In this document: positions 1 through 40,730 of the stretch, piece after piece
How the letters are laid out: the number at the start of each line of letters is the position of its first letter
How positions within the stretch are numbered: position 1 is the first letter of the stretch
Notes under the pieces: model-generated
Seen by the model: the letters and a program-made list of their open reading frames with translations, nothing else
Databases searched by the model: none
Told to the model about the DNA's origin: nothing
Origin: Deltaproteobacteria bacterium
GTDB lineage: Bacteria > Desulfobacterota > JAJRXV01
Length of the DNA stretch: 40,730 bases
NCBI GenBank assembly: GCA_024275075.1
Contig: JAJRZU010000072.1
Location: 1-40,730 of the forward strand
Direction: 5' to 3'
Translations under genes and position numbers: made by a program

Positions 1-175
1 AAGCCGACATCGGAGGCTTATATCAGGTCAAGCGTTACGCTTGCAAGCCGACATCGGAGGCTTATATCAGGTCAAGCGTTACGCTTGCAAGCCGACATCG
101 GAGGCTTATATCAGGTCAAGCGTTACGCTTGCAAGCCGACATCGGAGGCTTATATCAGGTCAAGCGTTACGCTTG
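1..175. repeat. 44-bp tandem hairpin repeat, about four copies
   Basis: Four head-to-tail copies of a 44-bp unit begin at 1, 45, 89 and 133 and run off the left edge, so the array may be longer. Each unit contains two potential hairpins: AAGCC/GGCTT around a 9-nt loop, and CAAGCG/CGCTTG around a 3-nt loop. The array starts directly at the 3' end of the gspM-like gene. A diverged relative, in the opposite orientation, occurs three times at 15528-15813. The units are near identical and there are no spacers. Confidence 0.95.
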
Positions 176-700
176 TTAAGCTTCTGTGAATAGTGATACT
201 AACAGCGTCAGGTTAATATATTTCGGTCCTTTCGCGTAAGTCGTTTTGATCTTGAACCCCTTTATTTTAATCATATACGGGAGCGACTCCAGCTTATATA
301 CAAAATTCATCAGCTCATCTAACGTTACGTTCTTGAGCGTTATCTCCACCCCGTTCTCCTGGAAATTCTTATCCCTCACCGTTTCATGCGTCTTCAGGCC
401 GGTCATCTTCTCCTTTAAGTCTGTGATGTTAGCGATCCGCTCTAACAGTGACGGCAATGTAACATTCTTCGCCGATTTCGCTATCTTAGCCTCCATCCCC
501 TTGGTAGCGCCCTGAATGACATTATACTCCTTCTTCAGCCTTTGCAGCTCAGCGAGGTTAGTTGTGCCGGCCTGCACCTGTCTGTCTATCCGCTTCAACT
601 TCTTCTTGACCGGGTTGATGACCATGGGGAACGCCAGAAGTACAACGGTAAGCATCACCGCCACGAGAATGACTATTTTTTCTCTCTCATTAAGGTTCAT
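176..700 (-). CDS. gspM: T2SS inner-membrane protein GspM-like
   Basis: A 174-residue protein and the last gene of the secretion operon. A short cytoplasmic N-terminus leads into one membrane segment (about residues 9-28), then a charged coiled-coil stretch (about 30-75) and a small alpha/beta periplasmic domain. This is the architecture of GspM/PilO, which partners GspL in the inner-membrane platform. The start ATG overlaps the end of the gspL-like gene by 11 nt, indicating translational coupling. Sequence identity within this family is always low, so the call rests on topology, size and position after gspL. The stop lies at the edge of a 44-bp repeat array. Confidence 0.8.
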   Translation of the reverse strand: MNLNEREKIVILVAVMLTVVLLAFPMVINPVKKKLKRIDRQVQAGTTNLAELQRLKKEYNVIQGATKGMEAKIAKSAKNVTLPSLLERIANITDLKEKMTGLKTHETVRDKNFQENGVEITLKNVTLDELMNFVYKLESLPYMIKIKGFKIKTTYAKGPKYINLTLLVSLFTEA

Positions 701-2270
701 TTATCCCTCTTCCCTCTTCCCGCTTCAACGCTATTTTCATTGAAAATTTAACTTTTGAGTGATCCGCGGTAAATTTCGCGTACTCCATCTTCACATCACC
801 GAAAAGGTCTGACTGCTCGAGGCTTAGCTTCAACTCATCAGTCTGGTTATACGACTGCGTCTCACCTAATATGCTCAGCCTCTTCCCGTTAAACGCGCAT
901 TCATATATCTCGACAAACTGCCCCTCACCGACCTTTGAAACCCTTACGCTAAGCTCGCTTACGATATCTAACATAGTGATGCCCTTGCTGAGCAGGGCGC
1001 CGAAACGCTCCACCTGCTTCGAGGCGTCCTTTATCTTCTCTTTTATGACAGCCAGCTCGTTACCCCTTGCGGTAACGTCAGGGAAACTCTCATTAAAGGA
1101 GCGGAATATCTGCCGGTCGATCTCGCTCAGCTGCGCCTGCTGCGCCTGCTTCTTGATAAACAGATCAACGGTATAAAACGTGAGCAGCACCATAACCATG
1201 ATAAACACTTTTATAAGTGATGAGTATAAGTACTTGGATTCTTTGATGGATGTGGTCTTGTCGCGCTTGAAGTCTATGTTGGAGATGTTAGCGGTGTTAC
1301 GCGCCCTTAGCGCGATCCCGCAGGCGACTACAGAAGCTTCATCCCCTGCCCGCCTGCCGCTCTTTTGCATCAGATCGTTTATGCCCGCCTTGACAAAGCT
1401 TATATTCAAATGATCCTGCAACTGCCGCTCGATACCATTCATCTTCGATGAGCCGCCGGTAAGCAGTATCTTTCCCAGCGGCTTTTTGTTCATCAACTCA
1501 AATGAGATTATATTCCGTTTAAGGGTATCCGCAAACTCACTCAGGCAGTCATCGATTATCCCCCGCGCATCCTTAGGAACATGTTCACCCCTCTTGAGAT
1601 TATCCGCTTCTTCAATCGATATCCCGAGCCCATGGCTTATCCGCTCGTTGATGTACCCGCCGCCAAAATCGATCGTGTGCGAGTACGCGATCTCACCATT
1701 ATCGATAACGGTCAGGATTGACTTGGTATGACCGACATCTAAAAGAGCGTGGCGCTCGCCATCGTCAAACGCGTAAGAGAGCGCCGAGAATAGCGACAAC
1801 GTCTCGCTGTCAATGTATTTCGCCTCCACCCCCGCCTGCTCGAATATCTGCACCGCGCTTTTGACGTCGCTCTTCATAGCCACCTGTATAAAGACGTTCG
1901 GTGTGTCGTGGCTCTTCGACGCCAGCTGATAATCCGTAACGATGCTCTGCGACGGGAACGGTACATAGTTATCCACCTCATAGTCTATCACCTGATCGAT
2001 TTTGCGCTTATCCGTGAGCGGCAGTTTCAGGAACCGCCCGGATACTTTCTGTGACGGCACCGCACCGATAATAGTGTCATCCCCCAAGCGGTTCGTGCTG
2101 ATCATCCTCTTGAGCGCGTCAGCGGCCTCCGCGGCGCTGTCAGCGGCATTCATATCCAGCGGCTCACAAAAAGAGTCGATAAACTCGAACCCGCCGCCGA
2201 GCCGGTTCTTCAGCCTGACAGCCTTAACGCTGTACGTACCGATATCGATACCTAATATCTTTTGCGCCAT
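690..2270 (-). CDS. gspL: T2SS platform protein GspL / PilM-like
   Basis: 526 residues. The N-terminal two thirds is an actin-like PilM fold: an IGIDIGTYSVKAV phosphate-1 motif at residues 6-18, a second phosphate loop around LLDVGHTKS, and an adenosine-type motif around ILLTGGSSK. A single membrane segment (about residues 353-372) follows, then a PilN-like periplasmic domain of about 150 residues. A PilM-PilN fusion is the organisation of GspL, which links the GspE ATPase on the cytoplasmic side to GspM. The gene lies 3 nt after gspK and overlaps gspM. Automated pipelines might call it pilM; the operon order favours gspL. Confidence 0.88.
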   Translation of the reverse strand: MAQKILGIDIGTYSVKAVRLKNRLGGGFEFIDSFCEPLDMNAADSAAEAADALKRMISTNRLGDDTIIGAVPSQKVSGRFLKLPLTDKRKIDQVIDYEVDNYVPFPSQSIVTDYQLASKSHDTPNVFIQVAMKSDVKSAVQIFEQAGVEAKYIDSETLSLFSALSYAFDDGERHALLDVGHTKSILTVIDNGEIAYSHTIDFGGGYINERISHGLGISIEEADNLKRGEHVPKDARGIIDDCLSEFADTLKRNIISFELMNKKPLGKILLTGGSSKMNGIERQLQDHLNISFVKAGINDLMQKSGRRAGDEASVVACGIALRARNTANISNIDFKRDKTTSIKESKYLYSSLIKVFIMVMVLLTFYTVDLFIKKQAQQAQLSEIDRQIFRSFNESFPDVTARGNELAVIKEKIKDASKQVERFGALLSKGITMLDIVSELSVRVSKVGEGQFVEIYECAFNGKRLSILGETQSYNQTDELKLSLEQSDLFGDVKMEYAKFTADHSKVKFSMKIALKREEGRGINEP

Positions 2271-2273
2271 AAG

Positions 2274-3182
2274 TTATTCTTCCTTTGAATATAATAGTTT
2301 TGTCGCGGCGCTGTCCACCCGCATATAACTGACGATCCTGTACGGGATATCCTCCACCGTACCGGTAGACGAGACCCTGTAGTACCGGTTCTTCAACGTC
2401 AACGCGCCCTTTATCTCATTAAAAACATCACCCAAAAACTCAAGCTCGTTTATATCGGTTATCTCCGCTTCTTCCCTGCGCTCGATTATCTCCTGGACAT
2501 CGTACTCCGTGAGTTCTGAAGATAGCGCGAGCAGCACCTCTTTCGGCGCCTCGTTGATGTTTATCAGACCGTTTGAGTAGATGGTGCAGTACTTCTTCAA
2601 TGTGTTAAAGACCTCATCATCGATACCTTTCACCAGCCTGAGCTCGTCCATCGAGTCCAGGTGCCCGTTCTTGCACGGGTACGGCTCGGGCAGTGTCTCA
2701 TAATATGCGCTCTCGGCGCCTATCCCCTCAAAAGGCTCATCATCAGTATCGATCCAGTCCACGAGATTGACATAGACAGAATAATCAATATTGAAATTCT
2801 CTAACAAATTCAGGAACATATTTTTTACCTTGGGGTATACCATAATCTTGTTGATATTTATCCTGCCCTCTTCGCCATCCATGTGTATAGTGACGAACCC
2901 GTCACCCAGCGGCAGCGGTTTGCCATACAGCATTGGCTTCACGTCAGCTACCAGCTCGCCCATAAAGCTCTCGACATCGGATTCTAAGTACAGCTTCACG
3001 AACTTGATACCCGATTTCGCGAGGTAGCCCGCCTTCATCTTGTTCATATAGTTCTGCGCAACGTCCACGTTGATATTCGCGTTGTAATTGTACTCGATCA
3101 CCACCGTTGTCAAAACGGCCGTCACGAGCAGCGTCAAAAGAAGCGCCATACCCTTCTGGCTCTTAAGAATATTATTTCTCAT
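2274..3182 (-). CDS. gspK: T2SS minor pseudopilin GspK
   Basis: About 302 residues from the ATG at 3182. The reading frame stays open upstream to 3314, but that part overlaps gspJ and lacks pilin features, so I reject it. The N-terminus MRNNILKSQKGMALLLTLL carries a type III signal peptide with cleavage expected after the Gly of KG-MALL and a hydrophobic helix. The large globular part contains the helix-hairpin-helix-like region typical of GspK (LININEAPKEVLLALS and nearby). GspK caps the pseudopilus tip with GspI and GspJ. It lacks the Glu+5 of major pilins, as expected for this family. The start overlaps the gspJ end by 11 nt. Confidence 0.92.
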   Translation of the reverse strand: MRNNILKSQKGMALLLTLLVTAVLTTVVIEYNYNANINVDVAQNYMNKMKAGYLAKSGIKFVKLYLESDVESFMGELVADVKPMLYGKPLPLGDGFVTIHMDGEEGRININKIMVYPKVKNMFLNLLENFNIDYSVYVNLVDWIDTDDEPFEGIGAESAYYETLPEPYPCKNGHLDSMDELRLVKGIDDEVFNTLKKYCTIYSNGLININEAPKEVLLALSSELTEYDVQEIIERREEAEITDINELEFLGDVFNEIKGALTLKNRYYRVSSTGTVEDIPYRIVSYMRVDSAATKLLYSKEE

Positions 3183-3981
3183 CTGACTTTTTTTTATCCT
3201 CATCTTTGGCATCTTTATCCATGCTGTCGCCGCTTTTCGTACCACCGAACTGCCTGTCGCCCGTGACGCCGCCATAGTCCGGTAGCTCAAACGCCGCCTC
3301 GAACTTCTGCACATATTTACTTTCTACGTCATCGGCGCCGTTATCACCGGCTATCAACCCGAACTTGACGAGCACGCCACGCGGCATGAAGGTGAGTGTC
3401 GGTTCCTCGATATCCTCCCCGAACTCACCGACAGTCGAGAACCCGTCGTTATACGCCACGATATCAAAATACGCAATGGAATCGGTCAGCTTGACCTTTT
3501 CGCCGCCCTCTATCAGATCGTCATCGATGATCTTGCTCTCTTTCCTGTACAGTACCTTCTTACCATCATCACCGGACTTGATAAAGTAACCGACCTCGCA
3601 CTGGTCAGAGGAGGCGCCCTTCCCCATCATATAATGCGAGTATGAAGAGAAGAACATCCCGTCAACGGGCACTCCGTCTAAATCCTTGATATTCCTTATA
3701 ATAAATTTATCCTCACCGGCGGACTTCGACAGGAAAGCGGATTTCAAGTCACGTTGCAATATACCCATCAGCGCCTGCGCATCCCTCGTCTGCCTTGCCC
3801 CGTTGCTGTCCATCCTGCTCTTCGCCTCCATGATCGAAGTGAATACCGGCAATACTATCATAATGATGATCGACATTATGAAGACCGATATCAGCACTTC
3901 TACCAGCGTGAAGCCGTTGTTTTTACTGTATACATACTTACTATACACATATTTACTTTGTCTCTTCAATTCCACCTTCAT
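3172..3981 (-). CDS. gspJ: T2SS minor pseudopilin GspJ
   Basis: 269 residues with a prepilin signature NNG-FTLVEVLISVFI, the cleavage site after Gly at about residue 23 and the conserved Glu five residues later. The long globular domain fits GspJ, which forms the pseudopilus tip trimer with GspI and GspK. The leader contains an exact short duplication, YVYSK repeated twice in the ten residues before NNG, probably from a 15-nt slippage; it lengthens the leader but should not affect cleavage. The C-terminal 25 residues are rich in Lys and Asp and likely disordered. The ATG overlaps the gspI end by 29 nt. Confidence 0.9.
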   Translation of the reverse strand: MKVELKRQSKYVYSKYVYSKNNGFTLVEVLISVFIMSIIIMIVLPVFTSIMEAKSRMDSNGARQTRDAQALMGILQRDLKSAFLSKSAGEDKFIIRNIKDLDGVPVDGMFFSSYSHYMMGKGASSDQCEVGYFIKSGDDGKKVLYRKESKIIDDDLIEGGEKVKLTDSIAYFDIVAYNDGFSTVGEFGEDIEEPTLTFMPRGVLVKFGLIAGDNGADDVESKYVQKFEAAFELPDYGGVTGDRQFGGTKSGDSMDKDAKDEDKKKSDEK

Positions 3982-4399
3982 CGAACATAGAACCGGTGAG
4001 ACCGGTTACATAAGTGGTGACTCTTAATGTATGTTCCCGCATCAGAGAGCTGAAGAACACAGTGAGCGTCACTTCCTGTATCAATGGCAGGAGAGTCTCG
4101 CGTACGTTGATCTTGTAGCTGTACCCCTCGTATTCATCCTCTAATACCACCTCTTCACCCTCACCCAATTCAAAATCGGCGCCCAGCTCCTTCTCTGTCA
4201 TGATCCGTTGCGCCAGAAAAGTCGCTTTCGTGAGCTTGTTCGTATAGTCATCGAGCCCGATGGTCGTGTTAAAGAGCGTAATCAGCGAGACGAACACCAC
4301 GGAGATGATAGCCAGCGAAATCGCTATCTCTAAAAAAGTGAAGCCGCGTCGCCATCTTATGCGGTCACATCTCACTCTCTGGTTCATAATAGTTGTCAT
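3953..4399 (-). CDS. gspI: T2SS minor pseudopilin GspI
   Basis: 148 residues. The prepilin motif RRG-FTFLEIAISLAII lies near residue 18, followed by a hydrophobic helix and a compact domain. Size, motif and position between gspH and gspJ identify GspI, which seeds the tip complex. The start at 4399 overlaps gspH by 35 nt. A second Met four codons in (MNQRVRC) is an equally possible start, and I see no strong ribosome-binding site that would decide between them. Confidence 0.88.
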   Translation of the reverse strand: MTTIMNQRVRCDRIRWRRGFTFLEIAISLAIISVVFVSLITLFNTTIGLDDYTNKLTKATFLAQRIMTEKELGADFELGEGEEVVLEDEYEGYSYKINVRETLLPLIQEVTLTVFFSSLMREHTLRVTTYVTGLTGSMFDEGGIEETK

Positions 4400-4901
4400 A
4401 AATATCTATCTCACCGGTAAGGACGTTGACGTCCAGCGTCTTCACATCCTCGTTCTCGTTCATTATATGTATCAGCGTCTTCTCCACCATCCCCGATGTG
4501 AAAAAATGCGTGTACGTGTCGCTGAAAGTCACCTTACCGCCATAAGCGGTGGTTATGTCAACAAAACTTACACCATCCTCGAGCGCCGACGCGCCAAGCT
4601 CCTTCTCCTCATACTCCTTTTGCATATAACCCGCCCTGGTCTTTATTATCTCATTCAGAGAATACGTATTATCATCTATGTTATATTTAATACGCAGTTT
4701 CTTCCTCTTGAATATCGACTCATTGCGCGCAAATATTATCGAGCCGGCGATCTTGCGCGCTGATTTATCCAGGTTGATCCTTGTGCCCGACTCCAGCTTT
4801 GGTATCACGAATAGCAGAAATACCGCGAATATCATGATCACGATCATCAGCTCTATCAACGTAAAACCGCGCTCGTTATAAGGTGTTAGTTTAGGTCCCA
4901 A
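4365..4901 (-). CDS. gspH: T2SS pseudopilin GspH
   Basis: 178 residues with the prepilin signature ERG-FTLIELMIVIMI at about residues 11-24, Glu+5 present, followed by a beta-rich domain. GspH connects the tip complex to the major pseudopilin. It overlaps gspG by 16 nt upstream and gspI by 35 nt downstream, so the pseudopilin genes G to K form one tightly coupled translational block. Confidence 0.9.
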   Translation of the reverse strand: MGPKLTPYNERGFTLIELMIVIMIFAVFLLFVIPKLESGTRINLDKSARKIAGSIIFARNESIFKRKKLRIKYNIDDNTYSLNEIIKTRAGYMQKEYEEKELGASALEDGVSFVDITTAYGGKVTFSDTYTHFFTSGMVEKTLIHIMNENEDVKTLDVNVLTGEIDIYDNYYEPESEM

Positions 4902-5323
4902 TTCCCGATATCCTTATCAAAGCCCTCGCCGCCCTCGACACCGTCGGCGCCGTAGGAGAAGAGGTCATAATTCCGCCCTTTCGTTCCCGGGTTCAGGTAC
5001 ATATATTCACTGTCCCATGGGTCGAGCGGAAGATTCTCGATATATCCCCCCTCTTTATACTTCGTCGGCAGCTTACCGACAGTCGGCTCAAATATGAGCG
5101 CCTCTATCCCCTGCTCGGTCGTGGGGTAGAAACCGTTGTCGATCTTGAACATCTTTAGCGCGGTCTCGAGTGTCTTGATATCCGCCTTCACCTTTAGCAC
5201 CTTCGCCTTATCAGGTTCGTCGCTTATGTTAAGCACGACCACCGTGACAAGCACACCGATGATGACGAGCACCACCATCAACTCGATCAGGGTAAAACCG
5301 CCTTGTTTTCTATTTACTGACAT
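4886..5323 (-). CDS. gspG: T2SS major pseudopilin GspG
   Basis: 145 residues, the usual length for GspG. The leader MSVNRKQGG-FTLIELMVVLVIIG is followed by the family hallmarks TTEQGIEAL, a PLDPW motif, and a C-terminal YDLFSYGADG segment that forms the calcium-binding loop in characterised GspG proteins. It is the structural subunit of the pseudopilus. A GGAGGG ribosome-binding site precedes the ATG on the minus strand. A 137-nt gap with two palindromes separates it from gspF. Confidence 0.97.
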   Translation of the reverse strand: MSVNRKQGGFTLIELMVVLVIIGVLVTVVVLNISDEPDKAKVLKVKADIKTLETALKMFKIDNGFYPTTEQGIEALIFEPTVGKLPTKYKEGGYIENLPLDPWDSEYMYLNPGTKGRNYDLFSYGADGVEGGEGFDKDIGNWDLN

Positions 5324-5460
5324 ATTAAATTACCCTCCTGTAATAAAAATCATTTTTTAACCACATAGCACACTGAGTAGAACACAGAGACCACAAAGGT
5401 TAGCTTTTTGGTGGGTACAGCCCACCCTGCGTCTGCGGCATCATACCGCCTCCCTCCTGT
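5324..5460. other. gspF-gspG spacer with palindromes
   Basis: A non-coding gap inside the T2SS operon. It holds a 17-nt palindrome GGTGGG...CCCACC at 5411-5427 and a GCGGCAT/AT(A)CCGC hairpin at 5435-5449. The latter matches the recurrent short-hairpin type seen at 10563, 21082, 32089 and 40601. The stretch around 5359-5400 resembles the ACCACA/CACAGAG-rich intergenic filler common in environmental genomes. No U-tract follows the palindromes in the direction of transcription, so they do not look like classical terminators. Confidence 0.75.
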
Positions 5461-6681
5461 TTACATGTTTATCTGGTTCAGCTCAAATATCGGTAATAGT
5501 ATCGATATCACTATAAACGCCACGACCCCGCCCATGACAAGTATCATCAGCGGCTCTATCACCGACGTGAGCCCGAGCACCATAGCCTCGACTTCGCTCT
5601 CATACGCGTCCGCGACCTTGTCAAGCATATCCTCTAACTCACCGGTCTTCTCACCGACCGCGATCATCCTTGTGACCAACGGCGGGAAGACGCCGGTACT
5701 CCGCAGTGTCACCGCTATGCTCTCCCCCTCCCTGACACTCACCGCCGCGTCCCCAATCGCTTTTTGGACAATAACGTTATTGACGATGTTCTTGACGATA
5801 TTCATCGAAGTCAGCAGTGGAATTCCGCTCTTTAAAATAGTCGAGAGCGTCCTTGAGAACCGCGTTATTATTATCTTTTTCGTGAGCTTCCCGAAGGCCG
5901 GTGTCATAAGGACGAAGTTGTCGAACCGCTGCCTTCCACCCGTCGTTCTCAGATACTTCCTGATAAAATATACCGCCAGGATTATCAGCAGTATAACAAT
6001 GAACCAGTTATCTCTCAAAAGGTTGCTCGTGCCGATCAAGAGCTTTGTTGGTAGCGGTAGCTCCTTTTTGTAATTATTGAATATCTTTGTCACTTTCGGT
6101 ATCACGTAGGTCAAGAGGAATGATAGGACACCGATACCGACAAACATCATCAGGATCGGGTACGCGAATATCGCCTTTATCTTCCTGACAAGCTTCACCT
6201 GGCTCTCCTGGAAGTCGGCCAGCCGTAGTAAAACAACGTCAAGAGCGCCCGACGCCTCACCGGCACGCACCATGTTGACATAGATATTCGAGAATACGCG
6301 CGGGTACCCGGCAAACGCGTCAGCCAAAGCCGTCCCCTCGTTCACGCGCTCTCTTATCGATGTAATTATCCTCTTTAGCTTAATATTATCAAGTTGTTCT
6401 ATCAATGCCGATAACGACTCGATCATCGGTAGCCCCGCGTTTATCACAGTGGCAAGTTGCCTTGTCATCAAAGCGACATCAGCCTTGGGAACCATCTTGG
6501 TTATACCGCTTAGCGCGCCCGCTTTCTTCTCTTTATGCTCCTTGGTCTCCTGCGTTATCTCCGTCGGGAATATACCGGCTTTGCGAAGCTTGCTCTTCGC
6601 GGCCTTGATGCTGTCGGCGTCGATATAGCCCTTGGCGCCCCTGCCCTTCTCAGAAAACCCTTTATATTCAAATACTCCCAT
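5461..6681 (-). CDS. gspF: T2SS inner-membrane protein GspF
   Basis: 406 residues with two tandem GspF/PilC helical-bundle domains (about residues 65-190 and 270-395), each followed by membrane segments near 170-195, 220-240 and 375-400. The N-terminal start MGVFEYKGFSEKGRGAKGYIDADS is the conserved strand preceding the first domain. GspF is the polytopic platform protein that couples the GspE ATPase to pseudopilus assembly. It lies only 3 nt from gspE, so the two are co-translated. Confidence 0.96.
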   Translation of the reverse strand: MGVFEYKGFSEKGRGAKGYIDADSIKAAKSKLRKAGIFPTEITQETKEHKEKKAGALSGITKMVPKADVALMTRQLATVINAGLPMIESLSALIEQLDNIKLKRIITSIRERVNEGTALADAFAGYPRVFSNIYVNMVRAGEASGALDVVLLRLADFQESQVKLVRKIKAIFAYPILMMFVGIGVLSFLLTYVIPKVTKIFNNYKKELPLPTKLLIGTSNLLRDNWFIVILLIILAVYFIRKYLRTTGGRQRFDNFVLMTPAFGKLTKKIIITRFSRTLSTILKSGIPLLTSMNIVKNIVNNVIVQKAIGDAAVSVREGESIAVTLRSTGVFPPLVTRMIAVGEKTGELEDMLDKVADAYESEVEAMVLGLTSVIEPLMILVMGGVVAFIVISILLPIFELNQINM

Positions 6682-6684
6682 CTA

Positions 6685-8358
6685 TCAGACCTCTTGTTGG
6701 GTTACCCTGACAACCTCTTGTGTCGTCGTTATGCCGGCGATCACTTTCTTCGCGCCATTCTCCCTGATGGTAGTCATGCCGCTATCCACAGCTTTCTTCT
6801 TGATCGTGTTCGAGTCCTGCGTCTTTAATATCAATGACTTGATGGCATCGTCCATGACCAGCAGCTCATATATACCAGTCCTGCCTTTATAGCCTGTGCT
6901 AATACACTTCGGACAGCCTTTGCCGCGGTGCAGGACGCCGCCGGTCAGCTCAGAGCGCCTTATGTTCAGCTCCGCCAGCTCCTCGTCGTTTGGTACGTAA
7001 CTCTCTTTGCACTCGCCGCAGATGACCCTGACAAGACGCTGAGCGTAGACCGCGACCAGCGATGACGAAACGAGGAACGGCTCTATATCCATATCGATCA
7101 GCCGTGTGATAGCCGTTGCGGAATCGTTGGTGTGTAGCGTACTAAGCACGAGGTGACCGGTAAGCGACGCCTGAATCGCTATCTCCGCGGTCTCTTTGTC
7201 ACGTATCTCCCCGACCATGATGATATCCGGATCCTGCCGCAGAATCGAGCGTAGCCCGTTGGCAAAGGTCAGGTCTATCTTCGGGTTGACCTGTATCTGC
7301 CCGATACCCTTGAGCTGGTACTCCACCGGGTCCTCGACGGTGATGATGTTCTTGTCAGTCGAGTTAAGCTGTGTTATCGCTGCGTAGAGCGACGTGGTCT
7401 TACCAGAGCCGGTGGGTCCGGTGACGAGTATGATACCGTTACTCTTATTGATCACCCTCTTCGTCTTTAAAAGCGTGTCCTTGTCCATACCGATATCCTC
7501 GAGCGATAAAAGGACGCTGCTCTTGTCTAAAAGCCGCAGTACGATCCGCTCACCGTGGCTCGTCGGTACGACCGATACCCGTATATCTATGTCGCGGCCG
7601 GCTATCTTTATCCTTATCCTGCCATCCTGCGGGAGGCGTTTCTCGGCGATGTTCAGGCCTGCCATGATCTTTATCCGCGATGTGATTGCAGACTGGTAAC
7701 GTTTCGATACGTTTAGGATATTGTACAGCACGCCGTCCACCCTGTAGCGGACGATGACAGTCCTCTCAAACGGCTCGAAATGGATATCCGATGCGCGGTT
7801 CTTTACCGACTGGAACAATACCGTGTTGACAAGGCGGATAATCGGCGCCTCATCCGATGCGTCAAGTAGGTCTTTCGGCTCCTCTAACTCGTTCGCGATC
7901 GAGCTCAGGTTCTCCTCCTCTAGACCCTCCATCATCTCTTCCGCGGTGTGGGAGGTCTTGTCATAAAAGGAGTTAATAGAATCCATTATTGCGCCGCTTG
8001 TCGCCAGAAAAGTCTTGATACGCGAATTAAACAGCACCCTTAGCTCACCCATAAGCTCTATATCAAACGGGTTGGAGAGCGCCACGGAGACCGTGCCCTT
8101 CCCCTTTTTGAACGGTACGACATGGTACTTCTTCGCATAATTTATCGGTAGCTTGACCAGCAGGTCATTTATTGCCGGATCATAATCTATCTCTTTGATA
8201 TAAGGAATGTTTAACCGGTCACCGATACCGGTCAAGAGATCCTCTTCATTATCGCAGTTCAGCTCTTTTGCGACCTCTTTCAGCTTGAAGCCGTCGGGCA
8301 TGGCGCCGGTATCGAGCTCTTTCAGCATATTGTTAAGCGGTCTGTTAAATAACATCAT
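6685..8358 (-). CDS. gspE: T2SS assembly ATPase GspE
   Basis: 557 residues. The N-terminal domain (1-130) binds GspL in relatives. The catalytic core shows Walker A GPTGSGKTT at 314-322, an Asp box around VEDPVEY at 341-347, Walker B with DIIMVGEIRD at 378-387, and a His box GHLVLSTLHTNDS at 401-413. A tetracysteine zinc motif is intact: CGEC at 447-450 and CPKC at 482-485. All residues needed for ATP hydrolysis are present. It powers pseudopilus extension from the cytoplasmic face. The gap to gspD is 11 nt. Confidence 0.97.
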   Translation of the reverse strand: MMLFNRPLNNMLKELDTGAMPDGFKLKEVAKELNCDNEEDLLTGIGDRLNIPYIKEIDYDPAINDLLVKLPINYAKKYHVVPFKKGKGTVSVALSNPFDIELMGELRVLFNSRIKTFLATSGAIMDSINSFYDKTSHTAEEMMEGLEEENLSSIANELEEPKDLLDASDEAPIIRLVNTVLFQSVKNRASDIHFEPFERTVIVRYRVDGVLYNILNVSKRYQSAITSRIKIMAGLNIAEKRLPQDGRIRIKIAGRDIDIRVSVVPTSHGERIVLRLLDKSSVLLSLEDIGMDKDTLLKTKRVINKSNGIILVTGPTGSGKTTSLYAAITQLNSTDKNIITVEDPVEYQLKGIGQIQVNPKIDLTFANGLRSILRQDPDIIMVGEIRDKETAEIAIQASLTGHLVLSTLHTNDSATAITRLIDMDIEPFLVSSSLVAVYAQRLVRVICGECKESYVPNDEELAELNIRRSELTGGVLHRGKGCPKCISTGYKGRTGIYELLVMDDAIKSLILKTQDSNTIKKKAVDSGMTTIRENGAKKVIAGITTTQEVVRVTQQEV

Positions 8359-8369
8359 ATAATCCTGAC

Positions 8370-10472
8370 TTATTTTTTATTATCGTCTTTCGCCGGTTCA
8401 TCGTCTGTAAACTCTTTAAAGTCCTTGAACTTCTCAGTCGCCTTGAACTCTTTGAGCTCCTTCTTCTTTTCAGTGGACATATCGTCTAAATCACCGAATG
8501 CCCTGATTATATGAGGGGTCAGGAACACCAGCAGATCAGTCTTTTGCACCCTTACGCTATTGGCACGGAACAAAGCGCCAAAAAATGGTATATCACCAAG
8601 GCACGGCACCTTGCTTTCGCTTTGTATCTCGTTATCCTTTATCAGGCCACCGATAACGACCATCGCGTTATCTTTGACAAATACCGTTGTGTTTGCCGTT
8701 CTCTTGCTTGTAGTCGGTGCTGTCGCCTCGACGCCGCGCATCGATTTTACTACCTGCGATATCTCCTGATCTATCTTCAGCTTTACGTAGCTGCTCTCCA
8801 TCACCTGAGGAGTCAGTTTAAGAACCACGCCTACATCTTTGTAATCGTAGGAGAATATAGGGTTGCCGTTCGTGTCGTATTTCTCGCTTATCTTATACGG
8901 GATATTCTCGACAACAGTTATCTGCGCCTCCTCATTATCCATCGTGAGTATGTGCGGGCGCGACATGATGTTGATGTCCGACTCCGTCTCTAACGCCCTC
9001 ATCAGAGCGCCGATGTTCAGAAACTCCCTGCCACCGAAAGTGACGGTGCCTTTTACTGTACCAAGCATCAGCCCGGATGGTGTTGCGAGCGGATTTGTCG
9101 TCAGGTTGTTTATCGTACCGAAGTTTGTGCCGCCGATTACCGCTAATTTATCCTTGGTGAAATCAGATGTCGAGCGCCACTCGATACCCAGCTCCTTCTC
9201 CTTGTCCAGAGATATCTCAACGATGAAAGCCTCCACCAGTACCTGCGGCCTCATGATGTCAAGCTTCTCGATCACCGCCTTCAATGTGTCGTAATCAGAG
9301 GGTGATGCGAGAATGATTAGCGAATTCGTAGCCTTATCCGCAGTGATCGTAACGTCGCCCTCTATCTGCAACTTACCGGCTTTCACCTCTTTAGGTTGCG
9401 CGGGCGGCTTCGGCGGCTTCTTCGCACCGGGTCTTGGTGGGGGCGGCTTCGGTCGTTTCGAGGTCGGCGACCTTCTTCTCGCCTCGTAGGAGAATTTTGC
9501 CAGGACGTCGGCGATCTCCTCTGAATTCGCGTACTTCAAATAATAAACCCTTATCCTGCTCTGTCCCTGCGGTATATCTATATCGATTTTTTTTATGACA
9601 TCCTTTATCTGCTCCAGGATAGACTCATCGGCAAATATAATTACCGAGTTAGTCCTGTCATCCGCGATCGCTTTGAATGGAACCCTTGAAGATTGTGATG
9701 ACTGCGCTCTTCTGCCCTTAGCGGCGCCTTTCCCCTTCCCCTGAGTAGCTTTTGCCCCGCGCGGAACAGCGCCTGCAAATATTGTGGATATCTCCCTGAC
9801 GATATCCGAGGCGGTAGCGTACTGGATCTGCAAAACGTCATAAACCATCGATACGCCCGATACGTCTAACTCCTTCGTTATTTTCAAGACCCGCTCCATG
9901 TTAGCGGCGGTGTCGATCACTATCAATGTGTTGGTCTCATCATACGGGAAGACAACGCCGTTGGTGGAGACGATCTGCCTTATACCGTTTTGCAGAGTCA
10001 TCGCGCGCACGTGCTTCAACGGTATGAGCTGTGTGATAAAGTTATCCGCGGCGCCGCTCTCCCCTGGCGAGGTAAATGTCTGGATATTCTTTGATTTCGC
10101 CTCTTTTATCGGGATTATCTTGACCAGATTATCTGTCTCGACTACCGAGAACCCTTTGATCTCCAGGATCGAGAGCAGCACCTTGTACGCCTCGCTAATC
10201 GTCACGTATTTCGGTGAGATGATCGTTATGCTCTTGTTGCTCAAAGACTCGTCGAAGACAAAGTTCTTACCGGTAAGGTCGCTGATTATCTTAATAAGCT
10301 GCGTTATCGGGGTATCAGGGTAATTAAGCTGGATGAGCACCTGCCCCGCCTCCTCACGTATATTTGGCGGCTCTGGTTTCTCCTTTGGCTCCTCCTTCGG
10401 TGGGAGAGCCGCGGCGAGCGAAGCCCCGATTAGTATTATCATCATCAGTGCAATAACAATCTTCTTTTTCAT
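8370..10472 (-). CDS. gspD: T2SS secretin GspD
   Basis: 700 residues with a Sec signal peptide (about 1-22), periplasmic N0 (about 45-120) and N1-N3 domains, and a C-terminal secretin beta-barrel (about 410-640) containing the conserved VPCLGDIPFFGALFR motif. It forms the outer-membrane exit channel. Two insertions are unusual. Residues 236-262 are rich in Gly, Lys, Arg, Ser and Gln. Residues 333-367 are a Pro/Lys/Arg-rich segment (runs such as KPPPPRPG) inside the third repeat. The last 30 residues are highly charged. No pilotin gene is visible. Confidence 0.97.
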   Translation of the reverse strand: MKKKIVIALMMIILIGASLAAALPPKEEPKEKPEPPNIREEAGQVLIQLNYPDTPITQLIKIISDLTGKNFVFDESLSNKSITIISPKYVTISEAYKVLLSILEIKGFSVVETDNLVKIIPIKEAKSKNIQTFTSPGESGAADNFITQLIPLKHVRAMTLQNGIRQIVSTNGVVFPYDETNTLIVIDTAANMERVLKITKELDVSGVSMVYDVLQIQYATASDIVREISTIFAGAVPRGAKATQGKGKGAAKGRRAQSSQSSRVPFKAIADDRTNSVIIFADESILEQIKDVIKKIDIDIPQGQSRIRVYYLKYANSEEIADVLAKFSYEARRRSPTSKRPKPPPPRPGAKKPPKPPAQPKEVKAGKLQIEGDVTITADKATNSLIILASPSDYDTLKAVIEKLDIMRPQVLVEAFIVEISLDKEKELGIEWRSTSDFTKDKLAVIGGTNFGTINNLTTNPLATPSGLMLGTVKGTVTFGGREFLNIGALMRALETESDINIMSRPHILTMDNEEAQITVVENIPYKISEKYDTNGNPIFSYDYKDVGVVLKLTPQVMESSYVKLKIDQEISQVVKSMRGVEATAPTTSKRTANTTVFVKDNAMVVIGGLIKDNEIQSESKVPCLGDIPFFGALFRANSVRVQKTDLLVFLTPHIIRAFGDLDDMSTEKKKELKEFKATEKFKDFKEFTDDEPAKDDNKK

Positions 10473-10624
10473 AAAGTCCTCTCTTTTGTTGAAACAAGTA
10501 AAGCAATAGCTTGCAAAATTTTCAATTTGAGCTAAATAATGTATATTGCTAATATATTGATTGAGGCATCATGCCTCCCCCTGTGTCAAAATTTCTAATA
10601 TTTATTAATTACCTGCAAAAACGC
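10473..10624. other. gspC-gspD spacer with short hairpin
   Basis: 152 nt without a gene. The only structure seen is the perfect palindrome GAGGCAT-C-ATGCCTC at 10563-10577, one of five similar short intergenic hairpins in the window. The rest is AT-rich. Confidence 0.7.
10563..10577. repeat. Short GAGGCAT/ATGCCTC hairpin
   Basis: A perfect palindrome with a single central base, in the gspC-gspD gap. It shares the GCAT-N-ATGC core with the hairpins at 21082 and 40601. Confidence 0.65.
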
Positions 10625-11662
10625 CTATCTTACTTCATACCCGATCGAGGTATTCTTACCGTTGCGTAAGATATCCACGTTAAGGTTAGACTCCTTCTTC
10701 ATCTCCTCGAGCAGTTGAAGCGCCTCAGGTACGCTCATCGCGTCAAGTATCCTGCCGTTGATCGATTTCACTACGTCACCCTTCCTGATACCGATCTTCT
10801 GGAACAAGCTGCCCGATGCTATGCGCCTCACCTCAAAACCCATCGGCTTATTGTTCTTGTCGACTTTTGGTACAAAGTTTATCTGCCGCTGAAGCGACAT
10901 AAGCGACGAGACATCCTTTGTAAGACTGTCATAGTATCGTTTTTCAATAACATAACTGTTCTTCCCGACATTTGTTATATTACCGTCTCCTTTTTTGATA
11001 TCATTCCCGCGTTTCATCTGCTTTTTCGGGAGGCCGCGCTTACCCGCCTGCCTTCTTGGTTTTTTCTTGCTCCTCTCGACTGCTGTCTCCAATGTGACTA
11101 TACCGTCTTTGGTCTTTACATCGATACTATCTTTCGAGATGCTGGCGATCTCGTATTTATCCTCAATGAAACGGTTGTACTCTTTTAAACCGTAGATCTC
11201 AAACTTCTTCTCGCTCTTAATATATATTACAGCCAGGGAAAGATGCTTCGGTTTCGTTACGGTAGTACCGTACAGCTCATAATTATCCGGTTCAAAAGCC
11301 GGTATCTCGTCCTCCACCTCGGCCTCTTTCGCTTCAGGCCTTGCCTCATCGATATCAGTAAGCGACACGTAGCGGGTTTTACCAATGTTTGCAAAGAAGT
11401 TCTCGTCTAAAATGGCGGCGTTGAATATATTATCATCAAATATCGCTCTGTAATCCGTCAGCGCCCTCTTCTTCTCAACAACCCTTTTGACATACGAGAC
11501 ACCCTTCTCTTTTTTAAAGGGCGTCTTTATTGTCTTACCAATGAAAGTCACGGTAATATCAGCCGCGATAACAGCCAGGATAAGCAGAAAAGAGAACACA
11601 ATCAATATAAAAACTTTTTTTAATACATTTGAATATTTCAACTGACGTCCACCATTCTTCAA
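10625..11662 (-). CDS. gspC: T2SS protein GspC with C-terminal PDZ domain
   Basis: Up to 345 residues. One membrane segment (about 14-34), a homology region that contacts the secretin N0 domain, a Lys/Arg-rich linker (about 195-220), and a PDZ domain over the last 90 residues (GSLFQKIGIRKGDVVKSING and following). GspC couples the inner platform to GspD and may select substrates. It is the first gene of the operon. The start is uncertain: TTG at 11662 gives the longest frame, but TTG at 11641 has a better-placed GGTGG site. A TATAAT hexamer lies at 11669-11674 on the minus strand, without a convincing -35 partner. The stop codon is TAG. Confidence 0.88.
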   Translation of the reverse strand: MKNGGRQLKYSNVLKKVFILIVFSFLLILAVIAADITVTFIGKTIKTPFKKEKGVSYVKRVVEKKRALTDYRAIFDDNIFNAAILDENFFANIGKTRYVSLTDIDEARPEAKEAEVEDEIPAFEPDNYELYGTTVTKPKHLSLAVIYIKSEKKFEIYGLKEYNRFIEDKYEIASISKDSIDVKTKDGIVTLETAVERSKKKPRRQAGKRGLPKKQMKRGNDIKKGDGNITNVGKNSYVIEKRYYDSLTKDVSSLMSLQRQINFVPKVDKNNKPMGFEVRRIASGSLFQKIGIRKGDVVKSINGRILDAMSVPEALQLLEEMKKESNLNVDILRNGKNTSIGYEVR

Positions 11663-11776
11663 TCAATGATTATAGCGATTAATAAATCAAATATCCGCAA
11701 TGCTAAAGTATCAAAAGGGTAAAGATATATCAAGCTTAGTATGTTAAACTATTGTAAAAATAAAATTTAAAAAAAA

Positions 11777-11804
11777 TTGACAGGTAGCTTTTTTCTATTA
11801 AACT
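11777..11804 (+). promoter_or_regulatory. Candidate promoter of the chemotaxis operon
   Basis: TTGACA at 11777-11782 and TAAACT at 11799-11804 are separated by 16 nt. The first gene begins at 11812, only 7 nt after the -10 box, and no Shine-Dalgarno sequence precedes it. If this promoter is used, the cheW transcript would be leaderless or nearly so. Confidence 0.5.
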
Positions 11805-11811
11805 AAAAAAC

Positions 11812-12312
11812 ATGAACGATCAAAACAACGGTCAAAATAATAATGTGCAAGAGAATCCCGGTTATATCCAGGTCGTTTGCTTCAACCTTGAGGATGAGGA
11901 GTACGCGTTTAACATTCTAAACATCAAAGAGGTCATCCACCTTGCCGCCATAACACATGTCCCCCAGATGCCGGAATTTGTGTTAGGGGTCATCAACATA
12001 AGAGGAACCATTGTCCCTGTATTCGACCTGAGAAAGAAATTCGATCTGCCGGTACGGGAAAACACTAACGATACAAGGATCATAGTGACTATTTTAATGA
12101 CAGGCATGGTGGGGCTGATCGTCGATAAAGTATTAGAGAACATTCTAATGAAGGATGAGCAGATAGACCCTGTACCGGCGGTTAAGATGAAGATAGATAA
12201 AGATTGCATATTAGGTATCGGTAAGTTAGATAACCGTATGATTACGATATTGGATATCCAGAGAGTACACAGCGCTATTTTAGACGAGATCAAGACAGAG
12301 TCAGGGATTTAA
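11812..12312 (+). CDS. cheW: Chemotaxis coupling protein CheW (first copy)
   Basis: 166 residues made of one CheW SH3-like domain (about residues 18-160), with a polar Asn/Gln-rich N-terminus. Hallmarks are VVCFNLEDEEYAFNILNIKEVI and GVINIRGTIVPVFDLRKKF. CheW bridges receptors and CheA in the chemosensory array. It opens an operon in which a second CheW follows after 3 nt. The two copies have clearly diverged, so they may bind different surfaces or form the CheW rings seen in arrays. Confidence 0.96.
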   Translation: MNDQNNGQNNNVQENPGYIQVVCFNLEDEEYAFNILNIKEVIHLAAITHVPQMPEFVLGVINIRGTIVPVFDLRKKFDLPVRENTNDTRIIVTILMTGMVGLIVDKVLENILMKDEQIDPVPAVKMKIDKDCILGIGKLDNRMITILDIQRVHSAILDEIKTESGI

Positions 12313-12315
12313 TAT

Positions 12316-12762
12316 ATGTCAGGTGCAGTTAAACAACTTGTTAGCTTTATCGTGGATGACTTACTCTTAGGGTTAGAGATACTGAACATCCAGGAGATCA
12401 TCAGATTCACCGATATAACAACGATACCAAACGCGCCTTCTTTTGTCGAGGGGGTCGTGAACCTCCGCGGTAAGGTCATACCTGTTGTCGATCTGCGCAA
12501 AAAGTTCAACATGCCGGTAAAGGAGCATGACAACTCCACAAGAATCATAATAAGCGAGATAACCGATACGACTGTCGGGTTCATTGTAGACAGCGTTAAT
12601 GAAGTTATGTATATCAAGGATGAGAGCATGGAAAAAGCGCCCAAGATAGCTCTATCCATAGACAGCGAATTTATTATGAATATCGTTAAGCTGAAGGATA
12701 AGCTACTCATAATGCTCGATGTAAAAAAGATATTGTCAAAAAGTGAACAAGAGAGTCTGTGA
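12316..12762 (+). CDS. cheW: Chemotaxis coupling protein CheW (second copy)
   Basis: 148 residues, a single CheW domain from start to end. It carries GVVNLRGKVIPVVDLRKKF, closely matching the first copy, and lacks the Asn/Gln-rich N-terminus. A CAGGGA element about 10 nt before the ATG overlaps the end of the previous gene. The mcp gene follows after 24 nt. Confidence 0.95.
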   Translation: MSGAVKQLVSFIVDDLLLGLEILNIQEIIRFTDITTIPNAPSFVEGVVNLRGKVIPVVDLRKKFNMPVKEHDNSTRIIISEITDTTVGFIVDSVNEVMYIKDESMEKAPKIALSIDSEFIMNIVKLKDKLLIMLDVKKILSKSEQESL

Positions 12763-12786
12763 TAAAAAAAGGAGGAATAATAAAAA

Positions 12787-14682
12787 ATGAAATTTACTGT
12801 CGGTAATAAGCTGATCGGGGGTTTTTTGTTCATCTCATTTTTACTCGTTTTATCGGGTATTCTTGGGATAACCGGGGTTGGTGACGTTAAGGAGGCCGCG
12901 GATGTAATCGTCAACGAAAACATCCCTTTAGCGGATATATCTATGGAATCGATTATTCTTATGAGCACCGGTGAGAAGCTAAGTGGAGATTACCTGTATG
13001 AAGGAGATATCGGGAAATTAGACGGGTTCGAGGATAAGTTCAATGATTCTATTGAAGAGTTCGATATGTTATTGGATCTTCTTACTTATGGTAGCGAAAG
13101 CAATGAATTTAAAACCGCGTCAGGTGGTACGAGCTATGAAAAATGGTCTGAGCTTCATGCGGCGGAGAAAGGTAGCGATAAGACGGTTATAAATGCGGCG
13201 CCAAAGTTAATTCAGGACATTATAGCGAAAGTACAGGCGGCGCACGAGAAATATCATAACGCATGTAAGAACCTTTTCGCTAATCATAAAAAAGCGCTTG
13301 AAGATGAAACCAAACTTAACGAGACGATGGGAGAGTTTGATGTTTTTGCCGATGAATTATCAGACAAAATGATTGAATCAGGAGTTGATATCAGCATTAT
13401 TATGGATTTAAACGCGATGACTATGGCAATAAATGACCTGCTGATCACACATTCTGAAGAGGAGGTGGCTGCGTTTAAAAGTCATAAGGATAGCCTGACA
13501 AGATTAATAAAATCAAAGAAGCAGTTAAAAATGTTAAAAAACATTACTATTGTAGGTGAAAAAATGATAGCTCTGGAGAGGGAATTAGCCAAAACTCACA
13601 GTGCTATTAAAAACTTAAAACTTGAAGTTGAAGACAATGCCAGGAAAGTAAATGAATATTTAGCAGAGATGGAGGAAACCGCGATCCAATATACTGACGA
13701 GAAAGTCTCACTTATGGATAAAACGAATAAATCAATCGTTTTTAAGCAGGTATTATTGACTATCTTCGCATTTTTATTTTCAGTTCTCTTAGGGCTTTAC
13801 CTCTCCAAATCTATAACCGGCGCTCTGAATAACGTTGTGAACGTGACTACATTAGTGGCAAAGGGTGACCTGACGACTAATGCCGAGATCAAAACAAATG
13901 ACGAGCTTGGCGCCCTTGCGACTTCACTTAACGAGATGATAAATGATCTGAACGGGATCGTCATGCAGATAACGGATTCTTCCACTCAGCTCAGCTCGGC
14001 TACGGAGGAGATAACCTCGACATCCCAGCAGATCGCTGACGGCGCTCAGCAGCAGGCTTCATCTTTTGAGGAGATGTCAAGCTCAATACAAACGATCGCC
14101 GATAACGCTTCCCAGGCGAATGATATCGCTCAGAAGACGAGCTCTGACGCGGAGGGGGTCGGCGGCGCTATGGAGAATGTAATAGACGCAATGAAGCAGA
14201 TCGAGGCCAGCTCTAATCAAATCACCGACACTGTCACGGTCATCACCGATATCGCGGACCAGACGAACCTGCTGGCGCTTAACGCTGCAATCGAAGCGGC
14301 AAGGGCGGGCGAACACGGCAAAGGTTTTGCCGTTGTCGCCGATGAAGTCAGGAAACTCGCCGAGAGGAGCGCGACGGCGGCAAAGGAGATCACCAACCTG
14401 ATAGCGGACAGTTCAAGCCAGGTTGCTAATGGCACGACCTTGTCCACTAACGCCGGAGAGTTACTAAAAGTCATCATAGAGAAAGTGGATGAATCGGCGA
14501 AATTGATCGCGACTATATCCGCGGCTACCCAGGAGCAGGCGGCGGCGATGGAGGAGAACAACGCGATCACCGAATCTAACGCAAGCGCGTCTGAGGAGCT
14601 CGCGTCGTCATCAGAAGAGCTTTCAGGTCAGGCGGAAGGCCTGAAAATGCTAATAGAACACTTTAAAGTGAAAACATCATAG
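12787..14682 (+). CDS. Methyl-accepting chemotaxis protein
   Basis: 631 residues. Membrane segment 1 is at about 9-31, a helical periplasmic sensor domain at about 32-315, membrane segment 2 at about 320-341, HAMP at about 342-395 and the coiled-coil signalling domain thereafter. The hairpin tip [20 protein letters not shown] is fully conserved. The C-terminus ends HFKVKTS without a CheR-tethering pentapeptide. An AAGGAGGAA site precedes the start. The stop is TAG and cheR begins 3 nt later in the same frame. The ligand cannot be told from the sensor domain, which resembles four-helix-bundle sensors. Confidence 0.95.
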
Positions 14683-14685
14683 ACT

Positions 14686-15537
14686 ATGGAATTTGACATT
14701 AATGCTAATATAAGTGACAGGGAATTTCAATTGTTAAAAGAGCTGATGTATAAAGAGACCGGTGTTTTTTTGAAACCATCAAAGAAGAACCTTATTATCG
14801 CCAGGCTACGCAACCGGTTAAAATTACTGAACATAGATTCTTTTGAGGATTACCATAAACTGCTCGTATCCCGTTCTGGTGCAAATGAGCTCGATATTTT
14901 CGTTAACTCAATAACAACAAACGAAACATATTTCTTTAGAAATGACAGCCAGCTTGAGTATATGAAAAAGGAGATTTTACCCAAAATTATCCACGAGAGA
15001 GTCAGAAGCGGAGCAAATAAAAAGCTCGGTATCTGGTCGGCGGCCTCTTCGAGCGGGGAAGAGGCGTACTCGATCGCGATCTTTTTGAGGCAGGCGATAC
15101 CCAATATCAGTTCATGGCGGCTCAATCTATACGCGTCAGATATTAACAGCGATGTTCTGAATATGGCGAAAGAAGGCGTCTACCCGGTGGAACGGTTAAG
15201 GAAGCTACAAGATGTCGTCAAGAGAAAATACTTCACCAAAAGTATAGATAAAAAATTTAAAAAAGAGCTGTATTCGCTCAGCAATGAGATAAAGTCGATG
15301 GTGACATTTTTGAAGCATAATCTTTTAAAACCCTTTAGATACACCGGCTTGGATATAATATTCCTGAACAATGTACTGATATATTTTGACATGGAATCCA
15401 AGCAGCAAGTCATTGATAATGTATCTAAGAGTTTAAACAAAGGAGGATATTTGTTCTTAGGGCAGTCAGAGAGCCTTATGGGAGTTAAGCACGACTATAA
15501 GTTTATATCACCATCAACATATACAAAGGAAGCGTAA
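14686..15537 (+). CDS. cheR: Chemoreceptor methyltransferase CheR
   Basis: 283 residues with an N-terminal all-helical CheR domain (about 10-70) and a SAM-dependent methyltransferase domain. The SAM-binding motif IWSAASSSGEEAYSIA differs from the usual SAGCSTGEEPYS but keeps the Gly-Glu-Glu core. A late motif LDIIFLNNVLIYFD corresponds to the family's FCRNVLIYF; the Cys-Arg there is replaced by Leu-Asn. It methylates receptor glutamates. The last codons and the stop coincide with the start of a 120-bp repeat, so the C-terminus may have been reshaped by repeat insertion. Confidence 0.93.
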   Translation: MEFDINANISDREFQLLKELMYKETGVFLKPSKKNLIIARLRNRLKLLNIDSFEDYHKLLVSRSGANELDIFVNSITTNETYFFRNDSQLEYMKKEILPKIIHERVRSGANKKLGIWSAASSSGEEAYSIAIFLRQAIPNISSWRLNLYASDINSDVLNMAKEGVYPVERLRKLQDVVKRKYFTKSIDKKFKKELYSLSNEIKSMVTFLKHNLLKPFRYTGLDIIFLNNVLIYFDMESKQQVIDNVSKSLNKGGYLFLGQSESLMGVKHDYKFISPSTYTKEA

Positions 15538-15813
15538 CGCTTCACCTAATATAGGCCTCCGTTGTCGGCCTTGGGGAGGAAGCGCCGCAGGCATACTCGC
15601 AATAGACTGCACAACGTGCAGGCTTAATGGGGGCAAGCGACACGCTTGGAAGCGTAACGCTTCACCTAATATAGGCCTCCGTTGTCGGCCTTGGGGAGGA
15701 AGCGCCGCGGGCATACTCGCAATAGACTGCACAACGTGCAGGCTTAATGGGGGCAAGCGACACGCTTGGAAGCGTAACGCTTCACCTAATACAGGCCTCC
15801 GTTGTCGGCCTTG
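15528..15813. repeat. 120-bp tandem hairpin repeat, about 2.4 copies
   Basis: Two full 120-bp units (15528-15647 and 15648-15767) and a third partial one to about 15813, nearly identical. The first 45 bp of each unit is a reverse-complement relative of the 44-bp repeat at 1-175. The remainder carries further palindromes, CTGCAC-AAC-GTGCAG and CAAGCG-ACA-CGCTTG. The repeat lies between cheR and cheB and overlaps the cheR stop codon. Confidence 0.95.
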
Positions 15814-15894
15814 GGGGATGGGTGGTGCAACTTTTTACATATAGTGGGGTGGGCAAACATTTCTTGCCCGTCTGTCATTAAACGAGGAGAGAGT
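15538..15894. other. cheR-cheB intergenic region
   Basis: 357 nt without a credible gene. Most is the 120-bp repeat. The remainder holds the palindrome GGGCAA/TTGCCC at 15851-15869. The open frame upstream of cheB from 15802 is repeat-derived and is not counted as coding. Confidence 0.85.
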
Positions 15895-16917
15895 ATGATA
15901 AAGATCGTCATTGCAGATGACTCGGCTTTCTTGCGGCAGATACTGAAATATGAGCTTGAAAAAGACCCGATGCTAAGAATAGTCGCAAGCGCTATGAACG
16001 GTAAGGAAGCGATTAAATTTGTTAAGGAATATTCGCCGCATATACTCATTTTGGACTGCATCATGCCGGTGATGTCCGGGTTAGAAGCGTTAGAGGTTAT
16101 CATGGATGAGTGCCCGTTGCCGGTCATTCTGTTCAGCACTTTGGCAAAGGAGGGCGCCGCGGTAACGATAAAAGGGTTAGAGCTTGGCGCGCTTGATTTT
16201 ATTACCAAACCGTCAGGCAGCGCGGAGCATGTAAGGGAAGTCATAGCTGACCTTATATATAAGATCAAGAACTTAAGTTACCTGAGAAATGTAAACAAGC
16301 TGCTGATTAAAAAGAAGGCGCTATCATCTAATCTCAAAAATATTAAGAAGAAAGTCGATATAGTCGCCATCGCCTCATCCGCTGGCGGCGTGCAGGCGTC
16401 CATGGAAGTGATACCCAAGCTGCATAGGGAATCCCCGCCGGTTGTCTGGGTACAGCACATGCCGCCGAAATTCACACTAAGCTTCGCCAACAGATTGGAC
16501 ACTATATCGAATATCAAGGTAAAAGAAGCCGAGAACAACGACAGGCTACACCCGGGGTTATGCCTCCTTGCGCCCGGCGGAAAGCACATGACAGTAAGAA
16601 AGATAAATACTGAGTACTGCGTAAGAGTATTCGATTCAGAGAAGGTCTCTGGTCATAAACCATCATGCGATGTCCTGATGAACTCTGTCGCGAGCGTCTT
16701 TAAAGCTAATGCCGCTGGGATTATTCTGACCGGTATTGGGCAGGACGGGGCAAAGGGGATGCTGAATATGCACCGAAGCGGCGCGTTCACTATAGGGCAG
16801 AACGAGGAGACATGCGTCGTGTACAGTATGCCAAAGGTCGCGAATGAAATAGGTGGCGTAGACATAGAGTTGCCGTTAAATGAGATCGTGCACCAGTTAA
16901 ATATGATTATTTTTTAA
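15895..16917 (+). CDS. cheB: Chemoreceptor methylesterase CheB
   Basis: 340 residues from the ATG at 15895, chosen because a GAGGAGAG site sits just upstream and the receiver domain starts at residue 1. The receiver domain (1-120) has phospho-acceptor Asp54. The methylesterase domain (about 150-335) has the triad Ser162 (in IASSAGG), His188 (in QHMPP) and Asp284 (in GIGQDGAKG). The usual Thr after the catalytic Ser is Ala, a mild variation. CheB demethylates or deamidates receptors in response to CheA. Confidence 0.95.
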   Translation: MIKIVIADDSAFLRQILKYELEKDPMLRIVASAMNGKEAIKFVKEYSPHILILDCIMPVMSGLEALEVIMDECPLPVILFSTLAKEGAAVTIKGLELGALDFITKPSGSAEHVREVIADLIYKIKNLSYLRNVNKLLIKKKALSSNLKNIKKKVDIVAIASSAGGVQASMEVIPKLHRESPPVVWVQHMPPKFTLSFANRLDTISNIKVKEAENNDRLHPGLCLLAPGGKHMTVRKINTEYCVRVFDSEKVSGHKPSCDVLMNSVASVFKANAAGIILTGIGQDGAKGMLNMHRSGAFTIGQNEETCVVYSMPKVANEIGGVDIELPLNEIVHQLNMIIF

Positions 16918-16943
16918 TACCTTATGCTTTCAAAAGGGGGGGA

Positions 16944-17363
16944 ATGATGGAACTAAATAAATTCAAGATATTGATTGTCGATGACGAGGAGACCATATTA
17001 GAGCTCATGCATGATTATCTGTCTCAAGAGGGTTATAATGTTCAGACAACATCAGATCCATTAGAAGCCATTGAAATTATTACAGGTGGAAATATACATA
17101 TTGTCCTGTCTGACATCAAGATGCCGCGGATGAATGGCGATGAGTTATTAGAAAAAATCAAAGCTATAAATGGGCTGGTGCAGGTGATAATAATGACTGG
17201 ATTCGCTTCTTTAGATAACACTGTAAGGTGCCTTGAAAGTGGCGCTAACGACTACTTGCTGAAACCTTTCAAGGACATGAAAGAGGTCAAGGATATTATC
17301 AATCTGACGATAAACAAACTAAGCAGGTGGCAGCAGGTTGTGAAAGATATCTATGTTAAATAA
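16944..17363 (+). CDS. Single-domain response regulator
   Basis: 139 residues: a CheY-like receiver with the acidic pair in VDDEE at 12-16, phospho-acceptor Asp57, the Thr of MTGFAS, and the Lys of LLKPF. About 20 extra C-terminal residues form a basic helix. It lacks an output domain. Located between cheB and cheA, it may be a second CheA target or phosphate sink beside the CheY encoded at 21821. A run of seven G just before the start provides the ribosome-binding site; ATG at 16947 is an alternative start. Confidence 0.92.
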   Translation: MMELNKFKILIVDDEETILELMHDYLSQEGYNVQTTSDPLEAIEIITGGNIHIVLSDIKMPRMNGDELLEKIKAINGLVQVIIMTGFASLDNTVRCLESGANDYLLKPFKDMKEVKDIINLTINKLSRWQQVVKDIYVK

Positions 17364-17394
17364 GAGATTTAACATAATCCCATAAGGTGAGAAT

Positions 17395-20300
17395 ATGACA
17401 TTCAACGATTTTGAAAGTAACGAGATGCAGACCGTCATCCAGGAATTTCTTGAGGAGAGCCGGAAATACGCGGACATGCTTAATAAGGATCTGCTCACTA
17501 TTGAAGAGGTGTTAAAAGAGGGGCAGCCTATACCAGAGGAGCTTTTGCACAGTATCTTCAGATCGGCTCATACCATAAAAGGGACTTCTTCCTTCCTTGG
17601 TTTCAATAATATTTTCAAACTGATGCACAGTATGGAAACGATTTTAGATGGTATCAGAAAAGGGGAAAGGGTCTTTGAGTCAGAAATAATCGATATAGTT
17701 TTTGAGAGTTTCGACTGCTTAGATAGGATGTTAGAACAATTAGAGAACGAGGGGAATGATGAGGGCGATATTGATGCCTTATTAGATAAACTTAAGGTTA
17801 TCATTGGCGAAAAGATCAAAGTAAAGCAGAAGAAAGAGGCGGTAAAGAAAGCTGCCCCCCCTCCAAAAAACTTAGTGAAAAAAAAGAAGGCGGCGGCTAA
17901 GAAAGCAAAAAGGCAGATAGTCAATGAGACTTTAGGTGATGATTTTTTATTCACAAATGCCATAATAAAGACTTTCGACGCGCTTGACGAGGGTGACATA
18001 TTAAAGCAGAGGAACAATAAGAACAATGTATTTGAGATATTCATTGAAAGGGACAAAATAGATGACGCCATTAAGATAATCAACGATTTCGGTGATATAT
18101 TAAGATACTATATCATTGACGAAAAGAGTGGTATCGCCCAAAAGATCGAAAATGAGACGAAGATAGCCGCAAAATCAAAGGGTATTTATATAATAGTAAG
18201 CTCTAAGAGTGATATCAGCGACTTAGAGCTTCACAAAGAGTTCGAGAGCCGCGAGGTCTACCATTATAAGGAGTCTGTTTTAAACAGTATGCCTGCCAAG
18301 GAGAAGGAGAGATTTCTAAAGGAGTTCATCGACAGCACGGAGCAGCAGATGGAGGAGTTTTCAAGCGTAATAATGAAGCTTGAGGAAGATCCGACGAACC
18401 AGGAGCTGATAAACGCTGCTTTTAGAAGTATCCATACAGTAAAAGGGTCTGCCGGCTTTATAAGCCTCACTTCATTTGCGGAGACAGCCCATAAGATGGA
18501 AAATATCATGTCACAATTAAGGGAGAGAAAATTATCCATTACAGAGGAGATTATCACTTTGCTGTTAGAGGGGGTGGACTCATTAAGCATTGCCATGTCA
18601 ACATTCAAGAACGATCAGCAGGCGCCGCTTAATCTGATCGGGATGCAGGAGAAACTCGATGACTTCTTATTAAATAAACCAGAGCCTCAAAAAGAAGAAG
18701 CGGTCAAAGAAGTACGCGAGGATGAGGGAGAATCAAAGCTTGAGTTAAGTTCATTGACAAAAGCTGAGACAGATGAGCTGAAAGAGTATTTAAGTAAAAT
18801 GGATAATCTTTATGAAATCAAGTACTTGATAATGAAAAAGACTCCTTTGAAGAGCATGAAGGCTTCATTGATAGAGACAAAGCTTGAAAAGGAAGGGATA
18901 ATAATAAAATCATCACCGACTATCGAGGAAATTATCGATGATGAGAAAGAGCAGCCCATTCAATTGATTTACCTTACCAATAATGACAAAAAGTTCGTAT
19001 TCAACCAGATTAATATTGATATGATAACCGATATTACTCTCGCTAATATGGATACTTCAGAATTAGTACCTAAGCCGAAGCAAGTGACGCAGAAAGAGGA
19101 GGTAATAGAGAAGCCCTCGCAGGCATCACCAAAGGCGCCGGCGGCACAGGCGTTTAAGCCCGCACAGCCCAATAGCGCGAAAGCTCCAGTAGCATCATCA
19201 AAACCTATAGCGACAACGACAGTCAGGGTTGACATAGATAAGCTTGATAATCTTATGAACCTTGCCGGCGAGTTAGTGATAACTAAGGCGCGGTTCAGCC
19301 AATTGGTCAATAACATGAAGGATCTGCTTGATATCAATAATACATATTCGGCTTATGTTGACAGCATTTCTAAATCGCTGAACGAAATCAGCAAGGATAT
19401 CAAGGGTATTTTTTCACAAAAAGAGAAATCGTTCGGCAAAGAGCATTCAAGGTTAAATAAGGGCTTTAATTCAGTAAGGGAAGGTATCGAAAAATTAGAC
19501 ATAAAGGCCTCCACCAAGGATTACTTTAATAAGCTCCTGGAGTTGGATGAGAACACCCTGAAATTAGGGAAGATATCTTCTGATCTGCAAAATGGTATCA
19601 TGCAGACCAGAATGGTACCCGTTGAAAATGTTTTCAGCAGGTTCAAAAGGGTTGTGAGGGACTTATCGAAAAATTTGAAAAAGGATATCAGGTTAGAGAT
19701 ACGCGGTGAAGATACAGAGTTGTACAAAAAGATAATCGATGAGCTTGCCGACCCCTTGACGCACATGATACGCAATTCGGTAGATCACGGGATAGAGTCA
19801 AAGGAGGCGCGGGAGTCAAGCGGGAAACCCGCGACCGGTACGATTTCGCTCTCGGCGTACCACAAGGGGAACCACATTTGCGTAGAGGTCGGTGATGACG
19901 GGAAGGGGCTCGATGCAGCGTCTATAGGGCAGAGCGCATTAAAGCGGGGGATAATATCTCAGCAGGCGTTAGATGGGTTGAGCGAAAAAGAGATACTTGA
20001 CCTGATATTTTTGCCCGGGTTCAGCCTTGCCAGGGAGATCACCGGTGTCTCAGGCAGAGGTGTCGGGATGGACGTAGTAAGAAAGATGATAGAATCGATA
20101 AACGGCTCTATCGACATTCTAACGGAGTTAGGTAAGGGGACGCGCTTCATCCTGAACATCCCGCTGACCCTTGCGATCATCCAGGCATTGCTTGTTGTTC
20201 TGTCAGATGATGTGTACGCGATACCCTTAGAATCCGTAATTGAGATCATCAAGGTAAAGCGCGAGGATATCTACCATATAGATGGCGGCGATACCATTAA

Positions 20301-20583
20301 ATTACGGGGGCACGCACTAAGCATCATTGATCTGCGGGATACAATAAAGCTAAGGAGGAGAGCGACTAAGAGTAATGAATTTAAGACTATTGTCGTCGTC
20401 ACCAATGGCAAAGACCAGTTAGGCATAGTATTGGATTCACTGATCGGTGAGCAGGAAATAGTCATCAAGTCTTTAAGTGAGCATTTTAGCGGTATAAAAG
20501 GGATTGTCGGAGCATCTGTATTAGGGGACGGCGCTATCGCGCTGATACTGGATGTATCAACAATAATAAAGCTGGCGGATTGA
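17395..20583 (+). CDS. cheA: Chemotaxis histidine kinase CheA with two Hpt domains
   Basis: 1062 residues, much longer than the usual 650-750. There are two phosphotransfer (Hpt) domains, the first with His59 (SAHTIKGTSSF) and the second with His347 (SIHTVKGSAGF). They are joined by a Lys/Ala/Pro-rich linker (about 141-173) and a poorly conserved domain (about 180-290). A second variable region (about 430-560) and a Pro/Ala linker (about 575-605) follow. Then come dimerisation (about 610-735), a GHKL ATPase with N-box HMIRNSVDHG (790-799), and DDGKGLD and GRGVGMDVV motifs. The C-terminal CheW-like P5 domain starts near 920. AAGGTGAG precedes the start. All kinase motifs look intact. Confidence 0.96.
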   Translation: MTFNDFESNEMQTVIQEFLEESRKYADMLNKDLLTIEEVLKEGQPIPEELLHSIFRSAHTIKGTSSFLGFNNIFKLMHSMETILDGIRKGERVFESEIIDIVFESFDCLDRMLEQLENEGNDEGDIDALLDKLKVIIGEKIKVKQKKEAVKKAAPPPKNLVKKKKAAAKKAKRQIVNETLGDDFLFTNAIIKTFDALDEGDILKQRNNKNNVFEIFIERDKIDDAIKIINDFGDILRYYIIDEKSGIAQKIENETKIAAKSKGIYIIVSSKSDISDLELHKEFESREVYHYKESVLNSMPAKEKERFLKEFIDSTEQQMEEFSSVIMKLEEDPTNQELINAAFRSIHTVKGSAGFISLTSFAETAHKMENIMSQLRERKLSITEEIITLLLEGVDSLSIAMSTFKNDQQAPLNLIGMQEKLDDFLLNKPEPQKEEAVKEVREDEGESKLELSSLTKAETDELKEYLSKMDNLYEIKYLIMKKTPLKSMKASLIETKLEKEGIIIKSSPTIEEIIDDEKEQPIQLIYLTNNDKKFVFNQINIDMITDITLANMDTSELVPKPKQVTQKEEVIEKPSQASPKAPAAQAFKPAQPNSAKAPVASSKPIATTTVRVDIDKLDNLMNLAGELVITKARFSQLVNNMKDLLDINNTYSAYVDSISKSLNEISKDIKGIFSQKEKSFGKEHSRLNKGFNSVREGIEKLDIKASTKDYFNKLLELDENTLKLGKISSDLQNGIMQTRMVPVENVFSRFKRVVRDLSKNLKKDIRLEIRGEDTELYKKIIDELADPLTHMIRNSVDHGIESKEARESSGKPATGTISLSAYHKGNHICVEVGDDGKGLDAASIGQSALKRGIISQQALDGLSEKEILDLIFLPGFSLAREITGVSGRGVGMDVVRKMIESINGSIDILTELGKGTRFILNIPLTLAIIQALLVVLSDDVYAIPLESVIEIIKVKREDIYHIDGGDTIKLRGHALSIIDLRDTIKLRRRATKSNEFKTIVVVTNGKDQLGIVLDSLIGEQEIVIKSLSEHFSGIKGIVGASVLGDGAIALILDVSTIIKLAD

Positions 20584-20586
20584 CAA

Positions 20587-21081
20587 ATGACCAATATTGA
20601 TTTATATAAGGATATTAACAAAATAGTTAATGTCGGTATAGCTGACATAAAGTACGCTTCCACACCAATGCACCTTAGAACGAACTTAGGCTCTTGCGTC
20701 GCTTTGATAATGTATGACAAGACCATGCAATTAGGTGGGATGGTGCATGTTATGCTGCCTAAGGCGTTCAAGAATGAGGCGAAGGTAGGCAAATGTGCGG
20801 ATACGGCAGTACCTGAGATCATTAATAACATGACAAAAAAAATGCATTGTAAATCGAAGAATCTTGTTGCAAAAATTTTTGGTGGTGCTAAGATGCTTGC
20901 AAGTGCGACTAACGATATAGGTAAGAAAAACGCCGAGGTAGTCGTTAAGCTTGTAAAAGAGCATGGCATCAGGATCCATACTATAAAAACCGGTGGTACA
21001 AAGGGTTACGTCGTGCAACTTGATACAGAGACGGGAATTGTAATGTGCAGGATTTTCGGGCAGGAGATAGAGTTCTTTTAG
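20587..21081 (+). CDS. cheD: Chemoreceptor glutamine deamidase CheD
   Basis: 164 residues. The catalytic Cys37 lies in LGSCVAL and the catalytic His54 in GGMVHVMLP, with the 17-residue spacing normal for CheD. The KIFGGAKML motif is also present. CheD deamidates receptor glutamines and is stimulated or sequestered by CheC. It starts 3 nt after cheA. The stop is TAG, directly followed by the hairpin GCGGCAT-G-ATGCCGC at 21082-21096. Confidence 0.95.
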   Translation: MTNIDLYKDINKIVNVGIADIKYASTPMHLRTNLGSCVALIMYDKTMQLGGMVHVMLPKAFKNEAKVGKCADTAVPEIINNMTKKMHCKSKNLVAKIFGGAKMLASATNDIGKKNAEVVVKLVKEHGIRIHTIKTGGTKGYVVQLDTETGIVMCRIFGQEIEFF

Positions 21082-21096
21082 GCGGCATGATGCCGC
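21082..21096. repeat. Short GCGGCAT/ATGCCGC hairpin
   Basis: A perfect palindrome with one central base, directly after the cheD stop and before the cheC/X gene. Confidence 0.65.
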
Positions 21097-21184
21097 AGTC
21101 ATTACGATTTAGTATAGATGCTGCTGCATATAAATAAATATGATGAATTATTGCTTGACATATTTTATTTAAAAAGGACCTAAT

Positions 21185-21793
21185 ATGAGCGAACAGGAAT
21201 TAAAAGTAATTGAGATGATTTCAAGGATGAGTATTGATCGGGCATCGCAGGTCTTTTCAAAGACCATAAAAGCCGGCTCAAAGATCGAGATCGTAAGGTT
21301 CCAAAGGGTCGATATCAGCGAAATAAGCGAAGAGGTCTCTAAGGAAGATAAGGAGGCGACAGGCGCGATTGTCCAGCTTTCAGGGGAAGCGCCCACGAAA
21401 CTCTTGTTCATCGTCAATTTAAAAGACGCCCTTAAATTGACAGACCTGTTCTTAAGGAGAGAGATAGGAGAGACGAAAGCTTTTGATATCTATGTGGAAA
21501 GTACGATACAAGAGATCGGAAACATCCTTGCCAGCAGCATTGCAAACGTATTTGCAAAGGGGTTCAATGTGGAGATGTCACCTGAGCCCCCGGTCGTGCT
21601 CTCTGACTACTCATCATCCATATTCAATACGGTCTTGATGGATGAAGATTACTTAACCGATAATAAGATATTGTTGGTAGAGACAAAGTTTTTTGTTGTA
21701 AGAACCGCTTTTGACTGTATGTTATTCTTAATGCCAAGCGTTGAAGCGACAAAGGTCTTATTAGAGAGGTCTTTTGCTAATAATTTTTCCTAA
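21185..21793 (+). CDS. CheC/CheX-family CheY-P phosphatase
   Basis: 202 residues. It contains one copy of the phosphatase signature S-x3-E-x2-N-x22-P: STIQEIGN followed by a Pro at the exact spacing. Canonical CheC has two such sites; the second is not apparent, so this may be a single-site CheC or a divergent CheX. Adjacency to cheD fits a CheC that binds CheD. The ribosome-binding site AAAGGA lies 8 nt before the ATG. Confidence 0.85.
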   Translation: MSEQELKVIEMISRMSIDRASQVFSKTIKAGSKIEIVRFQRVDISEISEEVSKEDKEATGAIVQLSGEAPTKLLFIVNLKDALKLTDLFLRREIGETKAFDIYVESTIQEIGNILASSIANVFAKGFNVEMSPEPPVVLSDYSSSIFNTVLMDEDYLTDNKILLVETKFFVVRTAFDCMLFLMPSVEATKVLLERSFANNFS

Positions 21794-21820
21794 TCATGTA
21801 TTATAGTAAGGAGCGATTTA

Positions 21821-22183
21821 ATGTCTAAAAATGTGTTGATAGTTGATGATGCGACTGTCGTCCGGCTGTTGCTTCGGAGTGTATTAGAAAGAAACGGGTT
21901 CAACGTAGTCGGTGAGGCCGCAAACGGAAATGAAGCGTTTGCAAAATACAAGGAGCTGTCACCGGATCTTGTAACAATGGATATCACGATGCCTGAGGCG
22001 AGCGGTATCGATGGACTGAAGATGATCCTGGGGTTTGACCCGCAAGCGAAGATCATCATGATAACCGCGATAGACCAGAGGAAGTACCTGTTAGAAGCGA
22101 TTAAATCGGGCGCAGTTGACTATATCGTAAAGCCGTTTGAGGATGACCGGGTTATCTCGGCCTTGGAGAAAGCGCTCGCGTAG
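21821..22183 (+). CDS. cheY: Chemotaxis response regulator CheY
   Basis: 120 residues, receiver domain only. It has the acid pocket DD at 9-10, phospho-acceptor Asp54, the Thr in MITAI and the Lys in IVKPFED. The sequence is of the CheY type found with CheC/CheD systems. It is the last gene of the operon. The stop (TAG) is only 7 nt from the convergent DUF2723 gene, with no terminator visible between them. Confidence 0.95.
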   Translation: MSKNVLIVDDATVVRLLLRSVLERNGFNVVGEAANGNEAFAKYKELSPDLVTMDITMPEASGIDGLKMILGFDPQAKIIMITAIDQRKYLLEAIKSGAVDYIVKPFEDDRVISALEKALA

Positions 22184-22190
22184 ATACCCG

Positions 22191-24299
22191 CTACCTGTGT
22201 AAATCATCAATCTTTTCTTTGAGCGCCTTTTTCTCATCCTGGAATAAGCGCTTAATACCATTGGAATAAACAGCCTCAGCCTTATCAAGTTCCCCTGACC
22301 GCTCATAAATATCACCAAGCTCCACGTAGTTCTCAAGACTGCCCGGCGACTCTTTGATCGCAAGCTCATAATTCTTTATAGCTTTATCATACTCTTTCAA
22401 GTACTTATAAATAAAACCAAGCTTGTTGTATGCCTCTGATTTATGCTCATCTTTCTCAATCATGCCGTTGAATATCGCCTTAGCCTTATCAAAGTCCCGC
22501 AATTTTATATGAGCGACACCGGTTAACACCTTTAAATTTATCGCATCGTTAGTGAGAAGGCCGCCCTGAAAGTCCCTATGCACAGTCTCCATCATCTGGA
22601 TCATATAAAGGGCGTCATTGATATAGTCAAAGTGCATCATGTAATCAATTATACTAATGAAATCCTGCACATAGATAAATGATGCTTCGCTGTCGTTCGT
22701 GTAATCCGCATCGTAGACAAATTTCAGGGTAGATTCATCGAAGTATCTTCGTATTTCCTGCGCGTCCTCTTTGCCGATACCATCAATCTTAGACCTGGTG
22801 AACTCAAACAGCATACCGTCATAGTGCTTCAAATAGTTCTCCATCCCCTTGAATTCTGATATCGCCTCTGTGAATATCCTGTCATAGTTCTTGAAATTCA
22901 AGTTGACAAACCGGCTCACTTTAGCCGTCGCTGTAATATCCGCATCGAAGTCGATCAGGCTGATATCAGGGTAGCGGCCTTTATCGGTAAGGCTATACAG
23001 TTTCGGGTACAATATCTCGCCATACCCTAAGAGGGTGATATCATTGCGTAACCCTAATATATCCTGGTAGTATTTATAGTGGAAATACAGGTAGCTCGTT
23101 ATCACCATCGACTTTTCGGGTAGCCTCAGGAATGATCCCTTGAAATCCTCATCACCCGTATAGACGCGCGCCCTGCCGGATTCAATGTACGTATTTATCC
23201 CCAACACAGTCACAACGGCTATCATAGCGTAGATAAACAGCTTGTTGATTCTTAACCTGCCGTTATCCTTCATATAATCCATAATACACATTATGCCCGC
23301 GGAGATAAATATCATATAACAGATATACGATGGCAGCTGGACTCCGCCGTTCCAGTCAAAGAAAAAGATGACGTTTGATATAAGGATCAGGAATATAAAC
23401 CAAAAAAAGCTCCGCCACTTTTTGTACAGGTGGACCGCGCCTGTCAGCGAAAGCGCGATACCGGCGATGGTAATGTTATCGTTAAGCGCACTAAGATAAT
23501 TCGCCATGTTCCTTAGGATGCTGAAATAATCTTTTATACCGGCAAAATGCGAGTATGACGTCTTCCTGTCCGTAATATGCATGATGAACTGCGTCAGGGT
23601 CTGCGGGTCGCCCCAGTCAAAAGACGGGTTAGTCAATGACCTCAGCGGCAGATACAGGTAAACGGAGAACCCGAAAAGGAAAAACGAACAAGTCAATATG
23701 AACTTCGCCGCCCTCTTTCGCTTCGTCTCCATCATAAAAAACACAATGATCGCGGGGAGGTAAAAAGCAACGGTAGCATGGTTACCAGACGCGATACCGT
23801 ATATAAACGCACCGGTATATATATAGCTCTCCTCTTTTGTAATCGAGTATTTGACGGCAAACCAGATCAGCGTAAGGGTAAGGAACATATTATACGTATA
23901 CACTTCGCTTATCACTGAATTCCGCCAGCAGATACTGTTTACGAAAAGTAGCGCGCTTGCGAGCAATGAAGCGGTAATGATACTCTTCTCGTCTTTTTCT
24001 TTACTTATATGATTTAAGATATCCTGACATAGCGCGAATAGGACGATGAAGGACAGTACCGCGCAGATGAGCGCGAATAGGTTCGTTCTAAATGGGATCG
24101 AACCGAAAGGGATTATTGTTAGTAATTTCGCGGTAAGTGAGTACGCGGGGAACCCCGCCGGATGAGCTATCCCCAGGTTATATGCGACATTAGCGAACTC
24201 AGGGGTATCCCTCCAATTTATTGTCGGGGATATGGTCAATAAATAGACGCCAAAAGTGAAAACAAAGATAATTAAAGCGGTGCGGTATCTGTTTACCAT
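22191..24299 (-). CDS. DUF2723 (TMEM260-like) membrane protein with TPR tail
   Basis: 702 residues. The N-terminal part matches the DUF2723/TMEM260 glycosyltransferase-like family: WRDTPEFANVAYNLGIAHPAGFPAYS and PFGSIPFRTNLFALI, with about ten membrane segments up to residue 380. A soluble region follows, then two or three TPR repeats in the last 130 residues (KSEAYNKLGFIYKYLKEYDK and following). TMEM260 is an eukaryotic O-mannosyltransferase; bacterial members are inferred to use lipid-linked sugars. The gene follows a pilin gene after 13 nt, so the pilin could be a substrate, but that is inference. Confidence 0.85.
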   Translation of the reverse strand: MVNRYRTALIIFVFTFGVYLLTISPTINWRDTPEFANVAYNLGIAHPAGFPAYSLTAKLLTIIPFGSIPFRTNLFALICAVLSFIVLFALCQDILNHISKEKDEKSIITASLLASALLFVNSICWRNSVISEVYTYNMFLTLTLIWFAVKYSITKEESYIYTGAFIYGIASGNHATVAFYLPAIIVFFMMETKRKRAAKFILTCSFFLFGFSVYLYLPLRSLTNPSFDWGDPQTLTQFIMHITDRKTSYSHFAGIKDYFSILRNMANYLSALNDNITIAGIALSLTGAVHLYKKWRSFFWFIFLILISNVIFFFDWNGGVQLPSYICYMIFISAGIMCIMDYMKDNGRLRINKLFIYAMIAVVTVLGINTYIESGRARVYTGDEDFKGSFLRLPEKSMVITSYLYFHYKYYQDILGLRNDITLLGYGEILYPKLYSLTDKGRYPDISLIDFDADITATAKVSRFVNLNFKNYDRIFTEAISEFKGMENYLKHYDGMLFEFTRSKIDGIGKEDAQEIRRYFDESTLKFVYDADYTNDSEASFIYVQDFISIIDYMMHFDYINDALYMIQMMETVHRDFQGGLLTNDAINLKVLTGVAHIKLRDFDKAKAIFNGMIEKDEHKSEAYNKLGFIYKYLKEYDKAIKNYELAIKESPGSLENYVELGDIYERSGELDKAEAVYSNGIKRLFQDEKKALKEKIDDLHR

Positions 24300-24312
24300 T
24301 ACCTCTCTTTAC

Positions 24313-24678
24313 TTAAGGTGTTACGCCGTTTGGTGTGATAACATACGACGTCTCGCCCTTTTTATGGTATATAGTAATGGGGTCATAAGTAGTCGAGTTA
24401 GCGTTCGTGATCGCCGCCGGCAGGATAATACCTGAATCAGCCGCGATACTGGAGTTGAAAGCAACCAGCTCAGCCATTGTACTCGCATAGTTACTTGTCG
24501 GGTCGGCCGCCTTGAATGTCTCCTGGATCTGCATGATCTGATATGCGACCGTCTCAGCCTTGGCGTCGTAAGCTCTTCTTTGATAAGCGATATAACTTGG
24601 AACCGCAATAGCCGACAGGATACCGATTATTGCGATTACAATCATCAGTTCAACTAATGTAAAGCCTTTTTTTTGCAT
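24313..24678 (-). CDS. Type IV pilin-like protein
   Basis: 121 residues. The class III leader MQKKG-FTLVELMIVIAIIGILSAIAVPSY is textbook for a type IVa pilin, with Glu+5 present and a hydrophobic spine of about 25 residues. The globular part is short and Thr/Ser/Ala-rich with no disulfide cysteines. It could be a major pilin or a second pseudopilin; it is separate from the T2SS operon. An AAGGGTA site precedes the ATG. Confidence 0.93.
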   Translation of the reverse strand: MQKKGFTLVELMIVIAIIGILSAIAVPSYIAYQRRAYDAKAETVAYQIMQIQETFKAADPTSNYASTMAELVAFNSSIAADSGIILPAAITNANSTTYDPITIYHKKGETSYVITPNGVTP

Positions 24679-24800
24679 TTTGAATACCCTTTTCCTTGAA
24701 AAATTATTAACTATTACGATATAAACTCAATATATAATAATAACATAAAAAGAGAACAATTGCAATAATAAATTACTCAACGCGAGGCGCTAATACACAA

Positions 24801-24840
24801 TATATGGGTAAGCGCCTGATTGATGGCGCCCACCCATATA
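24801..24840. repeat. Strong intergenic hairpin between csp array and pilin
   Basis: An interrupted stem: TATATGGGT (24801-24809) pairs with ACCCATATA (24832-24840), and the inner GCGCC (24812-24816) pairs with GGCGC (24825-24829) around an 8-nt loop. It lies between the last cold-shock gene and the pilin gene on the minus strand. No U-tract follows, so it may be a Rho-type end point or a processing site rather than an intrinsic terminator. Confidence 0.65.
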
Positions 24841-24891
24841 AATGAAAATCAAGTAATATACAATGAACTTTTGAAGTTTACTGTAATGTGT

Positions 24892-25110
24892 TTAGTTATC
24901 CGCATGACTTACTTTTATGACATTTTGTGCCTGTAAGCCTTTTGGTCCTTGTGTAATCTCAAATTTCACTGTCTGACCTTCCTGCAGTGACCTGAAACCT
25001 TCATCCTGGATCGCGGTATAGTGTACAAATACATCTTCACCTTCATCCTGCTCGATAAAACCAAAACCTTTTGTGTCATTAAACCACTTTACTTTTCCTG
25101 TTACTTCCAT
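24892..25110 (-). CDS. Cold-shock domain protein (fourth of array)
   Basis: 72 residues, a single cold-shock (OB-fold) domain. RNP1 KGFGFIEQ and RNP2 VFVHYTAI are intact, so it should bind single-stranded RNA or DNA as a chaperone. It is the most diverged copy of four, with C-terminal tail VIKVSHADN in place of VRKD. A GGAGGAGGAG site is upstream. Confidence 0.96.
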
Positions 25111-25158
25111 CTCTCCTCCTCCTCCTTAAGTTAATGGACAAAAACAAAAATAAACTTC

Positions 25159-25365
25159 TTAGTCGTCCTTTTTAACGTTCGCTGCCTGCAAGCCTTTGGG
25201 TCCTTGAGTAATTTCGAACCTTACAGCTTCCCCCTCTTGCAACGATTTAAAACCTTCATCTACGATCGCGGTATAATGTACAAATACATCTTCACCATCA
25301 TCCTGCTCGATAAAACCAAAACCTTTTGTGTCGTTAAACCACTTTACTTTTCCTGTTACTTCCAT
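25159..25365 (-). CDS. Cold-shock domain protein (third of array)
   Basis: 68 residues from the ATG at 25365, chosen over the frame start at 25386 because GGAGGGG sits just upstream and all four copies then begin [12 protein letters not shown]. The RNP1 and RNP2 motifs are intact. Residues at 38-41 (HYTA) match the fourth copy, while the tail VKKDD resembles copies one and two. Confidence 0.96.
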
Positions 25366-25403
25366 TTCCCCTCCTAATACAATCATGCGGTAAGCTTATG
25401 TTC

Positions 25404-25610
25404 TTAGTTGTCTTTTCTAACATTCGCCGCCTGCAAGCCTTTAGGCCCTTGAGTAACCTCGAACTTTACGGCCTCTCCCTCTTGTAGCGATTTAAAACCT
25501 TCATCTACAATTGCGGAATAATGTACGAATACATCTACGCCATCATCCTGCTCGATAAAACCAAAACCTTTTGAATCATTAAACCATTTTACTTTTCCTG
25601 TTACTTCCAT
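25404..25610 (-). CDS. Cold-shock domain protein (second of array)
   Basis: 68 residues. It differs from the first copy at only three positions by eye (Val/Glu near 43, Lys/Arg near 55, last residue Asn/Gly), implying a recent duplication or gene conversion. The cold-shock RNP motifs are intact. It has its own AGGAGG ribosome-binding site. Confidence 0.96.
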
Positions 25611-25665
25611 ACTTCCTCCTCATGTAAATTATTAGATTAACTGAATTATTAGATAAACGGATTGC

Positions 25666-25872
25666 TTAGCCATCTTTTCTAACGTTCGCCGCCTGCAAGC
25701 CTTTAGGCCCTTGAGTAACCTCAAACCTTACAGCTTCGCCCTCTTGTAACGATTTAAAACCTTCATCTTCGATCGCGGAATAATGTACGAATACATCTAC
25801 GCCATCATCCTGCTCGATAAAACCAAAACCTTTTGAATCATTAAACCATTTTACTTTTCCTGTCACTTCCAT
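25666..25872 (-). CDS. Cold-shock domain protein (first of array)
   Basis: 68 residues and the promoter-proximal member of four tandem cold-shock genes. RNP1 and RNP2 motifs are intact, and GGAGG precedes the ATG. The transcript predicted from the promoter at 25956-25983 has a 5' leader of roughly 80 nt with two small hairpins (TTGT/ACAA and AACCCT/AGGGT types). In other bacteria long csp leaders act as temperature-sensitive switches; whether this one does is unknown. Confidence 0.96.
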
Positions 25873-25955
25873 GTCGCCTCCTAATTGTTTGAAATAATTA
25901 ATAAAGTAACCCTCTAAGGGTCAGATTGTTTTTTTTACAATACTCCTTTCATGAT

Positions 25956-25983
25956 ATTATATCGTAAAATATTTATGTCATAA
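25956..25983 (-). promoter_or_regulatory. Candidate promoter of the csp array
   Basis: On the minus strand TTATGA (25983-25978) and a perfect TATAAT (25961-25956) are separated by 16 nt. Transcription would start near 25949 and give an 80-nt leader before the first csp gene. The remaining 264-nt gap towards the HU gene holds no ORF that I can support. Confidence 0.55.
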
Positions 25984-26136
25984 TAACCTGCTGCATATTT
26001 GATTTTTATATGAAATAGCTATTGAATTACCAATATATAAGGGAAACTCCAATACTGAATGGGTAAATGGTGGCTTTCGTTTAACTGCGGGATAAACGTT
26101 ATTGATACTACATACTTCTAATAATTCCGACATGAC

Positions 26137-26418
26137 CTATTTCTTTTTGTTAACTCTTTCTCTTAGTTCCTTGCCAACCTTAAAAAACGGTAGCCTTTTT
26201 GACTTGACTTTAATATGCTCGCCAGTCTTCGGGTTCCTACCTGTGTAAGATCCGTATTTCCGGTTTACAAAACTGCCAAAGCCTCGTATCTCTATTCTAT
26301 CATCGCTTAAGATCGACTCTTTCATCGAATTGAATGTTATGTTTATTACATCTTCTGCCCTGCGCTGCGTTAAATTCGCTCTGTTCGCTAATGCGTCTAC
26401 TAAACCTGATTTATTCAT
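26137..26418 (-). CDS. HU/IHF-family DNA-binding protein
   Basis: 93 residues, the full length of the family. Hallmarks: MNKSGLVDALANRANLTQRRAEDVI, the GFGSF turn, and the DNA-minor-groove arm with GRNPKTGEHI. The charged ERVNKKK tail is common. The arm proline that intercalates into DNA is present (RNPKTG). AGGGGG precedes the ATG. It is probably transcribed alone from the promoter at 26463-26491. Confidence 0.96.
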   Translation of the reverse strand: MNKSGLVDALANRANLTQRRAEDVINITFNSMKESILSDDRIEIRGFGSFVNRKYGSYTGRNPKTGEHIKVKSKRLPFFKVGKELRERVNKKK

Positions 26419-26462
26419 TGTTCCCCCTGATGAGAAGAATTCCTGTTCGCTTATTTTTAGTA

Positions 26463-26491
26463 ATTCTAACTATTTTCTTTGGATGTGTCAA
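26463..26491 (-). promoter_or_regulatory. Promoter of the HU gene
   Basis: A near-consensus sigma-70 pair on the minus strand: TTGACA at 26491-26486 and TAGAAT at 26468-26463, spacing 17. The predicted start is about 38 nt before the HU ATG. Confidence 0.75.
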
Positions 26492-26586
26492 GCACCAAAT
26501 TGATTTTTTTTAAAATAAATCAATTATCTCCTCAATTAACTTGCAAATAGTATAACAACGAAAATGAAAAAAATCAAGGGAATTGA

Positions 26587-26606
26587 AGTTTTTTTTAAAA
26601 AAAACT
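26587..26606. repeat. A/T palindrome after mutS
   Basis: A perfect 20-nt palindrome: AG, eight T, eight A, CT. It lies 12 nt beyond the distal mutS stop (TAA at 26618-26620) and could end transcription or simply be bent DNA. No GC stem is present. Confidence 0.6.
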
Positions 26607-26617
26607 CAGGACGACCT

Positions 26618-29281
26618 TTAAAAACCGTCACCCTTTGCGCCTTTTATCTTCATCTGCAATGCATATATTTTATTAAGCGCCTCGACAGGGGTCAATACGT
26701 TCACGTCAAGCTGCATCAGCTCTTCCTCTATCTCGCTATTGTTATTATGGAACAGATTCAGCTGCCGGTGATCATAATCCGGTCGTACACGCTTTGACAT
26801 CGCTATCTTCGGTAGCCCCACCTCGTTGAACTCGCCGCGCTCGATATTATTCAATATCTAATCCGCCCGCGCGATAAGCTCTTTCGGGAGCCCCGCCAGC
26901 TTCGCGACCTGTATTCCGTAGCTGCGGTTGGTGGAGCCTTTCACGATCTTGCGCAGGAATATCACATCACCGTTATACTCTTTGACGGCGACGCTGTAGT
27001 TCACGACGTCCTTCTTCATCCCCTTAAGGTCGCACAGCTCGTGGTAATGTGTCGCGAAGAGCGTCTTGGCGCCGACCCTTTTTTTGTCAAGGATATACTC
27101 CGCCGCCGCCCACGCTATGCTGAGCCCGTCAAACGTCGATGTGCCGCGCCCGATCTCATCTAATATTATCAAGCTTTTGTGCGTCGCGTTCCGAAGGATA
27201 TGGGCTGTCTCCTTCATCTCCACCATAAACGTACTCTCACCCATCGCGAGGTTGTCAGAAGCGCCGACCCGCGTGAATATCCGGTCAACCACACCGATCT
27301 TCGCCTCACGCGCCGGTACAAACGACCCCATCTGCGCCATCAGCACGATAAGCGCGACCTGCCTCATATACGTCGACTTGCCCGCCATGTTAGGTCCGGT
27401 GATGATCGCGAACCGGTTCTCGTTGCAGTCCAGGTACGTATCGTTCGGCACAAACCGCTCGCTCAGATTTATCTGCTCTATCACCGGGTGCCTGCCGTCG
27501 ATTATCGTTATCTCATCATCGCCTGTTATCTCGGGCATCGAATAATTGTTCTCGGCCGCCTTGTTCGCCAGCGACAACAGCGCGTCAAGGTTCGCCAAAG
27601 CGGCAGCCGTATTTTTTATCCGCCGCTCCTGCTCCCCTACCCTTTCGCGGATCTCCTTGAATAGATGGTACTCAATACCGGTGATCTTATCGTCAGCAGA
27701 GAGCACCTTGTCCTCATACTCCTTCAGCTCCTGCGTTATGAACCGCTCGGCGTTCACAAGGGTCTGCTTCCTCGTGTAGCGCTCGGGTACTTTTGCCAGA
27801 TGCGTCCTGGTCACCTCGATATAATAACCGAACACTTTATTGAATTTTATCTTCAGCGAGTTGATACCGGTCGATTCCCGCTCCCTAAGCTCTAATGACG
27901 CGATGAAATTCTTACCATGGCTGCTGATGCCCCTTAGCTCATCCAGATCGTTGGAGTAACCATTCCTGATGATACCGCCCTCCTTTATCGTATAAGGCGG
28001 GGACTCTATTATAGAATCGTTTATCAGGGCAGCGACATCATCGAGGGTATCCAGCTTCTTGGTCAATTCGCCAAGCCGCTTACTCTGAACATCTTTCAGT
28101 ATCCCCGCTATCTCAGGTAACAGCAAGAGCGAGTCCCGAAGAGCGATAAGGTCGCGGGCGTTACCAGAAGCCATCGCTATCTTCGCGTTTAACCGCTCCA
28201 TATCATAAACGTTTTTCAGCGCGCCGGTAAGCTCCTTCCTCACGCGCACGTTCTCCTTCAGCTCCAGGATGGCTTCGAGCCGCTCACCTATCTTCGCGGG
28301 GTCTACCAGTGGATAGTTGATCCACTTCTTCAGCAGCCGCGCGCCCATAGACGTCTTCGTCGCGTCAAGCACACCAAAGAGCGAGCCCTCCTTCTTCATA
28401 TCACGCATCGTGTGCATCAGTTCGAGGTTGCGCCGCGTAGATTCGTCAATGATCATATAATCTGTTACATGATATGATATGAGCCTGTTCAGGTGCGGGA
28501 TACCGCGCATCTGCGTACGCTTCATGTAATCCAGAAGGATGCGCAATGACTGCGTGGCGTCGCTGAAGCCCTTCACCCGAAGCTCATCAAGGTCACCATC
28601 ATCGAAGAACTCCGTCAGGTCATCGAGGCCATACTCGTCAGATAACCCATCATCGGTGATGCTTATCAATATCCCACCGAACCGGTTCCTTAGGCTGTCG
28701 GTGAATATCCCCTCCCGAAGCTGCTTCGTCGTGATTATCTCGCGCGGCTCCACCTTGTGGATCTCCGTGGTAAGGTCTGTCACCGAGCCCACCTGCGATG
28801 TGAACACATCACCCGTAGAGATATCGGCGTAGGCGAACGCGAACGCGCCATCACTTTCGGTGACGGACATGATGAAATTATTGCTCTTTGAGTCAAGGTT
28901 CTTGTCATCCATGACGAGCCCGGGCGTGACCACCCTGATCACATCCCTTTTGACGATACCCTTAGCGAGCTTCGGGTCCTGGGTCTGCTCACAGATAGCC
29001 ACCTTATACCCTTTTTCGATCAGCTTCGCGATGTAAGAATCGGCGGCATGGTACGGTACGCCGCAAAGCGGGATGTCGTCGCCCTTACTCTTGTTGCGCG
29101 ATGTGAGGGTTATGCCAAGCAGCTTCGACGCTTTGATCGCGTCATCGAAGAACATCTCATAAAAATCGCCCATCCGGAAAAACAGTATCGCGTCCTTGTA
29201 CCGCTCCTTGATACCAAGATACTGCTTCACCATCGGGGTCTGGCTGCCCGCCTTGCTCATGTTGTCAGTGGTTTTAGTCAT
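26618..29281 (-). pseudogene. mutS: DNA mismatch repair protein MutS, interrupted by in-frame TAG
   Basis: The first 807 residues (ATG at 29281; a GTG at 29290 is also possible) contain the mismatch-recognition motif FRMGDFYEMF, the lever and clamp regions, and the complete ATPase with Walker A GPNMAGKSTYMRQ and Walker B LIILDEIGRGTSTFDG. The frame then meets TAG at 26860-26858, after PKELIARAD. It continues without shift for 79 residues with the family's C-terminal features (QLNLFH, then LDVNVLTPVEALNKIYALQ) to a TAA. In relatives the stop position is an ordinary residue within the RAKEIL-type helix. The truncated form keeps all catalytic parts and would lose mainly the tetramerisation tail, so it may still function. 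Confidence 0.85.
26858..26860 (-). other. In-frame TAG within mutS
   Basis: The codon follows GCG GAT and precedes ATA TTG. The downstream 79 codons are clearly MutS. Glu (GAG) or Gln (CAG) would fit the helix and each needs one base change. See also the in-frame stops at 33539 and 36698. Confidence 0.9.
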
Positions 29282-29572
29282 TGTTATCACATAAAAGGGA
29301 TTATGCTGAATGTAGCAAAATGGCGGGTAAATGTAAAGGTAAAAGAGGGCTTCAAAAAATAGAGATTGATTTTTTTGAAAATAGTGATAAAAGAGTATTC
29401 ATGGGTGACTCCATGTAGCTGCCGTTCGCGGCAGTGAGTTTTAGATGTCTCGAACATCATATTAAAGCGGAGTCACCCTATTTTTCAAGTATTATTTAGC
29501 AGGATTTGAACTTTAATTCGGTAATTTACTTATTATCGCAAGTCATTTTTGAAGCATCTTGAAAGAGGGTAT
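29282..29572. other. mutS / radical SAM divergent intergenic region
   Basis: 291 nt between divergent genes. Its main content is the branched inverted-repeat element at 29403-29478. The rest is AT-rich with no ORF that I can support. Confidence 0.7.
29403..29478. ncRNA. Candidate three-way-junction RNA or MITE-like element
   Basis: A perfect 10-bp outer stem, GGGTGACTCC (29403-29412) with GGAGTCACCC (29469-29478), encloses two further hairpins. These are CTGCCG-TTCG-CGGCAG (29419-29434, a stable TTCG-type tetraloop) and GATGT-CTCGA-ACATC (29444-29458). A TATTTTT tract follows on the plus strand. It is not a tRNA: there is no 7-bp acceptor, anticodon arm or T-loop. It could be a small RNA, a riboregulator or a mobile palindromic element. 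Confidence 0.55.
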
Positions 29573-32089
29573 ATGGAAAAGAAGCTATTGTTAAGCGTAA
29601 GAAAGCAGGCGCGCTACACCAATAACGAGGTAAACAGCGTTAGAAAGGATCCTGACAGCGTCAAGCTGAAGTTTGCGCTGGTATTCCCTGACGCATACGA
29701 GATCGGTATGTCGAACATCGGGATGAACATCTTGTACGGGCTCTTGAATGAACGGGAGGATATCGCGTGTGAGCGCGTTTTCGCGCCGTTGCTCGATTAC
29801 GAGGAATTGATGCGCAAGGAAGGTATCCCGATGACATCGCTGGAGAATTCGCTACCTTTACGTAAGTTTGACATCATCGGGTTCTCGCTCCAGTCCGAGC
29901 TTAGCTTCACTAACGTCCTGAACATCCTTGACCTTGCCGGTATAAAACAATCTTTTGCAGAGCGCACGGATGACGCACCGATCATCATCGGTGGCGGACC
30001 GATATGCTATAACCCGGAACCGGTAGCGGATTTCTTCGATGCTTTCGTGATCGGTGATGGTGAGGACGCGGTCATCGAGATATGCGACATGGTGACCCGC
30101 ATGAAATCCGACGGCGCCGCAAAGAGGGAGATAATAGACAAGCTAAGTGATATCAAAGGGGTATACGTACCCGCGCTCTTTGATATCAGCTATGGCGGGG
30201 ATGGCAGGGTGAACCGGATAACCCCGTTAAAAGAGGGCTACAGCAAGGTGACAAAGCGGATTGTGATGGATCTGGACAGCTCCTTCTACCCGAGTAAGCA
30301 GATAGTCCCTTTTGTGAAACCGGTGCATGACCGCTACAATATGGAGGTTGCGCGGGGCTGCGTCCGCGGGTGCAGGTTCTGCCACGCCGGTTATGTTGAC
30401 CGCCCCTACAGGGAGAGATCGTGCGACGGGATATTAGAGCGGATCCGGTCAGGGATCAGGGACACCGGTTATGAGGAGGTATCTCTTTTGTCGCTGAGTA
30501 TCGGTGATTTCAGCTTCCTGAACCCGATGCTTGCTGCTTTGATGGACCGGTGTACTGATAACAGGGTCGCGGTATCGCTCCCTTCGGTAAGGCCCGGTAC
30601 GACGGACAGCGACCTTTTGGAGATGATAAAGCGGGTGCGCAAGACCGGTTTTACCATCGCGCCCGAGGCGGGTAGCGAGCGGATGCGCCGTGTCATCAAC
30701 AAGAACATTACCCAGGAGGATATCCTTGAGACGGCGGACAGCCTGTTTCGGCTCGGCTGGCGCAACATCAAGCTGTACTTCATGGTCGGGCTCCCTTTTG
30801 AGACGATGGACGATGTCGAGCAGATCGTCAGCTTGAGCCTAAAGATCAAGGAGGCGGGCAGGAAGTATAATGTCTTCCCGAAAGTGAGCGTTAGCGTGTC
30901 GAACTTTATACCTAAGGGGCACACGCCGTTTCAGTACGCGAAGCAGGAGGATGAACAGAGCCTGATGAAGAAGCACATGTACCTGAAATCCGAGTTAAGG
31001 AAAAAGCGATTGAATTATAAATGGCACGATACGCGGGTTTCTGTTTTAGAAGGGGTCTTCTCGCGCGGGGACAGAAGGCTTGGCGCCGTGATACAACGGG
31101 CGTGGGAGCTTGGCGCTAAATTTGACCAATGGTCTGAGATGTTTGACTTTTCTATCTGGCAAAAGGCTTTTGAGGATTGCGGACTTGATTTCGATACGTA
31201 CCTGCGTGAGCGGGATATCGATGAGACGCTCCCGTACGATCATATCGATACCGGTGTCGATAAGGCGTTCCTTGTCAGGGAGTATGAGCGCGCACGCACC
31301 GCCGAATATTCACCGCCTTGTCAGGTGAATTGCCGAAAATGCGGGGTATGCGATGACAGCGCCAGGGTATCTATGAACAAGATGTTCGTAAGCGATATTA
31401 CTGCCGCGAAGAGGATTGCGGCCAGCGTTGTGAAGAAGAAGCTACGGTTTGAATACACAAAGACCGATGAGGCCGCTTACATCGGTCACCTCGAGATGCA
31501 GCAGCTGTTTATCCGGGCGCTAAGCAGAGCGGGTATCCGGTGCGATTTCTCGAAGGGATTCCACCCGATGCCGAAACTGAGCTTCGGCAGTGCGTTGCCG
31601 CTCGGGCTGGACAGTATAAGCGAATTTGCAGAGGTGGACTTGTTGGACGATATACCGGCAGACGAGTTCATGGCGCGGATGAACAAGAGCCTGCCCGGCG
31701 GAATGAGGATACGGGAAGTCACCAAAGCCTCATTTAAAGATAAATCACTCTTTAAAAGGATATTCGCGATCGAGTATGCCGTAGAGCTGAAAACGATACC
31801 GGGCATTGCATCAGATTCGGGCAGTATCCTGGAATTGTTAAGTGAATTTGACGCAAAGGATGAAGTCATCTTTACGAAAGAGAGGAAAAACAAGACTAAG
31901 AGAATAAATGTCAAGGAGTTTGTGGAGAGGATCGACTATGACAAACAGAGCCACAAGTTGACAGTAATACTGAAAAGAAAAGATTCTGGTGAGATAAGTA
32001 TTTTTAAATTATTAGAAATCTTGCTTAAATTGGAGAAAGATGATATAATCGGCGCTGGTGTTTTAAAAACGAAGTCTTTCTTTTATTAG
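29573..32089 (+). CDS. TIGR03960-family radical SAM protein with DUF2344 domain
   Basis: 838 residues from the ATG at 29573; GAAAGAGGGT just upstream favours this over TTG at 29549. The N-terminal half has a B12-binding-like region, then the radical SAM motif CVRGCRFCHAG (Cys-x3-Cys-x2-Cys) and a full TIM-barrel region. A cysteine cluster CQVNCRKCGVC follows near residue 590. The last 230 residues are a DUF2344 domain (KLRFEYTKTDEAAYIGHLEMQQLFIRALSRAG). Fused or adjacent TIGR03960-DUF2344 pairs commonly precede rng and the ribosomal genes rplU-rpmA; the reaction is not established, though RNA or ribosome modification is suspected. The stop TAG overlaps a GGGC/GCCC hairpin. Confidence 0.9.
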   Translation: MEKKLLLSVRKQARYTNNEVNSVRKDPDSVKLKFALVFPDAYEIGMSNIGMNILYGLLNEREDIACERVFAPLLDYEELMRKEGIPMTSLENSLPLRKFDIIGFSLQSELSFTNVLNILDLAGIKQSFAERTDDAPIIIGGGPICYNPEPVADFFDAFVIGDGEDAVIEICDMVTRMKSDGAAKREIIDKLSDIKGVYVPALFDISYGGDGRVNRITPLKEGYSKVTKRIVMDLDSSFYPSKQIVPFVKPVHDRYNMEVARGCVRGCRFCHAGYVDRPYRERSCDGILERIRSGIRDTGYEEVSLLSLSIGDFSFLNPMLAALMDRCTDNRVAVSLPSVRPGTTDSDLLEMIKRVRKTGFTIAPEAGSERMRRVINKNITQEDILETADSLFRLGWRNIKLYFMVGLPFETMDDVEQIVSLSLKIKEAGRKYNVFPKVSVSVSNFIPKGHTPFQYAKQEDEQSLMKKHMYLKSELRKKRLNYKWHDTRVSVLEGVFSRGDRRLGAVIQRAWELGAKFDQWSEMFDFSIWQKAFEDCGLDFDTYLRERDIDETLPYDHIDTGVDKAFLVREYERARTAEYSPPCQVNCRKCGVCDDSARVSMNKMFVSDITAAKRIAASVVKKKLRFEYTKTDEAAYIGHLEMQQLFIRALSRAGIRCDFSKGFHPMPKLSFGSALPLGLDSISEFAEVDLLDDIPADEFMARMNKSLPGGMRIREVTKASFKDKSLFKRIFAIEYAVELKTIPGIASDSGSILELLSEFDAKDEVIFTKERKNKTKRINVKEFVERIDYDKQSHKLTVILKRKDSGEISIFKLLEILLKLEKDDIIGAGVLKTKSFFY

Positions 32090-32101
32090 GGCGATATGCC
32101 C
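32089..32101. repeat. Short GGGC/GCCC hairpin between radical SAM gene and rng
   Basis: GGGC-GATAT-GCCC immediately after the upstream stop codon and 15 nt before the rng start. It is a member of the short-hairpin type also seen at 5435, 10563, 21082 and 40601. Confidence 0.6.
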
Positions 32102-32116
32102 ATTAGGTGATAACTG

Positions 32117-33649
32117 ATGTCAAACGCACTTGTGATAAATAGTACACTTACCGAGACACGCGTCGCGCTGATCGAGAACGACGCGGTCGTCGAGCTGTAC
32201 ATAGAGCGGAAGAAGGATCGCGGTATTGTCAGCAATATCTACAAAGGGAAGGTGGTCAGGGTTCTGCCGGGTATGCAGGCGGCGTTCGTGGACATCGGTC
32301 TCGGGAAGGCGGCGTTCCTGTACGTCACGGATGTTTATGATGATTTTGATGAGTTTGATATGATAATGAAAGCAAACTCTGTCAATGGCGACAACATACC
32401 GATACCAATAGAGAATGAGGCAGTTGCGGAGAAGCCGCATCTTGCAGTCCAGATAGAGGATGTTTTGCGCGAGGGTCAGGAGATTCTGGTGCAGGTGTCC
32501 AAGGAGCCGATCGGTACCAAGGGCGCGCGTATCACTTCCCATATCTCACTGCCCGGCCGCTACCTTGTATACTTACCTACCGTCAACCATATCGGTATCT
32601 CCAGACGTATCGAGGATGAAGGTGAGCGGCAGCGGCTAAAAGAGATCGTGCAGGAGATAAGGGCTCCGGGCGCTGGATATATTATTCGGACAGTGAGCGA
32701 TGGCGAGACTGAGGAGGAGCTGAAGGCGGATATGGGGTTCCTGCACAAGATGTGGAGCAGCATCCAGCTAAAACGGGAGAGTGCGTCAGCGACATGTATT
32801 TTACATAATGACCTGAACATAACTTTAAGGGTGATCAGAGACCTCTTTACAAAGGATATCGACCGGGTGGTGATCGATAATGAGGAGGAGTACAAGAACG
32901 TCCTGGAGTTCGTCGATGCGTTTATGCCCTCTTTGCAGTCCTATGTGGAATACTATGACAAGGACGAACCGATATTTGACGCGTACGGTATTGAGGTGGA
33001 GATCGCGCGGGCGCTGGGCAGAAAGGTGTGGCTGAAATCCGGCGGCTACATAACTATCGAGGTGACAGAGGCGCTGGTCGCTATCGATGTCAATACCGGT
33101 AAGTACGTCGGTAAGGGTAAGTTAGAGGATACTATCTTAAAGACCAACTTAGAGGCGGTGAAGGAGATCGCGTATCAGCTCCGGCTTAGAAACATCGGTG
33201 GTATTATCATCATCGACTTCATCGATATGGAGAAGGAGATCAATAAGGAGAAGGTGTTCCAGGCGCTGTCCGAGGCGCTTAGGAAGGACCGGACGAAGAC
33301 GAACATCCTGAAGATATCCGAGCTTGGTCTTGTCGAGATGACAAGGAAGCGGGTGCGCGAGAACATCACCAGGATACTTTGCGAGCCGTGCTTTTATTGT
33401 GAGGGCAAGGGCTACCTGAAATCTAACATGACGATATGTTATGAGATAATCCGTGAAATAAAGCGTGACATAAGCGGGATAAAATTGAACAGGATACTGG
33501 TGAACGCCCACCCTGACATCGCCGACCTCTTATATGACTAGGAGTACCAGCTGTTAGAGGAGTTAGAAGAATCGATCAAGAAGAAGGTAATCATCAAAGC
33601 CAAGAACAACTTCCATATCGAACAGTATGAGATAATGGGTATTCAGTAA
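32117..33649 (+). pseudogene. rng: Ribonuclease E/G, interrupted by in-frame TAG
   Basis: The first 474 residues comprise the S1-containing N-terminal domain (GIVSNIYKGKVVRVLPGMQAAFVDIG), the RNase H-like and 5'-sensor regions, the catalytic metal site (VAIDVNTGKYVGKG and IIIIDFIDM) and the zinc-link CEPCFYCEGKG. TAG occurs at 33539-33541 after DLLYD. The same frame continues 35 residues (EYQLLEELEES, then FHIEQYEIMGIQ) to TAA at 33647, matching the RNase G C-terminus. Full length would be about 510 residues, normal for Rng. The catalytic core precedes the stop, so a truncated enzyme might keep some activity. RNase G processes 16S rRNA 5' ends and turns over mRNA. Confidence 0.87.
33539..33541 (+). 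other. In-frame TAG within rng
   Basis: The codon follows TAT GAC and precedes GAG TAC CAG. The downstream 35 codons belong to the RNase G C-terminal region. Glu or Gln is expected here, either of which is a single base change away. Confidence 0.9.
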
Positions 33650-33652
33650 TTA

Positions 33653-34465
33653 ATGGATATTACCGGTAAAAAAGAAAAATTAGATAATATAATAAAGGGT
33701 TACGGTTCCGTACTCGTCGCTTTTTCCGGCGGCGTTGACTCAACGTTCCTCATGAAGACCGCTTACGATATTCTAAAAAATCGCGCGGCGGCCCTTACCG
33801 CAACATCACCGACTTACCCTGAACATGAGCTGAAGAACGCCAAAAGTTTCACAAAATCACACGGTATCAGGCACATCATCGTAGACTCAAACGAGCTTGA
33901 AATAGAGAACTTCGCGAAAAATGACAAGCTTCGGTGCTACTACTGCAAAAGTGAGCTGTTCAAATTATGCGTCGATAAAGCGGAGAAATTAGGCCTGAAT
34001 CAGGTTATCGACGGCACGAACCATGATGACCTCGATGACTTCAGACCCGGCAGCGACGCCGCGAAAGAGCTTGGTATAAAGAGCCCGCTACTTCAGGCCG
34101 GCCTGACAAAGGACGATATCCGCGAGCTTAGCAGGCGGATGGGGCTCCCTACGCACAATAAACCGTCATTCGCGTGCCTGTCGTCAAGGTTCCCTTACGG
34201 TACGGCAATCACAAAGGAGCGGCTTGGGATGGTAAGCGCCTGCGAACAGTTCCTGATGGCGAGCGGAATAAAGCAGTTTCGCGTCAGGTACCACGGCAAT
34301 ATGGCGAGGATAGAAGTGCCAGAAGATGAGATGAACCGGTTCTTAGGCGGGGCGTTCCGGCGAAAAGTGGTGGAGAATTTCAAAAAGAACGGCTTTAACT
34401 ACATCGCCCTGGACCTTCAGGGATACAGAACCGGCAGCCAGAATGAAGTGATAGAGGCAAAATGA
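33653..34465 (+). CDS. larE: LarE-type ATP-dependent sulfur transferase
   Basis: 270 residues of the PP-loop ATPase superfamily: SGGVDST at 25-31, then SPTYPEHEL and a GTNHDD motif. LarE adenylates and thiolates the nicotinate-derived precursor of the nickel-pincer nucleotide cofactor. Cys95 and Cys98 (CYYC) and Cys175 (ACLSSRFPYG) form the three-cysteine set of the [4Fe-4S]-dependent LarE subtype, rather than the single sacrificial Cys subtype. larA, larB and larC are not in view. It begins 3 nt after the distal rng stop and overlaps the next gene by 4 nt. Confidence 0.9.
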   Translation: MDITGKKEKLDNIIKGYGSVLVAFSGGVDSTFLMKTAYDILKNRAAALTATSPTYPEHELKNAKSFTKSHGIRHIIVDSNELEIENFAKNDKLRCYYCKSELFKLCVDKAEKLGLNQVIDGTNHDDLDDFRPGSDAAKELGIKSPLLQAGLTKDDIRELSRRMGLPTHNKPSFACLSSRFPYGTAITKERLGMVSACEQFLMASGIKQFRVRYHGNMARIEVPEDEMNRFLGGAFRRKVVENFKKNGFNYIALDLQGYRTGSQNEVIEAK

Positions 34466-34950
34466 AAGAGATAGTAATCAATAAAGAGGGTAATGATCTT
34501 ATCTTCGATTTTTATTTCATCCATAACGCCCAGATATTGATGAGCATCTTAGGCAGCGCTGTTATCATCGTATTTACAGTGTCTTACATGCTAAAGCCGT
34601 ACTTTTCGATTAATGATGAGAGCTATTTTCTGCTGACGACTTTCCCGGCTTCTCTCATTGCGCATCACCTTTATAACAAGTACAAGTGGCTATCCTCGCG
34701 AAGGAGGCTCATGGTGACAAACAAAGATATATTGCTCTATCATGCCGGCGCTTTGCACAGTAAGATGAACATCGGTGATGTTAAGGATATCACATTAGGT
34801 ACGCAGATGGCGCTCTTCTTCCCGGTCTATTCGATTAGCATTATCGGTACTGACAGTGAAATAAGCGTAGCGGGTTTCAAAAAGGGTAATGATATCAATT
34901 CTGTTTACAGTAAGCTGCAAGAGGTCATCGCGCAAAGAAATCCGGTATAA
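34462..34950 (+). CDS. Membrane protein with PH-like domain
   Basis: 162 residues. Two membrane segments (about 29-47 and 56-70) are followed by a short basic stretch and a small beta-rich domain (RLMVTNKDILLYHAGALHSKMNIGDVKDITLGTQ), which resembles bacterial PH domains of the DUF304 type. The function is not known. The ATGA overlap with larE suggests co-translation. Its last 26 nt overlap a convergent small gene. Confidence 0.75.
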   Translation: MKEIVINKEGNDLIFDFYFIHNAQILMSILGSAVIIVFTVSYMLKPYFSINDESYFLLTTFPASLIAHHLYNKYKWLSSRRRLMVTNKDILLYHAGALHSKMNIGDVKDITLGTQMALFFPVYSISIIGTDSEISVAGFKKGNDINSVYSKLQEVIAQRNPV

Positions 34951-35107
34951 ATATCAATACGATACCCGCGATAAATGTGATCACCCAGAAAAAAGAGACA
35001 GCCGCACACACGACACCCTTTGGGTACTCATACTTATATGCGCCAAGAATACCTGCGCTGACCAAACATACCGACAATATTGCTGAAACAATAAATATAT
35101 ACTTCAT
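34925..35107 (-). CDS. Small two-segment membrane protein near the RiPP cassette
   Basis: 60 residues with two hydrophobic segments (about 4-23 and 34-54) and a DFFAR tail. A very G-rich AGGGGGGGAT site sits directly before the ATG on the minus strand, supporting it as a real gene although it is short and overlaps a convergent gene by 26 nt. It is the nearest downstream gene to the peptide precursor and is co-directional. Export or immunity is conceivable but nothing in the sequence proves it. Confidence 0.6.
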   Translation of the reverse strand: MKYIFIVSAILSVCLVSAGILGAYKYEYPKGVVCAAVSFFWVITFIAGIVLIFIPDFFAR

Positions 35108-35187
35108 GATCCCCCCCTATCCCCCTTGTATATGGAATACTCGATTTCATAAGTAAGGGAAGATATCGCTTCATATCGGCAGTATGA

Positions 35188-35219
35188 ACACAGGGCTCTC
35201 ATCTCTAAGAGCCCTGTGT
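35188..35219. other. 12-bp perfect hairpin downstream of precursor gene
   Basis: ACACAGGGCTCT (35188-35199) pairs perfectly with AGAGCCCTGTGT (35208-35219) across an 8-nt loop. It starts 18 nt past the precursor stop on the minus strand. No U-tract follows on either strand, so it may stabilise the transcript end or act as a partial terminator. Confidence 0.75.
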
Positions 35220-35236
35220 CAGAGAGTTTCATGCGA

Positions 35237-35299
35237 TTAGCATGGGTGAACTGAAGAAGAACCAACTACTTTAGGCTTCATGTACTTGACTTTTTTCAT
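35237..35299 (-). CDS. Candidate RiPP precursor peptide, 20 residues
   Basis: The frame encodes MKKVKYMKPKVVGSSSVHPC. A GTGAGGT ribosome-binding site sits 6 nt before the ATG. The basic N-terminal half carries Y-x-x-P (YMKP), the motif that RRE domains bind in lasso-peptide leaders. The second half, GSSSVHPC, is small-residue rich and ends in the only Cys. It lies about 110 nt downstream of a SPASM radical SAM gene, preceded by a PqqD-like gene. Precursors of 20-30 residues are known for cofactors such as PQQ and mycofactocin and for some sactipeptide-like products. I recognise no described family with this tail; the product and the modification are inferred only. Confidence 0.65.
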   Translation of the reverse strand: MKKVKYMKPKVVGSSSVHPC

Positions 35300-35374
35300 G
35301 ATATTACCTCACTTTGAAATAAACTACTCCACAGCAAGCTGTTGTAGTATCGGATCTAAATCACATCGCAAACT

Positions 35375-35391
35375 GCGGGAATTAAGCCCGC
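35375..35391. other. GCGGG/CCCGC hairpin in the precursor leader region
   Basis: GCGGG (35375-35379) pairs with CCCGC (35387-35391). It lies between the terminator-like element after the radical SAM gene and the precursor start, so it would be in the leader if the precursor is made by readthrough. Confidence 0.5.
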
Positions 35392-35393
35392 TG

Positions 35394-35413
35394 AAAAAAA
35401 CAGGCGCGCCTGT
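35394..35413 (-). terminator. Intrinsic terminator-like element after radical SAM gene
   Basis: On the minus strand, the palindrome ACAGG-CGCG-CCTGT (35413-35400) is followed by an uninterrupted T-tract (35399-35394). It begins within the radical SAM stop codon. It would separate the enzyme genes from the downstream precursor, so the two may be expressed at different levels, by readthrough or from a second promoter. Confidence 0.6.
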
Positions 35414-36417
35414 TAAATCCAGCAATGCGGATCTGGATTGTTTATGTCACCGGTCAGGGACAGTGCGCGCGCCGTGCAGCCGCCTACGCACTCTTCATAA
35501 GAAGAGCAGCTCTTGCATTTACCTTGGGGCGTTTTGTTTCTCATCTTGTTTAACACTTCAGAATTATTCCAGACATCCTTCAAGTCGTCTGAAAGAATAT
35601 TACCTATTATTATATCAATGAACCCGCAAGGGGTTATACCGCCATTTGGCCGGACATGTAACGACACCTTGCCGCACGTGCTCCCTTTGACGAGCGCGTC
35701 CCGGTCAAATCCGTCGATCAGAGCCATGACAGGGTCGTCAAATGATATGCCTATGTCACTGTTACTATCCTTATACACTAATGCCTCTTTGTAGAAGTCA
35801 CGCCACTCACCAGGTGAAAGGTCAAATTCATCCCGGTTTAAGAACCCCTTACCGGTGCACTTGAAATTATGTAAAAATAGTTGTGATACGTGCCTCTTTT
35901 TTGCTAACTTTGCCAGCGCCTGAAAATCCTTATAATTTATCTTTGAGATAACCGAGCTCATCGTCGATTTTACTCCGGCTTTGTGCAGGTTCTCAAGAGC
36001 CGTTACCGCCCTTTTGAAACTGCCCTCCATGTTGCGGAACTTGTCGTGAACCGCCGCCCGCGAGCTGTCGATACTGATACCGACACTTGTAAAGCCGGCT
36101 CGCTTGATCTCATGAGCCATCTTCTCGTCGAGCAGATAACCGTTCGAGTTCATGGAGACCCTCAAGCCCTTTTGTACCGCATACGACGTTATCTCCATCA
36201 GATCGTTTATCAGTAAGGGCTCACCGCCACCAAAATTGATGAACGGAACCTTTGCCGCGCTTATCTTGTCAATGACCGATTTTACTTCTTTTGTCGTTAT
36301 CTCTTTATCGTTTGAGCCTCTTGAGTAGCAGTGCCCGCACGAAAAATTGCATGTGTAAGAAAGACTCCAGTTTATCGTAAGCGGAGTTTTTAAAAACTTT
36401 ACAGCCTCTTTATGCAT
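35413..36417 (-). CDS. SPASM-domain radical SAM enzyme, probable RiPP maturase
   Basis: 334 residues from the ATG at 36417 (a GTG at 36432 in the same frame is less likely; GGGTGG precedes the ATG). The radical SAM cluster motif CNFSCGHC has Cys23, 27 and 30, followed by FGGGEPLL and the NSNGYLL barrel strand. The C-terminal SPASM domain carries a full cysteine set: CGKVSLHVRPNGGITPCGF, then CKSCSSYEECVGGC and a last Cys two residues before the end (PHCWI). Such enzymes install Cys-to-carbon or carbon-carbon bonds in short peptides. The ATG overlaps the PqqD-like stop by 8 nt. The enzyme looks intact. Confidence 0.93.
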   Translation of the reverse strand: MHKEAVKFLKTPLTINWSLSYTCNFSCGHCYSRGSNDKEITTKEVKSVIDKISAAKVPFINFGGGEPLLINDLMEITSYAVQKGLRVSMNSNGYLLDEKMAHEIKRAGFTSVGISIDSSRAAVHDKFRNMEGSFKRAVTALENLHKAGVKSTMSSVISKINYKDFQALAKLAKKRHVSQLFLHNFKCTGKGFLNRDEFDLSPGEWRDFYKEALVYKDSNSDIGISFDDPVMALIDGFDRDALVKGSTCGKVSLHVRPNGGITPCGFIDIIIGNILSDDLKDVWNNSEVLNKMRNKTPQGKCKSCSSYEECVGGCTARALSLTGDINNPDPHCWI

Positions 36418-36718
36418 ACAAAAGCCACCCACGCTCGATCAGGTCTTCAATGAAATCCTCCACGTCACTCTTCAGCGTTTCCTCATCAATATCAAACTCA
36501 TCCTTTAGTGCATCAGCGATCCCGTTCAGATCCTGCGTCCCGTCACACAGCTCCCATATCCTGCCGCCAAGGTAATTTAGCTGATGCATCGTACCGGCTT
36601 CGATGAGTGTAACATACCCCTTTTCAGGGGCCTCATCGTCACTAAGAAGCTCTTTGACCTCTTCACCGGAGTCAGCTTCTATTCTATAAAATATATCTTA
36701 GTTTCTCGTTATCTTCAT
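36410..36718 (-). pseudogene. PqqD-like RRE protein, interrupted by in-frame TAA
   Basis: An ORF reading MKITRN, TAA (36700-36698), then about 95 uninterrupted codons to TAA at 36412-36410. The second part shows the PqqD fold hallmarks: GTMHQLNYLGGRIWELCDGT and DFIEDLIERGWLLYA. The family's usual N-terminal RNPD-type start matches MKITRN-x-DIFYR, so the TAA sits where a sense codon is expected. No ATG, GTG or TTG occurs between the stop and residue GTM, so re-initiation would have to use a rare codon. PqqD domains bind the leader peptide and present it to the radical SAM enzyme. It lies upstream of and overlaps the radical SAM gene. Confidence 0.8.
36698..36700 (-). other. In-frame TAA within the PqqD-like gene
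   Basis: Located after MKITRN and before DIFYR, in a frame otherwise open from 36718 to 36410. CAA (Gln), AAA (Lys) or GAA (Glu) could each become TAA by one base change. Confidence 0.85.
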
Positions 36719-37040
36719 TAAAACATCATTTTATTATTTTCTTGGAACGCAACATTGACATAATAATCTCATTATTTGAACTCTTTGTCAAAGAAATTTT
36801 CCCTGTTACCTGGCGAAATAAACTCCAATGAATACTTTTAATCAATTGAAATCATTTAATAGATAAGTAATATAGCTTAGTTATAACAAAATGTCTAACT
36901 AAGGCAAGCGTTAAAATAATTAGATAGTTGTAATGAAACCCGTATAACGTGGCACTATGTAACACGCATTAAGAAATATGTGCTACTAAAACAACGATAT
37001 AAGGTGGAGATGGTTTATGCGAACCGCCCCCCTAATGGGT
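36719..37040. other. Intergenic region upstream of the RiPP cassette
   Basis: 322 nt, AT-rich. It holds the cassette promoter (36763-36791). I see no convincing small ORF with a ribosome-binding site on either strand; a short frame, MSMLRSKKIIK, lies in the leader but lacks such a site. No long inverted repeat was found. Confidence 0.6.
36763..36791 (-). promoter_or_regulatory. Promoter of the PqqD/radical SAM cassette
   Basis: TTGACA (36791-36786) and GATTAT (36768-36763) on the minus strand, spacing 17. Transcription would start about 40 nt before the ATG at 36718, meaning the nonsense-interrupted ORF is still preceded by a sensible promoter. Confidence 0.6.
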
Positions 37041-37811
37041 TCATACCGCGTCAGTAGCAGCCGGTTGGTATCTTTTATCCAGCAAGTGGCGGGTATTGAT
37101 ATTACCAAGCGATTTCAGCATACTCTTTTTTATACCCGGGTGCTTGATGCTCAGCTTAGTCAACATGCTATTCACGTGCTTTCGCATCATGTTCTCGTCG
37201 CCGCAGACCGGGCATTGGCAGCACACTACAGGGAAATCCATCATCGCGGCGTACTGCATGATGACCTTCTCCTCCACGTATACCAGCGGCCGGATCACCA
37301 CGTTGCGCCTGTCATCGGAATGGAGCTTCGCCGCCATAGCCTTTATCTCACCGGTGAAGAACTGGTTAAGCAAAAGCGTCTCGATGAAGTCGTCGAGGTG
37401 GTGCCCGAGCGCGATCTTTGTGCAGCCGAACTCAACGGCTTTGTTGTATATCACGCCGCGCCTTAGCCGTGAGCAGAATGAGCAATAGCTCGTATTCGGT
37501 GATATGTGCTTACCGATAGTCTCGTAGATGTTCGTCTTGACCATCTGATAATCGTAGCCGCTACTCTTCAGGTGCTCTTCGATGATATCAGGGCGGTACC
37601 CGTCAAAATCCGGGTCGATGTTGACGGCGAGCAGCGAGAACTTCACCGGCGCTTTTTTCCGCAAAAGCTCGAGGACGTGCAAAAGGGCGTAGCTGTCCTT
37701 ACCGCCGGATACAGCCACCATGATCCTGTCGCCGTCCTGAATGAGGTCATGGTCGGCGATAGCCCTGCCGGTCTTCCTTAATATGTACTTTTCGATTCTT
37801 CTAAGTGACAT
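37041..37811 (-). CDS. ttcA: tRNA 2-thiocytidine synthetase TtcA-like
   Basis: About 256 residues from ATG 37811; TTG 37823 would add four. The PP-loop is SGGKDS. CSFC (in TSYCSFCSRLRRG) supplies the two cysteines of the [4Fe-4S] site, and the third lies further on. The region RPLVYVEEKVIMQYA matches TtcA, which thiolates C32 of certain tRNAs. A distal cluster CCQCPVCG might be the third cysteine of the iron-sulfur site or a zinc site, so TtcA is preferred over TilS. The start region overlaps the end of thrC. Confidence 0.88.
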   Translation of the reverse strand: MSLRRIEKYILRKTGRAIADHDLIQDGDRIMVAVSGGKDSYALLHVLELLRKKAPVKFSLLAVNIDPDFDGYRPDIIEEHLKSSGYDYQMVKTNIYETIGKHISPNTSYCSFCSRLRRGVIYNKAVEFGCTKIALGHHLDDFIETLLLNQFFTGEIKAMAAKLHSDDRRNVVIRPLVYVEEKVIMQYAAMMDFPVVCCQCPVCGDENMMRKHVNSMLTKLSIKHPGIKKSMLKSLGNINTRHLLDKRYQPAATDAV

Positions 37812-37815
37812 TTTG

Positions 37816-38874
37816 TTATGCAAGATCCAGATGCTTCAAAAGCTCGTCGCGATCCGCCCTTATCGTATCAGGCCGCGGCGATACCTTTATCGCGTTGTCC
37901 GGGTCTTTTAGCCCGTGACCGGTAAGGGTACAGACAACTGTATCACCTTCATTGAAGTAGATTTTGTCCAGTGACTTTATCAGGCCGGCGATCGATGCCG
38001 CGGACGCGGGTTCGCAAAAGACGCCTTCGGTAGCCGCGACAAGCTTGTACGCCGCGATTATCTCATCATCGGTGACGATATCTATAGTGCCGCCGGATTC
38101 GTCGCGCGCCGCCTCAGCTTCCTTCCACGATGCCGGGTTCCCGATGCGTATCGCGGTCGCTATCGTCTCTGGCTCTTTTATTACATGCCCCCTCACTATC
38201 GGTGCGGCGCCCTCTGCCTGAAAGCCCATCATCCTTGGCAGCGAGTCTATCTTACCAAGCTCCTTATACTCCTTGTAACCCCTCCAGTATGCCCTTATGT
38301 TACCGGCATTACCGACGGGCAGGAAGTGATACTCAGGTGGTCTGCCCATAGCGTCGCATATTTCGAACGCCGCTGTTTTTTGCCCCTCTATCCTGAACGG
38401 GTTCAGCGAGTTGACCAGCGTTATCGGGTAGTTATCCGACGCGAATTTGACGAGGTCGAGCGCGTCATCAAAATTGCCCTGCACCTGGATGACCTTCGCG
38501 CCGTGCATCATCGCCTGCGAAAGCTTACCCAGAGCGATCTTCCCTTCTGGTATCAACACATACGCCTTCATCTTCGCCTTTGCGGCAAACGCGGCGGCGG
38601 AAGCGGAGGTGTTCCCCGTTGAGGCGCATATTACCGATGTCGCGCCACCCTCCTTCGCCTTGGATATCGCCATAGTCATACCGCGATCCTTAAAAGAACC
38701 GGTCGGGTTCAACCCCTCGAATTTTAAATATATCTCAGCTTCGCAGCCGATTTCATCCTCTAACCGGTCTGCCCTGATGAGCGGGGTGTTACCCTCTGTC
38801 AACGTGACGATGTTATTTTTATCGTTTAATGGAAGATAATCCATGTACCGATGAATTATGCCTTTATAAAGCAT
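37816..38874 (-). CDS. thrC: Threonine synthase
   Basis: 352 residues from the ATG at 38874, preceded by AGGGAG at the right distance. The longer open frame up to 39051 encodes VIPAKAGIH and [10 protein letters not shown], the well-known translation of a palindromic repeat, so I reject it. The PLP lysine is in GSFKDRGM, the phosphate loop is around [13 protein letters not shown], and EGNTPLI is the family motif. It converts O-phosphohomoserine to threonine. It is followed directly by ttcA. Confidence 0.93.
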
Positions 38875-38912
38875 CTGATAAAGCTCCCTATGAAAGTTTA
38901 AATTTTGGTAAC

Positions 38913-39074
38913 TATTAACACGGCAACTAAATAAGTATGTTTGCTTGTCAAAAATATAGTAGGTTGTCATTCCTGCGAAAGCAGGAATCCAGTTGTTATT
39001 ATTAGCTTTATGGATCCCCGCTTTCGCGGGGATGACGTGTCGTAAAAGCACATTGTTTGATTGCCGTGTTAATA
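38913..39074. mobile_element. MITE-like nested inverted-repeat element
   Basis: Outer perfect 14-bp inverted repeats, TATTAACACGGCAA (38913-38926) and its complement (39061-39074), enclose a head-to-head pair of palindromes: GTCATTCCTGC...GGAATCCAG (38966-38992) and TGGATCCCCGC...GGGGATGAC (39011-39036). The inner pair is the widely occurring repeat whose translation is VIPAKAGI. No transposase is encoded. Target-site duplication was not clear. Confidence 0.65.
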
Positions 39075-39189
39075 TAATACAAACCGCGCCATAAAGTCAA
39101 ATAGTTTCTAAGCCATCAGGCGCGGCGGGTGGTTTTTAACGGTCAATAAAGGTCATAAATAAAAGACGGCGCATAAAAAGCTTTTTTTA

Positions 39190-39218
39190 TTGACAAAAAA
39201 AAGTTAATAAAATAGACT
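39190..39218 (+). promoter_or_regulatory. Promoter of ffh
   Basis: TTGACA (39190-39195) and TAGACT (39213-39218) with spacing 17, 35 nt before the ffh start. Confidence 0.65.
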
Positions 39219-39253
39219 TACGACGTTTTTAGTGAAAAATTTAAGGGCAGGAT

Positions 39254-40588
39254 ATGTTTGAAAATCTCAGCGATAAATTAAATTCGGTATTCAAGAAGTT
39301 ACGCGGTCACGGGAAACTCACCGAAAGTAATATCAAAAGTACATTGCGGGAAGTGAAACTTGTACTGTTAGAGGCGGATGTCAGCTTTAAGGTCGTCAAG
39401 ACCTTCATCGACGAGGTGACGAAAAAGGCTGTCGGGGAGGAAGTCCTCCTTAGCCTGACGCCCGCACAGCAGCTCATCAAGATCATCAATGACGAGCTGG
39501 TGCACATCATGGGCGATGAGAACAGCGAGCTGGATCTGCGGGCTGTCCCACCGGTCGGCATAATGCTTGTCGGGCTCCAGGGTTCTGGTAAGACGACTAC
39601 AGCCGGTAAACTCGCGAACTATCTGCGCAAGCATCACAGGACGCCGCTTTTGGTGCCTGCGGACGTTTATCGCCCTGCGGCTATCGAGCAGTTGAAGACG
39701 CTTGGCAGGCAGTTGGATATACCGGTATATGATTCGAAGCCGAGCGAGAACCCTGTAAATATATGTAAGGCCGCGAAGCAGTATGCACTCGAGAACGGGT
39801 GCGATACATATATCATGGATACGGCGGGCAGGCTCCATATCGATGAGAAGCTGATGGATGAGCTGAAGAGTATCCAAAAAGCGGCGGCGCCCGCGGAGGT
39901 GCTCTTTGTCGCCGACGCGATGACCGGTCAGGAAGCGGTGAACATCGCCAAGTCATTCAACGATATGTTGGATATCACCGGTGTCGTTCTGACGAAGATG
40001 GACGGTGACGCGCGTGGCGGTGCGGCGCTCTCGATCAGGCATATTACGAACAAGCCGATCAAGTTTGTCGGTGTTGGCGAGAAACTGAACCAGCTCGAGA
40101 AGTTCTACCCGGACAGGATGGCGTCGCGGATACTTGGTATGGGCGATGTTATGTCGCTTATCGAGAAGGCGCAGGCTTCCTTTGATGAGAAAGCGGCGAT
40201 AGACCTTCAGAAGAAGATAAAGAAGAACGCGTTTAATTTAGAGGATTTTAAGGAGCAGCTCCTTCAGGTGACAAAGCTGGGTTCGCTGGATTCGTTGATG
40301 AAGATGGTGCCCGGGTTCTCTAAGATGAAGGCGAGCGCGAAGGACCTTCAACGTGGCGAGAAGGAGCTCACGAAGACGATCGCGATAATAAATTCGATGA
40401 CAAAAGATGAGAGAAGAAGGTGCGAGATACTAAACGGCAGCCGGCGCAAGAGGATCGCGCTTGGCAGTGGTACTACCGTTACCGATGTCAACAGGACGAT
40501 CAAGCAGTTTTTAGAGACTAAGAAGATGATGCAAAGAGTGAGCAAGTTGGGGCTGAAGGGTATGTCGAAGCTTAAGATGCCTTTTTAG
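39254..40588 (+). CDS. ffh: Signal recognition particle protein Ffh
   Basis: 444 residues, family-typical. N domain (1-85), then the GTPase with G1 GLQGSGKTTTAGK, the insertion-box region PADVYRPAAIEQL, G3 DTAGRLHID, G4 TKMDGDARGG, and the FVGVGEKLNQLEKFYP segment. A methionine-rich M domain (about 325-444) contains the RNA-binding ILNGSRRKRIALGSG. It binds signal sequences at the ribosome with 4.5S RNA, which is not in this window. AGGGCAGG precedes the ATG. The stop is TAG. Confidence 0.97.
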   Translation: MFENLSDKLNSVFKKLRGHGKLTESNIKSTLREVKLVLLEADVSFKVVKTFIDEVTKKAVGEEVLLSLTPAQQLIKIINDELVHIMGDENSELDLRAVPPVGIMLVGLQGSGKTTTAGKLANYLRKHHRTPLLVPADVYRPAAIEQLKTLGRQLDIPVYDSKPSENPVNICKAAKQYALENGCDTYIMDTAGRLHIDEKLMDELKSIQKAAAPAEVLFVADAMTGQEAVNIAKSFNDMLDITGVVLTKMDGDARGGAALSIRHITNKPIKFVGVGEKLNQLEKFYPDRMASRILGMGDVMSLIEKAQASFDEKAAIDLQKKIKKNAFNLEDFKEQLLQVTKLGSLDSLMKMVPGFSKMKASAKDLQRGEKELTKTIAIINSMTKDERRRCEILNGSRRKRIALGSGTTVTDVNRTIKQFLETKKMMQRVSKLGLKGMSKLKMPF

Positions 40589-40600
40589 CGGAATATGAGA

Positions 40601-40613
40601 GGGCATAATGCCC
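40601..40613. repeat. Short GGGCAT/ATGCCC hairpin after ffh
   Basis: GGGCAT-A-ATGCCC, 12 nt after the ffh stop. The same design occurs at 10563, 21082 and, in looser form, 5435 and 32089. Confidence 0.65.
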
Positions 40614-40701
40614 AGTACTTGCGTGCATACTTCATGGAGGAAGCATAACATTATCGTAATAAAAAATCGTTGACTTTACAACAACTATTACAGGAGAGAA
40701 T

Positions 40702-40730
40702 ATGGTACAAAGAGTTCTGGTTATAGCCGC
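40702..40730 (+). CDS. 5' end of an unidentified gene
   Basis: Preceded by a CAGGAGAG ribosome-binding site, the frame reads MVQRVLVIA and runs off the window. The usual neighbour of ffh is rpsP, but this start does not resemble ribosomal protein S16. Too short to identify. Confidence 0.5.

Follow-up and report, generated by a model that had tools for sequence, protein, structure and literature searches.

The window, by which we mean the whole stretch of 40,730 nucleotides of deltaproteobacterial DNA analysed here, encodes on its minus strand a GeoRSP radical SAM/SPASM protein (rSAM), a PqqD-like frame and a 20-residue peptide that ends in Val-His-Pro-Cys (Table 1). The VHPC peptides are a conserved family and more than the product of chance, and the case for their being the substrate of the GeoRSP system is strong. 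On balance we think it probable that these genes form a RiPP-type pathway in which one maturase acts on multicopy, dispersed precursors and the product serves giant secreted client proteins. The co-occurrence, the conservation, the operon placement and the family assignments on which this reading draws are direct observations.

Table 1. Features of the window (positions 1 to 40,730) and of loci elsewhere (L numbers are our locus labels).
Feature	Position	Strand	Evidence
GeoRSP radical SAM/SPASM protein	35413..36432	minus	NCBIfam TIGR04303, 468 bits, cut-off 400
PqqD-like RRE frame, TAA at codon 7	36410..36718	minus	TIGR04302 and PF05402 scores, codon comparison
Precursor-like peptide MKKVKYMKPKVVGSSSVHPC	35237..35299	minus	ORF sequence and 52 relatives aligned from the C-terminus
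12-nt inverted repeat ACACAGGGCTCT/AGAGCCCTGTGT, terminator-like hairpin	35188..35219	minus	Sequence
Giant multi-heme proteins with W-N-x-x-[TS]-P-W	L118 6382-14919; L119 2015-10405; L136, L137, L140, L142, L130, L134, L126		
Secreted Big_1/Ig-like proteins ending in a Biotin_lipoyl-type domain, followed by a VHPC peptide	L115 4624-7410; L134 5949-9140		

The original prediction, made from the DNA letters, described a SPASM radical SAM gene with complete cysteine sets and recognised no named family with the tail of this peptide. The cysteines are all present, in the radical SAM motif CNFSCGHC, in the SPASM motifs CGKVSLHVRPNGGITPC and CKSCSSYEECVGGC and as the final residue, and the rSAM/SPASM cysteines are unchanged across 17 homologues. 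The enzyme family does have a name, since residues 14-338 match positions 1-325 of the profile TIGR04303, "GeoRSP system radical SAM/SPASM protein". Judged by this match the enzyme is a member of a known but uncharacterised family of peptide-modifying enzymes, and our literature search found no paper on the GeoRSP system, TIGR04303 or SVHPC peptides. The next-best families, AhbD, MftC and NirJ2, score about 190-205 bits, all far under their own cut-offs, and the thio(seleno)oxazole maturase family (SbtM, TIGR04082) is not among the best 25 families listed for the protein. The nearest solved structures are those of peptide maturases, SkfB and then PqqE by sequence profile, and SkfB and SuiB by fold (Foldseek with an AlphaFold model of mean pLDDT 76). 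Gene boundaries here come from ORF scans rather than a gene caller; the limits in Table 1 are those given by a GTG start, while the first ATG gives 35413-36417 and ATG 36417 is the likely start.

Directly upstream is the PqqD-like frame, its would-be ATG at 36716-36718 and its end at 36410, giving an overlap of 8 nt with the rSAM ATG. It lies where it had been predicted, though it is interrupted by an in-frame TAA, unlike its counterpart in the sister genome (contig JAJRXV010000281.1), where codon 7 is GAA and PqqD is intact. The first start past the TAA, at 36589, would yield 59 amino acids with the Pfam PqqD match beginning at position 12. Read with X at the stop, the frame scores 74.6 bits against TIGR04302, which is under the cut-off of 100 but still the best-scoring family, and 69.8 bits against PF05402. 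Single in-frame TAA or TAG codons in conserved genes are also seen in the window at 33539-33541 (RNase E/G) and 26858-26860 (MutS) besides the one in PqqD at 36698-36700, and elsewhere in the same genome in a SPASM partner (L214, 6720), GroEL (L215, 6160) and a glycosyltransferase (L232, 10243). For both PqqD and the SPASM partner the sister genome has Glu at the corresponding codon, and in the other genes the stops fall at likely Glu positions; G-to-T changes in the assembly look a better explanation of these stops than recoding. Recoding of TAG or TAA as the cause of the PqqD stop was rejected because TAA, TAG and TGA all terminate ordinary genes; the genome has no PylS, and no CUA anticodon is present among the tRNAs read. 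One tRNA that closely matches tRNA-Phe (L159) has the anticodon TAA in place of GAA.

The 63-nt ORF for the peptide is present as predicted, with an ATG start, a TAA stop and GAGG 5′ of the ATG, and its product combines a leader motif, Y-x-K-P-x-V, with the C-terminal V-H-P-C. A hairpin with a weak T-run lies just past the stop, and the 60 nt 3′ of the stop fold with −26.5 kcal/mol; hairpins also follow many of the other copies, with T-runs in some. In all we collected 52 copies of the peptide, 42 of them distinct in sequence. Six positions, numbered back from the C-terminus, never vary: Cys −1, Pro −2, His −3, Val −4, Gly −8 and Pro −12. Position −10 holds Val or Ile, and position −15 holds Tyr in 49 copies and Phe in three. 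All four codons each of Val, Pro and Gly are in use among the copies, and every copy is preceded by an RBS-like sequence. There is no conserved continuation 3′ of the stop. Selenocysteine after the HPC was considered and discarded, as the stop varies among TGA, TAA and TAG from copy to copy and no conserved sequence follows it. The original prediction named the single C-terminal Cys or the His-Pro-Cys end as the target, and it is this end that is invariant; the suggested Y-x-x-P type of leader is kept as [YF]xxPx[VI] in 52/52 copies, alongside a detected PqqD domain. This motif fits the [Y/W]xxPx[L/V/I/F/A] sequence bound by discrete lasso RREs (PMC13381572), and PqqD-type RREs have been mapped to W/Y/LxxP-type sequences (PMC12710340). 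Neither a B2 protease nor a C cyclase, the further components of a lasso peptide pathway, was noted in the ORFs beside the RRE.

To see how widely the peptide and the enzyme go together we used a sample of 395 genomes of one phylum, 26 of which carry the rSAM gene. The pairing of a short precursor-like ORF with an RRE-like protein and a SPASM rSAM enzyme, as originally predicted, is real: in 11 of the 26 genomes with the rSAM gene a relative of the peptide lies directly 3′ of it, and homologous rSAM genes in several families are adjoined by a conserved short ORF that ends in x-V-H-P-C. The prediction was to fall if homologous loci had no conserved short ORF ending in SxHPC, and when this was checked it held up. 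A profile built from nine rSAM-adjacent copies and run over the same 395 genomes found matches in 28, comprising 25 of the 26 with the rSAM gene and three of the 369 without it (Fisher p 3e-35). Because the profile came from rSAM-adjacent copies, the independent part of this association is the 15 rSAM genomes that lack an adjacent copy, and 14 of these have a copy elsewhere. Most matches have E-values of 1e-6 to 1e-13, and most copies are far from the rSAM gene. The window genome has a second copy, identical to the first, on another contig (C12, L115). When nine of the peptides were scanned against NCBIfam no model matched even at E 10. The peptide was not detected in one rSAM genome (G175), and three genomes (G199, G246 and G362), all draft assemblies, have the peptide with no detected rSAM of the family; in one of these a GeoRSP-scoring YedE gene is on the same contig as the peptide. 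It might be argued from these three genomes that the peptide is a small protein that stands alone, for instance as a Cys/His ligand of a metal or heme in cytochrome maturation, and that its association with the rSAM reflects shared ecology. V-H-P-C is a plausible metal ligand and many copies are near heme proteins, yet the peptide directly adjoins the rSAM at 11 loci, the two occur together in 25 of 26 genomes and the RRE-type motif is conserved, and we regard this explanation as improbable.

The surroundings of the rSAM gene follow a pattern. At most loci the order is a PhnD-like binding protein, a TPR protein, a YedE-family transporter, often a NosD-like beta-helix protein, PqqD and rSAM, with the VHPC peptide and/or a SPASM partner 3′ of the rSAM. 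In the Geobacter-type loci, defined as those with top scores against the GeoRSP models, the transporter genes are 3′ instead. The window genome has its PhnD, TPR, YedE and NosD genes on another contig (C85, L215), apart from the rSAM. The window locus has no TIGR04304 gene adjacent to the rSAM; a gene resembling TIGR04304 is found on a further contig (C174, L214), where it has one internal TAA and adjoins a TIGR01977 cysteine desulfurase, and its score of 128 bits against a cut-off of 300 marks it as a distant relative. A TIGR04304 SPASM protein over the cut-off, at 337 bits, is present at the locus of G025. The cassette, which the original prediction called compact, is not self-contained, since the VHPC peptides occur in many scattered copies and since the YedE/PhnD/NosD operon and the distant relative of the SPASM partner are found elsewhere in the genome, on other contigs.

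A YedE-family gene is found in all 26 rSAM genomes, within the rSAM operon in most. Intact genes of the GeoRSP type score 293-411 bits, as against 429-502 for the canonical form found in other genomes, and two genomes carry both bands, the GeoRSP-associated and the canonical. The pair of TIGR04304 relative and TIGR01977 cysteine desulfurase occurs in three genomes, the window genome, its sister and G324 (L214, L216 and L068). The universal and distinct transporter gene, mostly inside the rSAM operon, and the neighbouring desulfurase together speak for a sulfur or selenium system, in which the cysteine would be loaded or converted by way of the YedE-type transporter and the cysteine desulfurase and the rSAM would complete an S/Se cofactor. 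We nevertheless consider such a system rather unlikely, since what the YedE and TIGR01977 families do is itself predicted, the desulfurase link was found in just three genomes and the TGA after HPC is a stop and not Sec.

The dispersed copies have distinctive neighbours. Among the 40 examined, 22 start 36-107 nt past the stop of a large co-directional ORF. These large ORFs include multi-heme proteins of about 1,470-2,850 residues with at least 11 heme motifs, Ig-like proteins with a C-terminal Biotin_lipoyl domain, such as the one 5′ of the second copy in the window genome (L115), and propeller-like proteins. Several of the giant multi-heme proteins share an extreme C-terminal W-N-x-x-[TS]-P-W, and these often lie directly 5′ of a VHPC gene. 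In the window genome the Biotin_lipoyl-type domain appears to be without the lipoyl lysine motif. At L124, L122 and L151 neighbouring secreted proteins have glycine-rich tails of the GGGGGGCF[LI] type, resembling a C-terminal sorting signal. Of 37 copies, 23 have a protein with at least four CXXCH motifs no more than 6 kb away, whereas this is true of one of 20 arbitrary regions taken from the same genomes (p 2e-5); copies within one genome are not independent in this comparison, and 17 of 22 genomes show the association. Since roughly every second dispersed copy lacks a large client immediately upstream, the link to clients may be partial or indirect.

Whether the peptide could instead be an ordinary antimicrobial or signalling RiPP, with the modified GSSSVHPC tail cleaved, exported and acting on other cells, also turns on these neighbours. 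A precursor with an RRE and a SPASM rSAM is the usual grammar of RiPPs. Against this, the last four residues are invariant in 52 copies from many families where antibiotic cores usually diversify, and the copies belong to operons that encode cytochromes and other secreted proteins; nor was a recurrent exporter or immunity gene noticed in the neighbourhoods listed. We think it very unlikely that the product acts in this way. The invariant core, the dispersal and the placement beside clients favour a cofactor or coupling role over antibiotic activity, and of the product types originally put forward a cofactor-like one fits better than an antibiotic.

For the GeoRSP pathway that we favour, we infer the RRE binding, the chemistry and the role of the product as follows. 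The PqqD-like RRE would bind the leader at [YF]xxPx[VI] and so bring the GxSxVHPC tail at the C-terminus to the SPASM rSAM enzyme, and this enzyme would oxidatively modify the invariant V-H-P-C end. The likeliest reactions would seem to be cross-linking within VHPC, through a thioether or a C-C bond, or attack on the Cys at the C-terminus. The sequence is equally compatible with a thioether, as made by SkfB, and with an attack on the C-terminus, as carried out by MftC on mycofactocin. Rather than an antibiotic, the product would presumably be a small prosthetic group, a cofactor or a coupling unit that giant secreted proteins use; this client role is proposed because the dispersed precursor genes end operons of such proteins. 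The candidate clients would be the multi-heme cytochromes, the Ig-like proteins with a lipoyl-type domain and the propeller and FG-GAP proteins. A more detailed version, which we put forward tentatively as a possibility, is that the maturase processes near-identical dispersed VHPC precursors co-transcribed with giant clients, for example a cytochrome with 10-36 hemes or an Ig protein with a lipoyl domain, to give the prosthetic or coupling unit of these clients, possibly with sulfur or selenium delivered by YedE.

GeoRSP is a system that has a name but, in the literature searched, no description as a peptide-modification system. With a substrate family of 52 collected members, and with a peptide, an RRE and an enzyme that are all small and open to co-expression, it becomes directly testable. 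If the link to clients is true, radical SAM peptide chemistry would be tied to surface proteins of the Deltaproteobacteria, giant multi-heme cytochromes among them, which would connect it unexpectedly with extracellular electron transfer. The enzyme family was already known; as far as our searches reached, there seems to be no earlier description of the precursor family, of its many scattered copies or of their position after giant secreted proteins.

Compared with the GeoRSP system as modelled (TIGR04302 PqqD, TIGR04303 rSAM/SPASM and TIGR04304 SPASM), the window has an rSAM over the cut-off with a PqqD-like gene directly upstream, but this PqqD is interrupted and under its cut-off, TIGR04304 is not adjacent and no precursor family is matched in NCBIfam. 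Mycofactocin (MftA/MftB/MftC) is a cofactor-type RiPP that is similarly made from a short precursor with a conserved C-terminus by an RRE-like protein and a SPASM rSAM; here, however, the C-terminus is VHPC, there are many dispersed precursor copies and the window rSAM scores 191 bits against the TIGR03962 cut-off of 265. PQQ (PqqA/PqqD/PqqE) likewise has a precursor of about 20 residues, a PqqD-type RRE and a SPASM rSAM, but the window rSAM reaches 120 bits with TIGR02109 where the cut-off is 381, and the tail of the window peptide is without the Glu/Tyr pair. The sactipeptide maturase SkfB is the best solved relative of the enzyme by both sequence and fold and its substrate has Cys in the core, whereas the VHPC peptides have a single terminal Cys, an invariant end of four residues and many genomic copies. 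In multi-precursor RiPPs with a single maturase, such as the prochlorosins, one enzyme serves several scattered precursor genes; the VHPC family differs from these in having an invariant core and in the frequent association of its copies with operons that encode giant secreted proteins.
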